In this document: positions 1 through 64,000 of the stretch, piece by piece
Layout of the letters: every line of letters starts with the position of its first letter
Position numbering within the stretch: the stretch's first letter is position 1
Position numbers and translations under genes: made by a program
Notes under the pieces: generated by a model
What the model saw: only the letters and a program-made list of their open reading frames with translations
The model's database searches: none
Told to the model about the DNA's origin: nothing
Source of the DNA: a virus
Virus record (IMG/VR): IMGVR_UViG_3300035661_000011
Coordinates: 1 to 64,000 of that record
DNA length: 64,000 nt
Strand: one strand, 5' to 3'

Positions 1-1
1 T

Positions 2-148
2 TATTGGATTAAAGAATCTGATAATAACTGTTACGATACGCGACAAGGATATAGTGAAAATCTAGCAGTTAAACTAGGCACTATGGTTAACAACACTACA
101 TTAATTAACACGCTGATATCACACAAAGTGGCTATCGGTAGATATTAA
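2..148 (+). CDS. 3' end of an unknown gene (partial)
   Basis: An open frame runs in from the left edge of the window and ends at TAA (146-148), giving the last 48 residues, ending KVAIGRY. It reads like coding sequence, with varied residues and no internal stop, and the next gene has its own ribosome binding site 25 bases on. No motif is visible in this tail, so the product is unknown. The AAACATTT element of the next gene overlaps its stop codon. Confidence 0.6.
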   Translation, partial: YWIKESDNNCYDTRQGYSENLAVKLGTMVNNTTLINTLISHKVAIGRY

Positions 149-173
149 ACATTTAAATTAAGAGGTTAGTACC

Positions 174-776
174 ATGCCTGAAATATTGAAATTACTGGAA
201 GAAGAAGAGTTTAACTCTGTGTTAAATAAAACCGTATCGAAGGATGCACTCTATTCAGAGTGTGTTACACGTGTGGCTTCAGCAGATTATGAAACTATTG
301 CAAAACGTTTACATTGGACTAGTCCAACAGAACAAAAAATCGAAACGTTTATCGGCTTGTACATTTGGGTGCAACATAATTTCAACGTATCATATACCAA
401 TGCACTTAGTAATAACTACAGTAATCGGTTGACCGGTTTAAATAACACTTTAACTGGAAATAAACTGACACCGTATAAACTCTATATCGAGTTACACAAG
501 GTGTTACATTCTGCTGAATACAACCAGATAATACTAACCATTATAAGATGTTGGTACACTAAAGGGATGTCTGGTGGGAAAGTGCTTGCGACAACAATTC
601 AGTTACTTCGGCTATGTTCAGAGTGTCCATCAGTTTTTAATGGAGACATTGAAGTTTGGAAGGACGTACAACCGCCTCTAAGTTATATGTCTAAGTTTTT
701 AGAATTTACACAAGAATACATTACGCGCACTATAAAATCGTACAGGTCAGATGTAAACCTTAAATGGCCTCGTTAA
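174..776 (+). CDS. Unknown protein, 200 aa
   Basis: The start ATG follows an AAGAGG ribosome binding site and an AAACATTT element (147-154) seen before several other genes. The protein is soluble-looking, with an acidic N-terminus (LLEEEEF) and no signal peptide, membrane segment or recognised motif. It is closed by a strong inverted-repeat terminator at 798-843 and followed by the terminase gene. Position next to terminase and endolysin suggests a late or virion-related role, but that is inference only. Confidence 0.75.
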   Translation: MPEILKLLEEEEFNSVLNKTVSKDALYSECVTRVASADYETIAKRLHWTSPTEQKIETFIGLYIWVQHNFNVSYTNALSNNYSNRLTGLNNTLTGNKLTPYKLYIELHKVLHSAEYNQIILTIIRCWYTKGMSGGKVLATTIQLLRLCSECPSVFNGDIEVWKDVQPPLSYMSKFLEFTQEYITRTIKSYRSDVNLKWPR

Positions 777-797
777 GATAAATCGTTAAGTAGACAC

Positions 798-843
798 TAG
801 TGGGTACTTGGAATTAATTCCAAGTACCCACTATGTTTTTTTT
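798..843 (+). terminator. Intrinsic terminator after the 174-776 gene
   Basis: Perfect inverted repeat (arms 798-815 and 816-833) followed at once by a run of T from 835, the classic Rho-independent layout. Confidence 0.85.
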
Positions 844-863
844 ACCTACACCCCACCAATACT

Positions 864-3077
864 GTGACCTACAATACGCATATCGATTTAGATATGCATT
901 ACTCTAATTCACGGTGTGCCATGATCTTGTTCTTAAACGATTGGGATAATTACCCAAAAGCTATAGTCGATACACAAACCACTAACACAACCTGGTTGCG
1001 TACTGCCAAACTTTTACAATCGATGGGTGTTAAAAATTACTATTTTCATTTAGCACTTTTTGATCCAACACTTCAAGGTGTAGACCCATTTTCACCAGAC
1101 TTAACAGCTGAACAAATCTTTCGTATACAACGGGAAATTAAAACTAACCCGTGGTACTACTTTAGAGAGATTGCCAGAATCCCCGATGGAAATAACCCGG
1201 TGCAGTTTAGATTGACAAGACCTATATTGGCGTTATTCTGGTGTATATTTGTAGGTATTACATTCTTCCTAATTATGCCTAGGCAGATTGGTAAGACTGC
1301 GGCTATGACACATATGCATAATTACCTTAGAGATTTTTATTACCGTAATCGTAGTACATTTCTTTTCACTAAAAGTAGTAAGCTATTAAAAGAAACAATT
1401 GGTGACATGAAAGCGTATCAGGATTTATACCCACCGTTAATCACACCAGTTATAAAACACGGTAAAAATAAAGACGCCGATAACTATGAGATAGTGACTT
1501 GTAATATGTGGAACAACACTACAGCCACTGACATTGGACATGAACCAGTGGTGGCAGCAGAGAACGTAGCACGTGGTGGTAAGTATCCGTTTATCCACGC
1601 GGATGAACCTTGTTGGACTGTTAACGCACATTTATCAATTCCACAGATGCAATTCGCCACAGGTGCATACAGAGAACAAGCTGAAGCCAATGGTGAAATT
1701 AACTGTGACGTGTACACTAGTACGCCCGGTTATTTAGACACTCCACATGGAGCATATGCATACAGTATGTTAATGGCAGGTATGTATTGGAATGACAGGT
1801 TATATGACTGTAACGATAAGTGTGAAGCTAGAGCAATGGTGATAAGTAATTCACCTAGTGGAAAATGTATTATTAATGGAACGTTTAACCATAGACAGTC
1901 TGGTAAAGATGATGCGTGGTTACGTAATCGTATATCTAAAACTACAGCTGATATTGAAAACATAGAAAACAACCTTTTAAACAAATGGTCTAAAGGTTCA
2001 CTAGCTATGCTTTTAACTAAGAAACAAGTTGACATTGTTTCACGGTCTGAGATGGACATACTGTACACTGACGTTAGTAGTGACAAATTCTTATTTGATT
2101 GGTTTATAGAAGAATCTGAAATTGCTAGTTTTATGGCTAATGGTCAGTTTGGTATTGGTCTTGATACTAGTCAAATTGTTGGACAAGATGCTAATGGTTT
2201 AGTGCTATTGGATTTTAAAGACTTAGCTGTAGTGGCTAGATGTCGAGTGACTGTTGGTAACATATTTACATACGTTGAATGGTTAGTTGCGGTGTTAATA
2301 GCATATCCTACTATAACGCTCATCATTGAGAATAAACAGTCTGCCCAGTCTATGCTAGACATTACTGTATTACGTTTAATAGAGGCGGGAATAGACCCCT
2401 TTAAACGCATATATAACCGTGTGGTTAGTGAACATGAATCTATGCCAGATGATTATGAGTTTATTAAGCTAAATTGGAGAAACCCAGCCACCTACACTAC
2501 GTATAAACACCTATTTGGTTTCTGTACCAATAAAGGAAATAGACAGTTCTTATATGACACAGTTATTCAGAATGCATTAGATTCAGCTGGTCATGTAGTG
2601 AGAGACCCACAACTATCAGAAGAATTACGTGGATTGATTGTTAAAAACCGTAGAGTGGATCACGCTAAGGGTGGACATGACGATTTAGTATTTGGGTGGA
2701 TGTTAGCACACTGGTTTATAAAGCATAGTAAGAACTTACAGTATTACGGTATAACGTCTTCATACGCTTTATCTATGGTGTCAGATAATGGTGCTGTGTT
2801 AACTACACATGAGTTAGCAAATCGTTGTACAGCTAACATATTGAAACTTGAGATTAATAAACTTAAAGAGAGTCTTAAACAAAGCACATCTGTAATTGAA
2901 AATTTACGGGATGAAAAAATATTAGCTATTAAGTTAAATGAGTTAAAGTTAACAGGAGACACTTCCTTATCTCTAGATTCAATAATGACAGAGATAACTG
3001 AGAATAAAGCAGGTAGAAACAATTTAAGAAATAGTATGGTGAAATTACAGCAACAACGTATGTATCACCGTAGATAA
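864..3077 (+). CDS. Terminase large subunit (TerL)
   Basis: DNA-packaging motor: an N-terminal ATPase pumps DNA into the prohead and a C-terminal RNase H-like nuclease cuts the concatemer. Seen here: Walker A-like MPRQIGKTAA at residues 138-147, a Walker B-type acidic pair in FIHADEP (D247, E248), and nuclease acidic residues in GIGLDTSQ (D434) and near the C-terminus in GGHDDLVFG. Length, 737 aa, suits phiKZ-type terminases. The start is unsure: the GTG at 864 gives the longest frame but has no clear ribosome binding site, and ATG codons at 894 and 921 are alternatives. The C-terminal ~100 residues are rich in K, L and E and look helical or coiled-coil. It lies between a terminator and the endolysin gene. 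Confidence 0.9.
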   Translation: MTYNTHIDLDMHYSNSRCAMILFLNDWDNYPKAIVDTQTTNTTWLRTAKLLQSMGVKNYYFHLALFDPTLQGVDPFSPDLTAEQIFRIQREIKTNPWYYFREIARIPDGNNPVQFRLTRPILALFWCIFVGITFFLIMPRQIGKTAAMTHMHNYLRDFYYRNRSTFLFTKSSKLLKETIGDMKAYQDLYPPLITPVIKHGKNKDADNYEIVTCNMWNNTTATDIGHEPVVAAENVARGGKYPFIHADEPCWTVNAHLSIPQMQFATGAYREQAEANGEINCDVYTSTPGYLDTPHGAYAYSMLMAGMYWNDRLYDCNDKCEARAMVISNSPSGKCIINGTFNHRQSGKDDAWLRNRISKTTADIENIENNLLNKWSKGSLAMLLTKKQVDIVSRSEMDILYTDVSSDKFLFDWFIEESEIASFMANGQFGIGLDTSQIVGQDANGLVLLDFKDLAVVARCRVTVGNIFTYVEWLVAVLIAYPTITLIIENKQSAQSMLDITVLRLIEAGIDPFKRIYNRVVSEHESMPDDYEFIKLNWRNPATYTTYKHLFGFCTNKGNRQFLYDTVIQNALDSAGHVVRDPQLSEELRGLIVKNRRVDHAKGGHDDLVFGWMLAHWFIKHSKNLQYYGITSSYALSMVSDNGAVLTTHELANRCTANILKLEINKLKESLKQSTSVIENLRDEKILAIKLNELKLTGDTSLSLDSIMTEITENKAGRNNLRNSMVKLQQQRMYHRR

Positions 3078-3107
3078 TTTCAACTGACTATACACCGAGA
3101 TATACAC

Positions 3108-3605
3108 ATGGATACTAAATCGTACGACTTTACAACCAAAGCTGGAACAATAGCTGCTATCAGAGAAGAGTGTGTCATACAAGGACTTACACTTAAACCA
3201 CAGATAGCTTATGTTTTAGCCACAACCGAACACGAAACTGGTGGTACATTTAAACCAGTTACAGAAGCATATTGGCTTAAAGATGCAGATGCATATTTAA
3301 AAATACACCATCCGGATTACTATCCGTATTATGGCAGAGGGTTCTGTCAGCTTACATGGGACTACAACTATAAGAAATACGGATTGTTACTTGGTATAGA
3401 CTTATTAACTCATCCAGAGAAAGCACTAGAGCCTAAAAACGCACTGTTTATATTAGTGCACGGTTTAAAGAATGGTGGGTTTAGTGGTAAAAGGTTACCA
3501 GATTATGTCAATGCAACTAAGACAGATTTCATTAACGCACGTAGATGTGTTAACGGTACTGATAAAGCTGAGCACATAGCTGAACTAGCTAAAAAATATA
3601 TGTAA
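3108..3605 (+). CDS. Endolysin, glycoside hydrolase family 19-like
   Basis: Peptidoglycan-cleaving lysis enzyme. The chitinase/lysozyme GH19 pattern is visible: a catalytic-type glutamate segment TEHETGGTFKPV at about residues 43-54, then the conserved YYGRGFCQLTWDYNYKKYG block (about 76-94), which in GH19 endolysins lines the active site. At 165 aa it is a single catalytic domain with no separate cell-wall-binding repeat and no signal peptide, so release would need a holin or another route. It starts 30 bases after terminase and ends at a perfect inverted-repeat terminator (3621-3654). phiKZ itself uses a lytic transglycosylase (gp144), so this is a different lysin type for the group. Confidence 0.85.
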   Translation: MDTKSYDFTTKAGTIAAIREECVIQGLTLKPQIAYVLATTEHETGGTFKPVTEAYWLKDADAYLKIHHPDYYPYYGRGFCQLTWDYNYKKYGLLLGIDLLTHPEKALEPKNALFILVHGLKNGGFSGKRLPDYVNATKTDFINARRCVNGTDKAEHIAELAKKYM

Positions 3606-3620
3606 TGGTTTTAACGTTTA

Positions 3621-3654
3621 ATACCACGCCAACACAGCTGTGTTGGCGTGGTAT
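3621..3654 (+). terminator. Inverted-repeat terminator after the endolysin
   Basis: Perfect 34-base palindrome with GC-rich arms; only weak T content downstream, so termination is inferred from position and form. Confidence 0.7.
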
Positions 3655-3692
3655 ACTAAAACTACAGTGTAATTAAAATAAAGGAGTCTAAC

Positions 3693-4208
3693 ATGGCTAT
3701 CACTAAACCACCTGCTACAACTAATGTAACTTTTACAGAGTTGATGTCAGATGAAAAGTTTTATGGGTATTTAAAAATGTACCATTTTATTGCTACACCA
3801 AGTAAAATTAATCCGAGAATAATTGAGTATAGGGCACATGATTCAGTAAGTGACACAAATATACACGAGTTGCGAGATGAGACCATAGTGCTACTCAGAG
3901 ACGCCTTTAATGAGTATGCTCCAGATGGGTTTGAGTTTGTAGAGTTTAAGTTTGTACGCAAATCTCTTAATCCCCCAAAAATATCTCATCGTCCAGAAGA
4001 ACCTATTGTCTGCTTCTATAATGACGTGTCTAATGTAGTGGCATATAACCACGGAAAGGATATAACAAACACTACCTTAGGTATTAGGTTACGATTAGCT
4101 TTGGTGTGTGAATACCCACGGCTAAATGCCAATTACAAAACTATGTTATTAGTTAACATTGTACGCAAACCAATTAAAGATCCAGAATTTGAAATGTTAG
4201 AAATCTAA
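3693..4208 (+). CDS. Unknown protein, 171 aa
   Basis: ATG preceded by a good AAAGGAG site at 8 bases. Neutral soluble protein without visible motif, signal or membrane segment; the C-terminal half has alternating hydrophobic residues (LALVCEYPRLNANYKTMLLVNIV) that suggest a beta-rich fold. It stands alone between two inverted-repeat terminators (3621-3654, 4222-4261), so it is its own transcription unit or a read-through gene. Function unknown. Confidence 0.8.
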   Translation: MAITKPPATTNVTFTELMSDEKFYGYLKMYHFIATPSKINPRIIEYRAHDSVSDTNIHELRDETIVLLRDAFNEYAPDGFEFVEFKFVRKSLNPPKISHRPEEPIVCFYNDVSNVVAYNHGKDITNTTLGIRLRLALVCEYPRLNANYKTMLLVNIVRKPIKDPEFEMLEI

Positions 4209-4221
4209 AGACGGTAAAAAG

Positions 4222-4261
4222 CACTCACACCCACACAGTGTAAGCTGTGTGGGTGTGAGTG
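4222..4261 (+). terminator. Inverted-repeat terminator
   Basis: Perfect 17-bp arms (4222-4238, 4245-4261) with a 6-base loop closing the 3693-4208 gene. Confidence 0.75.
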
Positions 4262-4291
4262 TAAAAACACTTAAAACATTTAGAGGTAGGT

Positions 4292-4462
4292 ATTCTTATC
4301 ACATTAGGTGCACACAGTGTTGGCATTCAAGTGTACACCGGCGTGATATCTAACATTACATTCATGGGCGCAATTAACTAGCGAGGTCAGACTAATCAAT
4401 TAGTGAATGTGGCGTACCGTAAGCGCGAATTATGTGCCGCTAATAAATGCAGGCTGGTGTAA
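4292..4462 (+). pseudogene. Possible decayed small gene with non-ATG start and internal amber
   Basis: Behind an AAACATTT element (4274-4281) and an AGAGGTAGG ribosome binding site the expected ATG is missing; the frame begins ATT (4292) or ATC (4298). It runs 57 codons, reads like protein (ITLGAHSVGIQVYTGV, then NQLVNVAYRKRELCAANKC), and is broken once by TAG at 4379-4381 before TAA at 4460-4462. The coding-like composition on both sides of the TAG suggests a once-intact gene, or one read through the amber. It accounts for much of the 374-base gap between 4208 and 4583; the remainder (4463-4582) shows nothing but the next gene's ribosome binding site. Confidence 0.35.
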
Positions 4463-4582
4463 TGATTATAACGCCATCGCAATAAGCACGCAGTAAACAA
4501 TTTTTAACGCGCTTCGGTACATACTATTAACTACAACATATTTTTTTATGTACAAATAGAAATTCAATTTAGGAGATTTATC

Positions 4583-5008
4583 ATGAGATATTTTAACATT
4601 ATTAAAATCGGTACCCTGTCAGACAACGCACAATTCTCTGCATTGATTTCAGTTTCCTTAACCGGAAACACATTGATTGGCTTGTACGGTATAAACGATT
4701 CTATTTTAGTGCAGACTGTATACAGCCCGCTGATGGCGGGTATTGTTGAGCTGGATGCTCAACTCGACCGTCTGTTTAGTGACATGTTGGTGTTTGGAGT
4801 TCCAGCTGAAGTTGTTAACGGTAACGTTTCGGTTGCAGACGCAATTGAGGAAATGTTACAACACCCCGGTACCTGGGAGGGTTCCATTTACGAATGGCTT
4901 CTGGATTGGAGTGATGACAATGTGGTTGATTCCACAATTCAACAACTGGTTGAAGCCGGCGTTGATTTTAGTCGTAACCACACACTAGATGTCCCAAAGT
5001 GGACATAG
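4583..5008 (+). CDS. Unknown protein, 141 aa, hairpin-rich coding sequence
   Basis: ATG behind a clear AGGAG site; ends in tandem TAG TAG. The protein is acidic, hydrophobic-patterned in its first third (ISVSLTGNTLIGLYGI) and has no recognised domain. Base composition is clearly less AT-rich than neighbours and codon choice looks optimised, which suggests high expression. The coding strand holds several perfect short hairpins: GTTTCC/GGAAAC at 4652-4669, CTGTATACAG at 4716-4725, CCCGC/GCGGG at 4726-4740, a 7-bp stem at 4745-4763, CCATT/AATGG at 4884-4897, TGTGG/CCACA at 4921-4936 and TTCAAC/GTTGAA at 4938-4954. This style is shared with 6642-7202 and 56534-57202. Confidence 0.75.
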   Translation: MRYFNIIKIGTLSDNAQFSALISVSLTGNTLIGLYGINDSILVQTVYSPLMAGIVELDAQLDRLFSDMLVFGVPAEVVNGNVSVADAIEEMLQHPGTWEGSIYEWLLDWSDDNVVDSTIQQLVEAGVDFSRNHTLDVPKWT

Positions 5009-5139
5009 TAGTCACTAAACTCGAAAAACCCACCCATCCACAATAGACCGAACACTCTGGTGTGTGCAACTGTTGTGGTGTAACCTACGGGTATGGTAGA
5101 GCCGGGGACACGTCTGGTTACTGTTGCAAATGTAACTAA
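4999..5139 (+). pseudogene. Possible zinc-ribbon micro-gene interrupted by amber
   Basis: In the space after 5008 one frame starting at GTG 4999 reads 15 codons to TAG (5044-5046), then continues 30 codons to TAA (5137-5139). The second part contains CNCC and CCKC separated by 15 residues, that is CxxC-x15-CxxC, the spacing of a zinc ribbon. No good ribosome binding site is seen for GTG 4999, nor for a second GTG at 5062 that would give only the zinc ribbon. It may be a decayed gene, a read-through product, or chance. Confidence 0.3.
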
Positions 5140-5147
5140 CTGTTTTT

Positions 5148-5177
5148 GTGGATAGGTGTTTGGGAACACCTATCCAC
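5148..5177. terminator. Bidirectional terminator between convergent genes
   Basis: Perfect 13-bp arms with a TGGG loop between a plus-strand block and the convergent minus-strand gene at 5202; T-runs lie on both sides (5143-5147 and 5193 onward). Confidence 0.75.
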
Positions 5178-5201
5178 AACCCCCATATACCTTGTTTTTT
5201 T

Positions 5202-6431
5202 TTACTTTGCTAACAACGCACGTAAAGCTATATAAAAGACTACAGCTATTCGTGTACTAACTACTACGTTTACATGGACGTTAACCAATGAATGTTCTGT
5301 AATGAAATCTATCTTTTCTTTAATGTCATCATATTCACTTGATTTGAATCTACTAGAGGATAACACATTCTTTAATTTGTTTGCTACTTCCGGTATATTT
5401 GTTAGATGTATATTTTCTCGTTTTAATAACGTTAATGTAAACATTATAATCTCATCGACTAATTCCGGTATATCAATGTGATGTCCTTTTATCTTTGTAG
5501 CTGTGTAATTCTCTGACATAAATTGTAACACTTTAGTCAGATAGAATTCAGTTGCCGTTTTAACCGTTAATACAACTGCTTCTACTAAATCAGTTTTAAT
5601 AAAGTTATTCTTATCTGGAACAATGTGATACATTGCGTTTTTTGTATGAGCATAAGAGTTAACTGAATCCTTTAGAATAGCTTCTCCTTCTAAAACAGTA
5701 AATTTAGATGTAGTAATTAATTTACTTTGTTTTTCTTTAATCTCATAGAACTTATCAGTGAGACTCTGTACTAACGAACGTAAACGTGTACTGATGTCAT
5801 TTAAAGCAGCAACCAACCCTAAGTCTGGTTCAAGTGTTCTAATCGTCTTAGCGTGTAATGCATCGTGTGCTAATATACTTTCTGCTCTGTCATCTAACAT
5901 AGCTTGCCATGAACCAAATCTTTTTAGTTGAGATTTATTATCCAGAGATTCATAAACCATCTGAGCTATTCCTTCATCAGCTGGATATGGAAATCTACGT
6001 GTATGTAAACTACTAAGGATTTTATACTGCAATCCCATTAAAGCAGCTGTAGCTAATATCATTTTTTCTTTTTCTGGTAAGTCAGAAATCAATGCCCTAT
6101 AGACTACCCAAAGGAACGATAAGTTAATTGCATCGGATGAAACCTTATATGAACGATTGATATCTGGTAGGTCATATAAGTCAGACTGTAACTTATCATA
6201 ATCAATAATTTCTAAGACTTCATGTTTCCACATATAAAAATCTTCATTAACCATTACAAATGGATAAGTTCCAATTAAGTTCCCACCTAAGAAATTAATA
6301 TGGTCTCTTAATCTATCTGATTTTCTAGCTATGTTTCTAACCCAGGTAACTACGGCTAGTGAAAACTTTCTATCAATTGGTCTGGTGCAGTGTTCATTGA
6401 ATATAGCTAGAACGGAATGTTCTTTAATCAT
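5202..6431 (-). CDS. Unknown protein, 409 aa, possible virion protein
   Basis: Minus-strand gene with a GAAGGAAA site before ATG at 6431. It is helical throughout, rich in K, L, E and V, without signal peptide; a hydrophobic stretch at the extreme C-terminus (VVVSTRIAVVFYIALRALL) could be a membrane or packing helix. No catalytic motif is seen. It is an isolated minus-strand gene between two plus-strand blocks, like the structural-looking genes at 7572 and 13829, but function is unknown. Confidence 0.8.
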   Translation of the reverse strand: MIKEHSVLAIFNEHCTRPIDRKFSLAVVTWVRNIARKSDRLRDHINFLGGNLIGTYPFVMVNEDFYMWKHEVLEIIDYDKLQSDLYDLPDINRSYKVSSDAINLSFLWVVYRALISDLPEKEKMILATAALMGLQYKILSSLHTRRFPYPADEGIAQMVYESLDNKSQLKRFGSWQAMLDDRAESILAHDALHAKTIRTLEPDLGLVAALNDISTRLRSLVQSLTDKFYEIKEKQSKLITTSKFTVLEGEAILKDSVNSYAHTKNAMYHIVPDKNNFIKTDLVEAVVLTVKTATEFYLTKVLQFMSENYTATKIKGHHIDIPELVDEIIMFTLTLLKRENIHLTNIPEVANKLKNVLSSSRFKSSEYDDIKEKIDFITEHSLVNVHVNVVVSTRIAVVFYIALRALLAK

Positions 6432-6510
6432 TGTAGTTTCCTTCTTAAACTATGAGTGTTCTGTATATAAGATTTACTACCGTCCCATTGATTTCAATTT
6501 GATACACCTA

Positions 6511-6538
6511 CATATCCACGCATTAATGCGTGGATATG
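6511..6538. terminator. Terminator palindrome in copy A
   Basis: Perfect 28-base inverted repeat with no T-run; its position between blocks and its twin at 56401-56428 support a terminator role. Confidence 0.6.
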
Positions 6539-6561
6539 TAAACTCAATAAATACTTATTTA

Positions 6562-6571
6562 TATATCATCT
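6562..6571 (+). promoter_or_regulatory. Early-type promoter element TATATCATCT
   Basis: C-variant of the element repeated across the window, 71 bases before the ATG at 6642. Confidence 0.55.
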
Positions 6572-6641
6572 ATGGGAGTTAACAATTTAGTTTCTCACGT
6601 TGCTATTACGGGTTAATAGTTTATTCTATAGGTACAATGTT

Positions 6642-7202
6642 ATGAAAAATTTAAATTCTGTTTTAGATTCAGAAACTTTAGAAATGGCAAAAGTCTTGCC
6701 ACTTTTAATAACCTCAACAAATTCTGAAACGTTAACCCGTAACTGGGTTAATGGTAAGCGTTTGTCTCGCAAAAACCCACTCACCATCTTTATGGTTGGT
6801 GGGCTGTTAAAGATGGTTCATGAAGATTTAGTTCATCTTCGACTTAACCAAACCATCGAGTTGTCGTTAGAATTCGACACTGCGGTTTCAGCAGTGTTTG
6901 CAGTTGTTGAATTTTCCAAATTTGATGTCAGTAAGATAGACATCGATAAATTGTGGCACGATATATCGTGCCATGTAAATGTTTATTTGGTGGAGCGTAA
7001 TGCTCCACGTTTCATAGGTAGAGTGTGGGACTCTATCGGAAGTGTACTTTATAAAGTAGATTCGTCTGTAGCTCACTCAGTTGAATCTCAGCTCGGTAAA
7101 CACATCGTACACCATGTTATGACGGTACTGGAACGTATCATCCCAAAAACAAAATGGTCATGGTTAGACCGCGTGGGAGGTAGTCGTGGTAGTCGTGGAT
7201 GA
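6642..7202 (+). CDS. Unknown protein, 186 aa, coding sequence packed with hairpins
   Basis: ATG at 6642 is chosen over an upstream in-frame TTG because it follows the promoter cassette and an AGG-like site. The protein has no recognised domain and ends in a Gly/Ser/Arg tail (GGSRGSRG). The striking feature is the DNA: the gene is a near-continuous chain of perfect inverted repeats, e.g. 7-bp TTAACCC/GGGTTAA (6732-6751), 9-bp arms 6783-6791/6809-6817, GAAGAT/ATCTTC (6822-6840), CACTGC/GCAGTG (6878-6896), GATGTC/GACATC (6924-6944), a 20-base palindrome (6954-6973), GTGGAGC/GCTCCAC (6990-7008), TAGAGT/ACTCTA (7019-7035) and a 14-base palindrome (7045-7058). The gene overlaps the next by 17 bases. 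It shares its upstream cassette and hairpin style with 56534-57202, without clear protein similarity. Confidence 0.8.
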   Translation: MKNLNSVLDSETLEMAKVLPLLITSTNSETLTRNWVNGKRLSRKNPLTIFMVGGLLKMVHEDLVHLRLNQTIELSLEFDTAVSAVFAVVEFSKFDVSKIDIDKLWHDISCHVNVYLVERNAPRFIGRVWDSIGSVLYKVDSSVAHSVESQLGKHIVHHVMTVLERIIPKTKWSWLDRVGGSRGSRG

Positions 7203-7518
7203 TGGGGTAAGTAAGTATGTCACGTTCATCCCAGTAAGAGCTGGGAGTTGGACGTGTATCGTTTATGCAACACACAACTACGTCACTAATAAATTTACCA
7301 TTAATGATGTGGCTCCAGGTAAGAATGGAGAAGTTCCAGATTGGAAATCTCTAGATGGTGTGGAGTTTAACTGTAAACGTGATATACGTGATACAGTTAA
7401 ACAGCTCTTGCTTAAAGCGAGAGATAACATTGAAGAGGGGTACATGGCGATTACAGTTATTGTGCCCCGTAAGAAGATATTGGAGGTACATAAGTACATC
7501 CATAATTTAGAAGCATAG
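7186..7518 (+). CDS. Unknown protein, 110 aa
   Basis: Starts at GTG 7186 behind a GGGAGG site inside the end of the previous gene, so the two are translationally coupled. Small mixed alpha/beta-looking protein (YMAITVIVPRKKILEVHKYI near the end), no motif. It also carries coding hairpins, notably 10-bp arms 7366-7375/7392-7401 and CCCAG/CTGGG at 7230-7245, more sparsely than its partner. The block ends at the terminator 7524-7557. Confidence 0.75.
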   Translation: MVVVDDGVSKYVTFIPVRAGSWTCIVYATHNYVTNKFTINDVAPGKNGEVPDWKSLDGVEFNCKRDIRDTVKQLLLKARDNIEEGYMAITVIVPRKKILEVHKYIHNLEA

Positions 7519-7523
7519 CAGTT

Positions 7524-7557
7524 TGTGTGGACTTGAGATTAATCTCAAGTCCACACA
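7524..7557. terminator. Bidirectional terminator between convergent genes
   Basis: Perfect 17-bp arms followed by a T-run (7559 onward); stops the plus block and faces the minus gene ending at 7572. Confidence 0.85.
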
Positions 7558-7571
7558 TTGTTTTTTTTTGT

Positions 7572-8315
7572 TTAAGATGGAACGATTGAACGTATGTGTC
7601 TACTGTATGCTGTTTTATCCGCCATGAAACTAATCGGAATATACTCTTTCATTTTATCATTATACATACTAGCTGCATCTGAATAAGATTCAACTAACGC
7701 TTCAATGTAAGGTAAGTCTTCCCCGTTCTTTACAATAGCATTCTTTAATCTAATTCCACCATTTGTATAAATGTACATCTTAGTAGCTAATATAACCGCC
7801 TCGGCTAAAAACGGTAATACCCTTGGGTTTGTATCATTTAAGAAAGAATCGTGCTCTAACACCACTCTCATCGTCATAATTGGCATACCCACATATCCAT
7901 CTAAGTACACTGTGTTTTTACCTACTAGTTGTACTCGTGAATCACCAACTATCATTGGATCTGATACAGCAGAAGCTATAGTTGGTTTAATACTACCAAC
8001 CCCAGCGTAACCATACCCCACATCTAAAACGGACATAATTTCTTTTCCATTAGTGGGACCGTATCCAATCTTATAAATTTGCCCAGTGGTCGTATGTTCC
8101 ACTTTACAACCTTGTACATTTATTTGTTCTTCTTTACCAGCTGTAACATTCATATCCATAATGAGAATGTCTAATATAATCTCCTGTGTTATTCTTGCAT
8201 CTAGTGTAATTGGTACCCCATCATATTTTTGCATCCCTTGTACAAAAATCATGTTTAGTAAGGGTAGTGGTATCTCGCGTTTAATTCGTTGCAACAGATA
8301 GCTTCTATGGTTCAT
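7572..8315 (-). CDS. Unknown protein, 247 aa, possible virion protein
   Basis: Minus-strand gene. The sequence alternates hydrophobic and polar residues with many Gly and Val (VLDVGYGYAGVGSIKP), indicating a beta-rich fold of the kind common in phage structural proteins. No signal peptide, catalytic motif or metal site is seen. It is a single-gene minus-strand unit. Function unknown; a structural role is inferred only from composition. Confidence 0.75.
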   Translation of the reverse strand: MNHRSYLLQRIKREIPLPLLNMIFVQGMQKYDGVPITLDARITQEIILDILIMDMNVTAGKEEQINVQGCKVEHTTTGQIYKIGYGPTNGKEIMSVLDVGYGYAGVGSIKPTIASAVSDPMIVGDSRVQLVGKNTVYLDGYVGMPIMTMRVVLEHDSFLNDTNPRVLPFLAEAVILATKMYIYTNGGIRLKNAIVKNGEDLPYIEALVESYSDAASMYNDKMKEYIPISFMADKTAYSRHIRSIVPS

Positions 8316-8377
8316 AAATGCAGCCTTTAATATTAATGGTACACCACAATAGTGTAGATTGAAAGATTACTTAGGTA

Positions 8378-8387
8378 TATATTATCT
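8378..8387 (+). promoter_or_regulatory. Early-type promoter element TATATTATCT
   Basis: Exact match to the consensus, 54 bases before the small gene at 8441. Confidence 0.65.
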
Positions 8388-8440
8388 ATGTAGTAAAGTA
8401 ATCGACTTTGCTATTTAAACTCATTTAATTGGAGAACACA

Positions 8441-8566
8441 ATGTCAAATACCGAAAATGAAATAGTGGACGCTATCACTGATCCAGAAATACATTTTACT
8501 TTAACTAACCGTCTGTTCGAACTGGAAAAAAGACTTGCTGTTTGCTACGACGCATTTGGCAAATAA
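8441..8566 (+). CDS. Unknown small protein, 41 aa
   Basis: ATG follows TTGGAGAACACA, a good ribosome binding site, and an exact promoter element (8378-8387). The acidic peptide (begins MSNTENEIVDAIT, ends YDAFGK) is mostly helical-looking and has no motif. Its own promoter and ribosome binding site make it a convincing small gene, probably early expressed. The PhuZ gene follows 68 bases on with a separate AAACATTT element. Confidence 0.65.
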   Translation: MSNTENEIVDAITDPEIHFTLTNRLFELEKRLAVCYDAFGK

Positions 8567-8600
8567 CAATTAACTTTACTATGTGCGGGTAACACCGTAT

Positions 8601-8608
8601 AAACATTT
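8601..8608 (+). promoter_or_regulatory. AAACATTT element upstream of the tubulin gene
   Basis: Same word found 15-30 bases before several other starts (147, 4274, 16513, 29742, 33189). Candidate for a second promoter class or translation-leader element. Confidence 0.35.
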
Positions 8609-8634
8609 TAACAATAAACAAAGGAAATATTACC

Positions 8635-9585
8635 ATGTCAAAAAATGTAACTAACGTGTATCTATTCGGTGGCTGTGGACTGTCTTTAGGTGCAGCCTGC
8701 GATATTGAACAAGTGGGTGATTTCAGTGGTTTTGGTCAGCCAAATATGATTTACTTTGACTCGTCTAAATCAAATTTACCTGGTGGTGAAAACAATGTAA
8801 CGCTTCGCTCAGGCACCGATGGTTTCGGTAAAGACCGTGAAGAAGCAAAACGTTTATTGGGCGATTCAGTAGATCCATTTTTACGAGCCAATCCACCAAC
8901 TGAATTTAACATTTTAGTGTTTTCTTTATCTGGTGGTACTGGTTCAGTGATTGGACCTATGGTGGTTGAAGCCATAAACCGACTTGGTAAATCTACTGTA
9001 TCAATCGTTGTCCAAGCGGCAGATTGTGAAAAGTCAACCAGTAACACATTGGAAACCATCCGTGATCTGAATAAGATTTCTAACCGTTTGAAAAAGCCAG
9101 TTGTTGTTAGTTTCCATGACAACTTCGGCCCAGACTGTACAATGGAAACTGTAAACAAAGCTATTCATCAAGAGTTACGCACGATGATGATTTTATGCAG
9201 TCACCAAAACGTAGGTCTCGATAGTAGTGATATGGAAAAGTTACTCGATTACACTAAGGTCGTTCCCGGTGTGAAACATCGCCTTGTTGACTTGTTAATT
9301 AATTTCGGTAATGAATTGGAAGTCTCCGGTGCTATCTCAGCAATTTCATTACTGGTTGATGCACAGTCACCACAGCTTAACATCATAAAACATTGGGGTA
9401 AGAATGCGTTCATCCCAGCATCTACTACCAATGCTACAAAAGTGCCTATGACCGATATGCACTTTATCACAACGCCTGTACTTATGGCGAATCGCATGCT
9501 TGAACTGGAAAAATATATTTCACACTTTCCAGCACATTTAAAATCTATGGAGGAAGCATCGTACGACTTCGGTGACGATGAATAA
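8635..9585 (+). CDS. phuZ: PhuZ, phage tubulin/FtsZ-like GTPase
   Basis: In phiKZ-like phages PhuZ polymerises into a dynamically unstable bipolar spindle that centres the phage nucleus and carries capsids to it. Seen here: an N-terminal glycine loop FGGCGLSLGA (11-20), the tubulin G-box LSGGTGS (98-104), and a T7-like NVGLDSSDMEKLL segment near residue 190 that would complete the GTPase site of the next subunit. The 316 aa length matches PhuZ (about 315-325 aa). The tail DFGDDE is acidic, like the PhuZ C-terminal tail that makes polymer contacts. Base composition is less AT-rich than neighbours, fitting strong expression. An AAACATTT element and an AAGGAAAT site precede the start; a terminator follows at 9601. 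Confidence 0.93.
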   Translation: MSKNVTNVYLFGGCGLSLGAACDIEQVGDFSGFGQPNMIYFDSSKSNLPGGENNVTLRSGTDGFGKDREEAKRLLGDSVDPFLRANPPTEFNILVFSLSGGTGSVIGPMVVEAINRLGKSTVSIVVQAADCEKSTSNTLETIRDLNKISNRLKKPVVVSFHDNFGPDCTMETVNKAIHQELRTMMILCSHQNVGLDSSDMEKLLDYTKVVPGVKHRLVDLLINFGNELEVSGAISAISLLVDAQSPQLNIIKHWGKNAFIPASTTNATKVPMTDMHFITTPVLMANRMLELEKYISHFPAHLKSMEEASYDFGDDE

Positions 9586-9600
9586 CCAGTAAGCTTTAGA

Positions 9601-9621
9601 GGAGTGGGTTTAACCCACTCC
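9601..9621 (+). terminator. Terminator after phuZ
   Basis: Perfect 10-bp arms around a single base, followed by T-rich sequence including a run of seven T. Confidence 0.8.
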
Positions 9622-9655
9622 TTTATTACTCTATTTTTTTACGGACAATTCGAAT

Positions 9656-10327
9656 ATGCAGTACATTAGTGAAACGTTATGCTTTAACTGGCCAGCATTA
9701 GTTGAACAGATAGTTATGAACTTCCGTAATAAATACAGACTAGTTGGAGGAAAAGAAGAATATGAAAGATTAACAGCGGCTATTCGTGACGCTGTGGTTA
9801 ATTTAATACGAATTGAAATTGAAGATGCAACAGGTGGCTCCCAAGGATTTAACCAAACTGGTTTTCTTAAAGAAAACGTATACGATGCTTTATTTGAACA
9901 CATTGGCATTAGTGTACGTGAAGGAGATACACTGTATAATTTTGTACATGAAATCTTTTATGACTATACAGACTTTTATTACACTATCATTGAGTTAAGT
10001 AACGCTATTGAAGAAAAAGGAATACACTCACTATGGAGAGTATCTGTTGTTTCTGAAAGGATTGATATACTTGAGATTGGTGACATTCGAATATTACAAT
10101 GGGAAACTTTAACGCATAGAAACGGTGTCTGGTGTGCGGACGTATACGAGGCTGCACGTAAAGCTTCCCAGTGGACGATAGATAGCATGGAAAACGAAGA
10201 GGTTATTGAAGACGTCAACGCTGCTTGTTTAGCACACCCGATGGTTAACCGTAACCCAAAAACTATTAAACCTAGCTGGGTGGCTGAAATGGACATACTT
10301 CGTCAATTAAGAAACAAAAGGTGGTGA
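9656..10327 (+). CDS. Unknown protein, 223 aa
   Basis: Begins just after the phuZ terminator; the ribosome binding site is weak (ACGGACAATTCGAAT). The protein is acidic, helix-rich and aromatic in the middle (FYDYTDFYYTIIEL), without recognised domain. The next gene begins 1 base after its stop, so the two are co-translated. No function can be assigned. Confidence 0.75.
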   Translation: MQYISETLCFNWPALVEQIVMNFRNKYRLVGGKEEYERLTAAIRDAVVNLIRIEIEDATGGSQGFNQTGFLKENVYDALFEHIGISVREGDTLYNFVHEIFYDYTDFYYTIIELSNAIEEKGIHSLWRVSVVSERIDILEIGDIRILQWETLTHRNGVWCADVYEAARKASQWTIDSMENEEVIEDVNAACLAHPMVNRNPKTIKPSWVAEMDILRQLRNKRW

Positions 10328-10328
10328 T

Positions 10329-10733
10329 ATGTTTTCGTGTAATTTTACACCAGAGGTTATTGAGGACGTCTATCTATTTGAATACAGTTCGCTATATAAC
10401 GTTTATAAATGTGTAGTGTTACCACACTGTAACTTGTCATGGTTTGGGTTTGATATAAAAAACTTACTAGGTAACCTCCTTATTGAAGCTTTACATATTC
10501 GTTCAGAGAGAACTATTAACATATCTAGTTTACACGAATATCTACCGTCAGATGTACTAACATGCTTCTTAAAAGAAATTGAACATTATGCTGATGGTGT
10601 CTCACGTATAGCACACGAAAACCTACGAAACTTAGGTGTAATAATAACACATTACACATTGGAAAACAACAACTTACTGGTTCACACTGTGAGCTATGTA
10701 TACAACGATAAAAAAGGAGTTCTATATGGCTGA
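10329..10733 (+). CDS. Unknown protein, 134 aa
   Basis: ATG lies just downstream of the previous stop with AAAGGTGG as ribosome binding site. Layout, a short acidic or hydrophobic strand segment near the N-terminus, then NLLGNLLIEALHI helix, then a strand-rich end, loosely recalls the small genes at 40101-42999. The stop codon overlaps the start of the next gene. Function unknown. Confidence 0.75.
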   Translation: MFSCNFTPEVIEDVYLFEYSSLYNVYKCVVLPHCNLSWFGFDIKNLLGNLLIEALHIRSERTINISSLHEYLPSDVLTCFLKEIEHYADGVSRIAHENLRNLGVIITHYTLENNNLLVHTVSYVYNDKKGVLYG

Positions 10734-11148
10734 AACAGTTACATTAAACCAAGTGCAGTCTGGTGACGTTATTTCATTTACAACGTACGGTAGTAGTATT
10801 ATACCAAACGTAGTGAATGCTAAGGTGTTAGCGGTTGAAAGTGGCGATGGTTTAATAAACCCAACTCAAGCAGCGGTTAATGCCGCCAACATTTACCCAG
10901 CTATACCAAACCCACCGGGTATAGTCTTATCACGAGACTATACTAGTTACAGATACCTTAGGTTAAAACTATCTGACGGTTCTCAAGTTGAAATTGCAGA
11001 ACCGTGGATTAATCCAGTTAGCTTATCGCGTATGGTACGTTCGGTTGCCACAGTGGTCATACATGACTTTGACCCAACACAACAGCAAAATCTATTAAGC
11101 TACCTAGCAGCTAAAGGGTTTGTGAAAACAGAAATCTCAGTACAATAA
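10726..11148 (+). CDS. Unknown protein, 140 aa, SH3-like beta-rich look
   Basis: ATG 10726 is chosen over an in-frame ATG at 10696 because it has an ideal AAAAAAGGAG site and overlaps the previous stop. The start (VQSGDVISFTTYGS...VNAKVLAVESGDGL) resembles small SH3-type barrels in which a hydrophobic strand follows a G-D turn. No catalytic motif. The block ends at terminator 11159-11191. Confidence 0.75.
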   Translation: MAETVTLNQVQSGDVISFTTYGSSIIPNVVNAKVLAVESGDGLINPTQAAVNAANIYPAIPNPPGIVLSRDYTSYRYLRLKLSDGSQVEIAEPWINPVSLSRMVRSVATVVIHDFDPTQQQNLLSYLAAKGFVKTEISVQ

Positions 11149-11158
11149 CCAAATATAC

Positions 11159-11191
11159 AAATTGCCTATACTGTAATGGTATAGGCAATTT
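11159..11191 (+). terminator. Inverted-repeat terminator
   Basis: 12-bp perfect arms (11159-11170, 11180-11191) with a 9-base loop. The ribosome binding site of the polymerase gene begins right after it. Confidence 0.7.
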
Positions 11192-11203
11192 GCTGGAGTA
11201 TTT

Positions 11204-13480
11204 ATGTTACACAATCGAGATTTATTTATACAAGCGCCAGAATGTTACAATAGAAACTTAGATATCCTAGAGGAATCTATACAGACGTATGCTCATTTTT
11301 TTCACCTTAAGTCTGGTAAACCTATGGCAGACTGCATTGAGTACATACGTAAAAAAACATCAGCTGGTGAAAGGTTTGAATTAAAGCCAATTACACTCAT
11401 GGGTTTGCAACAAGATGAAAATGGTGATAGGGTAGTCGCGCATATAAACTTTCACAAATTTATAAATGCGACAAAACGAAATAGACATATACTCACACCG
11501 AATGTGGCATTATATTTTCATCCTGACGTTAAGCAATCGCCTCTGGTTAAATACATTAAAGGTAAAAAGAAAAAGCGTAAAACAGTTAAACGCGCTGGAC
11601 AGATTGCTGAGCAACTTGGTAACTATGAAGAGTTTGCGATTAACAATAACTTAGAGTACGCTATTAAGATTTTAACTAACAGTCTATCTGGTGCTCACGC
11701 ATCTAAATACAACCCACTATGGAACGAATCCGCACATAGTACACTCACTTCAATCTCTAGGGTGTTTGTATCGTATTCTAATGCCAGCACTGAACGTTTC
11801 CTTATGGGTAATAGACATTACTGGTCTAAGGATGTCGTGTTAGAAAATATTTTAACAATTACTCGTAACACAAACTACGTTGCGCTAAAACAAATCGTTG
11901 ATAAATATAATTTACACGTTCCAACTACTGACGAAGTAATGGAAATGATAGAACGGTCAACTACGTTCTACTGGTATAGTCAACAACAGCTACTGGATAT
12001 TAGACATCTAGTTAGTAAACTGAGTAGACTACAAATGGTAGCGTTTTTGTATACTGGTGATTTCTATAGCTTGTACACGTTAAATGATACTTTTGTAAGG
12101 GTGTTCTTAGATGACCTAATGACAGTTCGTAACGTTATCGACAACTATACAGATGTTAACTTAGACGATATTGTTGCAGGTACAAATACAGGTATTGCTT
12201 CATTGGCTTGTATCTACTGTATGGAGTTCTTAAAAGGCTCTATGGTAACTAAGGTAAAAGTTGAATCTCCAGAAAACTACAGAGTGTACGTTAATACGAT
12301 TTTACATATCGAGTTAACTCTGTTGAAATATGAAGATTTGTTAGTGACATTGTACCGTACTGAAAACTTACCCTCTTCAATATTTTCGTTTCCATCATCT
12401 ATCCGTAGAGCTGTTATTGGGTCAGATACCGATTCTGTAATGTATACTGTTCAACAACAAGTAATCTGGAAATACGGTAGATTAGAATTAGGACCTGATA
12501 CGCCTAAATTCTCAAATACAATATCGTTTCTTAACAACATGGTAGTTGACCACTGTTTAGTTGTTGTTGGTAAACAAATGGGAGTGGCTGATTCTGAGTT
12601 ACTTACATTAAGAATGAAGAATGAGTTTGAGTTCTACGTTTATATGCGTGCAAATAGAGCTAAACACTATGCAACATTAATGACATCTAAAGAGGGACTG
12701 GTATTTAGTAAACCTAGGTCTGAAATTAAAGGTGTTGGATTAAAAGATTCAAAGATACCAAAGTTTGTTATGAGTTCATTAGATGATGAACTTGTAAAGA
12801 TTATGACTCTCTTATCTAACGATGGTACAATTGAAGCGTTTCCGGTTATGCAAAGAATTGCTAACTTTGAACATTTGATTTATCAGTCTTTATTGAAAGG
12901 TGACATTACATATTTAGTCGGTGTGAATATAAACACAAAAGAGGGGTATAAAAACCCTATGTCGAGTAACTATTTACATTACAAATTGTGGACTGAAGTG
13001 TTTGCTCCAATATTTGGTAATATTTCAGAACCTCCATATCGTGCGGTTAAGGTTTCAACTGTAGTTGGTAAAAAGAAGTTATTTGCAGAATGGTTGGCTA
13101 CTGCTGAGAAACATATAGCAGAGCCTCTAATGGCGTGGATGGCAGAGAATAATAAAGATTGTTTTAAGCAGATACTACTTCCGTTAGAAATCGTCGCTGG
13201 TGGCGTTCCTAAGGAGTTTTTATCTATGTTAGATTTACGTAGTACAGTGGCAGACATATCGGCCGGATATTACATAGTCTTGGAAATGATGGGGTTCTAT
13301 TTTGATAACGTTCATAACACACAGCTAGTATCAGATAGAATGCCGTATCGTGAGGAGTTTGGTTTACCAGGCGGTAGAACGATCGAAAGCATTATTGGTG
13401 TCGGGATGGAAGTAGATGACGATGAAGAAGATGTCTTTGCTGAATTTACTGAAGTAGAAGAACTGGAAGAAGAAGACTAA
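11204..13480 (+). CDS. Family B DNA polymerase, C-terminal piece (palm motifs B and C, thumb)
   Basis: Replicative polymerase fragment of 758 aa. Seen here: motif B as KILTNSLSG (K155, N159, G163), where the family pattern is KxxxNSxYG and the tyrosine is replaced by serine; motif C as GSDTDS (catalytic aspartates D408 and D410); and a KKRY-like MRANRAKHYATLM about 75 residues later, which in family B binds the primer strand. There is no exonuclease domain and no motif A (DxxSLYPS) in this protein. Those are found at 53555-54934 and 52486-53503, so the enzyme must assemble from three chains. The C-terminus is very acidic (EVDDDEEDVF, EELEEED). A reading frame shifted by one base continues acidic coding-like sequence for about 28 residues past the stop. 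Confidence 0.88.
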   Translation: MLHNRDLFIQAPECYNRNLDILEESIQTYAHFFHLKSGKPMADCIEYIRKKTSAGERFELKPITLMGLQQDENGDRVVAHINFHKFINATKRNRHILTPNVALYFHPDVKQSPLVKYIKGKKKKRKTVKRAGQIAEQLGNYEEFAINNNLEYAIKILTNSLSGAHASKYNPLWNESAHSTLTSISRVFVSYSNASTERFLMGNRHYWSKDVVLENILTITRNTNYVALKQIVDKYNLHVPTTDEVMEMIERSTTFYWYSQQQLLDIRHLVSKLSRLQMVAFLYTGDFYSLYTLNDTFVRVFLDDLMTVRNVIDNYTDVNLDDIVAGTNTGIASLACIYCMEFLKGSMVTKVKVESPENYRVYVNTILHIELTLLKYEDLLVTLYRTENLPSSIFSFPSSIRRAVIGSDTDSVMYTVQQQVIWKYGRLELGPDTPKFSNTISFLNNMVVDHCLVVVGKQMGVADSELLTLRMKNEFEFYVYMRANRAKHYATLMTSKEGLVFSKPRSEIKGVGLKDSKIPKFVMSSLDDELVKIMTLLSNDGTIEAFPVMQRIANFEHLIYQSLLKGDITYLVGVNINTKEGYKNPMSSNYLHYKLWTEVFAPIFGNISEPPYRAVKVSTVVGKKKLFAEWLATAEKHIAEPLMAWMAENNKDCFKQILLPLEIVAGGVPKEFLSMLDLRSTVADISAGYYIVLEMMGFYFDNVHNTQLVSDRMPYREEFGLPGGRTIESIIGVGMEVDDDEEDVFAEFTEVEELEEED

Positions 13481-13828
13481 GTGATGATGACTGGGAAGAT
13501 TCTATTGAAGAAAGAGATTGGTATTTTCGATTACAACAAATTATTATGGGGTTACAAACATGGGAATAGTTAACAGAGAATACTTTTTAAACCCGTCTGT
13601 AAAAACACTGTAATTTAGTTTATCGTGTGTTTACAGAGTCGTTAGCTGTTATCTTAGAGTGTCAATTACGTCATTAGGGTTTTTCCTAATGACGTAACGA
13701 AATATAACTTTTTAAAACATTGGTGTAGGAGTTAGAAAGTGGTTGGCGTACGCATATTCGCCAGTCGAGATACCTTAATTCGTTTGTGATAGACACCCAC
13801 TGGTATTAATACCAGTGGGTGTCTATCA
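13481..13828. other. Gene-free interval with large hairpins
   Basis: No convincing gene. It holds the frame-shifted continuation of the polymerase tail (to about 13571), distant 7-bp arms CTGTAAA/TTTACAG around 13600-13636, a perfect 13-bp hairpin at 13666-13697 with a T-containing loop, TGGCG/CGCCA near 13743-13762, and the big terminator at 13786. Confidence 0.5.
13666..13697. terminator. 13-bp perfect hairpin, probable terminator
   Basis: Arms 13666-13678 and 13685-13697, loop of G and T only; lies 185 bases after the polymerase stop. Confidence 0.5.
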
Positions 13829-13829
13829 C
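13786..13829. terminator. Bidirectional terminator between convergent genes
   Basis: Perfect 44-base palindrome (22-bp arms) at the 3' end of the minus-strand gene; among the longest in the window. Confidence 0.8.
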
Positions 13830-14893
13830 TATATGTTTTCAAAGAACTCTTTTATTTTTTTGTACTTTACAAGTGTGGAATCTAACATTCCAGGGCTCAT
13901 GTGTGTAAGTCTACTATGGTCGTTTACAAACCTATCCACCTTGTGCAATATAGTTACTGCATTGGTTGTATTCCCTTTACTGTTATCCACCATAAAAGTT
14001 AATGGAAATGCCCAATTGACAAACGTATAGAACATTACCCAATACGTATAACTGTTTGATGAACCAATGCACATTGGCATTGCTGTTAAATAATCTGGAC
14101 TGTAGATTAACGGTATTTCAGAGAGTCCTTTAATGTAAGGTTTATTACTAGTCTTAATGCTCGAAATAATCGTTTTAAGCGGTTTTTCAATCACACCCTC
14201 ATAACCTATCACAAAACTTCTTTCGTGTCTCTCATAAGGCATAGGCTCACGATTTACGATATAATAGAGTCTGTTCCTAACTGCAATGTCGATGTACTCA
14301 TTCACTAACCCTGGAATCACCCATTTCATAATGAAATCCACTAAGTTATCCCTATCGGTTTCAGGTAGTAACATTTGTGCGTTATTCCACTGCTGTAATT
14401 GATACGCAAATAGTGGTAAGTCAATTCCAATAACTGAGAAGTTTCCATTGTCTTTGATATCTACACCTAGTGGTGCTATGAATATTTCCATAGATGTAAA
14501 CGGATGGTCTAAGACTCGTAAAGCTCTTATCTTATCCCAAGGTACATCTGTAAACTGATCGTCGAACGTAGTGGCTATTACGGCACTATTTTCGGTATAT
14601 ATGAACTTAGGGTGTAACTTACCAAATCCGTTACGATTAGTAATAGCTAATGGGTTACATATTTTATCTAACGAATTATCAACAGTTCCATATATATCGT
14701 TTAGTGCCATATACGGTGATAAAACATAACACAGTTTTATCAGGAGATGGTTACTTGATAATGTCCCACCTGACATTCGGTGTAATGAATTTTGGTAATC
14801 TACTCGTTCAGAGATTAAGTCCCTTAACCTTGGTAGCTGGCTGGAAACTAATGTTCCGGTATTCGCAATAGACCTCGTAAATAATCGGTACAT
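13829..14893 (-). CDS. Unknown protein, 354 aa, possible virion protein
   Basis: The start is set at 14893 (MYRLFTRS) because a strong AGGAGGG site lies 6 bases upstream; a longer frame from 14914 would place that site inside the gene. Mixed alpha/beta composition, no signal peptide, with a hydrophobic aromatic stretch near residue 290 (YTYWVMFYTFVNWAFPLTFMV) that might be membrane-associated. No catalytic motif. Stand-alone minus-strand unit as for 5202 and 7572. Function unknown. Confidence 0.75.
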   Translation of the reverse strand: MYRLFTRSIANTGTLVSSQLPRLRDLISERVDYQNSLHRMSGGTLSSNHLLIKLCYVLSPYMALNDIYGTVDNSLDKICNPLAITNRNGFGKLHPKFIYTENSAVIATTFDDQFTDVPWDKIRALRVLDHPFTSMEIFIAPLGVDIKDNGNFSVIGIDLPLFAYQLQQWNNAQMLLPETDRDNLVDFIMKWVIPGLVNEYIDIAVRNRLYYIVNREPMPYERHERSFVIGYEGVIEKPLKTIISSIKTSNKPYIKGLSEIPLIYSPDYLTAMPMCIGSSNSYTYWVMFYTFVNWAFPLTFMVDNSKGNTTNAVTILHKVDRFVNDHSRLTHMSPGMLDSTLVKYKKIKEFFENI

Positions 14894-14944
14894 AAACCCT
14901 CCTAATAATGACACAGGATTAGAAACTGAACTAAGTGTGAAGCA

Positions 14945-14954
14945 TATATCATCT
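14945..14954 (+). promoter_or_regulatory. Early-type promoter element TATATCATCT
   Basis: Lies in the divergent gap, 53 bases before the start at 15007. Confidence 0.55.
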
Positions 14955-15006
14955 GTGTGTAATCCTAACTAGATTACAATCGTTTATTTTACTAGGAGAT
15001 TAAATT

Positions 15007-15513
15007 ATGGCACATTACAAAGGTGAGCCAACACGTCCCAAGAAACAAGCTGTTAGAGTTACGTACACTGGATACGATATCTTCCTTTGGAAATCAGATA
15101 CTGATGAAGGAATGTATTATTACAACTCTTTAAACTTTAGATCACATTGTGAACTGTCTGCTAAAGTTGTAGCTAAGATTGCTTTAGCTTTAAGTCGGTT
15201 CCCTGAAAGATTCTCACTGGGTGTGCAGATTACATTTAAGTGTTACCCAAGGTTTGCCACTGGAACCGTTACACACGTGTACGACACTGTGGATTACATG
15301 GTTTGTAAAAATAGTGTCTTGGAAGATGGTAGTGAATGGAAGTCAATTCAAAGTTTACTAAATGGATGTTTAGATGAACAAAGTTTTGATAAGTTCGATA
15401 TCGTTAGAAAAGAATACAAAGGTGTCATTGGTAAACTAACTCCATTGACTAATCCATTATCTTTTACAAGACTTCGTGGTCATGAACCAAAGTCTTTATT
15501 TGTTACAATTTGA
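15007..15513 (+). CDS. Unknown protein, 168 aa
   Basis: ATG follows TAGGAGATTAA, a strong site, and a promoter element at 14945. Basic N-terminus (RPKKQAVRVTY), then strand-rich sequence; no domain recognised. A basic small protein behind an early-type promoter could act on nucleic acid or on the host, but nothing in the sequence shows this. Confidence 0.75.
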   Translation: MAHYKGEPTRPKKQAVRVTYTGYDIFLWKSDTDEGMYYYNSLNFRSHCELSAKVVAKIALALSRFPERFSLGVQITFKCYPRFATGTVTHVYDTVDYMVCKNSVLEDGSEWKSIQSLLNGCLDEQSFDKFDIVRKEYKGVIGKLTPLTNPLSFTRLRGHEPKSLFVTI

Positions 15514-15639
15514 ATTTGATTCATTTGAATGTTTCCATTGTGTATTTATTTTTTTATTACCTTAACTATAGTGTGTAGTATCCTTTATAAACCCCCTGTA
15601 ACCCTAGTACCCTATCTGTCTAAACAATCTAAAATATCA

Positions 15640-16020
15640 TAGTAATATGGGGCGTAGCCCCCAAAGAAAATACTTAGTAATAACTATACAGATGCAGAAT
15701 CATTAGATTCTGCATCTGCTATTACGTTTGAGATTAGTTTAAGCTTGTAATCTAATAGTCAACACTCCTTCAGTGAAAGCATAGTCTTTCACTTACATTA
15801 GCAGTATTCCTTCAGTGTTCTTAAAGAAGGAATTACTTGTTACTATACGAATGCAACAAAGCATTCGTTAAAGTGATAACTGGTAAATGTAAATATTGAA
15901 TTAGAGAGTGTTAGGAGCTAACTTAACTATAGTTAGATTGGAAATAGTAAATGGTACAGTGGACACCTGTGTTAGTAGAAACACTGTTATATGACGAGTT
16001 GGGAAAATAGAGATATTTTC
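15640..16020 (+). ncRNA. Hairpin array, possible structured noncoding RNA or long leader
   Basis: No gene fits here, yet perfect stem-loops follow one another: GGGGC/GCCCC (15649-15661); 12-bp arms 15690-15701/15706-15717 with loop ATTA, enclosed by GTAATA/TATTAC (15677-15725); AGATTA/TAATCT (15731-15753); GTGAAAG/CTTTCAC (15773-15792); ATTCCTTC/GAAGGAAT (15806-15833); ACGAATGC/GCATTCGT (15847-15868); GTTAG/CTAAC (15910-15922); a 12-base palindrome (15924-15935); GTGTT/AACAC (15969-15984); GAAAATA/TATTTTC with loop GAGA (16003-16020). None is followed by a T-run. The strand is assumed from the flanking plus genes. Confidence 0.5.
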
Positions 16021-16074
16021 AAAGTAAGAATTGGTAGAAGAGAAATTTAATAAGTAATTTACTGGAGTAGTATT

Positions 16075-16458
16075 ATGACAAATATAAAGAACGATACACG
16101 ACTTACATTTAAATCATTTAATGATTTTTATAGAACGGTCAAGGTAGTGACTATGTACGATAACACATATCGTGGTGTGGTTATTAATGGAACTGGGACT
16201 TTGTTCTTTTCAGATGAAGAAAACTTTCATATTGAACTACTTAAGGATAAAGTTCTTAAGAGTAAACATTTAGTTGGAGTTAGATACTATTACGATACTG
16301 TTGATAAAGGTATTGAGAACACAGGTGTATTCATAATAGATTTAATGTCGGGGTTGTTTTTGGAAGATACTGGTAAGTGGGAATGTGTTTATGGTGTTGT
16401 TAGTGACAAATACGAATTGAGAGAGGATGGTAGTGTGATTAAAGTAATTAAAGGGTAG
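16075..16458 (+). CDS. Unknown protein, 127 aa
   Basis: ATG behind a TACTGGAGTAG site, directly after the hairpin array, which may form its 5' leader. Strand-rich small protein (GVVINGTGTLFFSDEENF), charged, no motif. Function unknown. Confidence 0.7.
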   Translation: MTNIKNDTRLTFKSFNDFYRTVKVVTMYDNTYRGVVINGTGTLFFSDEENFHIELLKDKVLKSKHLVGVRYYYDTVDKGIENTGVFIIDLMSGLFLEDTGKWECVYGVVSDKYELREDGSVIKVIKG

Positions 16459-16512
16459 TCGGTGCTGTAGAATAATATCGTTCAGTCAGCACGCTATTAG
16501 GGCTTAAAAACA

Positions 16513-16520
16513 AAACATTT
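16513..16520 (+). promoter_or_regulatory. AAACATTT element
   Basis: 15 bases before the start at 16535, directly followed by AAAGAGGT. Confidence 0.35.
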
Positions 16521-16534
16521 AAAGAGGTATTACA

Positions 16535-17362
16535 ATGAATATTGAATTAGAAGAAAGACATCCAGACATTTCCAGTAAAGCAGTACCATCTAAACTTTGG
16601 ACTATTGCAAGACTCAGTAGTTCTACTGATCGTGGATACAGTGAGAAAGATGGTTTAAATCTATTTGATAGTTGGGATGCACACGGCTACTGTGGAAGAC
16701 AATGGACATATCCATATCAAATTGATTACTTGTGGGATAAACAAGATCCAGATGAAACTGATAGCATGAAAGACTTATTTAGAGATAAGTTATTTTACTT
16801 ATCAGATGGTAGATACGGTGCTACATTTAAAAAACAGTTATTTGACGATGAACAATCTGCAATAGAGTATCTAAAGCGCGAATACCTTGAAAAATATTTG
16901 GAGTTTGCTGATTCTTACATTAATGACCGTGAGGATACCTACGTAGATATGAAAAAGGTAGTGGATTTATTTGCATCATCAGAAGATTCAGAAACTGCAA
17001 CTACTGTAGCCGATATAGCAGAGTTGCCATATCTGCGATCTATTGATATATACGCGACAATTTACGGATATTTAATTTGTATTTCTTACAATATGAAGAT
17101 ACTCGAAATGGGTGTATCTTTATCAGTTGACCCATTACCATCGGGTGGAAGTACATTGCGGTTTTCATTCCAACACCAGCTTACTGAAGCGGATGAATTT
17201 GATGTAGATTTTTATACAGTGGAAGAACCTGGTATGGACTGTCTAAAAGCTGGGGTGTTTTATTACTATGAGCGAGATGGTGTGAATATAGCTGTTGTGA
17301 ATAATGGATTTGCACAAGCGCAGATACTTCAAAAACAACTTGTAACAAACAACCCAATTTAA
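16535..17362 (+). CDS. Unknown acidic protein, 275 aa
   Basis: ATG behind AAAGAGGTATT. The protein is strongly acidic with many aromatic residues (DSWDAHGYCGRQWTYPYQIDYLW in its first third) and a beta-rich end; no recognised domain. It leads a run of small genes to 18875 with short gaps and overlaps, so an operon is likely. Function unknown. Confidence 0.75.
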   Translation: MNIELEERHPDISSKAVPSKLWTIARLSSSTDRGYSEKDGLNLFDSWDAHGYCGRQWTYPYQIDYLWDKQDPDETDSMKDLFRDKLFYLSDGRYGATFKKQLFDDEQSAIEYLKREYLEKYLEFADSYINDREDTYVDMKKVVDLFASSEDSETATTVADIAELPYLRSIDIYATIYGYLICISYNMKILEMGVSLSVDPLPSGGSTLRFSFQHQLTEADEFDVDFYTVEEPGMDCLKAGVFYYYERDGVNIAVVNNGFAQAQILQKQLVTNNPI

Positions 17363-17376
17363 TTCGGAGAACTATT

Positions 17377-17556
17377 ATGTCATATGCATGGATTCTAATA
17401 GTAATTTTAAATAATTCTAGAGGTGACGATTATCGCTTCCAAGAATTTTCATCTAAGTCAGCATGTCTAAACGCTGAAGCTTATATTGTTAAAGAGGCTG
17501 TAGAAACACAGACTAAACCATCACATACAAAGTGTGTACCAAAAGGGGGTATATAG
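17377..17556 (+). CDS. Unknown small protein, 59 aa
   Basis: ATG 17377 follows AATTCGGAGAACT. The product starts with a short hydrophobic stretch (SYAWILIVILNN) and has two cysteines (SACLN, TKCVP). The order (aromatic start, FQEFSSKSACLNAEAYIVKEA) recalls small phage and bacterial proteins that copy the 'xxxFxSxxxCxxA' pattern. Its stop overlaps the next start. Function unknown. Confidence 0.65.
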   Translation: MSYAWILIVILNNSRGDDYRFQEFSSKSACLNAEAYIVKEAVETQTKPSHTKCVPKGGI

Positions 17557-17885
17557 TGGAGAACTTAGACAACTTACACAAGTGTTTATCTGAAAACGAT
17601 AAACGTAATCTAGGTGTTGAAATTAGAGATATATTATCTCGAGTACAAGGGGTAGGTTACAATGCTACACTCTTAACAATAGGTTATATACGTGCACTGG
17701 AAGATAGTGAATTAGATAACGGACTACGTTGGTTTTTTTATAACCGTCAAAGGTTCACTTTAGAAAATTTAGTTCGTGGAAGAAAATGTGCCCTTGGTAT
17801 GGTTAGTTACGGTGACTCACCGTTTAACTTCTTTCACTACAAAGATATCAACGTATTACATGAGTTGCGAAAATGTCACCGTTAG
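17556..17885 (+). CDS. Unknown protein, 109 aa
   Basis: GTG 17556 is preferred to GTG 17532 because AAAGGGGG lies just upstream and it overlaps the previous stop. The product is charged and helix-rich with an aromatic WFFYNRQRF segment. No motif. Part of the coupled 16535-18875 run. Confidence 0.65.
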   Translation: MENLDNLHKCLSENDKRNLGVEIRDILSRVQGVGYNATLLTIGYIRALEDSELDNGLRWFFYNRQRFTLENLVRGRKCALGMVSYGDSPFNFFHYKDINVLHELRKCHR

Positions 17886-18043
17886 AAATACTTTATGAAG
17901 AGTTACAAGATCGTGAAATAGTGTTACTTGCCGATTACAAAGTTGGGACAATAACAAACCCAGAATACGATATACGATGTCATGAATTGGCACTGTGTAT
18001 TGTAAGAGTCCAACAATTATTACTTAAAGGTAAACGTGTATGA
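17873..18043 (+). CDS. Unknown small protein, 56 aa, likely paralog of the next gene's N-terminus
   Basis: ATG overlaps the end of the previous gene and its TGA overlaps the next ATG. MSPLEILYEELQDREIVLL followed by ELALCIVRVQQLLL lines up with MSSLIVLYEELMERCTFLL and ELQLVISRVIGLQLQ of the following protein, suggesting tandem duplication of a small helical domain. Function unknown. Confidence 0.7.
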   Translation: MSPLEILYEELQDREIVLLADYKVGTITNPEYDIRCHELALCIVRVQQLLLKGKRV

Positions 18044-18612
18044 GTAGTCTAATTGTTTTGTACGAAGAGTTGATGGAACGATGTACGTTTCTACTTAGCA
18101 CCATTCCAAGTAAATCTATCGCAGTAGACCACATTACTGCTGGTCAGGTAACCGAATTACAACTTGTTATAAGCCGAGTGATTGGATTACAGTTACAAGA
18201 ATGTGTTAACTCTACTATGAGTGAATGCGAACCACCTCCACCGGAACTATATCCGACAGAAGCAGTAATAGAGATAGAGCGGATTATGGGTAAATCAAAA
18301 GAGTTACAAACACCTAAACACAATGGGCCAGTTATGTTAGAAGAACCAGTTATTGACAAATATGAATCTAGACACGGCACCCATGTTGGAAACTGTGAAT
18401 GTTGTAACAGTCAAGTCTACGATAGTTTATGTGATGAAGAGTTTATTAAAGCTAACCCAAATCTTCCAGCTGAAAAATGGGATTATTGGGTGTATTGTAT
18501 CAATCCTAAATGTAAACACCACTATGGTGTAGGTTACGAAATACTAAACAACGATAATCGCAGATATGAAACTGGAGTAACAACTGACATGTATCCTTGG
18601 TGGGTGGAGTGA
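18040..18612 (+). CDS. Unknown protein with zinc-ribbon-like cysteines, 190 aa
   Basis: The N-terminal 55 residues form the helical domain shared with 17873-18043. The C-terminal third has NCECCNSQVYD, then about 33 residues later YCINPKCKHH, a CxxC...CxxxxC/H arrangement suited to one zinc ion. A helical module joined to a zinc ribbon suggests binding to nucleic acid or to a protein, but the partner is unknown. ATGA overlap with the gene before, GTGA overlap with the one after. Confidence 0.75.
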   Translation: MSSLIVLYEELMERCTFLLSTIPSKSIAVDHITAGQVTELQLVISRVIGLQLQECVNSTMSECEPPPPELYPTEAVIEIERIMGKSKELQTPKHNGPVMLEEPVIDKYESRHGTHVGNCECCNSQVYDSLCDEEFIKANPNLPAEKWDYWVYCINPKCKHHYGVGYEILNNDNRRYETGVTTDMYPWWVE

Positions 18613-18875
18613 CTTTAATAGAAAAATTACGACAAATACATTTACATAAATTTATGCGGGATAACTTATCTGAGCGTGAGGTTGCTGAAGAAGAACTGTT
18701 TATAAAAGAACCACGTTTTTCCACGGTAGACTTTACTGCTGATGCAGATGAGTTTAGTACATTCAACAAATACGCTATATCGCAATGGTATTATGATTAC
18801 ATGTTAAATAGTAGAACTGGTCACTATTTACATATGTACCTAAAATCTGAAGAGTCCCAAAACTCGACTGGTTAA
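18609..18875 (+). CDS. Unknown protein, 88 aa
   Basis: GTG 18609 overlaps the previous TGA (GTGA), with GGTGGGTGG as a possible ribosome binding site. Charged helical start, then aromatic segment (AISQWYYDYMLNS). No motif. Last gene of the run before terminator 18894-18925. Confidence 0.65.
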   Translation: MTLIEKLRQIHLHKFMRDNLSEREVAEEELFIKEPRFSTVDFTADADEFSTFNKYAISQWYYDYMLNSRTGHYLHMYLKSEESQNSTG

Positions 18876-18893
18876 AAAAACTATACTATCTAA

Positions 18894-18925
18894 GTAGTAG
18901 ACTCGTGAATTCATGAGTCTACTAC
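18894..18925 (+). terminator. Intrinsic terminator
   Basis: 11-bp perfect arms and a T8 run from 18931; closes the 16535-18875 operon. Confidence 0.85.
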
Positions 18926-18957
18926 CACTATTTTTTTTATTACTAAGTGAACATACC

Positions 18958-19056
18958 GTGTCAAATTGGGATACCGACTGTACACTTCCTGTTTCTGTAC
19001 AAGATAAACGCACCGTTAGACTGTATTGTCCCACCTGTGGTGTACTTGGTCAGTAA
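18958..19056 (+). CDS. Possible micro-protein with CPTCG knuckle, 32 aa
   Basis: GTG start with weak ribosome binding site (TAAGTGA). The product reads SNWDTDCTLPVS then RLYCPTCGVLGQ. The CxxC knuckle and charged, non-repetitive sequence look real, but one knuckle and 32 residues are not enough to be sure. It sits in the 363-base gap between 18875 and 19239; the rest of that gap is a terminator, a promoter and the leader of the chimallin gene. Confidence 0.35.
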   Translation: MSNWDTDCTLPVSVQDKRTVRLYCPTCGVLGQ

Positions 19057-19075
19057 CCCATCCATCTTTTAAACA

Positions 19076-19085
19076 TATATTATCT
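19076..19085 (+). promoter_or_regulatory. Early-type promoter element TATATTATCT upstream of the candidate chimallin gene
   Basis: Exact consensus in the context AAACATATATTATCTA, 153 bases before the start codon. Early expression would fit the nuclear-shell protein, which must appear minutes after infection. Confidence 0.65.
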
Positions 19086-19142
19086 AAGTGAGTTAGATAC
19101 AATTTAACTCACTGTTTTATATTTGGAGGTGTTAAATAAAAA

Positions 19143-19211
19143 AATATTACAGATATCAATAATCTGTAAAGGGTGTTACACTCACTTATCGAAAGGTAAG
19201 TGTATTTCATA
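19143..19211 (+). promoter_or_regulatory. Structured 5' leader of the candidate chimallin mRNA
   Basis: Two perfect hairpins lie between promoter and start: TTACAGAT/ATCTGTAA at about 19147-19169 and CACTTA/TAAGTG at about 19183-19202. A separate TTTGGAGGTG site occurs upstream (about 19122) without a start codon. The leader could stabilise or control a highly made mRNA. Confidence 0.45.
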
Positions 19212-19238
19212 TTAATAATTTTTAGAGGTTAAAAAAAC

Positions 19239-21197
19239 ATGAGCAATGAATTAATTGATGAACCGACTGTAGCTTCTGCTGCTAGAAGACCACAACCAGG
19301 TGCAAAACAAACCCAACAAAGACAACCGCCGCCAATATCACCTGGCACACGGAGAAACACAAACAGTTTATTTGGTGCTGCAATGAGCGGTAACCGCCAG
19401 TCAGCAGATATGGGTGAGATCCACGAATCGTTTAGTGCGCTTTGCACGGGCTATTTTGCTACCACTGGTGTTTCTGTGGAGGCTATTGCATTTGATGACA
19501 TATCGCTTCTAATTCCTGCGGAAATGTTAGTGGTGCGGGAAGGTAATCGTTTATACGTTGGCGTATTCCTGATTTCACATCTTCTGCGTGCACAGATTCC
19601 AGACTTTGTAGAGCGCGGTGGCTATGGTCGTGAAATTGTACTTCCCCAAACCGAAGAGTCTTTGTGGACATCTCCAATTATGCAAGAGCGTGCATATGCA
19701 CTGTTAGCAAGAACATACTTTGCTGACAAAAACTACTCGATGCAAGAGCTTGAAAAGCTGATTATTATTTCCAGCGTACAAAGACTATCTCCAACTAAAC
19801 GTTACATCACCACAGCTGATTGCGAAGTACCATTCGACCATGCAATGGCTTCAATTTTAGCATTTATCAAATTGTCGCGTGGCGAAGGTACATCTCTGTT
19901 TACAGCAGATGATTTGCGTGATGCAGGTTACACAATGGCTGTGCGTCACAAAATTAATCCAACTGGAATGTCTACGAACACCTATGGGGAACCTATGGCG
20001 TGTGACATCGAGTTGACATTAGTGGCGCGGTCACAAAAGCGACCAGATTCTTTGCATCAAACAGAGATTGACCAAATTCTTTGTCAAGTTAGTTTGACTA
20101 TTGATTTCTTACCTATGAAACCAGGTAGTGAAGTTATCCGTCTATCTAATCGTCAAGAAGCACATCCGTTAGTAGTTCCAGTGTTTATTATTCGCCAAGC
20201 CACAACGGTATCATTAGGAACAACTAATAACGATTCTTTCTTAACGCAGATTTTGGCGTTAAGTATGGTCAAAGCGTATTCGGAAGATCCACAACGTTGG
20301 GGTCAGTTGTTTGAACCTGGAACTATGTCGAACTGCATTAACAACATTGGGTTACTTGGTAAACTAGGTGACCCAAATCCAGTGTCAAACGAAATCCCAG
20401 GCGTAGTTACAATCTTGCCACGCGGTTCATATTCAACTGAACCCAAAACCAAAACAGTTATTCAGATGATCGAAGAATACTGTTCGCAAACGCCAATTAT
20501 TGCGATGGACGTCGCTCGTGCAGGCCCTATGCAATATATTCAGGAATTGTTTACGTATACAGATGCTGAAAATTTGGTTAACACCGAACTATCCTCATTT
20601 GTTATGGAATACAATGAAGCGGCTGGTACTCATGAAATCGATAAAGATGCATTCTTCAGATTCTGGCAAACTGAATTTGGCGGTCCATCCAAGTCACCAA
20701 TCTTCGACCCTAACCATGATTTACAAGGTCATGTGGATCAATGGGAAGGTACGTTTGTTGGTAGCGACCATTTGTTACATGACATCCATGAAGTTGACTT
20801 GTTGGCGTTTCTATACGACGATAACGTAAGTGAAGAATCTCTAGCTAAGTACGCCAATTGTAGTATCCCATCTGACAATTCTTTGCTGGATTTGGACAAC
20901 CGATTACAGTTGATTACAGGTATCTTACCACACCGTACAATCACCGGTAAGTCAATGCGGTATTTCTACAACCCTCACTTTCTATATGTGGTTGACCGCT
21001 ACTTGACAAACTACGGCGTTGGATTTGAATTGGATGAAAGTATGTTGCATGTTCGTAGCTCATTCGGTTTGAACCGCGATTACTTGTTGGAGGGTAATGA
21101 GCAATCGTCTGCATTCCGTGCAGCTGGAATTCGTCGCGGTGATACACGCGGCAGTGACCAGTTCCAACCAATGAACAGTCGTAAAAGATTCTACTAA
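19239..21197 (+). CDS. chmA: Probable chimallin (ChmA), phage nuclear-shell protein
   Basis: ChmA tiles into a single-layer lattice that encloses the replicating genome and excludes host nucleases. The case here is by context and form: 652 aa (ChmA of 201phi2-1 and Goslar are about 630 aa), a disordered Pro/Gln/Arg-rich N-terminal tail (about 1-50: QPGAKQTQQRQPPPISPGTRR), a large mixed domain, and a flexible Arg/Ser-rich C-terminus (GSDQFQPMNSRKRFY). This matches the flexible tails that tie ChmA subunits together. It has an early-type promoter, a structured leader, base composition richer in GC than neighbours (high expression), its own terminator, an RNA polymerase gene directly downstream, and PhuZ in the same genome. 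I cannot align it to known ChmA without a search. Alternative: an abundant virion protein. Confidence 0.65.
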   Translation: MSNELIDEPTVASAARRPQPGAKQTQQRQPPPISPGTRRNTNSLFGAAMSGNRQSADMGEIHESFSALCTGYFATTGVSVEAIAFDDISLLIPAEMLVVREGNRLYVGVFLISHLLRAQIPDFVERGGYGREIVLPQTEESLWTSPIMQERAYALLARTYFADKNYSMQELEKLIIISSVQRLSPTKRYITTADCEVPFDHAMASILAFIKLSRGEGTSLFTADDLRDAGYTMAVRHKINPTGMSTNTYGEPMACDIELTLVARSQKRPDSLHQTEIDQILCQVSLTIDFLPMKPGSEVIRLSNRQEAHPLVVPVFIIRQATTVSLGTTNNDSFLTQILALSMVKAYSEDPQRWGQLFEPGTMSNCINNIGLLGKLGDPNPVSNEIPGVVTILPRGSYSTEPKTKTVIQMIEEYCSQTPIIAMDVARAGPMQYIQELFTYTDAENLVNTELSSFVMEYNEAAGTHEIDKDAFFRFWQTEFGGPSKSPIFDPNHDLQGHVDQWEGTFVGSDHLLHDIHEVDLLAFLYDDNVSEESLAKYANCSIPSDNSLLDLDNRLQLITGILPHRTITGKSMRYFYNPHFLYVVDRYLTNYGVGFELDESMLHVRSSFGLNRDYLLEGNEQSSAFRAAGIRRGDTRGSDQFQPMNSRKRFY

Positions 21198-21223
21198 GCG
21201 TTACTGTTAGTCGTAGTTAAATT

Positions 21224-21251
21224 GAGTACCAGTGCAATTGCACTGGTACTC
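21224..21251 (+). terminator. Terminator after the candidate chimallin gene
   Basis: Perfect 28-base palindrome followed by a T6 run; isolates the highly expressed gene from the polymerase gene downstream. Confidence 0.8.
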
Positions 21252-21281
21252 ATATTTTTTTCTGTGTATTGAGAGGACAAT

Positions 21282-22823
21282 ATGGGTTTACATACAAGGT
21301 TACCTGATTACGATGTGATATATAAGAGTTTACAAAGCTCTATATTGTTAAACGAAGTACCATATGTTACAAAGGAAGATAGAGAGTTATTTAATTCTCT
21401 ATTAGTAACAAAAACTGAAACAGACGTCCTGTGTAGTGTCCCAACCTGTGAGTGCGGAAAATACACATATGGGTACAATGAAGGACGCGTTTGTGATAAC
21501 TGCAATACAACCGTACAGTTGCAGAATGAAAGCATTATTGATACAAAGGTGTGGATAAAGTGTCCAGAAGGTGTACATGGCTTTATATCACCCTTCCTGT
21601 GGATTAAACTCAAACATCTAACTGCGAATTCAGGTTACAATATTTTACTATGGGCAATCGACCCAAAAAGTGTACCACGCCCACGGAAACCAACGAAGTT
21701 AGTTAAGTTGAGAATAGATGCTTTGGAACGAGCTGGGTGGCAACGTAGTTTAAATTATTTTATAGAGAACTGGGAGAGATACTTCACTATTATGGCTGAA
21801 ACTTTAGTTGGAAAAGCTAAAGCCAAAATGTATTCTGAGTTAGATTTACTAAGTAAGAACAAAGCAATGTTTTTTCCTAAATATCTACCAGTTCCAACAA
21901 AGGCATTAATGGTTATTGAGAAAACAAATCTTGGTAACTACGCTGATACGTCAACCATGAGTTATGCGGTTGCAGCAGCTAAAACGATTGGCATTATTAG
22001 TATGCCACGTAATCCTCCAATGAAACCTTTATCAGTTAAATATCTGGAAAGTAAAATTGTTGGAGTGTGTGAAAACTTAACCATTTATTCAGCTAACACG
22101 TTTAAGAAAAACATTTGTCCTAAAAGTGGGTGGTTACGTGGACACGTATATCGCGCCAGGTCAGATTTTACCGGACGAGCAGTAATTACATCTATACCAA
22201 CACCACACTGGTATGCTGAAATACATTTACCGTGGACAATGGGTATTGAAATATTTAAATTTCATATCATTAATATATTACGAAATAAATATGGATATTC
22301 CCGTAAAGAATATGTAGCGTTATTGGATTACGCTGGTAGTAACTACGATCCAATAATCGACGAAATATTACGGTCGCTAATAGCCAATGGTGAAAAACTA
22401 CCAAGAAATTTAAAGTTTGACGAAGAGTTCCACATATGGCGTGGTCTAACAACAGAACAGATTAATAAGGTACGATTACCAGATTACGGAATATGTTGCG
22501 CTTTCCAAAGAAATCCGACCTTAGGTTTGGGCTCTATGCAAAGGCAGTATGTTACGAAGTTTAAAACAGACTTAACTGACAAATCTATATCGTTGAGTGA
22601 CCTAGTCGCACCAGGTTATAATTGTGACCATGATGGGGATGAAATGAACTTTACACTTACACACTTGGCTAAATTTATAAGCTCTATGGAAGTTTTAGAT
22701 ATTAAATACGCTATACACGACCCTATTAAATTGGGTAGATTTAATAACAACATTAAACTCCCAGACCCAACACTGGAAACATTTGCTAATTTTTTGAATG
22801 TACGGTACTATGTCAATCAATAG
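21282..22823 (+). CDS. RNA polymerase beta' subunit, N-terminal piece
   Basis: phiKZ-like phages encode two multisubunit RNA polymerases whose beta and beta' chains are divided into several proteins. This 513 aa piece has the beta' N-terminal zinc-binding domain (cysteines in CSVPTCECGKY and CDNCN, about residues 47-71) and the catalytic magnesium loop as NCDHDGDEMNF (D449, D451, D453), the DxDGD signature of all cellular-type RNAPs. TGRAVITSIP at about residue 302 corresponds to the conserved segment before the loop (GRSVI in cellular enzymes). ATG behind TTGAGAGGAC. The next gene overlaps its end. Whether it belongs to the virion or the non-virion enzyme is not decided by sequence; position beside the chmA candidate favours neither strongly. 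Confidence 0.92.
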   Translation: MGLHTRLPDYDVIYKSLQSSILLNEVPYVTKEDRELFNSLLVTKTETDVLCSVPTCECGKYTYGYNEGRVCDNCNTTVQLQNESIIDTKVWIKCPEGVHGFISPFLWIKLKHLTANSGYNILLWAIDPKSVPRPRKPTKLVKLRIDALERAGWQRSLNYFIENWERYFTIMAETLVGKAKAKMYSELDLLSKNKAMFFPKYLPVPTKALMVIEKTNLGNYADTSTMSYAVAAAKTIGIISMPRNPPMKPLSVKYLESKIVGVCENLTIYSANTFKKNICPKSGWLRGHVYRARSDFTGRAVITSIPTPHWYAEIHLPWTMGIEIFKFHIINILRNKYGYSRKEYVALLDYAGSNYDPIIDEILRSLIANGEKLPRNLKFDEEFHIWRGLTTEQINKVRLPDYGICCAFQRNPTLGLGSMQRQYVTKFKTDLTDKSISLSDLVAPGYNCDHDGDEMNFTLTHLAKFISSMEVLDIKYAIHDPIKLGRFNNNIKLPDPTLETFANFLNVRYYVNQ

Positions 22824-23004
22824 TGTTGTTGTTGGAGATAGTGTAGAGCATCCAATTTTAGGAGATGGTGTAGTTAGGGCAGTTGTGTTTGGTATTAAGC
22901 ATATACGTATGGATGTGTTTTTCATTGATATAAATGGTATTAAGCAATTAAAGTTTAAAAGGAATGCCAATTCTAATGTTTCTGTTAGAATTATAAAAAG
23001 ATAA
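22810..23004 (+). CDS. Unknown small protein, 64 aa
   Basis: ATG 22810 overlaps the end of the RNAP gene. The peptide (VVVGDSVEHPILGDGVVRAVVFG) resembles small SH3/Tudor-like barrels, in which a 'GDxVxHPxxGxGxV' strand-turn is common, for example in CarD-type RNAP-binding domains. The likeness together with translational coupling to an RNAP subunit suggests an RNAP-associated factor; this is inference. Confidence 0.7.
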   Translation: MSINSVVVGDSVEHPILGDGVVRAVVFGIKHIRMDVFFIDINGIKQLKFKRNANSNVSVRIIKR

Positions 23005-23018
23005 TTTTTGGAGGTATT

Positions 23019-23642
23019 ATGGCGAAACTAGTAGTGTTAGATGATTTTAATCGAGCTGGTGATTTAACTTTCTATAACGTGGATGATAATGTTCAGAGAC
23101 ACATTAGTTCGAAGTTTGAAACGTTTGTAAAAGTTGCCAGAGATGTAGGTGATGGGTTTATAGAATCTATGCGTAATTTATACGATGAGTCTATAAGTGA
23201 CAGAGCTCTTAACATTGGGGATTTAATGAGACAGAAAATCGGACATATCTTTGATATAGATATGATACGAAAAGTTAATTCTGTAAATGCAATCCGCTCA
23301 GCTCCAAATGTAATGCGTCGTTGGGTTATGGCAGAGCCAACAATGCGAGACCGATATAATGCAGGTGCCGTATCTGGGTACGATAAAGATTTTGAAAATC
23401 TGTATCCAGGTGAGAAAGGTGGAGTGTCCCATTACGATTATCGTCGTGTAATGAATGGGGTGGCTCAAATTGATGAAGATGGTAAAGGTTTTACTGAATG
23501 GTTTCACGAAGTAGTTCCAGAAGAAGACATTTTATCAATCACGCAACAAGCTTTAATCCTTAACTCCTGGGATGTAATTAAAGCTTCGATTAAATCAGGA
23601 AACAACGAAGATCCAACCTCTATGTGGGGTGGGACACTTTAA
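23019..23642 (+). CDS. Unknown protein, 207 aa
   Basis: ATG behind TTTTTGGAGGTATT. Mixed, mostly helical, with a basic/aromatic middle (MRRWVMAEPTMRDRYNAG...FENLYPGEKGG). No known motif. Likely co-transcribed with the RNAP piece. Function unknown. Confidence 0.75.
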   Translation: MAKLVVLDDFNRAGDLTFYNVDDNVQRHISSKFETFVKVARDVGDGFIESMRNLYDESISDRALNIGDLMRQKIGHIFDIDMIRKVNSVNAIRSAPNVMRRWVMAEPTMRDRYNAGAVSGYDKDFENLYPGEKGGVSHYDYRRVMNGVAQIDEDGKGFTEWFHEVVPEEDILSITQQALILNSWDVIKASIKSGNNEDPTSMWGGTL

Positions 23643-23649
23643 CCAATAG

Positions 23650-23669
23650 CACCCTAGACACCTAGGGTG
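23650..23669 (+). terminator. Small inverted repeat, possible terminator or processing site
   Basis: 8-bp arms CACCCTAG/CTAGGGTG with a 4-base loop and no T-run, between 23642 and the ribosome binding site of 23697. Confidence 0.4.
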
Positions 23670-23696
23670 TGTCATTTAAAACAACAGGAAAACGAT

Positions 23697-24392
23697 ATGA
23701 GTTTATTTTTACTTTTACCAGGCGATGTACATGGTCGTAGAGTGTGTGGTCATGTGGATGAGACATACGACACCAAAGAAGAACTGGACAGAATGAAACA
23801 AGTGTATGTGCAAACGTACTTTCAAGAGCATGGAATTATCACTACGCCAGTTTACATTTCTGAACCAATGAACGAAATGTTAACCAAGCTGCTTTTTGGT
23901 GGAGTAGTTGTTGCTATGGACATTAACACAGCAAGACAAAAGGTGTTACCAGGAACAACTGTTTTAGAAGACAGTGAAATGCCAGACTGTATACTGCACC
24001 CACTCTACGATTTGTACTGCGCTAGATTGGACGTATCTCGATTTGTAAACACGCTGAACGAACCAGAGTTCTCAATGGTTGCCCAGCTTTTAGTCAAGCA
24101 GTATACAGCTGTTATAGATAACATTCTGGAAACGTTTGCTACACAGTCGTTGACATTACAGTTAGAAGAAATTGATTTAAGTGAACAACAGCAAATTGAC
24201 ATTGACATTGTATCGGCAGACCATGACCAGTTTAAACATCAGCACGAAATACTTCTTGCTAAAACAATTAAAGCTCGAGAAGAAGCGCAAGCTGCAATGT
24301 TAGCGGAAGTACAAACTACTGGTGAGCAGACTACTTCTGATGACACAAATGAAGTGTGTGTGGCGACAGTTGCCGAAACTCCCTCTGAATAA
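23697..24392 (+). CDS. Unknown protein, 231 aa
   Basis: ATG 23697 has an ACAGGAAA site; an upstream in-frame start at 23667 would lie inside the hairpin. The C-terminal part (about 150-231) is Glu/Gln/Thr-rich and probably coiled or disordered. No recognised domain. Closed by the terminator at 24401-24432. Confidence 0.75.
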   Translation: MSLFLLLPGDVHGRRVCGHVDETYDTKEELDRMKQVYVQTYFQEHGIITTPVYISEPMNEMLTKLLFGGVVVAMDINTARQKVLPGTTVLEDSEMPDCILHPLYDLYCARLDVSRFVNTLNEPEFSMVAQLLVKQYTAVIDNILETFATQSLTLQLEEIDLSEQQQIDIDIVSADHDQFKHQHEILLAKTIKAREEAQAAMLAEVQTTGEQTTSDDTNEVCVATVAETPSE

Positions 24393-24400
24393 TACCAACT

Positions 24401-24432
24401 GTGTGAAACCCAGAAATTTCTGAGTTTCACAC
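24401..24432 (+). terminator. Intrinsic terminator
   Basis: Near-perfect 32-base inverted repeat with one mismatch, followed by a T7 run. Confidence 0.8.
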
Positions 24433-24450
24433 TCTGTATTTTTTTAAGCA

Positions 24451-24460
24451 TATATTATCT
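24451..24460 (+). promoter_or_regulatory. Early-type promoter element TATATTATCT
   Basis: Exact consensus, 69 bases before the start at 24529. Confidence 0.65.
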
Positions 24461-24528
24461 TTTTGTATATTTAGATATTGTGGCTGTATCATCCAAGGTA
24501 CAATAACTATTTATACGAGGTATAAAAA

Positions 24529-24930
24529 ATGAGTAAGAATGTAGCGTGGCCTACGTTAAGTACAAATGAAGGGTGGGTGTCTGATCCAACTAGAGTGTTA
24601 AATTTATCCTTTGCGCACACTTTGACGTCGGATAGGTTCCAGTCAATAGTTTATGCTGGTAGAATAACATCTCTTATGGGTCTCCTAATTAGATTCCAAC
24701 ACGATCCAGATAGGCTAATGGACGCTATTATAGAGAGTTACACTAATTTTTACAATAGAATCTACGATTCGTCTAGTGTAGATGCAACGTATACAATGAA
24801 TGCAGATGATTCATATTCTGTACAGTTGTCAATAGAAGTAATAAAAAATGGTACGACTTATTCACTAGCATACACTGGTGCATTGGATAAGTCGTCTTTA
24901 ACTGAAGCCTTGAAAGGTATGACACTATGA
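24529..24930 (+). CDS. Unknown protein, 133 aa
   Basis: ATG behind ATACGAGGTATAAA. Strand-rich protein with Ser/Thr and aromatic residues (YTNFYNRIYDSSSVDATYTMNADDSYSV region), no domain recognised. First gene of a tightly overlapped block (24529-27426) containing a nuclease, so a DNA-metabolism role is possible. ATGA overlap with the next gene. Confidence 0.75.
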   Translation: MSKNVAWPTLSTNEGWVSDPTRVLNLSFAHTLTSDRFQSIVYAGRITSLMGLLIRFQHDPDRLMDAIIESYTNFYNRIYDSSSVDATYTMNADDSYSVQLSIEVIKNGTTYSLAYTGALDKSSLTEALKGMTL

Positions 24931-25436
24931 CTCAAATTAATCCAGATGTATCTAAATCAATTGACCTAGATGCATTAAAACTAGAAACCTTAAATCGGAT
25001 ACCAAAGGAAGTATTTATTAGAAACTATGCGCCTTTGATATTTGACACAGACCCATCCGTGTTCAATTTACGCTGGGTAGCCGAAGTGGCTAGTAGTCCT
25101 ACACATGAAGTTATAATGGTGGATAACCTAGGAAACATTTTATCAATCATTCCACCATTGCGTGTAACAACGTTAAAAAACATTAATCTCGGTCCAGAAC
25201 TTTCTTCTGAACTAGAAGTCTACGGTATACAGAAATCGATTAAAAAGAACCAGTCTGAAAACCGTTTAATAAATACACTAAATAAATTAGATTTACATAT
25301 ATCTGTTACTCCGGAGTTAGAGCTTAGATGGCGTAAGTTATTGATTGAGTGTGGATTTGGTGAAATGATTGAGCAACATTCGATTGCCAAAACCGTTGTG
25401 TCAGAAATAAACCTAGATGTGTGGGAGACATTTTAG
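24927..25436 (+). CDS. Unknown protein, 169 aa
   Basis: Overlaps the previous gene by 4 bases and touches the next by 1. Mixed composition, with a helical C-terminal half around LRWRKLLIECGFGEMIEQH. No motif. Its place directly before the SbcD-like nuclease suggests a shared role, but no evidence in the sequence supports this beyond coupling. Confidence 0.75.
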   Translation: MTQINPDVSKSIDLDALKLETLNRIPKEVFIRNYAPLIFDTDPSVFNLRWVAEVASSPTHEVIMVDNLGNILSIIPPLRVTTLKNINLGPELSSELEVYGIQKSIKKNQSENRLINTLNKLDLHISVTPELELRWRKLLIECGFGEMIEQHSIAKTVVSEINLDVWETF

Positions 25437-26581
25437 TGAAAATAAAAACCCTTTGTGTAAACGATATCCATTTAGGGCACCCAACTACACCGACGTCTCG
25501 TATCGTTGAGAATTTACAAAGGGAGTTTAACAGAAAAACATTACTGGACGTAGATATACTTTGTATACCTGGGGATATTTACGAAAAACAAATCAGGTTA
25601 TCTGATCCTGATACAGACGTGATATATTCGTGGATGTATCAGTTACTCAGAGACTGTGCAATTACTAATACTCTACTTAGAGTGTTACACGGTACACACT
25701 CTCACGATTTTAATCAAGCTAGACTGTTTGAAACCATTAATGTAGATTCTGAATTCAACTGCGATGTGAGATATGTCAACGAACTATCAATCGAACATAT
25801 ACCACAGTTTAATATACACATTCTTTATATACCGGATGAGTGGCGCGGTAGCTGTAAACAAACTCAAAAGGAAGTGGAAGATTTAATGTATGAAATGGAT
25901 TTGGATATGGTGGATATATCACTGATGCATGGGTTTTTTAGTTGGCAAACGCCTGATAAAAATGTACACGATGAAAACTTTTATAGTTCTATCACTAGAT
26001 ACTACGTGAACATTGGTCACGTGCATACTTATTCAGAATGGAAGAACATACGAGCGCCCGGTAGTTTTGATTGTACCCGACACGGTGAGACTTATCCTAA
26101 GGGGTATATGGGGTATCAGTTTGACACTAGTATCCCATACGACGTTTACTACACGTTTTATGAAAACAAATATGCCACCCAGTATAAAACTGTGAGAGTT
26201 GGTAGTTGTAATACAAAGTCAGAAGTTGAAAATGAGGTAAACTATGTTATATCGGAATGGAGAAATGCATATCCGAATGTAGTATTACGCCCATTGTTAT
26301 TTGTTAAAGTTGTTTATAATCCAATTCAAGACTTTGAAGATATTTTTATTTCTTTTAAAGAGAGATATAAAGCTATGATTACTTGGAGTTTTGTAAAGGA
26401 GGAAGTTATTCGAGTTGTAGAATCTGTTGAAGTGCAAGAATCTGCATTTGAACCAACTCCATTAACAGAGACCACTATAATTGGCGTATATGAAGATTTA
26501 CTTTCAGCTATATCAGGCGTTGATAGATCAGCCGTAATGAATGTGGTAACTGACACTAAACGACGATTGGAGAAGGGTTAA
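25436..26581 (+). CDS. SbcD/Mre11-like metallophosphoesterase nuclease
   Basis: Predicted two-metal DNA nuclease of the Mre11/SbcD (phage gp47-type) family acting in recombination and DNA-end processing. Motifs in order: DIHLGH (near residue 10; family DxH), CIPGDIYE (about 45; GDxxE), LHGTHSHD (about 85; usual GNHD, here GTHS with the histidine shifted), LMHGFF (about 165; H) and IGHVHTYS (about 193; GHxH). The length of 381 aa fits. GTG 25436 is preferred over 25421 because GGGAG lies upstream and it joins the previous stop. No Rad50/SbcC partner is recognised in this window. TAATG overlap with the next gene. Substitution in the GNH motif is worth checking against relatives. Confidence 0.85.
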   Translation: MKIKTLCVNDIHLGHPTTPTSRIVENLQREFNRKTLLDVDILCIPGDIYEKQIRLSDPDTDVIYSWMYQLLRDCAITNTLLRVLHGTHSHDFNQARLFETINVDSEFNCDVRYVNELSIEHIPQFNIHILYIPDEWRGSCKQTQKEVEDLMYEMDLDMVDISLMHGFFSWQTPDKNVHDENFYSSITRYYVNIGHVHTYSEWKNIRAPGSFDCTRHGETYPKGYMGYQFDTSIPYDVYYTFYENKYATQYKTVRVGSCNTKSEVENEVNYVISEWRNAYPNVVLRPLLFVKVVYNPIQDFEDIFISFKERYKAMITWSFVKEEVIRVVESVEVQESAFEPTPLTETTIIGVYEDLLSAISGVDRSAVMNVVTDTKRRLEKG

Positions 26582-27426
26582 TGGTAAGTAAAAGTGATAA
26601 AGATTACGTACCTTTAATAAAGGACGGTAGAGTAATTGGTGAAACTGTACCAGTTTCAATAGGAACGGCTATACCAATTGAAACTATAATTAATAACCAG
26701 GAGTTACAAGGTAAATACAATGCACTATATATAAACGTTAGAACAGTTTTACGAAATCTAATTGGTGCGTATGAGAAAGCACCAACTAACTTTGAGACAG
26801 GTGCTGTCATTGATACATTCATTGAGGAGATAGATACGCTATTAAACTTAGCTAAGACTTACTTTACAAACGGCTTTAGTGTGACATTGTATTATCCGTC
26901 GTATGGTTCAGTTGTAGATTTGTTTACACGTGCTAATGTAAAGGAACCAATAACAAAACTACAGCGTGAAAAGTACCAGTTAGAAAGAAAGTGTTATGAA
27001 AGAATGCTTAAAGAAAGACCAACTGTGATAAAAACAAATTGTAAGTTATCCGGTGCAAACTCAGAAGCATTAATTGTTACACATTACCCGATAGATCTAC
27101 TGTCGTTTACAACCTTTCGTAAACTAACATTGTTAGAAAGTCACACTGGCCACATTAAAGATAAACCACAATGGCTTACCAAACTTTCTACCAAAAGCGA
27201 ACATTCCAATTTACCATTTAATATACTTACGTTGCAAATACTTGGTGACGGTAAAATGTTTGGGTCTATGGGTTCCAAATACACAGGGGTGTTAACTAAA
27301 CTAGCAGAGTCTGGTCAATGGACTACACTTACAACAAAAGAACGTGTGAAATTTGATATTAATAGAATGAACGATAAGTTAGCTGAAATGCTCCTTAAAG
27401 AAATGTTAAATATCACATTGAAGTAA
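26581..27426 (+). CDS. Unknown protein, 281 aa
   Basis: Start overlaps the nuclease stop. Mixed alpha/beta with a basic middle (KLQREKYQLERKCYERMLKERP) that could bind nucleic acid. No motif recognised. Translational coupling to the SbcD-like gene and the SSB-like gene downstream place it in a DNA replication/repair block. Confidence 0.75.
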   Translation: MVSKSDKDYVPLIKDGRVIGETVPVSIGTAIPIETIINNQELQGKYNALYINVRTVLRNLIGAYEKAPTNFETGAVIDTFIEEIDTLLNLAKTYFTNGFSVTLYYPSYGSVVDLFTRANVKEPITKLQREKYQLERKCYERMLKERPTVIKTNCKLSGANSEALIVTHYPIDLLSFTTFRKLTLLESHTGHIKDKPQWLTKLSTKSEHSNLPFNILTLQILGDGKMFGSMGSKYTGVLTKLAESGQWTTLTTKERVKFDINRMNDKLAEMLLKEMLNITLK

Positions 27427-27484
27427 ATAATAAATAATAGTAGTTTGCTATTATCTGTAACTATGAAATAGAGGCATAAACATT

Positions 27485-28210
27485 ATGGCATTTGTAAATA
27501 AAAACGAACATTGGTCTCCACTTAAATGTAGCAACTTAACACTGTATGGTGAACGTCCACCAAATTCAAAAGGTGCACCGAGTTGTAGTCTTATCATTAC
27601 ATATGGTGGTAATACTAAATTCGTGATTTACCCAAATAACGGTACGGATTCAAAACCACTAGAGTTTACACTCGGTAGTAGCGGTCGTGGTAGACCACAA
27701 AACCTACACGCTATACTTATCGCATTAGAAGCTGCTATTAAAGATAGAAGTAATACAGGTCTTGTGAAATCGTATCAGTGTAAAGAGTGGTTTGGTCGTG
27801 ATAAAGTACGGTATGAAAAACCCAAAACCGCAGGGGTTATTAGTGTAGTTCGTGATGACAAAGGACGTATCTGTTTAACGTTCCAAGTTAGAAATGATGA
27901 ACCCATCACATTTCCATTCCGTTGTAACGAAGACTTTGTAATGTTAGAGGCTAATGGTGAACGCACTTCTACTATGGATGAGTCTGAAGAAATGGCACTA
28001 GCGTGGGTTGAGCAGACACGAGGTATTATAAATTCATTCTTGGCAGTTATGCTGAAACAGCCGCCACCAAAGGAAGAAAAACCTAACAACTACGGTAATG
28101 GAAATCGTGGTGGTTATAATAATGGTGGAAACGACAATTCTAAACCAGCCACTATGGCTAATAGTGGTGGTGGTAATTTTGACGATTATGACGATGATGT
28201 AAATATGTAA
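27485..28210 (+). CDS. Probable single-stranded DNA-binding protein
   Basis: 241 aa with the architecture of phage SSBs: a folded N-terminal domain (about 1-175) with basic and aromatic residues, then a disordered tail rich in Gly and Asn (NGNRGGYNNGGNDNS) and an acidic tip (DDYDDDVNM) like the C-terminal hook that recruits partner proteins. No OB-fold signature can be proved by eye. The position in a block with a nuclease, its separate ribosome binding site (AGAGGCATAAAC), a good terminator after it, and base usage suggesting strong expression all fit. Alternative: another nucleic-acid-binding protein with a disordered acidic tail. Confidence 0.6.
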   Translation: MAFVNKNEHWSPLKCSNLTLYGERPPNSKGAPSCSLIITYGGNTKFVIYPNNGTDSKPLEFTLGSSGRGRPQNLHAILIALEAAIKDRSNTGLVKSYQCKEWFGRDKVRYEKPKTAGVISVVRDDKGRICLTFQVRNDEPITFPFRCNEDFVMLEANGERTSTMDESEEMALAWVEQTRGIINSFLAVMLKQPPPKEEKPNNYGNGNRGGYNNGGNDNSKPATMANSGGGNFDDYDDDVNM

Positions 28211-28216
28211 CACAAT

Positions 28217-28248
28217 CACATCACACACAGGGTTCTGTGTGTGATGTG
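28217..28248 (+). terminator. Inverted-repeat terminator
   Basis: 14-bp perfect arms with a GGTT loop, right after the SSB-like gene. Confidence 0.75.
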
Positions 28249-28269
28249 TATTCATTAGTGTTATAAAAA

Positions 28270-28279
28270 TATATTATCT
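28270..28279 (+). promoter_or_regulatory. Early-type promoter element TATATTATCT
   Basis: Exact consensus only 27 bases before the ATG at 28306, implying a very short leader. Confidence 0.65.
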
Positions 28280-28305
28280 AACTGTTATAATTAACGGAGT
28301 GTGTT

Positions 28306-29733
28306 ATGAAGTTTGGTTGGCAGGGGTATGGTAAAAATAACTCCATTGTGATTTCAGATGAAAATTGGGAGTTACTATGGAATGCAGATGCGTGGTCTAA
28401 ATCTAAGTTAAAAGGTGGTGCAGACATAGAGGGTGAAAATATTAGCTATGCAGTATTTGCAGTATTAAACGATTTCCTACTCACTTTAAATGAAGAGGAT
28501 ATAGTTGTACTTAAGGGTATCTACGCTGATATAAACGAATTATTAAATGATTCGGTTGGGGTACCGATTCTTGATTTAAACAATATACTTTATACTCTTA
28601 TAAATGAAATTTGTATGTTAGTTAACTATGATTTATTTAGGGAGTGGTGTTTATTAAATGGTAAAATAAATATTGCGATTGGTACTAAAGAAACGCTTAA
28701 TGAAACAGATTCAGCTGACATCACATATTTTACAAAAGACTACACTGAACTTGCTGTGTTTTCAACATATGTAAAATTATTAATGCCGATACTCGGAATG
28801 TATCATTCGGTGCAAAAACAATCATTAGGTGATGAACAAGTGTTGTTAAACATACTTACATTGATTAGCAATGATGTAATCTCTAACAATGTTGCATTCG
28901 TGAGATTATCAGAGTATGCGGTTACATTGTGTGCTAAAAGGTTAGATTCCATTAATTACGTACTACTAACAGAGTTGTCAACCGATGAACTGGTAGACTA
29001 TTGTGTCGTTGTAGTTTTATGGAAACGAATAATCTTATTCGATGTACGTTCACAAGTATCATTGGTTAGAAATGTTTATAACGGGTTTAAAGACCAGTTA
29101 AATAAACTATCTGCGGCTGGACCAACAGAAAAATACCATAAGGGTTCTACATCTGCTGGTAAGGAAGACCAATCGGTAGCTGATGTTTATAAGTTGATAA
29201 TTGAAATACCACCAGCTACAGTAGTGGATATTTGTACATATATCCGACACAAATGGTTTTTAAAGAAACTTAACCCTAATGTAACAGCTCGTGAAGTTGA
29301 TGAAATACATTCTTTTATTGACACACTGGATGTAAGACCTTCACATTTAACTATATGTGCAGCTGTTTGTAAACACGTAATACCTAAACGAGATGTGCAG
29401 TACACTGACTACTTGACGACTAAGTATTTAATCGCAATGTCAGCAGCGTGTTTATACGATTGGGGACTACCAACGCTTGCAGAGTTTATTACACTTATAC
29501 CAACTGTAAAGTATGCATCAATTATAGTAGGTGGCGGTGTTTTAATTAAACCAGTTACACCAGAGTTACAGGAGTTAGCGAATCAAAAGTATAGCGTAAT
29601 AGGTGGCTCTACAGCGTTATTTGAATTGCGAGATGAGTTATTAAAAGAACTAACGTGTTTTGATTGGAAGTTTACAAGGGGAAACCTTGGGGATTTTAAC
29701 AATGAGTTGTTTAAACTCATTTTACGAGACTAA
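28306..29733 (+). CDS. Unknown protein, 475 aa
   Basis: ATG behind TAACGGAGTGTGTT. Helical, hydrophobic-rich soluble protein without recognisable domain. Its length and early-type promoter make it a candidate for the fifth (promoter-specificity) subunit of the non-virion RNAP, phiKZ gp68/AR9 gp226, which is about this size and also lacks motifs. I see no sequence evidence for that, so it is only a suggestion to test by structure prediction. Confidence 0.75.
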   Translation: MKFGWQGYGKNNSIVISDENWELLWNADAWSKSKLKGGADIEGENISYAVFAVLNDFLLTLNEEDIVVLKGIYADINELLNDSVGVPILDLNNILYTLINEICMLVNYDLFREWCLLNGKINIAIGTKETLNETDSADITYFTKDYTELAVFSTYVKLLMPILGMYHSVQKQSLGDEQVLLNILTLISNDVISNNVAFVRLSEYAVTLCAKRLDSINYVLLTELSTDELVDYCVVVVLWKRIILFDVRSQVSLVRNVYNGFKDQLNKLSAAGPTEKYHKGSTSAGKEDQSVADVYKLIIEIPPATVVDICTYIRHKWFLKKLNPNVTAREVDEIHSFIDTLDVRPSHLTICAAVCKHVIPKRDVQYTDYLTTKYLIAMSAACLYDWGLPTLAEFITLIPTVKYASIIVGGGVLIKPVTPELQELANQKYSVIGGSTALFELRDELLKELTCFDWKFTRGNLGDFNNELFKLILRD

Positions 29734-29741
29734 AAAGTCTT

Positions 29742-29749
29742 AAACATTT
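29742..29749 (+). promoter_or_regulatory. AAACATTT element
   Basis: 24 bases before the start at 29773, followed by AAGAGGTTAACTG. Confidence 0.35.
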
Positions 29750-29772
29750 AATAGGTTAAGAGGTTAACTGAT

Positions 29773-31434
29773 ATGAATAATAGATATGGTAACGGTAGTT
29801 TGTTAGAAGAGAAAGACACATTCCACGACGATGCAACAATGACAAAGTTGACACTGTATTACACGCCTGCTCAACAAGAGCAGTTTCATAGACCGTTTGT
29901 GGCTAGTGGCGATGTAGATGTGTTTTATCAATGTACTGTGGGTGGCTCAAGATTACAAGCCTCACAGATTGCAAATTCAGCTGGTAAGTTTATACGTCCA
30001 GCATTTCAGCATGGTGCAAAAGTAGACATAGCGCACGGGTTTAATAACATCCGATACGCTTTCTTCTTAGAAATTACAGCCCCACTTTACGGTGCATTAG
30101 ACGGTGATGAACAAGTCGAAGTTATTTCTGGGTACACTAGTAGTGATTTTGAAGACGGCGGAATCAAAAGAAGTTTTATGAATGACGATAACGTTATCAT
30201 TTCACCAGACCTAGTGTTCTATGTGAATAACCGTATTCGTTTTTCACGACACAGTGCTCGTGGTTCTATTGCTCGTGTGAAATATGATTTAGAAGCACCG
30301 TGTATGTTAGTACACACCCAAGGTAATCGTAACACTACAATTTGCACACTTCGCCCAGAAGACGTTTTGTGTCACCAGGAAACACGTCTTGCTACCGGCT
30401 CACCACGAGTAATTAAACGCATAGATATGCGAGCTAATGTAGTCGGTACAACTGTGGCATATGCGCGATACAATTCACCAAGTCAGTATGTTTCAGATAT
30501 ACTCAGAGCACATTTACGCGCTGCTGACCCAGAGTTAAACCAAGACTCACCATACGGCAATTACCGCAACCGAGTAACAGATACAATATCTCAGTTGGCT
30601 GCTATGGATGGGGCGTGTAAGTCTGGAGCTGAATCGTTGTATTATAGATCAGTTTGTAAATCGGCTATGCATAAATCTGCACAGTTTACATTCAGTATGC
30701 TCTGTGACACATGGTCATTTAATTATGTAGACGACAGAACTGTGGTGTATGATCCAAAATCGTCAATGAGTTTAATTGACCCAATGGACACTAAACCTTG
30801 GCATGGTTCAAACGAGGAGGTCATGATAGCGTATCAACTTACGCATATCATGCCGTACATCCTAATGCAACAGCTATTAGCTGAACTCACTATCACCATA
30901 ACGAATCGCACTATGGATAACCGTGTAAATATCACAGTTTTTGATCCAATGGAAATCTCACAAGGTTTCTTTACAATAGCTCGTGAAGAATGGTTGTGTG
31001 GAGCTATTCAAATGGAAGTGGTTGAAGGTATATTGAAAAACTGTGACATTGACGATTACACAATACAAATGACATTTCGCTTGTGTACAAATAGTGACAT
31101 TCGTATATCATTAGATGGTCGTCCATTCAGTGAGTATTGTGCACCAATGTTTTGTTCATCTATATACTCCCCACAGGTTGCGACAAATCAAGATGATATA
31201 AATAATGTCTCAGATAGCATAGTCGGTATGACAGAGCTAATTAGTGGCACTAGTCATCCATATAGTTCTAGATATGGGGAGTTGCCAGAGTTTTCACCTG
31301 AACCAACTCGACTCAGCGGACAGTTCGTAGACATTCCAGACACTTGGGGTGTCCAAAATAACCGTAATGAAAAATTAAGTTTCGGAAACGCAGACGATAG
31401 TCTATGGGGTCGAATTGTAGATACACATAAGTAA
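29773..31434 (+). CDS. Unknown abundant-looking protein, 553 aa, possibly virion structural
   Basis: ATG behind AAGAGGTTAACTGAT. Beta-rich, with many Gly, Asp, Asn and aromatic residues and a C-terminus rich in Pro/Ser/Asn (about 480-553). Codon choice is less AT-rich than the flanking genes, like phuZ and the chmA candidate, which suggests strong expression. No membrane segment or catalytic motif. The next gene starts 13 bases on. A structural role is the simplest reading; not proven. Confidence 0.75.
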   Translation: MNNRYGNGSLLEEKDTFHDDATMTKLTLYYTPAQQEQFHRPFVASGDVDVFYQCTVGGSRLQASQIANSAGKFIRPAFQHGAKVDIAHGFNNIRYAFFLEITAPLYGALDGDEQVEVISGYTSSDFEDGGIKRSFMNDDNVIISPDLVFYVNNRIRFSRHSARGSIARVKYDLEAPCMLVHTQGNRNTTICTLRPEDVLCHQETRLATGSPRVIKRIDMRANVVGTTVAYARYNSPSQYVSDILRAHLRAADPELNQDSPYGNYRNRVTDTISQLAAMDGACKSGAESLYYRSVCKSAMHKSAQFTFSMLCDTWSFNYVDDRTVVYDPKSSMSLIDPMDTKPWHGSNEEVMIAYQLTHIMPYILMQQLLAELTITITNRTMDNRVNITVFDPMEISQGFFTIAREEWLCGAIQMEVVEGILKNCDIDDYTIQMTFRLCTNSDIRISLDGRPFSEYCAPMFCSSIYSPQVATNQDDINNVSDSIVGMTELISGTSHPYSSRYGELPEFSPEPTRLSGQFVDIPDTWGVQNNRNEKLSFGNADDSLWGRIVDTHK

Positions 31435-31446
31435 TAAGGTAAACAT

Positions 31447-32712
31447 ATGACAACAATATTATCACTCTATAAAGCAATTCTACATTCCGTAGATTGCGCC
31501 GTAGATCATTCTCCGGATTTTACAATTCGGTTTAAACTTAACAAAGTTAATGAACTGATACATTCTAAATCGGGTAAAATCCTAATCCTACCAACAAAAG
31601 AACTGTTGGATTCTAATACAGATTGGGAAAAATACATTGCATTCCATCCAGCGTGTGAAAGTATCCTTGGTGGTCAATCTGAAATATTAAATGTTCTTTT
31701 GGATTTAATCAATTCAAAGATATATCGTACAATGATTGATACAGCTGCAACCATTGTATCCCTAGCACAAAAGGAAGAGTTGCGAAGTTCTTTATCGTTA
31801 GCACAAAGTGAACTCACTGCGATGTTTAACTTTAATAAAGCGGCATACACTTTACTAGGACAAGTAGCAAAAAAGAACACCCAGTTTACTGGCGAGTTTC
31901 CACTAGTGTCAATTCGTTTAGATAGAGGTGGTACAATTGGTGATGTTAAGTATTCACGTCTATGTACAATAATTCCACATTTTAATTTGAATGAAAAATC
32001 AATCTGTGGATGTACAACTAGTAGTAAGTCAGCGTTGACATCAGTCAAAGAATTGTTTGCACACTTATTACCGGACCAATTGGTGTTTGGTACTAATAGT
32101 AAACATCAGCCGTATCTAACTGCGTTATTGGAGGGCTTTTATCGTGCAGCACAGAAGTTAAATTCTATAAACAAAATCTTAGGTAAATATACTGAGGTTC
32201 CACAGATTAACATAACGTGGCACGATGACATTTCCGAACTACAAACGTTGTATAAGCAGGGGTTACCGCAGTCATTAGCTGGCAATTTAGGTGATGTAAT
32301 AAGTACCACTAAACCACAACCTAAGTCTGTAGAGAAGGAAGAGTATCAACTTCCGACTGCACCAGTTTTACTACAAGAAAGAGTTTCAAAAGAACCACCA
32401 CCGTGGGACAGTGATAAGGAAGTTACAACTGTTATTTCGGAAGCACCTAGTTTAAACACAAGTCCATTTGGGTTAACATTCTCTAAAACAGAAACCCCAT
32501 TAACTTCACGTCAACCTAACCAAAATTATCGTCAAGAAGTTCGGCATAGTGACCGCGTAGAACCTAGACGACCATTACCAAACTTTAACAACTTAAATTT
32601 ATCAACCAATCAAAGTTCACGTACAACCATTCAACCTGGTTCTAACTATGGAGCACCACCGCCATTTGTGTTAGGTGGCGGAACACTTCCGTTAGGTAGA
32701 CGTAGAGGGTAA
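31447..32712 (+). CDS. Unknown protein with disordered C-terminal tail, 421 aa
   Basis: Folded N-terminal part (about 1-280), then a long Pro/Ser/Asn/Arg-rich tail (about 280-421) ending GGGTLPLGRRRG, clearly disordered. Tails of this kind serve as tethers or nucleic-acid binders. It is coupled to 29773-31434, so the two may form one complex. Terminated at 32719-32750. Function unknown. Confidence 0.75.
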   Translation: MTTILSLYKAILHSVDCAVDHSPDFTIRFKLNKVNELIHSKSGKILILPTKELLDSNTDWEKYIAFHPACESILGGQSEILNVLLDLINSKIYRTMIDTAATIVSLAQKEELRSSLSLAQSELTAMFNFNKAAYTLLGQVAKKNTQFTGEFPLVSIRLDRGGTIGDVKYSRLCTIIPHFNLNEKSICGCTTSSKSALTSVKELFAHLLPDQLVFGTNSKHQPYLTALLEGFYRAAQKLNSINKILGKYTEVPQINITWHDDISELQTLYKQGLPQSLAGNLGDVISTTKPQPKSVEKEEYQLPTAPVLLQERVSKEPPPWDSDKEVTTVISEAPSLNTSPFGLTFSKTETPLTSRQPNQNYRQEVRHSDRVEPRRPLPNFNNLNLSTNQSSRTTIQPGSNYGAPPPFVLGGGTLPLGRRRG

Positions 32713-32718
32713 CACTCA

Positions 32719-32750
32719 GTCGGGTAGGTGACAATTGTCACCTACCCGAC
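32719..32750. terminator. Bidirectional terminator between convergent genes
   Basis: Perfect 32-base palindrome between the plus block and the minus gene ending at 32757. Confidence 0.75.
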
Positions 32751-32756
32751 TTACAG

Positions 32757-33128
32757 TTATATGGTTGTGGAGTTTAAATATCTCCGTAACAGTTGTTCAA
32801 TTTCACTTCTACTAGGTAGTGTAACATAACCAAGTGTACCAGTGTAATCCAGTGGTGAATTTAAATGGTTAACACGCATAACTACCCAGAGTATATCTTG
32901 AGCAATACCAAATTCGTTATATAGTAGATTGTAAAAATCACCACAGTAACTATGTTCTTTTTTTGGGTCAATTGGTAACCGTTTTGTACTAGGTAATATT
33001 CTTAAAAGATTAAGGTGGTTTTCTATTAAATTCCTAAACCCAACACTGTACATATTAGTGTCCCCAGGGTGTATTTGTAAATCGCTAACGGATAAAGTTA
33101 GTAGTTTATTTGGTACGATGATGTTCAT
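32757..33128 (-). CDS. Possible gp53-like baseplate wedge protein, 123 aa
   Basis: Start set at ATG 33128 (MNIIVPNKLL); a longer frame to 33194 would run back across the promoter at 33156. The segment YNLLYNEFGIAQDILWVVMRVNHLNSP followed by LPSRSEI resembles the T4 gp53 family pattern, in which 'Y.N..LYWVLL..N...P' precedes a short end. gp53 joins baseplate wedges. The likeness is by eye only. Single-gene minus-strand unit. Confidence 0.5.
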   Translation of the reverse strand: MNIIVPNKLLTLSVSDLQIHPGDTNMYSVGFRNLIENHLNLLRILPSTKRLPIDPKKEHSYCGDFYNLLYNEFGIAQDILWVVMRVNHLNSPLDYTGTLGYVTLPSRSEIEQLLRRYLNSTTI

Positions 33129-33155
33129 TATTAACACTCGTTTTAAAGGTAAACA

Positions 33156-33165
33156 TATATTATCT
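33156..33165 (+). promoter_or_regulatory. Early-type promoter element TATATTATCT upstream of the RNAP operon
   Basis: Exact consensus in AAACATATATTATCTA, 48 bases before the beta-subunit start. An AAACATTT element (33189-33196) lies between, so both candidate signal types stand in tandem here. Confidence 0.65.
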
Positions 33166-33212
33166 AAATGATACACACAGGTGTATCTAAACATTTTTAA
33201 CTGAGGTAGAAA

Positions 33213-35360
33213 ATGAGTAAAGTTCTTGTAGAAGAAGATGTAGAAAGCGCAGAGGTGGAAACCCTAATCCGTGAATTCTTTGAGGTTAAAAATTCATTAG
33301 TTGGATTAATCTCTTTAATTAACCCATTTGCAATATACAATAGTAGCCCACGTTTAGCTATGTTGCATAATCATATTCGACAGGCTCCACCTGTTTTAAA
33401 ACCAGACATACCATTGATATTAAATGGTAATGAAACCCAACTAGTAGCGTACGATATACGTATGCCTGAGGACGGAGTTATCGTATCGATACATAGGAAG
33501 TATCGTAAGACTTTTGATTCATCTAGTGTTAAAAACAACCCACTGATAACAGTTGTGTATCAAAACTTTCATACGAATGAATACGATTGTGTACATATAC
33601 ACGAGTTTAATACAAATCACAAAACCTATGGTGCTAGATACATACTGCAACCTATTGTCGCAACATTGCATGAGGGTATGAGTATAAAGAAAGGTACTCT
33701 CTTTGCAAGAAGTCCATCGAAGTTAGAGGGGGATATTTACTCAACTAGTGTAACGTGTAATGTATTAGCGGTTGGTAGCCCAGATACAATTGAAGATGGT
33801 TTTTGTGCATCTGATAGTTTCTGTGAGAGAGCTGGGTTGTTAGAGTTAAAATCTATTACTCGGTCGTGGGGTAAGTTTAAATATTTGTTAAATACACATT
33901 CTAAAGACCCAAAGGTATTTAAGGGGCTATTGGACATCGGTGACACAGTTGGAACAGATGGTATCCTAATGGCGTTTCGAACCAAGAACGCGTTATTTGA
34001 TGCCTTAGATGTCACGAATGAAGCGTTGATGGAAATAGATCACGACCACGACACAAAAGTGCACTGCGAACCAGGGTTTATTGTTTACGATATTACTATT
34101 GAAAGTGGTAATGGCGAAACAACAAGTAAACCAACAACACCTAAAAACATAGCCGAACAGTCTGAAAAGTACATTGGCGGCCTGAGTGCATATTACACTA
34201 GCCTATTAGAGTCCCATGATAAATTATCTAAAGACCCCCAAGGTCGTATTATCAAGAACGTAGTATTCTCCCCAAGGTTAACACAGTTATTAACTCGTGC
34301 AATTGCAGACAAACCAAACGCCCCAGCTAATAAAGTTGCCGCAGGTGGTAGAGTCCGTAGAGCTAGAAAGAAAGAAAAACTTGATGAGTATACAGTTACC
34401 ATTAAACTGTATAAACCAAAACCATTAGGCATGGGTGCAAAGTTAACAGACCTTTCAGGTGGAAAAGGTGTTATATGTAACATACGCCCCCGTAGTGAAA
34501 TGCCTAGGGATGAAGCTGGAAACATAGCTGATTTACTGTATTATTACAGAGCTGGTGTTGCTAGATTAAATAGTGGTGGTTTAGTTGAGGGTTATATAGG
34601 AGCTAGTATCCGCGATATATCTTTTGAAATAAAAGATATGTATAACGGGGTTCCAATAACAGGGGAATGGAATGGTAAACATCAGGTTGCTTGGGATAGA
34701 ATAGTTTCATTCTACGAACAATCTTCTCCAATGTCGTACGGGTGGTCACAGTCTCCAGAGTTAACAAACGTAGACCGAATGTATCACCTAAACACAATCA
34801 TCGAAACTACCGCTAGAATAATGTTTCCATTGGATAACCCTAAAAATGGAATTGGTATTATTGATGACATAGGTGGTGTAATAGAACCTACATTTGGAAC
34901 CATTTACTTTACTGATTTCTTAGGTAGAGAAGTGCCACTTAAAATGAAAGGGATGATACAAGTAAAACAGATTATAATCTTGGAGAAAACAAAGTTAGAC
35001 CCTATGGCTGTGAGTGGTGCTATACGGCAGATTCACGGTTTACCATCTGGTGCAAATAAAAACACTAGGGATTCTAGAGCATATAAAGTTCATGCACTTA
35101 GAAACCTTTCTGAAACTGAAGTCAGATTCTTAGCTGCTGTATGGGGTGGGGAGTTGGTAGCGCAATATATCGCGTTGACAAATGACCCCGAGGCACATAA
35201 GCGACTAGTTAAAGAAATATTAGAGTCGGAAAACCCTATGAAGCTAAGAGACGTTCCATCTGATATTGAAATGTCAAGGGCTGTAAAGTTAGTAAAAGAC
35301 GTTCTACTTAATTACGGAGTAGAAATTGTTTCTGGTAAATTACACAATGGAGATCGATAA
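33213..35360 (+). CDS. RNA polymerase beta subunit, C-terminal piece
   Basis: 715 aa. The conserved region KGVICNIRPRSEMPRDEAGN (about residues 414-433) followed by ARLNSGGLVEGYIG matches the beta C-terminal segment of cellular RNAPs (KGVI..I.P.EDMP..., then RMN.GQ..E), part of the active centre. The conserved lysine-rich VTIKLYKPKPLGMGAKLTD block before it corresponds to the K..R..Q.GDK..GRHG region. ATG behind ACTGAGGTAG. The TAATG junction with the beta' piece indicates coupling and equal dosage. The early-type promoter favours assignment to the non-virion polymerase that transcribes later genes in the nucleus; this is inference. Confidence 0.9.
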   Translation: MSKVLVEEDVESAEVETLIREFFEVKNSLVGLISLINPFAIYNSSPRLAMLHNHIRQAPPVLKPDIPLILNGNETQLVAYDIRMPEDGVIVSIHRKYRKTFDSSSVKNNPLITVVYQNFHTNEYDCVHIHEFNTNHKTYGARYILQPIVATLHEGMSIKKGTLFARSPSKLEGDIYSTSVTCNVLAVGSPDTIEDGFCASDSFCERAGLLELKSITRSWGKFKYLLNTHSKDPKVFKGLLDIGDTVGTDGILMAFRTKNALFDALDVTNEALMEIDHDHDTKVHCEPGFIVYDITIESGNGETTSKPTTPKNIAEQSEKYIGGLSAYYTSLLESHDKLSKDPQGRIIKNVVFSPRLTQLLTRAIADKPNAPANKVAAGGRVRRARKKEKLDEYTVTIKLYKPKPLGMGAKLTDLSGGKGVICNIRPRSEMPRDEAGNIADLLYYYRAGVARLNSGGLVEGYIGASIRDISFEIKDMYNGVPITGEWNGKHQVAWDRIVSFYEQSSPMSYGWSQSPELTNVDRMYHLNTIIETTARIMFPLDNPKNGIGIIDDIGGVIEPTFGTIYFTDFLGREVPLKMKGMIQVKQIIILEKTKLDPMAVSGAIRQIHGLPSGANKNTRDSRAYKVHALRNLSETEVRFLAAVWGGELVAQYIALTNDPEAHKRLVKEILESENPMKLRDVPSDIEMSRAVKLVKDVLLNYGVEIVSGKLHNGDR

Positions 35361-37387
35361 TGGAACATGAAGTGTTAGACGCTAGTACGTTAGTGTATAG
35401 GTTTTCACAAATAGACATTTGGAGTTTACCAAGTGATTGGTATAATGTCCAGTTTCAGGATAAGTTATGTTTGATGCACAAGAATCAACTAATCGGTTCA
35501 TGGTATTATTGGGAGTTGTTTAGACACTTCCCTGAAATACCAATTAAAAGTGAATCTGCTGTTACAGAGTTTTATACTGGGGGTACACATTTACGAACTC
35601 TAGGGTTTATACATTGGGATATATTCTTTACTTTATTGGAAACACACAGCGTTAGTGTTTGGGAAATCTCAGGTGTTGCCTGTGAGGTGTCAAACTCAAT
35701 ATTCAATGTGACATGCGTTGAGTTTGTCGAGTATATGCCACTTGGTTCGATTCACGATATAGTCGGTATATTAAAACACCCTCGTGTTGTGGAAGCTAAG
35801 AAGCAGTATAAGAAAGCAGCCACCGAATCAAGATACGATGAACACATTACATCTAAAGCAATGGTAGCGTTGGATAACGTATTACGTGATGTTTTATATC
35901 GTAGTCCGGAGTTGTTGCCTGATAATGCAATTAAACGGTTAGCTACATTAGGTTTATGTAATGAAAACCAACTTTTACAGTTAGTTGGTATGCGTGGGTA
36001 TGTTAAAGACGTAGACGATGGAGTATTTCCATTTCCTGTTGAGACAGCTTATGCTGAGGGGTTTCGGGACTTATATGAAATTGCTTGTGAAAGTAGAGAT
36101 GCAGCTAATGCAAAACGTATGCAAGAAGCACCTTTACAACTATCTGAGTATTTCAATAGAAAAAATCAGCTGAACGCCTGTGTGGTTACAGAAGTAACTG
36201 ATAGAGTCCAATACGCACCACTAACGGCAGGTGGATGTACTGGGTTCATAACAGTTCCAAGTTTAATAACAGAAACAGATGTATCTTCTGTTATTGGAAA
36301 ATTTCATATGGTTGACGATAAACCAGAATTACTTTGGTATGACAATGTGCAACAATATGTAGGGAAGATAGTACAGTTCCGATCTATGACTGGTTGTGGC
36401 TCAGTAAATCCACAACACGTTTGTCACATTTGTTTAGGGTGGAGTTCTTTAATCCAACCACCGGGTGTAAATGTTGGGTACAAGATTGCCTCAGAGTCTG
36501 GTAAGATTATGACTAGTCGTATTCTTGGAACTAAACACTCCACAAAGTCTTCAACTAGTACGAAGATGGTATTGGATAAAGTGTCTGATAGATGGTTACA
36601 GGTTAAACACAATGTCCCCGGTGTAATATTTATGAGACCAGAACACACCAAAACCGTTGTACAACTACGCATACCATTAAAATATGCAAAGTTACTTAAT
36701 CAAATACAACATATCAATGTGTTAGAGTTATCCCCAACTACCATTACAAAAATCCCACAAATGCAAATTGCGATAGTGGATAGTGATGGAAATGTATTGG
36801 GTAACTACGACACTTTAAAGTTACAGATTGGTGGTGTTGGTGTGTCACTTACAACTGACGTTTTACATTACATTAAAGAACATGGGTATCGCATTAATAA
36901 ATCTTTTATTGAGATAGACCTAGATAAATGGAAAATAAAAAGTCCTTTGTTTATCACTCCTAATAAGGGTAAAAATGTGATGACTTTGTTTAACGATATT
37001 AAAGCTTATTTGGAGGGTAGTAGTACGGCTAAAGATAAGGCTAGAGTTTCTAATTGTAGAACTAGAGCTGAAGCTATAAATGAATTAGTTGAGATTATGA
37101 AAGATGGTATGGGTGGTGATGGTGAATTTAATCTAGTGCACATTGAGGTGTTAATTAAAGGGCTGATGGTGATAGACAATGACAACCCTAAAGATTTTAG
37201 TATGCCAATGCCACACGATAACATACGTTTTGATAGTACACTTAATGTGATTTCAGGACGCTCACTCGGAGGTATGTTAGCTATGCAGAAGCAGTTTGAA
37301 CATATTCATAACTTACAATTCCTTAAACCTAACCAAACAATACACCATATGATGAGTCCTCTCATCGGAGGTATACGCAACCATTAA
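35360..37387 (+). CDS. RNA polymerase beta' subunit, C-terminal piece (copy 1)
   Basis: 675 aa, translationally coupled to the beta piece. RSMTGCGSVNPQHVCHICLGW (about residues 337-357) is the cysteine-rich zinc site found in beta' just before the trigger loop, and VGYKIASESGKIMTSRILGTKH corresponds to the trigger-loop segment (VG..AAQSIGEPGTQLT...FH in cellular enzymes). Aromatic N-terminal region unassigned. The other beta' C-piece at 46772 has the same layout, so this genome carries two polymerases. Terminator follows at 37398. Confidence 0.9.
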   Translation: MEHEVLDASTLVYRFSQIDIWSLPSDWYNVQFQDKLCLMHKNQLIGSWYYWELFRHFPEIPIKSESAVTEFYTGGTHLRTLGFIHWDIFFTLLETHSVSVWEISGVACEVSNSIFNVTCVEFVEYMPLGSIHDIVGILKHPRVVEAKKQYKKAATESRYDEHITSKAMVALDNVLRDVLYRSPELLPDNAIKRLATLGLCNENQLLQLVGMRGYVKDVDDGVFPFPVETAYAEGFRDLYEIACESRDAANAKRMQEAPLQLSEYFNRKNQLNACVVTEVTDRVQYAPLTAGGCTGFITVPSLITETDVSSVIGKFHMVDDKPELLWYDNVQQYVGKIVQFRSMTGCGSVNPQHVCHICLGWSSLIQPPGVNVGYKIASESGKIMTSRILGTKHSTKSSTSTKMVLDKVSDRWLQVKHNVPGVIFMRPEHTKTVVQLRIPLKYAKLLNQIQHINVLELSPTTITKIPQMQIAIVDSDGNVLGNYDTLKLQIGGVGVSLTTDVLHYIKEHGYRINKSFIEIDLDKWKIKSPLFITPNKGKNVMTLFNDIKAYLEGSSTAKDKARVSNCRTRAEAINELVEIMKDGMGGDGEFNLVHIEVLIKGLMVIDNDNPKDFSMPMPHDNIRFDSTLNVISGRSLGGMLAMQKQFEHIHNLQFLKPNQTIHHMMSPLIGGIRNH

Positions 37388-37397
37388 AAGGCGACAA

Positions 37398-37427
37398 CAG
37401 ATGACCTGTAACGTTACAGGTCATCTG
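37398..37427 (+). terminator. Inverted-repeat terminator
   Basis: Perfect 30-base palindrome between the RNAP operon and the helicase gene; no T-run, so read-through into the helicase is likely. Confidence 0.55.
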
Positions 37428-37445
37428 TGTTATAAGGTGAAACAC

Positions 37446-40031
37446 ATGCGTTTTAAATTAATAATGCGGAACCACGGGTTTACCGTAACGGCATTTAGTA
37501 ACATTGACATAGCGACACTAGAGGATTTTAATATGAAATACACATCAACAAAAACAGCGTACAATCCACACTCAAAACAAACGTATGTAGTCCCTGACAA
37601 ATGTTACGTCATAGAGATGTTTACACCTGGTACATTTGGGTATCATAGTAATTTATATGACCAATTGATGTCATATTTAATAAAAGGGACTGTTACTTTA
37701 GACGACTTTGAGATAGAGCAAAATGTTAGCTACATACCAGCGAAATCCAGATTGGACTTTAAAGTAGACGAGTTTCCTTTGCGTGGACAACAACCGTTAG
37801 TGGTTAATCACATATGTAGCAGTGATGGGATTCTTTTGAGGACCGCTGTAATACCGGCTCAGACAGGTATGGGCAAGTGTCAACCGTTATATAGTTTAAT
37901 AAAAACCCCCACTGGTTGGGAAATGATGGGAGATATACAAATTGGAGATAGTGTAACAGCAAAAGATGGAACTGTAACGGAAGTAACAGGTGTGTACCCA
38001 CAAGGTATAAAAGATGTTTATGAGATAACATTTGCCGATGGTAGAAGCACTAAATGTGGGGCTGAGCATTTGTGGAAAGTGTTTTATATAGACACAACAG
38101 TTGCTCGCAGATGGCAAGTCGTTAACACACTTGAAGTAATTAGGTTAATATCTATGCCTAACCCAAGGGTGTATATAGACTTAATCGATTCAGAGGATTG
38201 CGTAGATATACATTTACCTATGGAACCTTATATACTTGGGTGTTTTTTATGCGATGGACACAGTGGTAAAAACTATTCGAATATAACTACACCGGATGAG
38301 TTTATAGTTGAAGAGATATCACGACTGTTACCGCCAGAACTTAAGTTAGTTCGAGATAACCAAACTGACAGGTACCCATCATATAAGTTTAGCTCAGCTA
38401 AAGCAAACGATACCTCGAATGACTTTAATAAAGCATTAAAAACATTTGGTTTATATAGACATCTAAGTTTTATGAAGTTTATACCAAAGGTTTATTTACG
38501 TGCATCCAGAGAACAACGTTTAGCTATACTACAAGGGCTATTAGATACTGATGGAACTGTAACTTCACATGGTACTGTGTCATATAGCACAACTAGTGAA
38601 CAGTTAGCAAAAGATGTACAGTATTTAGTTAGATCCTTAGGTGGCATAGCGTCCATAAAAAGTCGTTATACAAACTACACATATTTAAACGTTATAAAAC
38701 AAGGGAGAAACAGTTACAATGTAAATATCAGACATAAAGAACAAAGTATGTTATTTAGGTTACCAAGAAAAAAAATACTAATGAATGATAATAATCAATA
38801 TGCTAAAACATTAAAGTTAAGGGTTAAGTGTGTAAAGTTTGTTGGTAGAGAAGAAACTCAGTGCATTTCAATAAGTCATCCAGACCACCTATATGTAACT
38901 GATGATTTTATAGTTACACATAACACAGCAAGTTCACTATATTCGGTGTATTTACTTAAAGTTAGAGTGTCGTTAAGTATGTCTAAGGGGTATATGCAAT
39001 CTTGGATTGATGACTTAGCTAAGTTTTTTCATAATGACACTAGTCAGTATTTAGTGGTTGATAGTGGTACTAAGTTTCGCAAAATAATTGAAGACGCAAA
39101 AAATGACAAATTACAAAATCTCAATATAATTATTTTTTCCTTAGATATTCTACGTGCCTATTTTAAAGAGTTTGAATTGACAGGTGAAAGTAGTTATGGG
39201 TGTTTACCGGAAAACCTATACCAGCTATTGGGCGTAGGTATACGAATTTCAGACGAAGCCCATGAGGATATACACTTCCAATTTAGACACGATATACACA
39301 CTCATGTAAACAAGTCTGTATATCTGTCAGCCACAATTGAATCATTAGACCCTTTTACAAACTTATTATATTCGATACTGTACCCTAAAAACTCTAGGTT
39401 ACTCGGGTTGATATGGGAAAAATACATTATCGGTGTATCGCTTGGGTATTCTTTACGTGAACCAAGAAGAGCTCAGTACACCGGAGCAAAGGGGTATTCT
39501 CACACTAGGTTTGAGAAGTGGATAATGAGTAATCGAACTGTAAGAGAAAATTATTTTAGAATGATTCTTTTCTTTATGGAAAGAGGTTTTGTTAGAAATT
39601 ATAACGTGGGCCACAAGTTGCTAGTTTATATGGCGACTATAAAAATGTGTGATAAGTTTACTGAATATGTTAGGAAGAATATTACAAATAAAACTTTGCG
39701 TATATCATCCTTTACAGGAACTGATGAAGCATTAGTTTTAACAGAAAACGATATACTGATTTCCACACCTATAAAAAGTGGTACTGGTAGAAATATATTG
39801 GGGTTGGTAGCAGTCGTATCAACCGTGGCTATTCAGTCAATACAAACCGTCACACAGATGTCTGGAAGAATTAGACAAATCGATAAGTTGTTTCCTGGTG
39901 TTGAACCAACATTTTACGATTTAGTGTGTACATCTATCCCAAAACACATGTCGTATTACCAGACAAAACAAGAACTATTTAAACGACAATTCTTACGACA
40001 GTCCACACATAACACCAATTTTGAAATATAA
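37446..40031 (+). CDS. SF2 DEAH helicase (UvsW-like) interrupted by an intein
   Basis: Precursor of 861 aa; 512 aa remain after protein splicing. Start ATG 37446 has an AAGGTGAAACAC leader; an upstream in-frame ATG at 37401 lies in the terminator stem and is rejected. Walker A PAQTGMGK|T is split by the intein (C145-N493). After it come the Walker B DEAH box ISDEAHE (D603-H606 of the precursor), motif III LSATIES, and motif VI QMSGRIRQ, all superfamily 2 helicase signatures. UvsW-type enzymes unwind branched DNA in replication and recombination. The ATPase can work only after splicing, so the intein is a natural block on activity. Confidence 0.9.
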   Translation: MRFKLIMRNHGFTVTAFSNIDIATLEDFNMKYTSTKTAYNPHSKQTYVVPDKCYVIEMFTPGTFGYHSNLYDQLMSYLIKGTVTLDDFEIEQNVSYIPAKSRLDFKVDEFPLRGQQPLVVNHICSSDGILLRTAVIPAQTGMGKCQPLYSLIKTPTGWEMMGDIQIGDSVTAKDGTVTEVTGVYPQGIKDVYEITFADGRSTKCGAEHLWKVFYIDTTVARRWQVVNTLEVIRLISMPNPRVYIDLIDSEDCVDIHLPMEPYILGCFLCDGHSGKNYSNITTPDEFIVEEISRLLPPELKLVRDNQTDRYPSYKFSSAKANDTSNDFNKALKTFGLYRHLSFMKFIPKVYLRASREQRLAILQGLLDTDGTVTSHGTVSYSTTSEQLAKDVQYLVRSLGGIASIKSRYTNYTYLNVIKQGRNSYNVNIRHKEQSMLFRLPRKKILMNDNNQYAKTLKLRVKCVKFVGREETQCISISHPDHLYVTDDFIVTHNTASSLYSVYLLKVRVSLSMSKGYMQSWIDDLAKFFHNDTSQYLVVDSGTKFRKIIEDAKNDKLQNLNIIIFSLDILRAYFKEFELTGESSYGCLPENLYQLLGVGIRISDEAHEDIHFQFRHDIHTHVNKSVYLSATIESLDPFTNLLYSILYPKNSRLLGLIWEKYIIGVSLGYSLREPRRAQYTGAKGYSHTRFEKWIMSNRTVRENYFRMILFFMERGFVRNYNVGHKLLVYMATIKMCDKFTEYVRKNITNKTLRISSFTGTDEALVLTENDILISTPIKSGTGRNILGLVAVVSTVAIQSIQTVTQMSGRIRQIDKLFPGVEPTFYDLVCTSIPKHMSYYQTKQELFKRQFLRQSTHNTNFEI
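37878..38924 (+). mobile_element. Intein with LAGLIDADG homing endonuclease in the helicase Walker A motif
   Basis: 349-residue in-frame insert between GK and T of the P-loop. Block A begins with the nucleophile Cys (CQPLYSLIKTPTGWEMMGDI), block B-like DVYEITFADGRSTKCGAEH follows, and block G ends VTDDFIVTHN with the next residue Thr as second nucleophile. Two dodecapeptides lie between, YILGCFLCDGH (about precursor 262-272) and ILQGLLDTDGT (about 360-370), a complete LAGLIDADG endonuclease pair. All required residues are present, so it looks active in splicing and homing. The insertion point, the most conserved site of the helicase, is typical of inteins. Confidence 0.95.
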
Positions 40032-40041
40032 CGGTATAGCA

Positions 40042-40069
40042 GAGTGCATTTCCAGTTGGAAATGCACTC
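40042..40069 (+). terminator. Inverted-repeat terminator after the helicase
   Basis: 12-bp perfect arms with a 4-base loop, ending 5 bases before the next promoter element. Confidence 0.7.
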
Positions 40070-40074
40070 ATGCA

Positions 40075-40084
40075 TATATTATCT
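40075..40084 (+). promoter_or_regulatory. Early-type promoter element TATATTATCT before the small-gene cluster
   Basis: Exact consensus only 16 bases before the ATG at 40101; the ribosome binding site CTGGAGG follows at once, so the leader must be extremely short. Confidence 0.65.
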
Positions 40085-40100
40085 CTCTGGAGGAACTACA

Positions 40101-40499
40101 ATGAATGACGAAATACTTGAAATTATATTACCGTTCACGATTCATACGACTAACAAATATCAAACGCGTGAAGTACTAGAGGAGTTGTTTCCTGGAGTAC
40201 TAATTAAAATATACACAGGTAATGCTTCTGAAATAACAAACTGTATACTTGGTAGAACTGTGCGTGTGGTGGATAGTAAAACATTTGAAGTTGATAGCGA
40301 AATGGATTCTCAACTTACAGGAGTTGTAAATTTTCTTGAATGTGAACTGTTACCCTATGGGTTAGATCCAAATGTAAGTAAAGTTTTAGAAACATATGTA
40401 CCGTTTAGAGCAAAGTTTTTAAATAGCACAGGGGTAGCAGTAAAATGCCAGAAACGACGAGACGAAAACACAAGACTGCTACCTTTACTACTGGGGTGA
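40101..40499 (+). CDS. Small cluster protein 1, unknown, 132 aa
   Basis: Start ATG 40101 behind TCTGGAGGAACTACA. First of seven tandem small genes (40101-42999). It opens with an acidic residue pair and a hydrophobic strand, EILEIILPFTI, a pattern (E/D-h-x-h-h-h-P) that recurs in five of the six products after it, suggesting divergent paralogs. No catalytic motif. Overlaps the next gene by 55 bases in another frame. Confidence 0.75.
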   Translation: MNDEILEIILPFTIHTTNKYQTREVLEELFPGVLIKIYTGNASEITNCILGRTVRVVDSKTFEVDSEMDSQLTGVVNFLECELLPYGLDPNVSKVLETYVPFRAKFLNSTGVAVKCQKRRDENTRLLPLLLG

Positions 40500-40867
40500 A
40501 TATAGATGTGGGTAGTTTAGAGGAGGTGTCTGTTATATCCGAGTTGACAGCTGAGTGTATAGAGGGGGCGCATAGAGATTTAATATTTTCGATATTCACA
40601 TCTATAATAAACCGTTTAAAATGTAAGAAACATATGACGTTGGATGAACTTAGTTATATGGCTCAGATAGCTACATTTGATTTCGGATACGATTATGTAA
40701 TACATTTAGACGACCTAAAGACTTTTGAGTTTATAGATACACATAGTCTACTTTTATATTACACTGCGGTTGTGGTTGTAGACTGCATACATTTGGATCA
40801 GGAGTTACTCGGGTATAGGTTATTTGGGAACAACGTTGAGTTTGTTTTTGGTATTCCTCCAAAGTGA
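40445..40867 (+). CDS. Small cluster protein 2, unknown, 140 aa
   Basis: Starts inside the previous gene. Basic N-terminus (PETTRRKHKTATF), then helical MTLDELSYMAQIATFDFGYDYVIHL. The 55-base overlap is unusually long for this genome; an internal start further down cannot be excluded. It is the member that least resembles the 'EhhhPh' opening. Function unknown. Confidence 0.65.
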   Translation: MPETTRRKHKTATFTTGVNIDVGSLEEVSVISELTAECIEGAHRDLIFSIFTSIINRLKCKKHMTLDELSYMAQIATFDFGYDYVIHLDDLKTFEFIDTHSLLLYYTAVVVVDCIHLDQELLGYRLFGNNVEFVFGIPPK

Positions 40868-40874
40868 GGTATTT

Positions 40875-41252
40875 GTGAATATAATAGAATCTAAGATAGT
40901 TCAACCAGAAATGTTTGAACTAGTTTTACCTATTCGTCTAAGTGATTTTTCAACCAGTCGATTAATTGTAGATATAGCTATTTTTAAAGCATTTGCAAAT
41001 AACATTACTTTAGATGAACTGTATCTGGATTTAATTTCATATAGTTTATATAAATGTAATCGGGCAGTGGACAGCGTAGAGTATACTCGTAACTGTACAC
41101 GTGCTAAGTTTCAGTATACTGTTTACAAAATGTATTTATTTGGTAGAGATGGTATAACTGACATTTGCAACAAAACACTCTGGTCTATTGATGAGTGTCC
41201 CGGTGGAATGCAATTAAATTTAATAAATGAGGTCTCTTATGGACGTAGATAA
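40875..41252 (+). CDS. Small cluster protein 3, unknown, 125 aa
   Basis: GTG 40875 behind GTGAGGTATTT is chosen over a longer frame from 40824 that lacks a ribosome binding site. Contains FELVLPIRLSDFSTSRLIVDIAIFKAF, the cluster's strand-plus-helix opening, and ITLDELYLDLISYSLY, similar to MTLDELSYM of protein 2. Function unknown. Confidence 0.7.
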   Translation: MNIIESKIVQPEMFELVLPIRLSDFSTSRLIVDIAIFKAFANNITLDELYLDLISYSLYKCNRAVDSVEYTRNCTRAKFQYTVYKMYLFGRDGITDICNKTLWSIDECPGGMQLNLINEVSYGRR

Positions 41253-41625
41253 AAACTGGACAGATGTAGATGGCATTATGGATTTCACATTACTATATCC
41301 AATTGCTATATACACCTTACCAGTAGACTACACATTGTTTACAAATAGTGAACTTACATCAACAGTTTTTATGTCAGTGTATTATAACCACACTTTAGAT
41401 ACCTTACTTGAAGAACTTAAACTAGTGTTTAACATTGATCTACATAAGTCTTCCGATAACAGGATTTACAGAAATATATGTTCGTTAGCCGAACGTTTAT
41501 TTAATGTATTCAGAACGTGTTTATGTAATGAACTCGCGTTCATGCGAGAATACGAAATGACTAAAATCGTGACATTAGAAAAATGTATGGGTGGTGTGAC
41601 AATTAGCTTTACAATAGAGTGGTAA
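41239..41625 (+). CDS. Small cluster protein 4, unknown, 128 aa
   Basis: ATG 41239 behind ATGAGGTCTCTT, overlapping the previous gene by 14 bases. Contains MDFTLLYPIAIYTLP and, 50 residues on, NHTLDTLLEELKLVF, the same order of strand and 'T-L-D-x-L' helix as proteins 2 and 3. Function unknown. Confidence 0.7.
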   Translation: MDVDKNWTDVDGIMDFTLLYPIAIYTLPVDYTLFTNSELTSTVFMSVYYNHTLDTLLEELKLVFNIDLHKSSDNRIYRNICSLAERLFNVFRTCLCNELAFMREYEMTKIVTLEKCMGGVTISFTIEW

Positions 41626-41628
41626 CAC

Positions 41629-42138
41629 ATGGGTACAATAAAGCAACAAATCTTAAACAAAAAGGAAGAACTCGGATTATTACACGATGGGTTTTTTTAC
41701 GATGACAAATTCGACTCTAGGTCTGTAATACGTAGTGAAATGAAACGAATGAATAAAAAATTAGATACGTTATTCAACTTGTCATGTGGAGTTGTTTTAA
41801 CTGTACCAAACAACATAGGTTCGTTCATTAGAGAAGACGTTAACCAAGAAGTATTTCGTGTCTTGTTTTATAACGACGATGTGGATAGTTTAGAGGTTAT
41901 AATAAATGATAGTTACTTTGTTGGATATAGTGCAGACGATTTATTAAACTGCAATGCTGTAAATGAATTACAGACTTATGCGAGAAATATGTATAGTGCG
42001 TTGATGTTTTATCTAGACTCACATTTATCGTATTTACGTGAAAACAATTATGATACAATCGTTTACATTGGAAAAGTATACGGTGGTACAAGAATGTGGT
42101 TTACCACAATTGAAGAGTATGAGAGGTGTTGTAAATGA
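41629..42138 (+). CDS. Small cluster protein 5, unknown, 169 aa
   Basis: Starts 4 bases after the previous stop. An extra N-terminal helical region (about 1-45, KKEELGLLHDG...MKRMNKKLDTLF) precedes the cluster opening CGVVLTVPNNIGSFI and a later acidic helix. ATGA overlap with the next. Function unknown. Confidence 0.7.
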   Translation: MGTIKQQILNKKEELGLLHDGFFYDDKFDSRSVIRSEMKRMNKKLDTLFNLSCGVVLTVPNNIGSFIREDVNQEVFRVLFYNDDVDSLEVIINDSYFVGYSADDLLNCNAVNELQTYARNMYSALMFYLDSHLSYLRENNYDTIVYIGKVYGGTRMWFTTIEEYERCCK

Positions 42139-42554
42139 ATAGAGATATTGAGGTGGTTATACCATTAACGAGATATAATGAGTGTAAAGATTTAGTAGGG
42201 TTGTTAGAGTGGTTGGTGATAGAGTATATTCAGGCTGGATTACACACAACTAAATTTAACGAATTTAGCGACATGGATGTATTTCATTTCCACTTATATA
42301 CTTACGATGAGATTCACGATTTAATTATACAGTTTAGGGAGGAGGATACAGCTGATGAAGTATTAGCTGACGCCGCACAGGTGTCTGAGGCTATGGAAGT
42401 CCTTATGTTAATAGTGGGTGATTTAGATTCGTTTTTATCGACTAAGGTGGCTTCTACATTAGCAGAACGTGTACAACACGGTATGATAACACTGAGTTCT
42501 GTAAGCTCCGTTTACAATAACAGTGTAGTTCTACATTTCGAAAGTTTGGTGTAG
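42135..42554 (+). CDS. Small cluster protein 6, unknown, 139 aa
   Basis: Opens RDIEVVIPLTRYNECKDLVGL, then LEWLVIEYIQAG, the clearest example of the cluster pattern and closest to protein 7 (TDIEVIVDLPRI...MVLIEYISSI). Acidic, soluble. Coupled by ATGA to the gene before. Function unknown. Confidence 0.75.
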   Translation: MNRDIEVVIPLTRYNECKDLVGLLEWLVIEYIQAGLHTTKFNEFSDMDVFHFHLYTYDEIHDLIIQFREEDTADEVLADAAQVSEAMEVLMLIVGDLDSFLSTKVASTLAERVQHGMITLSSVSSVYNNSVVLHFESLV

Positions 42555-42558
42555 TGTT

Positions 42559-42999
42559 ATGTCTGATACCGACATTGAAGTAATAGTGGACTTACCTAGA
42601 ATACACGATTTGTTACTAGGGTCTGATACATTTGAAATGGTTTTAATTGAGTACATAAGTTCAATTCTAGTATATGGTGAGGTATTTGGGCAAGTAATTG
42701 ATGACCAAAATCAAAACGCAATACGCCTAAATAGATTTAGTGAAATAACAGAGTACCTAGTGTATAATCAGGAGTTTGAAGATACTGATTATGAGGGAAA
42801 CAGTGTGGAGATGGATTCATTAGAAACAGAGGTACATAATTGCAATGACAATTTGCTACCTGTGTCCGGCGTTATAGATGAGTTTTTTAATTCAGCACCT
42901 GGGAAAAAACTCATAGCTAATATTGAGGAAAATGATTGGATATTAGAAAACATTATACCGTACTCAGAAAACTCAGTTATGTTTATATTCGTAACATAA
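42559..42999 (+). CDS. Small cluster protein 7, unknown, 146 aa
   Basis: Paralog of protein 6 by its first 40 residues (TDIEVIVDLP then FEMVLIEYISSILVYG). Very acidic middle (EFEDTDYEGNSVEMDSLETE). Last gene of the cluster, ending 3 bases before the bidirectional terminator. The protein at 45934 opens in a similar way (NELILPHFEGMQTFLSEYILQLLYE). Function unknown. Confidence 0.75.
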   Translation: MSDTDIEVIVDLPRIHDLLLGSDTFEMVLIEYISSILVYGEVFGQVIDDQNQNAIRLNRFSEITEYLVYNQEFEDTDYEGNSVEMDSLETEVHNCNDNLLPVSGVIDEFFNSAPGKKLIANIEENDWILENIIPYSENSVMFIFVT

Positions 43000-43002
43000 T
43001 GT

Positions 43003-43036
43003 GATACCACCTACCTATTAATAGGTAGGTGGTATC
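43003..43036. terminator. Bidirectional terminator between convergent genes
   Basis: Perfect 34-base palindrome between the small-gene cluster and the minus-strand block. Confidence 0.75.
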
Positions 43037-43044
43037 CACTACTG

Positions 43045-43437
43045 TTAAATCCCTAATTCTTTTGTTACACCATCTAATATATTGTTTTTTGTTTTAGCTT
43101 TTTCAATTGCTACTTCTCTAGCTACATCAATTAAATTATGTAGCTCATATATAGGTAGGTTTAATAATGTCGTTATAGATTCACCTGTCATTTCAGGTAT
43201 ACCCCATTTCATCATTTTTTTTGACACTAACCGTGAAATTGTATCTTTGTAGTAGTTTGTATTTTCAGAAAATGTAACAAGTGCAAAAGGTTTACTTTCT
43301 ACAATCAACCCGAGCCTTTCACTAACCATTTCTTTTATCAGCAATTGGTTTGTAATCGAATGCACGTTGTCTATACATAAGACATCTTCAAGTAGTGTAT
43401 CACCTTGTATACGCCGTATAGACCTATCACCGCGCAT
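43045..43437 (-). CDS. Unknown protein, 130 aa
   Basis: Minus-strand; ATG 43437 has no good ribosome binding site, so expression may depend on the gene just upstream, which stops 20 bases earlier. Helical, with LNLPIYELHNLIDVAREVAIEKAK at the end. Third gene of a minus-strand block (45798-43045) that looks virion- or assembly-related. Function unknown. Confidence 0.7.
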   Translation of the reverse strand: MRGDRSIRRIQGDTLLEDVLCIDNVHSITNQLLIKEMVSERLGLIVESKPFALVTFSENTNYYKDTISRLVSKKMMKWGIPEMTGESITTLLNLPIYELHNLIDVAREVAIEKAKTKNNILDGVTKELGI

Positions 43438-43457
43438 ATTTATTACACACTGACTAC

Positions 43458-45182
43458 CTAGCTCTGGTATCTCCAGAACATTAGGGTAGTAAAAAAACTA
43501 TTCAGATTCACCGCTATTAGCTTATTAGCATCATCCTCATTTGAAGTTTGACCATACCCGCAACAAGGACATGGGAAGTTAGGAACTCCAGCAAATGTCA
43601 TAGTGTATTTTTCTTTTAGAGTTTTAGCTAACGTAGTTAATGTTTGTAACGAATCAGGATTTGCTGAATACGCTTCATTTAACTGTGTCAGTATAGCTTG
43701 CTTACTGTTGATGATTTTACGTCCAGTGGTGGGGTTCTGAGCGTCCTTAATTTCGATATACTGAATGTAAGGCGTGTACTTACCTAACGAAATATCTGTA
43801 GCGTATTTTAACGCTCTAGCTTTACGGAAATTACTATAACTACGTTCTGGCATATTAGCCGGTCTATTTTGGTCTATTGTTATAGCGATATGTGTTTCAA
43901 TACCTGCTACCCACTTGTTTGCTTCAGTCACATACTCGGATAGATTTGGAATTTTAAACTTAACAGTGTGTGTGGTATCAACTCCATATGAAGAGTTCTT
44001 AAGGAACACCTGTTCACTATTGAACTCCACATTAAACACATCTTCACGACGTTTTTGATAAGCTTTAACTTCATCAATTGTAACCGTCTTTTTACTCCAG
44101 TGTTCAACATCTTCTGCCGTTAATAATTCCATACGTGTATGTGTAATTAAACTGAAGTCTAATAACGAATCTGGTAAATATGTTCCATCTGGTCCTTTAG
44201 CGGACACTAGGTTGTAATCACAATCAGAATTAGAACATGGATGCCACACAGGGTAACCACGTGGATAAATAGCTGCTAATAACCCAGCTTTAATCTGTAA
44301 CATATCAGTTAACAGTATCAGTTCTTTCAGTCTGTTTTTATCAAACATACGTTTGTTAATTTCATCAACATTTGTACCTGTGACTTTATCAAGAAACATT
44401 TCAATGATTGTCATATTGATAACAACATCATCACCAGTATAAGATGCACCAGCTGTAGATTTACCGATAGCGTCATCTGACATAGATAGCATAGTGCAGA
44501 ACGTACTAAGTTCAGTTGTGGTGAACGGACTAATGATAAGTCGTACTCCACTAGCGAAGCAACAAACACCTGCACCAATTGATAAACCACTAGTTTGTAA
44601 CGCGTGATTTGTAGCGGTTACACCCTCCATGTTTTCTGGAGTATTTTTAGCACTCTGTGTTAAGTAGTTTACACCTAACTGACTACCAGTGTTTGTTGTC
44701 AATCGTTGTTTAGTGTGACCGTTTTCTTTAAACCATTCGTGGTAGTTACTACCCTCAGGAAAAGAGTTTTCACTAAGTACAACGTATTCTTGCATTAGCT
44801 GTGCAATTTTCTGATACTCGATATCTTCAGCGTAACGTTTAGGGTTTAATGCTTTTATCTTATTCATGTCAGACATGAATTGTTCAAAGATGTCGTTTAT
44901 GCGATTAATGGTATCTTCATCTTTAGCTAGAACGTGAGTAGTTTCAAATAGAATTTTATCACGAACTCCGTCAGTGGTATACGGGTTGATAATTGGTTCA
45001 TATGCCATCTTTGTGATAACAGGTTCGTCAGGTTTGTCATCAACTAAACCTTCTTCCTGCTCATAGATAACTTCTTCTGTGACATTAGATGAGTATTCTT
45101 GTTCATCAAGTAAAGTCTCTTCACCTTTTATACGAATGTTTCTGCCGCCGACTTTACCAGCGTTATCATTATGATCTGTCAT
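43458..45182 (-). CDS. Unknown zinc-site protein, 574 aa, possible baseplate or assembly factor
   Basis: ATG 45182 with GTGGAGAATACAG upstream, overlapping the end of the preceding gene, is preferred to a longer frame from 45239. It has an acidic disordered N-terminus, HPCSNSDCDYN in the middle and FPCPCCGYGQ near the C-terminus, together suited to bind zinc. Large phage proteins with two such distant knuckles occur among T4-like baseplate hub assembly proteins (gp26/gp51 type), so this is a guess. Not recognised with certainty. Confidence 0.75.
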   Translation of the reverse strand: MTDHNDNAGKVGGRNIRIKGEETLLDEQEYSSNVTEEVIYEQEEGLVDDKPDEPVITKMAYEPIINPYTTDGVRDKILFETTHVLAKDEDTINRINDIFEQFMSDMNKIKALNPKRYAEDIEYQKIAQLMQEYVVLSENSFPEGSNYHEWFKENGHTKQRLTTNTGSQLGVNYLTQSAKNTPENMEGVTATNHALQTSGLSIGAGVCCFASGVRLIISPFTTTELSTFCTMLSMSDDAIGKSTAGASYTGDDVVINMTIIEMFLDKVTGTNVDEINKRMFDKNRLKELILLTDMLQIKAGLLAAIYPRGYPVWHPCSNSDCDYNLVSAKGPDGTYLPDSLLDFSLITHTRMELLTAEDVEHWSKKTVTIDEVKAYQKRREDVFNVEFNSEQVFLKNSSYGVDTTHTVKFKIPNLSEYVTEANKWVAGIETHIAITIDQNRPANMPERSYSNFRKARALKYATDISLGKYTPYIQYIEIKDAQNPTTGRKIINSKQAILTQLNEAYSANPDSLQTLTTLAKTLKEKYTMTFAGVPNFPCPCCGYGQTSNEDDANKLIAVNLNSFFTTLMFWRYQS

Positions 45183-45798
45183 CTGTATTCTCCACAGGTT
45201 GGTTTTGTTTAAGTTCAAGTTCTTTATAGTGTCTTTCAATTATAGACTGAGCGATATACATCGCTGCCTGCATGGGGGCTAATATTTTCAGAGTGTCATC
45301 AGATAATGAATCGAGGTCTGACATAGCGGCGTTATAGCGTAAGAAACTTTCAGCTGTAACTCGACCATGGTCATTGATTACTTTAATGTTAACTAATTTA
45401 TTACTGAAATACTGAATGTCACTTAAGTAAGTTCTAAGTGTAGAACTAGTTATTTCGGTTAACGCTAATACATCTGGTGGTAACGATGTGAAGTAATGTG
45501 CACTTCGTAATACATCTTGTACAATTGCGTTTTGTTTAGCGTAATCTCGTTTTAGGATATCCCAGTTATCACTGGATGCAACCATTTTTTTAGCTTGCTT
45601 ATGACTAATGTCTGGTGAACTACGTTTTGTTATTTTAATAGTAGCCCTTTCTAACCGTTCTCTTTTTAACGGACTCAGGTTGTTGATAGCCATAGTTGGG
45701 TCAACTTCACCGTATTTGGGTGTTACTTTCGGTAGATTTGACTCCTTGAATAATGTGGCTACATCTTCAATTGGCACTTCAGTTGGTGGTGTGTTCAT
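45169..45798 (-). CDS. Unknown protein, 209 aa
   Basis: First gene of the minus-strand block, ATG 45798 behind CGGAGAATATAGAAT. Basic lysine-rich N-terminal half (LERATIKITKRSSPDISHKQAKKM), helical C-terminal half ending in a Gln/Asn/Asp tail. Overlaps the next gene by 14 bases. No motif; a structural or assembly role is possible from company only. Confidence 0.75.
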   Translation of the reverse strand: MNTPPTEVPIEDVATLFKESNLPKVTPKYGEVDPTMAINNLSPLKRERLERATIKITKRSSPDISHKQAKKMVASSDNWDILKRDYAKQNAIVQDVLRSAHYFTSLPPDVLALTEITSSTLRTYLSDIQYFSNKLVNIKVINDHGRVTAESFLRYNAAMSDLDSLSDDTLKILAPMQAAMYIAQSIIERHYKELELKQNQPVENTDDRS

Positions 45799-45933
45799 AT
45801 TCTATATTCTCCGTTGTGGATATTATACGTTTAGTGTTTAGTACACTGAATTTTAGTAAACCATTTTATTTTATTTATAAATACGCTTATATATACGATG
45901 TGAGTATTTCTTTTTTAACACCTGGTGGTACAG

Positions 45934-46779
45934 ATGGATAGTGGCAATGAATTAATTTTACCGCATTTTGAAGGAATGCAAACCTTTCTTTCAGAATACA
46001 TTTTACAGCTCTTATATGAGACTGAACATATATTTACCGATGTGGATTACGATGGACACATTGATGACATAACGATGCTAGATAATACATATCCGTCGGC
46101 ATCTGGGTCAGAGCGGGCAAATATGACGATTAGTATTTATCGTGACAATATAGATTTGGTGTTAGCAAAACAAGGTGTATTTTTAGCAGACCCATTTGGT
46201 GCAAAACTATCGGATATAGTGGAGTTGTTTAAAGGTTGTACACTATTAGGTACACGGCCATTAAATGAGCTATTGGCATTCACAGTGGTGGATAGCGATG
46301 TCGTTGTTGAGGAGTATTTCGCTAATATAATTTCAGAACTTACTACGTTGGAACCACATCAGGTCGTAGAGCTTGTACAAAGTGTATCAGAATCTACGAT
46401 TGAATATTTACATCAAAACATTCCACTTCCACACGTTGAAGTTCATAGTGTTAATTTACACCGAGACAGATTTCTTAAACATTTACCTGATGTCGAACAT
46501 AGCGGTATAGTGGTTGACATGATAAAGTCGATTAACAACTTTGATTATAGTCCATTTGTTTTCATTCAAGCTATACGTAACCAGCTACTTGAACTTAATA
46601 AATACGAAATGGCAGATGAAATATACCTACTTATGTTAGGTAGTCACACAGTTACACCAGAGTTGCAAAAAACAACTACATCTGTTATAGACACCTTTGT
46701 TGAATCGTTAAGTGAAAAAATGGAACTAACTACCCTAGTTATTAATAAACTTAGAACTATGGCACACGACGATGAATAA
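45934..46779 (+). CDS. Unknown protein, 281 aa
   Basis: ATG 45934 (MDSGNELILPHFEG) behind CCTGGTGGTACAG. Acidic, mostly helical. Its N-terminus has the strand-plus-helix opening of the 40101-42999 cluster. It overlaps the RNAP beta' piece by 8 bases, so it may be a partner of that polymerase; no RNAP motif is visible in it. Confidence 0.75.
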   Translation: MDSGNELILPHFEGMQTFLSEYILQLLYETEHIFTDVDYDGHIDDITMLDNTYPSASGSERANMTISIYRDNIDLVLAKQGVFLADPFGAKLSDIVELFKGCTLLGTRPLNELLAFTVVDSDVVVEEYFANIISELTTLEPHQVVELVQSVSESTIEYLHQNIPLPHVEVHSVNLHRDRFLKHLPDVEHSGIVVDMIKSINNFDYSPFVFIQAIRNQLLELNKYEMADEIYLLMLGSHTVTPELQKTTTSVIDTFVESLSEKMELTTLVINKLRTMAHDDE

Positions 46780-48034
46780 ACTCGACTTTTTTATATATTC
46801 TATAAACACAGAACTATATCTGTATCGTGGCTGGATAGAGAGTGTATATTTCATCTTAGTTGAAAATTCACCAGCTAGCCATTTACATGACCACGGCGTA
46901 CATTTAAAAGATAAAAAAATGTATGGTTTAGTCGATGGTAAAGAAACACAGATAACCGATTTTGTATTTGGGGAACCTTTATATAAACCGACAGAACAAC
47001 TCGTTATTAAAGCGCACCAGTTTAAATGCGTTAAACATGATACTATTACCAGTTACGGCATAGCGATTATAAACGCGTTTTACATAGAGTATCCATATAG
47101 TGGAAAGTGTGAATACATTAATCCTCCGCCTGGGAAATCTATTAAACCGTCACAGTTAAACGACGTAGCGCTACATATGCTACTCACTGATAAAGCCACA
47201 GTCGCTGAACATAAAAAGTTTGAAAACGCAGTGTGTTCTACAACTCCGTTGGTGGAGTGTTGTTTAGTTCCAGCTACAGAGAAATCGTTTATTAACAATA
47301 AACAAATTGCAGTTAGACGAGATGAATTATTAAAAGAGAACGAGGGACAATTAAATGATGGAGCAGTTATAGCAAATATACAGTCTGAACTAGAGAAATT
47401 GGATACTGAATATCTAAAGGGAGATCCATCAGAATTTTACTACAGTACAAAGAAAGCTAGGGCTAGTAGAACCCGTGTACATTTAATGTTCGGTGGAGAG
47501 CAAGATTACTTTGACTCCACAAATACAAATTTAGTTTCAAACTCTTTACAGGAGGGTATGCAGTTAAAAGATATACCTATGATGGCAAACTCTATTAGAG
47601 ATGCATCACGTAGACGAGCTGTAGCCACTGCTAATGGCGGTGCTAAAGTTAAAGAAACAACACGAGTTTTAGCTAACTACACCATTCTACCAAATGACTG
47701 TAAAACTAAACGTGGCATACTCAGGGAAATGAATGCTGACAACTACACACTTTACATCGGTAGGTATTTGGTAGGAGGTAACACACCGCTGAGTGAATTA
47801 GATTTACACAAGTTAATTGGGAAAAAAATACATTTACGCTCTAATCAGTGGTGTGATTCACCAGGTAATACTGTGTGCCCTATTTGCACGGGTGATAAAA
47901 TCTATGCCACTAAACTAGGTGTGTCCGCTTTAGCTAATACACTTACCAGTACACTGATGTTAATTGATATGTCAGCTATGCATACATCTGGATTAAAAAC
48001 ATCCAAATACAATTTCACCACAAGAATAACGTAG
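46772..48034 (+). CDS. RNA polymerase beta' subunit, C-terminal piece (copy 2)
   Basis: 420 aa. DASRRRAVATANGGAKVKETTRVLANYTILPNDCKTKRGI corresponds to the bridge-helix region of beta' (in E. coli [26 protein letters not shown]...DCGT..GI), and NTVCPICTGDKIYATKLGVSALANTLT to the zinc knuckle and start of the trigger loop (GVCAHCYG...GVIAAQSIGEPGT). It differs throughout from the beta' piece at 35360, so it belongs to a second polymerase; with no early-type promoter upstream it may be the virion enzyme. It ends soon after the trigger-loop region. Confidence 0.85.
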   Translation: MNKLDFFIYSINTELYLYRGWIESVYFILVENSPASHLHDHGVHLKDKKMYGLVDGKETQITDFVFGEPLYKPTEQLVIKAHQFKCVKHDTITSYGIAIINAFYIEYPYSGKCEYINPPPGKSIKPSQLNDVALHMLLTDKATVAEHKKFENAVCSTTPLVECCLVPATEKSFINNKQIAVRRDELLKENEGQLNDGAVIANIQSELEKLDTEYLKGDPSEFYYSTKKARASRTRVHLMFGGEQDYFDSTNTNLVSNSLQEGMQLKDIPMMANSIRDASRRRAVATANGGAKVKETTRVLANYTILPNDCKTKRGILREMNADNYTLYIGRYLVGGNTPLSELDLHKLIGKKIHLRSNQWCDSPGNTVCPICTGDKIYATKLGVSALANTLTSTLMLIDMSAMHTSGLKTSKYNFTTRIT

Positions 48035-48042
48035 GAAGAATT

Positions 48043-48102
48043 ATGCCTTACACTGAAATACAAGAGTCGAAAATACCACCAACCTCAACCACAGCGAGAT
48101 AA
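48043..48102 (+). CDS. Possible micro-protein, 19 aa
   Basis: ATG behind GTAGGAAGAATT, 20 codons to TAA. The peptide (MPYTEIQESKIPPTSTTAR) is Pro/Thr-rich like the start of the next protein, from which it is 5 bases away, so it could be a leader peptide or a fragment of that gene's original N-terminus. Confidence 0.35.
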   Translation: MPYTEIQESKIPPTSTTAR

Positions 48103-48107
48103 ATAAC

Positions 48108-48755
48108 ATGGCACAACAACCACAACCCAATAAACAACCCCCTGTCACTGATACAACTAAACCACCAGTACCGCCACTTACACCACCAGAAACTAAAGTG
48201 GTCGTCGATGAAACCGAAATCGAAGGTGTGGAAGACAAAACCACCACTGTCACTGGTGAGGAATCGATAAAAGACATGACACCAACCAAAGAACAATCTC
48301 AAGAAGAAGAACTGACTCTTTGTCCAGATACACTTATTAATAAACAGTTAGTTCGTGGGTTAGAGGGTATTCGTGAACTATTTGAATCTGGTCAAATGTC
48401 AAATGTAGGTCCATTTCATGTGGATACATACAACGCACTGTCTCGTGCACTAACCTTACTTTCCTGGGAAGATACAAAACTTACGCTGGATAACATTTTC
48501 AAATACATGGAGCGTTACAGCGAAGGACATTGTCATCAAAATATCATTTTGCAAAATGTAACATTTTGTACATTGTCAAAAAGTTCACAACTTGAGTACA
48601 CTAAGTTGATGAGTTTATTTGTATCTCTACAAAACCCAAGTAGCCGTGGCGTGACTGCTAAGCAAATTAACTGGAGCACTTTTCCAGCTGGATTTACACC
48701 GGCTCACGGTGAAGCATATACTGCGAAATTTAAACGGTATTTTAACATCGTTTAA
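48108..48755 (+). CDS. Unknown protein, 215 aa, disordered N-terminus
   Basis: Residues 1-65 are Pro/Thr/Glu/Lys-rich and disordered (PPVTDTTKPPVPPLTPPET); the rest is folded and helical with a basic C-terminus (YTAKFKRYFNIV). Composition is less AT-rich than neighbours. The stop codon lies in the loop side of an 11-bp hairpin (48726-48759) that may protect or terminate the mRNA. Function unknown. Confidence 0.75.
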   Translation: MAQQPQPNKQPPVTDTTKPPVPPLTPPETKVVVDETEIEGVEDKTTTVTGEESIKDMTPTKEQSQEEELTLCPDTLINKQLVRGLEGIRELFESGQMSNVGPFHVDTYNALSRALTLLSWEDTKLTLDNIFKYMERYSEGHCHQNIILQNVTFCTLSKSSQLEYTKLMSLFVSLQNPSSRGVTAKQINWSTFPAGFTPAHGEAYTAKFKRYFNIV

Positions 48756-48759
48756 ATTT
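48726..48759 (+). terminator. Hairpin overlapping the stop codon of 48108-48755
   Basis: 11-bp arms 48726-48736/48749-48759, followed by TTAACG; terminator or mRNA 3'-end stabiliser. Confidence 0.45.
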
Positions 48760-48765
48760 TAACGT

Positions 48766-48851
48766 ACAACTTTATAGTGTGTAGAATCCGTAGGTTTATT
48801 AAACATATATTATCTTTGGGTACTACAAATCTCCACTCACTATAAAGTTGT
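48766..48851. repeat. 14-bp inverted repeat flanking a promoter
   Basis: ACAACTTTATAGTG (48766-48779) is the exact reverse complement of 48838-48851. The promoter element sits between the arms. Could be an operator pair, or a large stem that a read-through transcript would form. Confidence 0.8.
48806..48815 (+). promoter_or_regulatory. Early-type promoter element TATATTATCT
   Basis: Exact consensus in AAACATATATTATCTT, 126 bases before the start at 48941. Confidence 0.65.
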
Positions 48852-48897
48852 TAACTAGCGTTAAGGTTAACTGTAGATAAGTCTACATTCGCATAGT

Positions 48898-48922
48898 TGG
48901 TTAGTAAAATAACCATTTTTTT
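48898..48922 (+). terminator. Attenuator-like terminator inside a leader
   Basis: TGGTTA/TAACCA hairpin with a 6-base loop and T7 run lies between the promoter (48806) and the first gene (48941). Preceding hairpins (GTTAAC pair about 48850-48871; GTAGA/TCTAC 48873-48886) could compete with it. Transcripts stopping here would be a ~105-base leader RNA. Confidence 0.55.
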
Positions 48923-48940
48923 AATCCATATAGGTGTAAC

Positions 48941-49141
48941 ATGAAAAAATCATATTTTTACACATGGTTTATACTATTCGCATTGATTCCTACGCTACTA
49001 TGGTTAAATCCAAGTGTCGAGGATTTGGACACTAGCGTTTTGTATTTGTCACTGGTATTATTTCCGTTAGCGGTGTATAGCATTACTTCACCGTTCTTCA
49101 AGGAAGCAATTGTCAGGTTTTACAAAAGGTGCATCGTATAG
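48941..49141 (+). CDS. Small membrane protein, 66 aa
   Basis: Starts MKKSYFYTWFILFALIPTLLW, then a loop with acidic residues, then VLYLSLVLFPLAVYSI: two membrane segments, with a basic C-terminus (RFYKRCIV). This resembles small phage holin- or antiholin-like or superinfection-exclusion proteins, none of which can be named here. First of four coupled genes (48941-50280), three of them membrane proteins, under an early-type promoter and an attenuator-like leader. ATG is preceded by ATATAGGTGTAAC. Confidence 0.7.
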   Translation: MKKSYFYTWFILFALIPTLLWLNPSVEDLDTSVLYLSLVLFPLAVYSITSPFFKEAIVRFYKRCIV

Positions 49142-49275
49142 AAACAAAACATCAAAAAACACTGGTATCTATCATTAACACAACTGCAACAACTGTGATA
49201 TACTCTGTAAACGGTATGTCACATCCGCAAAAGTTAGCAGTTAGTGTATTCAACAATATTTTCGAAAGGGTTTAA
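49129..49275 (+). CDS. Unknown small protein, 48 aa
   Basis: GTG 49129 overlaps the previous gene by 13 bases; TAA ends 1 base before the next ATG. The peptide (TLVSIINTTATTVIYSVNG, FNNIFERV) fills the interval exactly and reads as protein, which supports it. Ribosome binding site is weak (CAGG). Function unknown. Confidence 0.5.
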   Translation: MHRIETKHQKTLVSIINTTATTVIYSVNGMSHPQKLAVSVFNNIFERV

Positions 49276-49276
49276 C

Positions 49277-50020
49277 ATGAACGAGTCAATAATTAAATTA
49301 ATTAAGTACATTGCAGACACGTATGGACTCACTGTAACACAATGTGGATGGTGGGTTGTGATTATCGTAGGTGTAATATTAACGTCTTATATTTCCGCTA
49401 AAATTGTATCTAGCTATTTGTTTGCACAGCGAGAAATTCGTCGTTTAAAGATTGACCGTGAAATATCAGATAACGCCATGAAAATCGATATTCGTATATT
49501 GCAGGAAGAGTTAACTGCATCGAATAACCTCGCTGCTGCGTTGGAAAAACACGTTGAACTAATAAACCGCAACTATCAATTATCTGAATCTACATTACGT
49601 ACACTAAAGACGAAATTGGAATCTGATACACAGTACAAAAACGACGTGTATACTGCTGTCGTTAACTTTTACCAAACCATTCATAGTTTATTGTGGAGAG
49701 GTAGTTTAAGCTTTGTAATAAAGGATTTGCTGGAACATTCACACCTAGTTCAAACATCGGATAATACACAGTTGGCTGTAGACAACTTATATAAAATTAA
49801 AGAACTCGTTTCAGTGTTAGATTCTGAGTTATGTGGAATCTTAATGGGTGTTCCCGGACACTTAGATCAGTTAACAAATAGTTTAATGAAATCCGATGAA
49901 TTCGTGGAAGTTTCGGTTCTGGTTCCTACAGCTGATGTAAACAACTTACATAGGTACACATACGAGCTTCGTCAAGTGTATGAAGAAAATAAACCGTTAC
50001 CATTAACAGAGGAAGTGTAA
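49277..50020 (+). CDS. Membrane-anchored coiled-coil protein, 247 aa
   Basis: ATG 49277 behind CGAAAGGG. One membrane segment at about residues 26-47 (WWVVIIVGVILTSYISAKIVSSY), then a long charged coiled coil (about 55-120), then a helical cytoplasmic domain. Type and size recall inner-membrane anchors, not spanins (no lipobox, and the C-terminal part is large). Function unknown; coupled with the membrane genes on either side. Confidence 0.75.
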   Translation: MNESIIKLIKYIADTYGLTVTQCGWWVVIIVGVILTSYISAKIVSSYLFAQREIRRLKIDREISDNAMKIDIRILQEELTASNNLAAALEKHVELINRNYQLSESTLRTLKTKLESDTQYKNDVYTAVVNFYQTIHSLLWRGSLSFVIKDLLEHSHLVQTSDNTQLAVDNLYKIKELVSVLDSELCGILMGVPGHLDQLTNSLMKSDEFVEVSVLVPTADVNNLHRYTYELRQVYEENKPLPLTEEV

Positions 50021-50022
50021 CT

Positions 50023-50280
50023 GTGTTGCTTACGATGGTTCTAATCGGCATTCTAGCAGTTTCATCAATGGTTGTTAACGTTGTGGCACTCGAACGTTTA
50101 TACCAAGTTCGTGAACAGTTGGATAAATTACACACCATGTATAAAGATGAATACGATAGCAGATTACGTGTTATCGAAAAAGATAACCTAAGTTTAGACC
50201 TACGCACTAACAGTATTGCTATTAACGTAGAGTCTGTTATGGCAAGACTCAAGCAAATTTCTAATAGATTAAGTCGATAA
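50023..50280 (+). CDS. Small membrane-anchored coiled-coil protein, 85 aa
   Basis: GTG 50023, 2 bases after the previous stop. N-terminal membrane segment (LLTMVLIGILAVSSMVVNVVAL) followed by a heptad-like region (YQVREQLDKLHTMYKDEYD). Same plan as the larger protein before it, so they may pair. No function assigned. Terminator follows. Confidence 0.7.
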   Translation: MLLTMVLIGILAVSSMVVNVVALERLYQVREQLDKLHTMYKDEYDSRLRVIEKDNLSLDLRTNSIAINVESVMARLKQISNRLSR

Positions 50281-50284
50281 TACG

Positions 50285-50318
50285 GTGACACACAGAGACA
50301 GTTGTCTCTGTGTGTCAC
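50285..50318 (+). terminator. Inverted-repeat terminator
   Basis: 16-bp perfect arms with a 2-base loop; T-rich downstream. Confidence 0.75.
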
Positions 50319-50351
50319 TAGTTTATCTAGTATTCATTTTTTATATATTTA

Positions 50352-50361
50352 TATATCATCT
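50352..50361 (+). promoter_or_regulatory. Early-type promoter element TATATCATCT
   Basis: C-variant, 75 bases before the Nudix gene; preceded by a TTTATATATT repeat of A and T. Confidence 0.55.
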
Positions 50362-50435
50362 GAATGAAACACAATGTACAGTTTTATTAAAAGTCGCTAA
50401 TCCTTTCGATTAGCTAATTAACTAGGAGTAACCTA

Positions 50436-50972
50436 ATGCCAAAAACAAATGTAGTTGAGTCAAGAGTAACTGTTGATGTAAAATTTTTAATCGAGTTATT
50501 TGACCATCACCGCGTGGATTGGAAGTCGTGGACTGTTAAAACTTTAGATAATCTCGTTATGGATTTATCTAAAGGTGAAAGAACTTTGTCGTATACAAAT
50601 GGCAATATTTCATTGAATTCTAAAGTGGCATCGTGTGAAATTTATTTTGGTGGTAAACAGCTGATAGAGACACACTTGGTATCTCCCACCGGAACACTCA
50701 ATCGAAATATTCCGTGTAGTGGTAAGTTGGGTATGCACGAAAATCCAAGGTTGGGTATTATCCGTGAAATAAAAGAAGAACTAGGTTTAGACCTAGAGCC
50801 TACCTACCTAGGTGTGAGTAAGGAAGATAGACATCACTCGTACTACCCTGGACTTTATGGTGAAGTGATACATTATCGTTTTGCAACACCATTACACCCA
50901 GACCAGTATAAAGCTGAGTATAAATTAGTTGAAGGCGATACAACCTTCACATTTAACTGGGTGTGTGTGTAA
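50436..50972 (+). CDS. Nudix hydrolase
   Basis: A perfect Nudix box, G-x5-E-x7-REU-x-EE-x-GU, is read as GKLGMHE then NPRLGII then REIKEELGL (about residues 98-120). Such enzymes cleave nucleoside diphosphates linked to another moiety; in phages they act on nucleotide pools, NAD-like compounds or RNA caps. The substrate is not indicated. 178 aa, single domain. ATG behind ACTAGGAGTAACCTA, with an early-type promoter element upstream. Confidence 0.9.
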   Translation: MPKTNVVESRVTVDVKFLIELFDHHRVDWKSWTVKTLDNLVMDLSKGERTLSYTNGNISLNSKVASCEIYFGGKQLIETHLVSPTGTLNRNIPCSGKLGMHENPRLGIIREIKEELGLDLEPTYLGVSKEDRHHSYYPGLYGEVIHYRFATPLHPDQYKAEYKLVEGDTTFTFNWVCV

Positions 50973-50973
50973 T

Positions 50974-51195
50974 ATGAAACACCGCAAATACAGACGGTAC
51001 GGTAAGCTACACATATGTAGATGTACACGTTGGGTCTTTATGAAAGGTATTTGGTGGAACTACAGTAAACTCAAACATTTTATTATAAACACACCCACTG
51101 TTAGTTTGTGTGTAGCGACAAGGAAACTTATTGTCGCAGATTTAAAAGCTCGATGGTATTCTGATAGAAGACTAGATTTTATTTTGGACAACTGA
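50974..51195 (+). CDS. Unknown basic protein, 73 aa
   Basis: ATG 50974, 1 base after the Nudix stop, no separate ribosome binding site. Strongly basic and aromatic (KHRKYRRYGKLHICRCTRW, MKGIWWNYSKLKHF). A nucleic-acid-binding role is possible from charge only. Ends before terminator 51257. Confidence 0.6.
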   Translation: MKHRKYRRYGKLHICRCTRWVFMKGIWWNYSKLKHFIINTPTVSLCVATRKLIVADLKARWYSDRRLDFILDN

Positions 51196-51256
51196 CCCGA
51201 AATAATTTTTAGTTCACAAATTGACAAATAATAAAAGTGGTAACTTGGGATCGTGT

Positions 51257-51294
51257 ATGTGGACGCAGAGTGAATATTCACTCTGCGTCCACAT
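51257..51294 (+). terminator. Intrinsic terminator
   Basis: 16-bp perfect arms and a long T run (51300-51312). Confidence 0.9.
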
Positions 51295-51347
51295 TGTTGT
51301 TTTTTTTTTTTTAATTTAGTATAAATTTACCAGATTAGATTCAAACC

Positions 51348-51357
51348 TATATTATCT
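51348..51357 (+). promoter_or_regulatory. Early-type promoter element TATATTATCT before the HNH remnant
   Basis: Exact consensus, 42 bases before ATG 51399. Confidence 0.6.
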
Positions 51358-51398
51358 AATTGAAATAAACGGTTGTTATTTTACTTGGGAGAGACTTA

Positions 51399-52435
51399 AT
51401 GTATAAGCCAATATCTGGCAATGAAGAGTATAAAATAAACAAAGGTGGTGTAGTTGTAGACTGTAATAATAGAGTGTGTTTACTACCTATGTTAGAAGAT
51501 AAGGTAGGAATACACCTATATGGCGTTCTAAGGCACGTTTACTTAGATTGGCTGTCTCCGTATGCCTTTTATGAAACACGTCTACCAGAGCACCTAAAAC
51601 ATCGTATAAACGATATTTGGTTTAATGAAGAGATAGTAATAAAAGATAAGATAGTAAAAGATAGAATGTATTTTTCTCAACCATTCTATTACAACGATGA
51701 ATTTAGGATAGTTCCTAATTACACAGATTATGCAGTTTCTATAGATGGACGAGTAATTAAAGTAAGTGCAGGGGAACTGTGTAGTCAGCATACTGGAGAT
51801 AATGTATATAGACGGATAACAGTTTGGGCAAAAGATATATCTAGTGATAAAGATTTAACTGTGCATAGACTACTAGCGTTAGCGTGAGTAAAGAATAAAA
51901 ATCCTCGTAAATTTAATGTAGTAAATCATCTAGATGGAGATAAATTAAATAACTACGCTTCTAACTTAGAGTGGACTGATGCTAATGGCAATATGCTACA
52001 TGCTCGTAAAATGGGTTTGTACTCCGATAACACCCAGTGTTAAAGTTTGAGTTAAACTATATTGCACCAGTTAAGACTATACAGGTCTTTAACATAGAAA
52101 CTAAGGAGATTACTACAGCTAAATCAGTTAGAGAGTTATGTCGAGAACTACCACTTAATTTTAGTAGTGTATTAGCGGTGTTAAATAAAGGGGAACAGTA
52201 TGTGTATTCAGGGTATGCGTTTTGGTATACTATAGAAAAAGATTGGGACACTAACTCCATACTACCTAAGTCGATTGGTAAGATAATAACAGCTGTAAAT
52301 AAATTGACTAATGAAATAATGGAATTTAGTTCGGTAAATTCAGCCAGTAGGTATTTTTCCGTAGATAAGAGAAATGTATTGAATAAGTTAAAAACTGGTG
52401 CTTTAATAAATGGATGGTGGTTAGTGGAAAAGTAA
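51399..52435 (+). pseudogene. Decayed HNH homing endonuclease
   Basis: Three stretches of one protein. ATG 51399 to TGA 51885-51887 gives the N-terminal NUMOD4-like part and ends VHRLLALA. The same frame goes on as VKNKNPRKFNVVNHLDGDKLNNYASNLEW, the HNH core (HR...NHxDGxxxNN...NLEW), to a TAA near 52040. The third frame from about 52037 holds two NUMOD1-like DNA-binding repeats (SVRELCRELPLNFSSVLAVL and SVNSASRYFSVDKRNVLNKL). So one nonsense change inside the HNH motif and one frameshift separate them. It lies directly beside the intron-bearing polymerase genes and probably spread with, or as, a homing element. A functional short protein from the first part is unlikely. Confidence 0.88.
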
Positions 52436-52445
52436 TAATGTAATT

Positions 52446-52478
52446 CAGACACTACTCGATTTAATCGAGTAGTGTCTG
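52446..52478. terminator. Bidirectional terminator between convergent genes
   Basis: 15-bp perfect arms with a 3-base loop between the HNH remnant and the minus-strand polymerase pieces. Confidence 0.75.
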
Positions 52479-52485
52479 TTACCTA

Positions 52486-53503
52486 TTAATTTACATTGCA
52501 CATTTCTTTTTCAAATTCGGCATAAAATACATCTAGTGATGGCATACCATAGCAGGACATAGCTAATGAAACAGGGTTTGCTACGACTGAGGTTAAGTTG
52601 ATACCAATTTCTCTTTGCTGATATTCTTCCAGTCCTTCAATTTTACATAAAACAAAAACATTTGTTCCTTTTGATACATTGCCAATTTCACCACCCGAAG
52701 GATATGCCCCTGTTAAATCTATGTCAGATGCAAATAACATAATGTTAGTTGCCATTTCTGGAAACTCTTTAATTACACATAGTCCAAGTCCTTCTTCTAA
52801 CTCAGCAGCTAAAGTAATGCCTTTTGTCCCATTAGCTCGTTACACTAATGCGGTGTGCTAAGACACCCGCCTACACTCTCGTGTAGGAGCAGATCATATC
52901 ACCATCCTCTGAGATTAACCCAGGTGGGATGTGTACTATTTCTTCCTCATTTTATAACTAGAGGCTCTACACCCAGTTACGGGTTGATCGTTGAACGTTC
53001 TCCATATCACATAGTGACTTAGGAGCTTCGCGGCTGATTGACTCTACCTAATCATTTTCAGACATTCATAGCCTGTTTTCACGGCTATTGTAGTTGATTA
53101 GTCTAACGAGTTATTCCAGCAATTAAGTACATTTTTCATCTACCGATTCCTCGATAGGGGGACCTAAATTATCTGTTAGATAATATTTAATAAAATGAAC
53201 ACCACTTAAACATTCCACTGGTTGACTAAACGCGTAATACACATTGTCAAATTCTACATTGTTCGGATTGCTGTCATGGTACATGGACTTTATATAAACC
53301 CATTGAGATATAGGTACCGATATGTTATATTTACACACCGCAACCAAACTACCATACTCAAACTTACCAACCTCAGGTAAATCTGCGTAACATTTACCGC
53401 CCACACTTATTACAGGTAAAGAAGCATCTTTGTAATACACTTTACCGTTAAAGAATTTTAACCCATACACATTTTCATTTTTATTAAACATAACGAACAC
53501 CAT
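52486..53503 (-). CDS. Family B DNA polymerase, palm motif A piece, split by a group I intron
   Basis: Exon 1 (53503 to about 53125) encodes about 126 residues; exon 2 (about 52835 to 52486) continues NGTKGITLAAELEEGLGLC and then SDIDLTGAYPSG. The last matches palm motif A of family B polymerases (DxxSLYPS), whose first aspartate binds catalytic metal. NINL-type segment GINLTSVVANPVSL and FYAEFEKE follow as in phage family B enzymes. Motif A is absent from the motif B/C protein at 11204, so this chain should complete the active site. Without splicing the frame stops at TAA 53123-53125. ATG 53503 has no clear ribosome binding site. It follows the exonuclease piece by 51 bases. Confidence 0.8.
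52836..53124 (-). ncRNA. Group I intron in the DNA polymerase motif A gene
   Basis: On the minus strand the conserved core is present: Q-like AATCAGCCGCGAAGCTCC, R-like GTTCAACGATCA and S-like GATATGATCTG. Paired elements: P7 GATCA (52985-52989) with TGATC (52892-52896); P6 CTCC/GGAG (53000-53025) capped by TCAC/GTGA; P8 CATCC/GGATG (52903-52931); P9 CCTACAC/GTGTAGG with GAGA loop (52870-52887); a further 5-bp hairpin and CATTAG/CTAATG near the 3' end. About 289 bases, no internal ORF. Both ends are approximate: the 5' site lies near the TAA at 53123, the 3' site just before the frame of exon 2 reopens (52835-52838). Confidence 0.88.
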
Positions 53504-53554
53504 ATAGTTGATAAATATACTATATCAATAAAATGTTCGTGTATAACATATATC

Positions 53555-54934
53555 TTATTTGATCCAACGTTCAGTAGTTGGGATTAATGAGTCCAACTTA
53601 CTAACCATATTCTTAGCGGTACTACCGATTACTAAACCCTCTTCCATTTCCTCTATATGTAAATCCGTAGATAGTCGTCTAGGGTTACTTTTAAACTTAT
53701 CAAAACTAGATGTGTCAACTTGAGGTCTAATGGTTTCACACAAGTCTTTTGTTTTCTCATCTAGAAGCTCCATAAACACACCGTCACCGAATAAATACGC
53801 CATATACTCAGGTTTGTATTTACTCTGCATAATTTGATGCCACAGACGTCCAGTTATCTTACTAGAGATAGCTTTAAACTTCATCTTACCAATTTGTAAA
53901 AACTCATGTAAGATTGCGTCTAAACCATATCCATTTCTTTGTTGCTCCCTAGCCCGTACTGTTCTAAATGTGGACATTGCGCAAATACAGTAAAAGCTAG
54001 CTGGCGCGTAAACAGTGTGCCATCGTTGAGATGGAACAGTTGCCATTCGTTCACCATTAGACTTAACTTTAAATGGAGCTTCTTTATTCCACTTAAAGTG
54101 TTTATAGTTGTCTGGTACAGATGGGTCGCTGAATATTAATGCTGGGTCTATATCTTCTTCTTTTAGTGCAGCTAACATATGTTCAATATCACCCTCCATG
54201 TTCCAGAATGCTAAGAAGTCTGGTTGGAGTTTGTGAACAGTTTTCATTAAAGCAATAACTACTTTAGTTTGGTTAGCGTGTACTGTAATTCTAAGGTCAA
54301 TATTTCTATTCTTAAGTAGGTCTTTATGGTGATACTCACACACCTCTCTTACTTTTTTCTTTATTAAGTCCGGTGACCAATCCCACCATTTAGCACTAAT
54401 TGCAATGTGCACTACATTCTTCATACTGACTATTCCAGATATGATTGGCTCTTTAGGGTCTTCCATAGACCACTCATAATCCATTACACAGACTGTACTT
54501 TTACTAAATATCTTACCATATCTTTCAGCATAGTCTGCTTTAAGTAAATCTTCCGATGTTATATCTGAGCCGTACACATACGGACTACTATTAACATCTC
54601 TTAACTGTGGTTCGTGGTCTGGCCTAAACCCTTTTATTTTTTCAAATATACTTTTGGTTAAGTTACTTTGAGTGCTGTAAAACTTATCTAATTTATCAAT
54701 TTCTTCAAACTCACGTTTGTCTTTGTGGGTTCTGTATTGTTTCTTGGTAATCCAGTATGGACGTTTATAGTTTTCAATTGTACGAAGTCTACGTTTAGGT
54801 TCAGAACCAGGTTTGTGTATTATTTCCTTTATAATTAATGCGTCGTTATTTTTGTTATATCTATCCCTTACAAATGTAGAAAACACATACTCGCGTTTAA
54901 TATCATCTTTACTATTCGGTGTGCTCATATTCAT
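53555..54934 (-). CDS. Family B DNA polymerase, 3'-5' exonuclease piece
   Basis: A 459 aa chain from ATG 54934 (GTG 54940 and ATG 54928 are alternatives; none has a strong ribosome binding site). Exo I as CVMDYEWS (D-x-E), Exo II as WNMEGDIEHM (N-x3-D) about 95 residues on, and Exo III as YLFGD (Y-x3-D) a further 130 on, the DEDDy proofreading set complete. The chain ends TAA soon after Exo III, with no palm. Together with 52486-53503 and 11204-13480 it accounts for a whole family B polymerase. The promoter side faces the divergent peptidase gene. Confidence 0.88.
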   Translation of the reverse strand: MNMSTPNSKDDIKREYVFSTFVRDRYNKNNDALIIKEIIHKPGSEPKRRLRTIENYKRPYWITKKQYRTHKDKREFEEIDKLDKFYSTQSNLTKSIFEKIKGFRPDHEPQLRDVNSSPYVYGSDITSEDLLKADYAERYGKIFSKSTVCVMDYEWSMEDPKEPIISGIVSMKNVVHIAISAKWWDWSPDLIKKKVREVCEYHHKDLLKNRNIDLRITVHANQTKVVIALMKTVHKLQPDFLAFWNMEGDIEHMLAALKEEDIDPALIFSDPSVPDNYKHFKWNKEAPFKVKSNGERMATVPSQRWHTVYAPASFYCICAMSTFRTVRAREQQRNGYGLDAILHEFLQIGKMKFKAISSKITGRLWHQIMQSKYKPEYMAYLFGDGVFMELLDEKTKDLCETIRPQVDTSSFDKFKSNPRRLSTDLHIEEMEEGLVIGSTAKNMVSKLDSLIPTTERWIK

Positions 54935-55108
54935 AACCACATTAATGTTTTATTTTGTGAGAAGTCAAAGTCTATATTGAAAAGGTATGTTAACTATCCC
55001 CTCTCACTAGTCGCATTATAGCTATTAACGATATATTAGAAATTTAGTGACGAATGATATGTTTAAAGTTTGTTAGAAACTAAGTAAATACACCAGTGTG
55101 GAGCGGTT

Positions 55109-56392
55109 ATGAGTAAATTAAAAATAGAAGGGTATGGCATTGAGGGAATTGACCATCAGTATAATTCTGAATTGGGTGCAAGGTTAGAGGGGTGTTTTAC
55201 AGAAATTAGAAAATCTCGTAACGTTACATCAAGAGTTTTAAAAGACTCGGGTTTATCTGCAATAGTGTCTAGTTGTACAGATGGTATGAAAGTGACGTTT
55301 GATGTGGATATGGAACAAGCTGATAACCTGTATGTGTTTATGCCGGATTTAAATAGAAACCATGTGTTACATGACCAGATTAGAACTATGGTTTATGAAG
55401 AACATGACGCTAAACCATTCTTAGAAAAGAAAGGTTTTTTATCAGGTGGAGTAAACTTAAAAAATGGCACTGTATCTGGTGACTACACTAAAGTTGAAGC
55501 TAACGTGTACATTGGTATAGGTCTACTATCACAGGGGTCGTGGTGCTCAATTAAGGAGCTCGTAGCAGGAGTTTTACATGAGATAGGACACTTCTTTAGT
55601 TACCTAGAAATGTTAGGGAGATTTCTTAGAACAAATTACTTATTGGATGAGTTTGTTTCAAAGATGTTAAAAGTGGAATCAAAAGAACAACGAACTGTTT
55701 TATTATCAGAGTTAGAAGAAAACACTAAAACTAAAATTGCTAAGAAAGCAGATATTGCTACAATGGCAAGAACTGGTGAAGCGTATAGTGTTTTAGTTTT
55801 AACACAAGCTGCTAAAGCTAGTGAATATGAGTTGGGTGTAAATGTATACGATGTGCGTGCATGGGAACAGTTAGCTGACAATTATGCAGCAAGACATGGT
55901 TACGCTAAACACCTTGCTATCTTCTTAGATAAGGTGTATAGAACGTATGGAAATAGACAATATGACTCTCCAACATACAGGGTGTTTTGTGAGATAACAA
56001 AAGTGTTTTGTTGGATACTACCACTGTATGCACTTCCAACTATGGGGTTTGCATTAGGATATGGGTTACTGACTGGGTTGATTCTAGGTAACCCATGTTC
56101 AGAAGAATACGACCCTCCAGATAAACGATTTATGAAACTTAAGCAGCAGACTGTCGATGCTTTAAAAGATAAAAAACTATCTAGGTCACAAAGGGTAAAG
56201 TTTCTTGAAGACCACGAAACAATAGATAGGTTAATTAACGACCTCAATAGTAAATCTGAAACAGTGTGGTATATGTGGTACACTATGTTTCCTTGGGGTA
56301 AAAAAGATGTTAAGGATGCTAAACATTTTCAAGAAGTAGAAGGGTTACTTAACAACGATTTGTTTGCTACAGTCGCATTGATTTCAATTTGA
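55109..56392 (+). CDS. Membrane-associated zinc metallopeptidase (HExxH)
   Basis: 427 aa. VLHEIGHFFSYLE gives H157-E158-x2-H161, and EQLADNYAARHG about 95 residues later supplies the third ligand (E253) in the gluzincin order used by M48/M56-type enzymes. A hydrophobic helix at about 298-325 (ILPLYALPTMGFALGYGLLTGLIL) suggests membrane contact. Target unknown: host or phage-protein processing are both possible; phiKZ head protease is a different (serine, gp21-like) family. ATG behind GTGGAGCGGTT. The last codons of this gene form the start of the duplicated cassette also found at 6486. Confidence 0.82.
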   Translation: MSKLKIEGYGIEGIDHQYNSELGARLEGCFTEIRKSRNVTSRVLKDSGLSAIVSSCTDGMKVTFDVDMEQADNLYVFMPDLNRNHVLHDQIRTMVYEEHDAKPFLEKKGFLSGGVNLKNGTVSGDYTKVEANVYIGIGLLSQGSWCSIKELVAGVLHEIGHFFSYLEMLGRFLRTNYLLDEFVSKMLKVESKEQRTVLLSELEENTKTKIAKKADIATMARTGEAYSVLVLTQAAKASEYELGVNVYDVRAWEQLADNYAARHGYAKHLAIFLDKVYRTYGNRQYDSPTYRVFCEITKVFCWILPLYALPTMGFALGYGLLTGLILGNPCSEEYDPPDKRFMKLKQQTVDALKDKKLSRSQRVKFLEDHETIDRLINDLNSKSETVWYMWYTMFPWGKKDVKDAKHFQEVEGLLNNDLFATVALISI

Positions 56393-56400
56393 TACACCTA

Positions 56401-56428
56401 CATATCCACGCATTAATGCGTGGATATG
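56401..56428. terminator. Terminator palindrome in copy B
   Basis: Perfect 28-base inverted repeat 8 bases after the peptidase stop. Confidence 0.6.
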
Positions 56429-56451
56429 TAAATTCAATAAATACTTATTTA

Positions 56452-56461
56452 TATATCATCT
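56452..56461 (+). promoter_or_regulatory. Early-type promoter element TATATCATCT
   Basis: C-variant, 73 bases before the hairpin-packed gene at 56534. Confidence 0.55.
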
Positions 56462-56533
56462 AGTAGAGTAAACAATAATGTTTCTCTCTTTGCTATTAAG
56501 ATTTAATAGTTAATTATAGTTAGGGTATTTACA

Positions 56534-57202
56534 ATGAAAAATAAAATCGCTTTACTGAAAACTTTAGTACAAAACAACGACGCAGATGCGTTGAATGTAT
56601 TTAACACAGCAACAGCAGAAGTGTTGTTGTCTGAAGATGAAGGCGTTCAAGTCCAGCTAATGGCTGGGTGGTGGATGAGACTTCAAAAAGAAGTCCCAGG
56701 CATGAGCTCTTCCATAGATTTGTTCCAAGTTATTAAACTCGGATACAGTTTGAAAACTAAACTGGACAAGTTGTCCAATGAACAGAAAGAGGTTATCGCG
56801 AAAGCGATAACTGAAGCACTGGAGGATGAGACATTCCGTAAGGAATCAGCAGTTGTATTCCTCGAATACATTGTTGGTCGTGTGCAGTTGAGCACACTGA
56901 TAAAATCAGCAGTGGACTCCGTACTGTTGAAGTTAGCAGATGTAGATGAACTAAAACCATTCATGGGTGACATTACCCATGTGTTAAAACTGGCATTACC
57001 GCTTTTGGTGACAGCGGTAAAATCTACAGATATGCTGCTTGGGTGGTCCGGTAGATGGGTGGATGATACAGATTACTCTGTCCAGCGGTGTATTCGAGGA
57101 ATACCGGATGTAATAGTGTCACACCCTTACGGACCAATACTTAACCCTGAGTCACCAGAGGTTAAGGCTCAAATAGAAAGATTTAAATCTATATTTGGGT
57201 AA
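56534..57202 (+). CDS. Unknown helical protein, 222 aa, coding sequence packed with hairpins
   Basis: The protein is helical (long Leu/Lys/Glu stretches, e.g. LDKLSNEQKEVIAKAITEAL), with a hydrophobic central helix (HVLKLALPLLVTAV); no domain recognised. The coding strand is a chain of perfect stem-loops: CCAGC/GCTGG (56653-56667), GACTTC/GAAGTC (56679-56695), CAGTTT/AAACTG (56746-56764), TGGACAA/TTGTCCA (56763-56777), 8-bp GTTATCGC/GCGATAAC with a GAAA loop (56792-56811), ATTCC/GGAAT (56833-56846), GTATTC/GAATAC twice (56855-56869, 57090-57104), GTGTGC/GCACAC (56880-56897), 7-bp CATGGGT/ACCCATG (56962-56981), TTACCGC/GCGGTAA (56996-57020), CTTAACC/GGTTAAG (57140-57166) and a 12-base palindrome (57179-57190). 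Codon use is less AT-rich than flanking genes. Own promoter and terminator. Confidence 0.85.
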   Translation: MKNKIALLKTLVQNNDADALNVFNTATAEVLLSEDEGVQVQLMAGWWMRLQKEVPGMSSSIDLFQVIKLGYSLKTKLDKLSNEQKEVIAKAITEALEDETFRKESAVVFLEYIVGRVQLSTLIKSAVDSVLLKLADVDELKPFMGDITHVLKLALPLLVTAVKSTDMLLGWSGRWVDDTDYSVQRCIRGIPDVIVSHPYGPILNPESPEVKAQIERFKSIFG

Positions 57203-57208
57203 ACGTAA

Positions 57209-57240
57209 CAGCCATTGCACACAGTAGTGTGCAATGGCTG
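57209..57240 (+). terminator. Intrinsic terminator
   Basis: 14-bp perfect arms with AGTA loop, T10 run from 57251. Confidence 0.9.
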
Positions 57241-57304
57241 TGCTTGTACGTTTTTTTTTTTGCATTTTATACTATGTCAATAAAATCAATGGGAGTAGAA
57301 CCAA

Positions 57305-59551
57305 ATGTATACGTTAAAATGTTTCCAAATACCAGACTCCGATGAGAACATACATCGAGTAAAAGAATACTTATCGCGGGTAAATGTAAAGTGTAGAATT
57401 GATATACTCACGTACATCGTAGGTGTTAGTATTAAACCTACCGCTGCGTTAATAGGTGCATCGTCCGAGGAAATATCAAAAGACTTCGATATAGTGCATA
57501 CACCAGAGATTACTAATCTATTCGATGACCTAACTAATTCAGGAATAATATTCCCACGCCTTGTAGTTTTAAACAATATTAAAACTATATACATTCGTAG
57601 ATTACAACTAACTCGTAACGATTTATATCGTACATTCTCAGACAATGAGGAACACTGGTTATCATTCATTCAGTTACCTAATGAAATGGACTCTGATAAA
57701 AAACAGTGTGTAATGACAACTATAGGTGGAGCTGTATTACGGATATACGATTATATCTTAGAACAAAAAGGTGAAATGTTTAAATATAAATATAACACCT
57801 TACAAGATGGAACGTTTTGTAATTTGGTGGATGAAGCAATTAATAATTTAAAATATGATATTTCTTTCGAATTATCAGTGGCAGACTGGAGACGACTTAT
57901 ACACAGTGTTAAATCGTATCTGGTTAATCTTCAGTTTGGTATAGAATCACCAAATGAAACGCAGATTACCGCCACATTTGTAGCGTATTATTTGAAAAAC
58001 GCTAATGGGGTTTGGTCAGCTGAAAGTATTAAAAATTACATTGAAGCTTCAGAAACTTTGGAATTAGTTTCTATTGTACAAGACCCTTGTGGGTCAGAGT
58101 CTATTGGCTTAGAGGGAATCGATGTAAAAGGTGCAGAAGAATTGGTTTTTTACTCCGATGGTGCTGAGGACATTATCGATAGAGAAAACCTCAAGAATTT
58201 AGCTAGAGCTGTAGTAAGCTCGTTTAAATCATACTCAGATGACCATAGGCAGATGGAGGAGATTTTTGACAATGAAAAATTCGTAGGGTATGAAAGTCTT
58301 GAAGAATACGCTGAACATTTTCAAAAGGCTATTGAGTTAATGCAAAGACACTCTGGTGTTATCTTTGGTGCAGTAATTGCTTTAGTCATAGGTGTAGTGG
58401 GGTATATGCTTAAAAAGAAATTTGATGCTAGAGGCACTAAAGCTGAAGAAACAGTAAAAGAATACAACGAGATAGTGAAAAAGATAGAGTCTTTGTCTGG
58501 CGTAAGTGTAGAAAACAACTATATAAAGTATGGTGTTGTTGAAAAAAGTAAAGATATAGCAAACGACTTTAACAAAGCGTATTCTACTACACTCCACAAT
58601 ACATTACTACATGGTAAGGATGGATACGACTTACCTGGTTTAACAGCGACGATGACTGCGCATTTAGATGCGATAAAAGAATGTAGATCAGATTTTATAG
58701 AAATGTATAGTATTCTACAGAACGCAGTGTTAGAGGTGGGTAAGCCATCGGGAGAAACGTGTGCGACAATGATATCTAACGTTCAAACAATATTCCAATC
58801 AAAAGATTTTGACAAAATACAATATTCCAGAAAACCACTATACGAGTACGTTAAAGGTAAAGGTGGACACTATCCGTGGAGTTCTCCTAGTAATCAGATG
58901 TTAGAACTCATTAACCTAGACGTAGAGCGACACACCTCATTGGATGAGTCTAAAGTCGAAAGACATGATTTCTGGTCAGCTAGATACAATGTTAAGAACG
59001 ATAAAGGTGCCGCTAGGGTCATAGATAGTCTCAAACACCCATATAGCTACGCTGGCCCTGTACAGCCAGTAAACCACGAGGGTTTAAAATTAGGATGTAG
59101 TCTACTGGCACAATTTACACCAAGTGAAATGGTAAAACTAAACACCCTAAATAGCTCTGCATTAAAACTACAAAAGCAATTCGAAAATGAACATAGTGGT
59201 AATTCCACAAAAGCAATGTTGCAACACGGTGGTGGCGACCAAGTAATAAGTTGGCCACCAGAATATGCGAAAAACAACTCGCCGTGGGATTCATTAAAAC
59301 CTAGTAACAAGCATACTTCCACTAGAAAGAATGCAAGTGAAGTTATAACTGCTGTAATTTCGGGTGGAGTTCTACGTTCTAGAATTCATGCAGCAGCACA
59401 AATAGCTAGTTCTGTAAATGACTTACATAAAGTTACAGTTGCAATAGCCGCCATGACAACAACTGCGCAAGAATATTATAACTGTAGAAAAAATGAAGCG
59501 GCTATGATATATACACGCATAAAAGAAGAAGAAGAAGCTAAAAAGAAATAA
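57305..59551 (+). CDS. Large membrane/coiled-coil protein, 748 aa, possible virion inner protein
   Basis: ATG behind TGGGAGTAGAACCAA. One membrane segment at about residues 351-370 (SGVIFGAVIALVIGVVGYMLKKKF) preceded and followed by coiled-coil-like helices; C-terminal half polar, ending in a charged EEEEAKKK tail. Proteins of this form occur as ejected inner-head or tail proteins of jumbo phages, but no homology is recognised. The next gene follows by 18 bases, suggesting an operon. Confidence 0.8.
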   Translation: MYTLKCFQIPDSDENIHRVKEYLSRVNVKCRIDILTYIVGVSIKPTAALIGASSEEISKDFDIVHTPEITNLFDDLTNSGIIFPRLVVLNNIKTIYIRRLQLTRNDLYRTFSDNEEHWLSFIQLPNEMDSDKKQCVMTTIGGAVLRIYDYILEQKGEMFKYKYNTLQDGTFCNLVDEAINNLKYDISFELSVADWRRLIHSVKSYLVNLQFGIESPNETQITATFVAYYLKNANGVWSAESIKNYIEASETLELVSIVQDPCGSESIGLEGIDVKGAEELVFYSDGAEDIIDRENLKNLARAVVSSFKSYSDDHRQMEEIFDNEKFVGYESLEEYAEHFQKAIELMQRHSGVIFGAVIALVIGVVGYMLKKKFDARGTKAEETVKEYNEIVKKIESLSGVSVENNYIKYGVVEKSKDIANDFNKAYSTTLHNTLLHGKDGYDLPGLTATMTAHLDAIKECRSDFIEMYSILQNAVLEVGKPSGETCATMISNVQTIFQSKDFDKIQYSRKPLYEYVKGKGGHYPWSSPSNQMLELINLDVERHTSLDESKVERHDFWSARYNVKNDKGAARVIDSLKHPYSYAGPVQPVNHEGLKLGCSLLAQFTPSEMVKLNTLNSSALKLQKQFENEHSGNSTKAMLQHGGGDQVISWPPEYAKNNSPWDSLKPSNKHTSTRKNASEVITAVISGGVLRSRIHAAAQIASSVNDLHKVTVAIAAMTTTAQEYYNCRKNEAAMIYTRIKEEEEAKKK

Positions 59552-59569
59552 TAAACTTAGGAAATAACA

Positions 59570-59944
59570 ATGTTTACATTAAACGACGATTGGGAAATTA
59601 GAAATATGGTTGGTGAAGTCGAAGGGTTCTCATTAGAAAGTCTAACTGATGACAATGCACAGCTATTAACTATGTTAGAAACAAAGAAAGTATTTAATGA
59701 ACAATACTTCAGTGATATGAAAAAATTAATTGAAGTTAGTAAGTTAGTTGGTTTAGAGGGTATGAACATAACACTGGCTAGTTTATTAGATGAAATGATT
59801 CCTGGGTTTATAACTGACAAAATGCCTATCTCAGCATTTACCAAAGACCCAACACCAGTACAGAAACAATACACTTTCAAAATGATAACTGATTTTAGTA
59901 GACAAGCTTTGTATAACCAAAAATACAGAGTTAATTCAGCTTAA
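59570..59944 (+). CDS. Unknown protein, 124 aa
   Basis: ATG behind CTTAGGAAATAACA. Acidic, helical, Leu/Met-rich (LVGLEGMNITLASLLDEMI). No motif. Co-transcribed with the large protein before it, ends before the bidirectional terminator; could be its partner or chaperone. Confidence 0.75.
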   Translation: MFTLNDDWEIRNMVGEVEGFSLESLTDDNAQLLTMLETKKVFNEQYFSDMKKLIEVSKLVGLEGMNITLASLLDEMIPGFITDKMPISAFTKDPTPVQKQYTFKMITDFSRQALYNQKYRVNSA

Positions 59945-59951
59945 TAAATAC

Positions 59952-59989
59952 ACGCCACCATAGTGAGGTTAACCTCACTATGGTGGCGT
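59952..59989. terminator. Bidirectional terminator between convergent genes
   Basis: Perfect 38-base palindrome between the plus block and the minus-strand virion genes; T-run on the plus side from 59995. Confidence 0.85.
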
Positions 59990-59999
59990 ACTACTTTTT

Positions 60000-62903
60000 T
60001 TATTCTTCAGAATCGTAAAGTATTGAAACTGAATCAACTACATCTAACGAATTATCACTTTGCACAAGTATTTTACTACCTATCGAAAAGGTTTGTGTTT
60101 TGTCAAGTAGAGTTACCATAGTCGCCCCATTGGGTAGATATTTATCAACCGAAAACGATATAGCTTGTTTTGGTAAAATCTTTTTAATTAACTCCATTAA
60201 CTGAGAAACACTTAGGGTTGTTTTTTGTAACTCAGCACTTATTACTTGACGACATAAATTTGTTGTCTGTGATTGTAAAGATGTGTTTTCGAGACCATCT
60301 TGGTTCATATATACAGTTATCTGTACATCAAGTAAACCTATGACATTTGTTACAATCCCATTACCTAGGTTAACATTTACACTAAATGATTCTCCAGATG
60401 GTTTATACCATAGTTTAGTTTGTTCATTTAGCAATTTTGTTAGTGGTTGAATATCGTTGTCTAAATACGATAGTAGAGTGTCGGGTATGGTATCTGCATA
60501 AGATTTTGTAACGATGCTAGTCGCGTATTTGTATTTAGCATCTACCATAGTCACACCAATGCTGTATGCCACACCGTTAGTAAAGTTTGGTGTCGGTATA
60601 GTTAAACCATTTGAGAGTATGTATTCGCCAGCTTTATGGAGCAGCTTGGGATTACCTAAGTCGTCTAACACTGCGTCCCCAGATTTATGTAATATCTGTA
60701 AATTCACATTGCCACTGCTATCTATCGTAAAACTAGGGCCGTCTGGACCATTTACATACACAATTTCATCGTATACAGCGGGTACGTCTTCGATATAAGT
60801 TAAGTATTCTCCTGTGGTGAGACTTTCATACACTGGACAATATAGGTTAGGTAGATGTTTACCAAAGTAAATGTTTATAGTCTCATAGGTAGCACCAATT
60901 ACACCGGTAGATTTATTCAGTCTAGGTGTACTAAATAGATTATCAAAAGTGGTGTGTAAACTACTATTGTCACCTGGCACTAAATAAAAAACATTAAATA
61001 CAGTTGACATATCAAAGAATAATGGTTCATTCGAACCAGATGCGTTTTTAAAGTTTAAAAACTCCAATTGGTTTATTGTGTTAATATCAAAGTTTGTAAC
61101 TAGGTCAAATTCAAAAATAGCTTGACTAGAGCGCACAGTCGATGTGGAATCTAAATACACAGTGGTTCCGCTACCGACATCAAAGTATGATAACTGACAT
61201 AAGACAGACTGTAAATTAGATGGTATCGCTGCCGTCAGGGTTAGTCGATATTTGTTCCCAGATAAAGATATTACACTTTCCATTGTAGCAATGTTGTAAA
61301 CACGTTGTGTGTTTTGCAACAGTAGGTTTCTACCAATCACCTTAGGGCTATCTAAGTAATATGCTCTTCCTACAAACACGTGTTCACTATAATCTAAAAC
61401 GTATGTGAATGGGCTGTACATGTACATACCACTATTAAGTTTATCACATAATGCCGCTCCAGTTAAAGCGTTTATTTCACTAATTTCAATGGGAGTAAGT
61501 AAACTAGCGTCCCCATTGGAAATTGAAAATAATGCACCAGGTAGAATGCTAGTTCTTCCAGACGAATGTACGATAACTTCACCACTGGTGTCGTTAAGTG
61601 TGTAATCTTTAATAAAAACTTTAATCACGTTATTAGTAGCTAATGGAGATGCCGCAAACCCAGACATTGTGTTTGTAGGTAAATTCTTACTAGCTAAGTA
61701 CATCCTACTAGACACATTGTTAAGTAAAACTTCAGTTGAGTAACCTCTACTTGATAATTCTGCGGTTATATCAGTTGGTCGTATAGGTGCTTTCGTAGAG
61801 TTTATTCTGTATATAACCCTTTGATAAACTTCATCAAAGGACAGTGGGTTAACACCGCCTGTAACTGAACCAGTGCCGTTTATAACTATATCATTAATTT
61901 TGTTAAGTGCAGATACAGCACTACTACCTTGGGTGTTTAACGTATCATAGTTATCAAATGTGGCACTAAAGTTGTTATATGTGACTTGGGTTAAGTCTGT
62001 TGAAATATCACCTAGTGTAGTGTAAATATCGACACGTAGTGCTGTATCAACGGTGTTTAATGTTTGATATATATCTGGCAATGTAACTGTAAGAATACCA
62101 TCTGTGAGTGAAAGTAACATAGTGGGTTTTTCTATATCGTATACTTTATCAGAGAATGTAGTGAGTAACTCAACCCATGAACTAGTTCCGTTACTCATAA
62201 ACACTCTAGCATAACAGAAGTAGTTAACAAAACTAATGTCTTGATAAAACGATGCAGTTTGTCCTAGTGTAAATTTTTTACTAAAACTAGACACCTGTAT
62301 AGCTGGCGTTTCAAACTGTAAATACTTAGTATTACCATGATTTATAAAGTTGTAGGCTACCACATTCGCTATATATGGCACTAGTGGGTTAGCAACACTG
62401 GTGTCATAGTACACTTGAATTAACTCACCAGGTAATATATTAATTATTACAGAGTATCCAATTTGCAAAGTTATGTCATTTACATAAATCTTAGTATCTC
62501 TTGGGATAATAACGGTTTTAACTGCTGACCCCGGTACAAGCGGTATAGCGTTATTTAATAACTGATAAAACGGAATCATCCAATTTAATGTAGATTTCCC
62601 ACCAGTGCCAAAAATACCAACGTAGTCGGTATCCGACATATGGTGATATAAATCATCCATAACCTGTGCTAAGTAAGGGTATTGTTTTCTTGAAAGTGCT
62701 TCGCTTTTAGCTATAGATACCGCTGAGGCACACATAGCTGTTTCTAATAGATAAACAAATGGGTTACTTGGGTCAACGATATCGACACCCTTTAACGCTA
62801 ATGCTAACCCATTGGTAGCCACTTGCATCATACTACTAGGGTTCATATAAAACTTGTCTAAATTGGCTACCAGATATTTTGTCAGTGTGGTTTCTGTTAT
62901 CAT
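60000..62903 (-). CDS. Large virion structural protein, 967 aa, baseplate wedge-like
   Basis: ATG 62903 behind TAGGTAAGTAAA. A helical N-terminal 110 residues (NPFVYLLETAMCASAVSIAKSEALSRKQYPYLAQVMDDLYHH) leads into a very long beta-rich, Thr/Ser/Asn/Tyr-rich body, the build of phage baseplate or tail proteins. The N-terminal layout recalls T4 gp6-type wedge proteins; this is by eye only. It sits behind the 62926 gene with a 22-base gap, so the two are co-expressed, presumably late. Confidence 0.75.
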   Translation of the reverse strand: MITETTLTKYLVANLDKFYMNPSSMMQVATNGLALALKGVDIVDPSNPFVYLLETAMCASAVSIAKSEALSRKQYPYLAQVMDDLYHHMSDTDYVGIFGTGGKSTLNWMIPFYQLLNNAIPLVPGSAVKTVIIPRDTKIYVNDITLQIGYSVIINILPGELIQVYYDTSVANPLVPYIANVVAYNFINHGNTKYLQFETPAIQVSSFSKKFTLGQTASFYQDISFVNYFCYARVFMSNGTSSWVELLTTFSDKVYDIEKPTMLLSLTDGILTVTLPDIYQTLNTVDTALRVDIYTTLGDISTDLTQVTYNNFSATFDNYDTLNTQGSSAVSALNKINDIVINGTGSVTGGVNPLSFDEVYQRVIYRINSTKAPIRPTDITAELSSRGYSTEVLLNNVSSRMYLASKNLPTNTMSGFAASPLATNNVIKVFIKDYTLNDTSGEVIVHSSGRTSILPGALFSISNGDASLLTPIEISEINALTGAALCDKLNSGMYMYSPFTYVLDYSEHVFVGRAYYLDSPKVIGRNLLLQNTQRVYNIATMESVISLSGNKYRLTLTAAIPSNLQSVLCQLSYFDVGSGTTVYLDSTSTVRSSQAIFEFDLVTNFDINTINQLEFLNFKNASGSNEPLFFDMSTVFNVFYLVPGDNSSLHTTFDNLFSTPRLNKSTGVIGATYETINIYFGKHLPNLYCPVYESLTTGEYLTYIEDVPAVYDEIVYVNGPDGPSFTIDSSGNVNLQILHKSGDAVLDDLGNPKLLHKAGEYILSNGLTIPTPNFTNGVAYSIGVTMVDAKYKYATSIVTKSYADTIPDTLLSYLDNDIQPLTKLLNEQTKLWYKPSGESFSVNVNLGNGIVTNVIGLLDVQITVYMNQDGLENTSLQSQTTNLCRQVISAELQKTTLSVSQLMELIKKILPKQAISFSVDKYLPNGATMVTLLDKTQTFSIGSKILVQSDNSLDVVDSVSILYDSEE

Positions 62904-62925
62904 TTTACTTACCTATAGTAGTTGG

Positions 62926-64000
62926 TTATTTTCCAGTTTTATCTGGTGGTGGCATTATATTCGGTGTTAGTATAGATGAGCCTACAGTTGACGATTGTAC
63001 CATACTGGTTAGTGCAGGTACACCTACTTTGTTTCCAGATGGTTGTGTCTTAGGTTGTGTACCGCCTGTATCCTGAGGGGATTTCTTTTTAAGTAATTCA
63101 TCAACACCAGTTAATATACGTTTAATTTCTTTTATTTTAGTATCATAAACTTGTTTTTCAACATACCACTCTAACTCATATGTTTCGATGTTAATATAAG
63201 GGTATGCTTCGTAATCAAATATCAGTTTAAGGTCATACGGTATTTCAGATTTACTTTGGTTTAGCTTAACCATATTGGATTTACTGTCTTTCATGTCAAC
63301 ATTAAATGCTTCCACAGTCTCGTTGAATTCATACAACAGAATGTTCCTGTTTTTTTCTGCACCAACACAATGTAGATTTATCTGCACTTTATTGTTTTCA
63401 CTAGTGTATACATCTGACCGGTTATATCCAAACTTAGCACCGTCTGGATTAGTAGTTGGTATAAAGTATCCTGGTGCAGCAATGTTTTGCACAAATGTCC
63501 TTGTCTTATCCATAATTAGTCTGTAGTAACGTGAAGTATAATCCATTTCATTACACATTAGAAATATAGGGAACGGACACACTGTGCCTTCAACCACTCT
63601 ATTGCCCCATTCTATCCATGCACCAAACATAGCACATATAAAATCTCCATCCATGTTATCAAACGTGGCAGTTATATCAAATACACCATTAAACTCTGAG
63701 TACCCATCGTAAAACGTAACTTGTTCACCACGTTTACCCTCAGGGCTATTATAAGTGTCCATCTGTGTATCTGGCATAGCACTTAACGATTCTAAAAAGT
63801 TACTAATCGGTAAGAATGCTTGTTTATCGTTTATAAGGTTTGACCTCTGAAGAATCTTTGAGTCTTTTAAAGAAGAAGCTTTTAATGCATTAATGTCCGG
63901 CTCACCAAATAAATTAGGTGACAACATACAACGTATAGCGTTTGACATAGAGTTCTCTTTATCGTCCGCTAAGAAGTTTAATTCGCTTATAGCCTTAACA
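62926..64000 (-). CDS. Virion structural protein, at least 340 aa (5' end probably outside the window)
   Basis: ATG 63948 (MSNAIRCMLSPNLFGEPD) is one possible start with a weak AAAGAGA site, but the frame stays open to the window edge and the extra residues (AISELNFLADDKENS) read as coding, so the gene may begin beyond 64000. Beta-rich middle with many aromatic residues, charged helix, then a Pro/Gly/Ser/Thr tail (about 290-340). No catalytic motif. Structural role inferred from composition and from pairing with the 967 aa protein. Confidence 0.7.
   Translation of the reverse strand, partial: VKAISELNFLADDKENSMSNAIRCMLSPNLFGEPDINALKASSLKDSKILQRSNLINDKQAFLPISNFLESLSAMPDTQMDTYNSPEGKRGEQVTFYDGYSEFNGVFDITATFDNMDGDFICAMFGAWIEWGNRVVEGTVCPFPIFLMCNEMDYTSRYYRLIMDKTRTFVQNIAAPGYFIPTTNPDGAKFGYNRSDVYTSENNKVQINLHCVGAEKNRNILLYEFNETVEAFNVDMKDSKSNMVKLNQSKSEIPYDLKLIFDYEAYPYINIETYELEWYVEKQVYDTKIKEIKRILTGVDELLKKKSPQDTGGTQPKTQPSGNKVGVPALTSMVQSSTVGSSILTPNIMPPPDKTGK

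Follow-up and report, generated by a model that had tools for sequence, protein, structure and literature searches.

What is made by a gene-free stretch of phage DNA packed with perfect hairpins, lying upstream of a gene for a nuclear shell protein? The window analysed here, 64,000 nucleotides from a 154.5-kb IMG/VR virus record (IMGVR_UViG_3300035661_000011), holds such a stretch, which an earlier note had described as an array of about ten hairpins at 15640-16020 that could be a phage noncoding RNA of about 380 bases, a decoy for an RNA-binding protein or a long structured leader of the gene at 16075. To our knowledge, only a handful of noncoding RNAs have been described from phages.

The genome is that of a nucleus-forming, phiKZ-like phage (chimallivirus), because its proteins match a nuclear shell protein, a divergent family B DNA polymerase and, in the product of the 21282 gene, phage multisubunit RNA polymerase subunits (nvRNAP-like), and because it has the chimallivirus gene order; the Chimalliviridae markers (chmA and the two polymerases) are thus all present. 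The order of DNA polymerase, a reversed 361-aa gene ("conv") and chmA is common to the named chimalliviruses and to most of the IMG/VR relatives that were fetched, and the hairpins lie between conv and chmA, with small uncharacterized genes around them. The products of the two adjacent genes, at 15007 and 16075, have no Pfam or PHROGs match. The earlier note had called the array gene-free, and 15514-16074 indeed has no gene, holding only unsupported short ORFs; a short peptide at 15647, MGRSPQRKYLVITIQMQNH, was rejected as a gene since it has no ribosome-binding site, and ARAGORN found no tRNA or tmRNA genes. The landmarks of the locus, which was compared mainly with those of a close relative (L003) and a distant one (L017), are as follows.

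11204-13480: divergent family B DNA polymerase (PF20286 divDNApol, E 5e-191)
14945-14954, + strand: early-type promoter TATATCATCT, upstream of 15007
15007-15513, + strand: upstream neighbour, 168-aa protein of an uncharacterized family, ORF kept in L003
16075-16458, + strand: downstream neighbour, 127-aa protein of an uncharacterized family, ORF kept in L003
19239-21197, + strand: ChmA-like nuclear shell protein (phrog_4795 "nuclear shell protein", E 5.8e-16)

The hairpins of the array are genuine. The stems at 15649-15661, 15677-15682/15720-15725, 15772-15793, 15806-15833 and 15847-15868 are perfectly complementary in the window, as are those at 15910-15922, 15924-15935 and 16003-16020; leaving aside 15731-15753 and 15969-15984, the stems from 15649-15661 to 15924-15935 and that at 16003-16020 are kept in L003 except for one terminal pair and one G-U. 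The fold that we propose consists of the following elements.

15646-15649, + strand: TATG, putative start, a motif of the phiKZ late promoters with its G as +1
15649-15915, + strand: structured-RNA core with proposed 5' end G15649, supported by folding z score, L017 homologue and compensatory pairs
15649-15661, + strand: 5'-terminal hairpin GGGGC-GUA-GCCCC, kept in L003
15677-15725, + strand: P1, a 13-bp hairpin (15689-15718) within an outer stem (15677-15682/15720-15725), kept in L003
15731-15753, + strand: weak hairpin AGATTA/TAATCT, read directly from the sequence, in agreement with the earlier note
15761-15767 with 15906-15912, + strand: closing helix AACACUC with GAGUGUU, RNAalifold consensus of window and L003
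15772-15793, + strand: P2 hairpin AGUGAAAG-CAUAGU-CUUUCACU, covarying in L017
15794-15891, + strand: junction-closing helix, 15794-15805 with 15879-15891, 10 pairs
15806-15833, + strand: P3 hairpin
15838-15878, + strand: P4a stem (15838-15844/15872-15878) bearing P4, partial covariation in L017
15847-15868, + strand: P4 hairpin ACGAAUGC-AACAAA-GCAUUCGU, covarying in L017
15916-16060, + strand: unstructured downstream segment

This arrangement departs from the earlier description in several respects. The stem given at 15690-15717 is present and perfectly complementary, with 13 bp (15689-15718) instead of 12, and that at 15969-15984 is broken in L003. The stems do not form a simple row, as P3 and P4 lie inside a junction closed by longer-range helices, and the stem at 15910-15922 competes with the strand pairing of AACACUC and GAGUGUU. 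Nor does the array reach evenly to 16020, since 15916-16060 folds no better than its shuffles (z +0.6), and the length is nearer 270 bases than 380. The reported lack of T-runs was borne out: the sole run of at least five T in 15514-16075 (15549-15555) lies upstream of the array, in which no GC-rich stem is followed by a T-run in the manner of an intrinsic terminator.

Against dinucleotide shuffles, the core (15649-15915) has a z score of -7.1 on the + strand and -7.3 on the - strand, and 15640-16030 one of -5.3, while both neighbouring genes have values near -1. Dense clusters of perfect hairpins (at least 4 perfect stems of at least 8 bp per 400 nt) are rare: 1.46 Mb of DNA from related phages holds only about eight, of which three occupy the corresponding locus of the window, L017 and a further phage, L018. 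Elsewhere in L018 (15723-16380), five clustered perfect hairpins overlap an ORF of 220 aa, making it a hairpin-packed gene like those that the earlier note mentions.

L003 is 97% identical to the window over 15632-15931, with flanking genes at about 65-90%, a contrast that looks like constraint. By itself this identity is weak evidence, for tracts just as close are found elsewhere between the two phages, which points to recombination: 13902-14311 and 8172-8611 are 96-97% identical in DNA against about 80% for most of the alignment. As other tracts, two of them coding, are equally alike, the 97% identity was rejected as proof of selection. The tracts at 13902-14311 and 8172-8611 probably reflect recent recombination between the window phage and L003. 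In L003, a 467-aa homing-endonuclease-like ORF (13476-14879) interrupts an RNA polymerase subunit gene, and fragments similar to it are found in the window at 51912-51977 and 52824-53094.

The distant relative is more informative. A covariance model with only the window and L003 as input (R1, 15757-15895) found its best other match in 1.45 Mb of chimallivirus DNA at L017:13988-14129 (E 0.17), in a gene-free stretch adjoining conv, that is, at the matching locus and on the expected strand; with filters off and the search confined to a 4.75-kb stretch of L017, the E value was 5.8e-4. The whole-database value is modest, and the match draws extra weight from its locus and from covariation. Sequence-only searches (nhmmer, blastn) gave no relatives beyond L003, and since the sequence-only profile misses the L017 copy, it is the structure that carries the signal. 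Covariation was assessed on three sequences, of which two are 97% alike, and the alignment was fitted to the structure of the model, so that the pair counts lean towards it: 18 of the 43 pairs are doubly changed (compensatory), against an average of 5.9 in shuffles and 1-4 for slid structures, and 96.7% of the alignment cells are paired; none of 500 shuffles reached these values. From the same alignment, RNAalifold derived a nearly identical structure with 19 doubly changed pairs.

Most of the compensatory changes are held by P2 and P4. Five of the eight pairs of P2 are doubly changed in L017 and seven are kept, with an identical G-CAUAG loop and an unchanged stretch before the hairpin, while P4 has six of eight pairs doubly changed and all eight paired. 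The 10 pairs of the junction-closing helix are standard in all sequences with letters there, with two double and four one-sided (G-U) changes; P3 has four double changes, L017 having its outer half only, and P4a shows one double change, one one-sided change and two unpaired. At the position of the 5'-terminal hairpin L017 has GGGGGG-AUA-CCCCCC, and at that of P1 GTATAATCCAC-CTAG-GTGGATTATAC; the partner strand of the closing helix 15761-15767/15906-15912 is absent from it. Every one-sided change involves a G-U pair of the + strand and there are no A-C cells, which favours an RNA made from the + strand. An anti-Shine-Dalgarno role for a conserved ACUCCUU was discarded, as this motif pairs differently in the window and L017. 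The earlier note had made its reading depend on conserved pairing in related phages; pairing is indeed kept in L017 by compensatory change, in support of a phage noncoding RNA. By computation, the modelled secondary structure is thus conserved in three phages at corresponding loci, and a folded RNA is very probably the product of the gene-free stretch. In L017, the P4 hairpin unit is found twice (14053-14118 and 14882-14947), 829 bases apart, with 55 of 66 bases alike and the loop inverted (CAACAA to TTGTTG); between the copies lies a cassette with two short ORFs, rich in hairpins, and an early-type promoter, as if something had been inserted or duplicated into the RNA locus.

How might this RNA be transcribed? 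The early promoters of phiKZ have an AT-rich motif near -10, and its late ones consist of TATG, the G being +1 (PMC7598289, PMC4666361). The TATG at 15646 lies within AATATGGG (15644-15651), and the same letters stand before the first hairpin in the window, L003 and L017; since the motif is short and frequent, with 391 copies on the + strand of the window, it is suggestive only. Twelve exact + strand copies of TATATYATCT are found upstream of genes in the window (6562, 8378, 14945, 19076 before chmA, 24451, 28270, 33156, 40075, 48806, 50352, 51348 and 56452), and these, judged by sequence, probably serve the phage as early (virion RNA polymerase) promoters. The sole early-type promoter of L017 is located 12 bases 3' of the RNA core, before the next gene, which makes an own start the simpler reading there; in the window and L003, the promoter layout is such that the upstream early promoter could equally yield the RNA as part of an mRNA. 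The chmA leader (19072-19238) also holds hairpins (19087-19113 and 19147-19169), seemingly conserved in L003 (9840-9990), and may thus be a structured one.

We propose that, in one clade of nucleus-forming phages, the locus encodes a structured, phage-specific noncoding RNA, made as its own transcript and acting in trans with a protein partner, and we rate the chances of this proposal as about even. The RNA would be some 270 bases long and transcribed from the + strand, or up to about 410 if it reaches the ribosome-binding site of 16075. The non-virion RNA polymerase would start it at TATG with G15649 as +1, so that the transcript would open with its own GC hairpin. In the weakest step, the RNA would act in trans by offering a platform to a protein, of either phage or host, that binds it through the conserved GCAUAG loop and the junction. 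One candidate partner would be ChmC, a chimallivirus RNA-binding protein that is reported to bind phage mRNAs and small RNAs (PMC13282480). It is doubtful, and suggested only tentatively, that we are dealing with a new trans-acting RNA family at the chmA locus of one clade that both starts by the late RNA polymerase and works with the phage nucleus, for example as a ligand of ChmC or of the machinery for export or translation.

The main rival explanation, which we regard as possible rather than probable, is a cis-acting element of the 15007-16075 operon mRNA, controlling 16075 translation as a leader or intercistronic element or directing processing for cistron stability. It fits the shared orientation, the early-type promoter at 14945 before 15007 with no hairpin-plus-T-run terminator in between, and the identity in L003 of 15993-16050, directly before the 16075 ribosome-binding site; however, the segment adjoining 16075 is the unstructured one, and L017 has the core while no relatives of the 15007 or 16075 proteins were found in its locus. 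The RNA is therefore not tied to those genes, and an independent trans-acting RNA is favoured. The earlier suggestion of a leader of 16075 is weakened on the same grounds, and also by the early-type promoter that separates core and next gene in L017.

The perfectly palindromic stems and their gene-free location, together with the duplicated L017 hairpin unit and its inverted loop, would suit an element acting as DNA (an origin of replication, or a site for packaging or recombination) with palindromes that form cruciforms or protein sites, but the wobbles are G-U on one strand only with no A-C cell, and the cumulative GC skew climbs through the site without a turn; we consider such an element improbable. 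The same low probability is given to the view that no functional RNA exists and that the array is a hairpin-rich spacer spread by recombination, its likeness to L017 being chance. Hairpins are abundant in these genomes, and the further 97% tracts shared with L003 mean that identity alone is not constraint, yet L017 has diverged far too much for the recent sharing of a tract, its match lies at the corresponding locus, and 18 pairs are compensated.

Returning to the trans-acting RNA, a second model built from the window, L003 and L017 (R2) finds one copy per genome (G000, G001, G002); in over 75 further loci of chimalliviruses it gives no convincing match. L018, a more distant relative with a DNA polymerase 46% identical, has four perfect hairpins (19788-19967) in the same conv-side gene-free stretch, and MAFFT aligns some of its flanks; it was set aside as a homologue because R1 and R2 fail to recover it, scoring 13.5 bits at another site and 9.0 bits at this one. 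Six pattern matches in other genome contigs score at most 15.5 bits with R2 where scored and were dismissed as chance. The RNA model predicts a 5' end, stems, a strand and a single copy, and if a conserved, branched RNA with its own late start does lie by the nuclear-shell locus, it would help to find out whether RNA, besides protein, is among the parts of the phage nucleus.

Among known systems, the intrinsic terminators of the window phage have 13-20 bp stems and mostly 4-base loops, and P1 has a similar stem with a 4-base loop; in contrast to them, the array has no T-run after any stem, and it has several stems in a branched fold. The ornate RNAs GOLLD, ROOL and OLE (PMC12286853) are also large, structured and noncoding, and partly phage-linked, whereas the window has no match to the Rfam 15 covariance models, these three included, at the gathering threshold, and a relaxed search gave 16.2 bits at best against a gathering score of 38.9. 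Of the jumbo-phage reviews searched by term, one has no match for noncoding RNAs and another mentions those of phiKZ, in a passage that describes no RNA such as this one. For phiKZ, Grad-seq yielded two candidates only, a PHIKZ298 3' UTR RNA of about 100 nt and a 5' UTR-p40 fragment of about 180 nt (PMC8545117), which are likewise structured noncoding RNAs of a nucleus-forming phage. By their description these are two-stem, UTR-derived RNAs beside PHIKZ298 and p40, whereas the RNA of the window is larger and branched, lies beside the conv-chmA locus and apparently has its own start.

Follow-up and report, generated by a model that had tools for sequence, protein, structure and literature searches.

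The gene at positions 56534-57202 of the viral record IMGVR_UViG_3300035661_000011 carries a large excess of perfect hairpins within a coding region whose protein is under constraint. It is linked to other structured genes by a shared promoter-leader, it retains its stems in a related phage, and it bears the scars of inverted copying. Our leading explanation, which we hold tentatively, is that such leader-sharing genes form accessory units whose mRNAs are selected for folding and whose stems arise and are restored through template switching. The window, a stretch of 64,000 nt, comprises positions 1 to 64,000 of this 154.5-kb record.

Perfect hairpins in the coding region exceed codon-preserving expectation

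Counting perfect stems of at least 6 bp with loops of 1-13 nt, we found 11 in ORF 56534-57202, including 6 of at least 7 bp, with 142 bases residing in stems. Synonymous shuffles (n = 2,000) gave a mean of 2.26 stems (SD 1.44), and a stricter null that also fixes codon-junction dinucleotides (n = 480) gave 3.11 (SD 1.56); a count of 11 was reached in 0 of 2,000 and 0 of 480, respectively. None of the 2,480 shuffles matched the gene in stems of at least 6 bp, in stems of at least 7 bp or in stem bases. These data confirm the first-pass annotation, which had described a gene made almost wholly of back-to-back hairpins and had proposed the codon-preserving control. All of the stems it listed are present (Table 1), although its chance expectation of about one stem of 6 bp or more was too low, the shuffles giving about 2.3 to 3.1. 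The excess is much larger for perfect stems (11 versus 2.0 expected) than for those with one non-wobble mismatch (1 versus 2.5 expected).

Among the 144 ORFs of the 154.5-kb record, this ORF ranks first in stem excess and first in local folding energy (z -8.0 sense, -7.4 antisense), and the whole 800-nt transcript is more stable than its dinucleotide shuffles (z -10). The folding energy is below the synonymous-shuffle expectation, as in selected coding RNA structure. A 23-bp long-range helix predicted in the transcript, G-U pairs included and with 56855-56878 and 57081-57104 as its arms, encloses a multibranch region; three C-to-T differences within this helix are read as G-U pairs.

ORFs 6600-7202 and 48108-48755 likewise stand out in stem excess. 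The latter, which has no leader, shows the second highest perfect-stem excess (9 versus 2.2) and an ordinary folding-energy rank (56 of 144). The neighbouring genes had been described as lacking the trait, which holds for the upstream gene but not for downstream ORF 57305-59551, where a weaker excess is found (18 versus ~8 expected). The 1.3-fold stem excess across the record is itself ordinary: genes of Vibrio phage pVa-21 (100 kb) and phiKZ (50 kb) display a similarly mild, 1.2 to 1.4-fold excess. In pVa-21, z rises to about 5 in a handful of short genes with 4 to 6 stems each, and none matches ORF 56534-57202 in both count and density.

Table 1 Features of the hairpin-dense gene, its flanking elements and the second leader unit
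Feature	Position	Strand	Details
32-nt perfect zero-loop palindrome	56399-56430		TACATATCCACGCATTAATGCGTGGATATGTA; upstream of promoter; identical at 6509-6540 and G001:17531-17562
Promoter-leader	56434-56533	+	Core TTATTTATATATCATCTA at about 56448-56465; 5'UTR CTATTA...TAATAG stem-loop; RBS
Hairpin-dense protein-coding gene	56534-57202	+	222 aa, predicted all-helical; homolog L007:7426-8091
Perfect stems	56679-56695, 56746-56764, 56880-56897, 56962-56981, 57090-57104, 57140-57166		In ORF 56534-57202
7-bp hairpin	56763-56777	+	Kept in relative with compensatory change, G-C to A-T
8-bp hairpin, GAAA loop	56792-56811	+	Stem conserved; loop inverted in relative (GAAA versus TTTT)
7-bp stem	56854-56870		In ORF 56534-57202
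Long-range helix, 5' arm (predicted)	56855-56878	+	Source segment of the inverted copy; forms a hairpin itself
8-bp stem	56996-57020		In ORF 56534-57202
24-nt inverted copy	57081-57104	+	3' arm of predicted long-range helix
12-nt palindrome	57179-57190		In ORF 56534-57202
Terminator-like hairpin	57208-57241	+	15 bp, loop AGTA; outer AACGTA/TACGTT arm, then T run
Second palindrome and promoter-leader copy	6499-6641	+	Recurrence of leader
Second hairpin-dense leader gene	6642-7202	+	186 aa; ORF listed from 6600
Additional structured gene, second leader unit	7186-7518	+	110 aa

A constrained protein in a phiKZ-like nucleus-forming phage

A homolog in contig IMGVR_UViG_3300037010_000424 shares ~79% of the first 172 residues; in their C-terminal thirds the two proteins show no relationship. 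Comparison of the pair (pN 0.12, pS 0.57) gives a dN/dS of about 0.13, indicating that the ORF encodes a real protein. Protein family, PDB and NCBIfam searches with this protein returned no credible relative and no family at curated cut-offs, tblastn against phages gave no match, and homologs outside the phage lineage were not found. Its AlphaFold model is all-helical and poor (pLDDT 45). A Fontimonas match from a genome contig scan was rejected as a chance decamer inside an MFS-like transporter, and BLASTP gives no support for paralogy with the 6642 protein.

The 154.5-kb record encodes a terminase, PhuZ tubulin, a nuclear shell protein, RNA polymerase beta-type subunits and a DNA polymerase, and is therefore that of a phiKZ-like nucleus-forming jumbo phage. 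The combination of nuclear shell protein, PhuZ and multisubunit RNA polymerases that characterises the Chimalliviridae is present (phrog_4795, E 5.8e-16; phrog_4733; phrog_3295; phrog_3015); phiKZ gp54 gave no match against the whole genome. Conserved genes of structural type, shared with the phiKZ-like group, lie immediately upstream (55109-56392) and at 60000-63948. A likely group I intron at 52870-53180 on the minus strand (Rfam RF00028, 45.4 bits, E 4.4e-9, just under the gathering score) sits between ORFs 53123-53503 and 52486-52755.

The hairpin trait belongs to genes that share a leader

Copies of the ~100-nt leader occur elsewhere in the 154.5-kb record at 6499-6625 (89%) and 94773-94882 (88%, lacking the palindrome), and a related sample has the leader in two of its contigs. 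An exact search of viral contigs for the leader core found none, and a degenerate pattern was found in three places only, in two contigs of one sample. A match of the leader region to Enterobacteria phage Aplg8, consisting of 39 AT-rich bases, was not taken as kinship. In the related contig L015 (400-460) the 32-nt palindrome is missing before leader 2; in the 154.5-kb record it precedes both leaders 1 and 2. Its presence at 6509-6540 and 56399-56430 and its absence in L015 suggest that leader DNA was copied between loci inside one phage lineage.

By folding energy, the five ORFs that follow the three leaders take places 1 (56534), 10 (6600), 4 (7186), 15 (94877) and 2 (95285) among 144 (Mann-Whitney p 1.3e-6). 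Homologs of the leader genes in the relative G001 rank 1 and 2 of 67, and the L015 homologs of 6642 and 7186 exceed shuffles in structure while two other L015 genes do not. Because the 95285 signal is partly weaker under the stricter null and its perfect-stem count just mildly raised, ORF 56534-57202, 6642 and 7186 are the clearest cases. Since the other leader genes and the counterparts in the relative also show an excess, though a weaker one, stem density appears to be a trait that is maintained across a class of phage messages and not an accident. The first-pass interpretation, which stands only in part, had overlooked this link to a leader-sharing set of genes.

Possession of the promoter core is not enough to predict the trait, as gene 50436 (NUDIX), which has a similar core, is not structured and neither is its G001 homolog. 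By analogy with AT-rich early promoters, the leader units may be early genes. Two other likely early genes, the nuclear shell gene 19239-21197 and the NUDIX gene, are not hairpin-dense, which counts against the leading explanation. Gene 96409-96981 (minus strand; L003:12409-12981), of unknown family and without the leader, holds structure rank 3 in the 154.5-kb record, its homolog G001 57190-57774 is also rank 3, and in both phages sense exceeds antisense. For 95285-95899 (L003:11285-11899), the version in a related contig contains an HExxH-like YHEEGHIRGKH, and there is a weak PHROG metalloprotease match (E 0.028).

Perfect palindromes without a loop and with arms of at least 11 bp (22-44 nt) are a further feature of the lineage, about 29 in the 154.5-kb record and 9 in G001. 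Examples in the window lie at 798-833, 3621-3654, 13786-13829, 32718-32751, 51257-51294 and 59952-59989. The approximately 29 palindromes are nearly all intergenic and mostly different in sequence; the stretches of phiKZ and pVa-21 that were tested contain none. Homologous palindromes differ by paired changes between phages; in 7524-7557 compared with L015 (about 1405-1438) a near-centre base pair covaries that is too central for RNA pairing. These intergenic palindromes call for an explanation at the level of DNA or as bidirectional terminators.

Stems are conserved in a manner that points moderately to the sense RNA

The homolog of ORF 56534-57202 in the relative contains 9 stems versus 1.7 expected, with synonymous sites near saturation. 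Retention of stems in a related phage had been proposed as a check, and they are indeed retained. In a strict test, in which the codons of the relative were permuted among sites sharing one codon in the first phage, 8 stems were kept versus 4.2 expected (P 0.018). When G-U pairs were included, pair retention in the two directions gave P 0.085 and 0.005 for ORF 56534-57202 and P 0.013 and 0.18 for 6642, and with Watson-Crick pairs only, retention in the same test was less significant. Summed over these four tests, 185 sense-type pairs were kept versus 169.9 expected; with A-C counted instead of G-U, as in the antisense, the values were 171 and 166.7.

One-sided changes in the stems of ORF 56534-57202 comprise 10 G-T, 3 A-C and 6 other, and in the pool of five leader-type or structured genes there are 24 G-T and 16 A-C, a weak contrast. 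Double changes in the pooled genes kept the pair in 14 of 14 cases. Genome-wide, stems with one mismatch contain 241 G-T (192 expected) and 189 A-C (175 expected). The covariation is thin because there is only one homolog per gene in the comparison. Antisense folding of ORF 56534-57202 nearly equals sense folding, which follows from perfect Watson-Crick repeats and would also be produced by a DNA-level process. Overall, stem conservation points moderately to selection on the sense RNA, and the earlier idea of an mRNA folded end to end gains moderate support from this G-U-tolerant conservation.

Traces of template switching

Read as its reverse complement, segment 57081-57104 matches at 23 of 24 positions the sequence that the relative has in place of 56855-56878, and so represents an inverted copy of an older state of this segment of the gene. 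In the hairpin at 56792-56811, inversion of the loop in the relative converts a Lys AAA codon to Phe TTT. Clustered changes explained by a reverse complement number 24, versus 11 and 9 in reversed and complemented controls. An inverted loop, an inverted copy and arm homogenisation, the marks of template-switch hairpins, are present, in few events and two lineages only. These traces clearly indicate that template switching acts on ORF 56534-57202. The suggestion that the gene grew by copying inverted segments is only partly supported, by the 24-nt inverted copy, which lies in the C-terminal part, and the inverted loop. Gene 68596-70113 harbors a 10-nt coding microinversion between the two phages (TAAGTATCTA versus TAGATACTTA).

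Discussion

In the mechanism that we tentatively favor, ORF 56534-57202 would be an accessory transcription unit of this nucleus-forming jumbo phage, equipped with a promoter-leader and a terminator of its own. Copies of one leader would drive at least three such units, whose mRNAs are selected for dense folding of the coding region. Template switching during DNA replication would supply and repair the stems, and these would be retained as folded sense RNA is favored. The most likely benefit would be a longer life for AU-rich messages in the host cytoplasm, where they may face RNases of the host or RNA-targeting defence. Another option is that a phage RNA-binding protein handles the folds. Nucleus-forming phages export their transcripts to the cytoplasm, and Cas13 is able to cut these (PMC12908238), making protection from nucleases or RNA-targeting defence the most natural benefit. 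We infer both the transcript protection and the early timing, and protection against nucleases or RNA-targeting defence specifically is a conjecture. The boldest form of this idea, in which leader-linked accessory messages wear an RNA armour of perfect hairpins across the coding region, built and repaired by template switching, that keeps exported transcripts alive in the host cytoplasm against nucleases or RNA-targeting immunity, is unlikely to be right as a whole. In phages that enclose their DNA behind a wall, the mRNA nevertheless remains exposed. Should the armour exist, end-to-end folded messages under one leader would be a direct, testable instance of a dsDNA phage using its mRNA for defence or control.

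A serious possibility, if itself a doubtful one, is that mutation bias alone accounts for the hairpins: template-switch correction of quasi-palindromes, raised in strongly transcribed DNA, would perfect the inverted repeats of leader genes and leave hairpins without function. Template switching can create hairpins, perfect stems and compensatory changes (PMC8794818, PMC8604942), transcription raises quasi-palindrome correction and mutation in yeast (PMC3820800), and for the coding palindromes of Nematomorpha the perfection of the repeats was argued to favor conversion over function (PMC6649704). This reading carries substantial weight because template switching alone can make perfect stems and because the excess of perfect over imperfect stems is so large; the inverted copy and loop, the microinversion in 68596, the reverse-complement counts and the near-equal sense and antisense excess all agree with it. 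Yet counting G-U improves stem conservation and counting A-C does not, which is unexpected from a process in double-stranded DNA, and strong transcription of the leader genes is an assumption. If correct, it would mean that template switching linked to transcription has shaped the texture of a gene in nature, with a bearing on the origins of RNA stems.

The remaining alternatives appear weaker. A transcript with a job of its own beside coding, whether as a decoy, as a scaffold or as the target of a phage RNA-binding protein, would fit the predicted long-range helix around a multibranch region, the stability of the transcript and the strongly conserved leader with its own stem-loop; it is nonetheless improbable, as an Rfam search of the region gave no match, the three leaders precede different proteins, and the architecture is not conserved, the relative lacking the C-terminal third and the long-range helix. 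Still less probable is a DNA-level element (cruciforms, a replication or packaging site, dimer-binding sites). The zero-loop palindromes of the lineage, whose central bases cannot pair in RNA, lend it some credence, but they are intergenic and of another type, while the coding stems have loops and favor sense-strand G-U. Chance or composition could draw on the mild excess seen in all jumbo-phage genes tested and is hardly credible given that no shuffle reached the observed count, the homolog independently shows the excess and the trait clusters on leader genes.

Comparison with known systems

In RNA viruses, genome-scale ordered RNA structure folds coding RNA lengthwise beyond codon-shuffle expectation. 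The folding described here is alike, but those are RNA genomes and here a few genes of a dsDNA phage are concerned. Judged from sequence features, ORF 56534-57202 also resembles phage morons in having its own promoter (the repeated leader) and terminator hairpin and in lying between structural genes. In phage pVa-21 no such unit follows the homolog of gene 55109-56392, although the intervening genes are not alignable. Dense mRNA hairpins are, to our knowledge, not a known moron trait, and we found no description of jumbo-phage mRNAs of such hairpin density in the open-access literature.

The closest parallel in coding DNA is provided by the mitochondrial palindromes of Nematomorpha (PMC6649704), which are likewise perfect inverted repeats in constrained ORFs, show gain and loss, and for which upkeep by template switching was proposed; ORF 56534-57202 shares the perfect inverted repeats beyond codon-preserving controls. 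The nematomorph palindromes, however, reach up to 284 bp and lie in animal mtDNA, whereas the stems here are 6-9 bp and set end to end (5-8 bp in ORF 56534-57202), fall short of arms of tens to hundreds of bp, belong to leader-linked phage genes and show some sense G-U tolerance. Arm homogenisation, loop inversion and inverted copies are also shared with template-switch RNA hairpins (PMC8794818) and with yeast coding genes (PMC8604942). Those cases concern RNA genes and scattered coding sites in yeast, while here hairpins dominate the texture of a class of viral genes.
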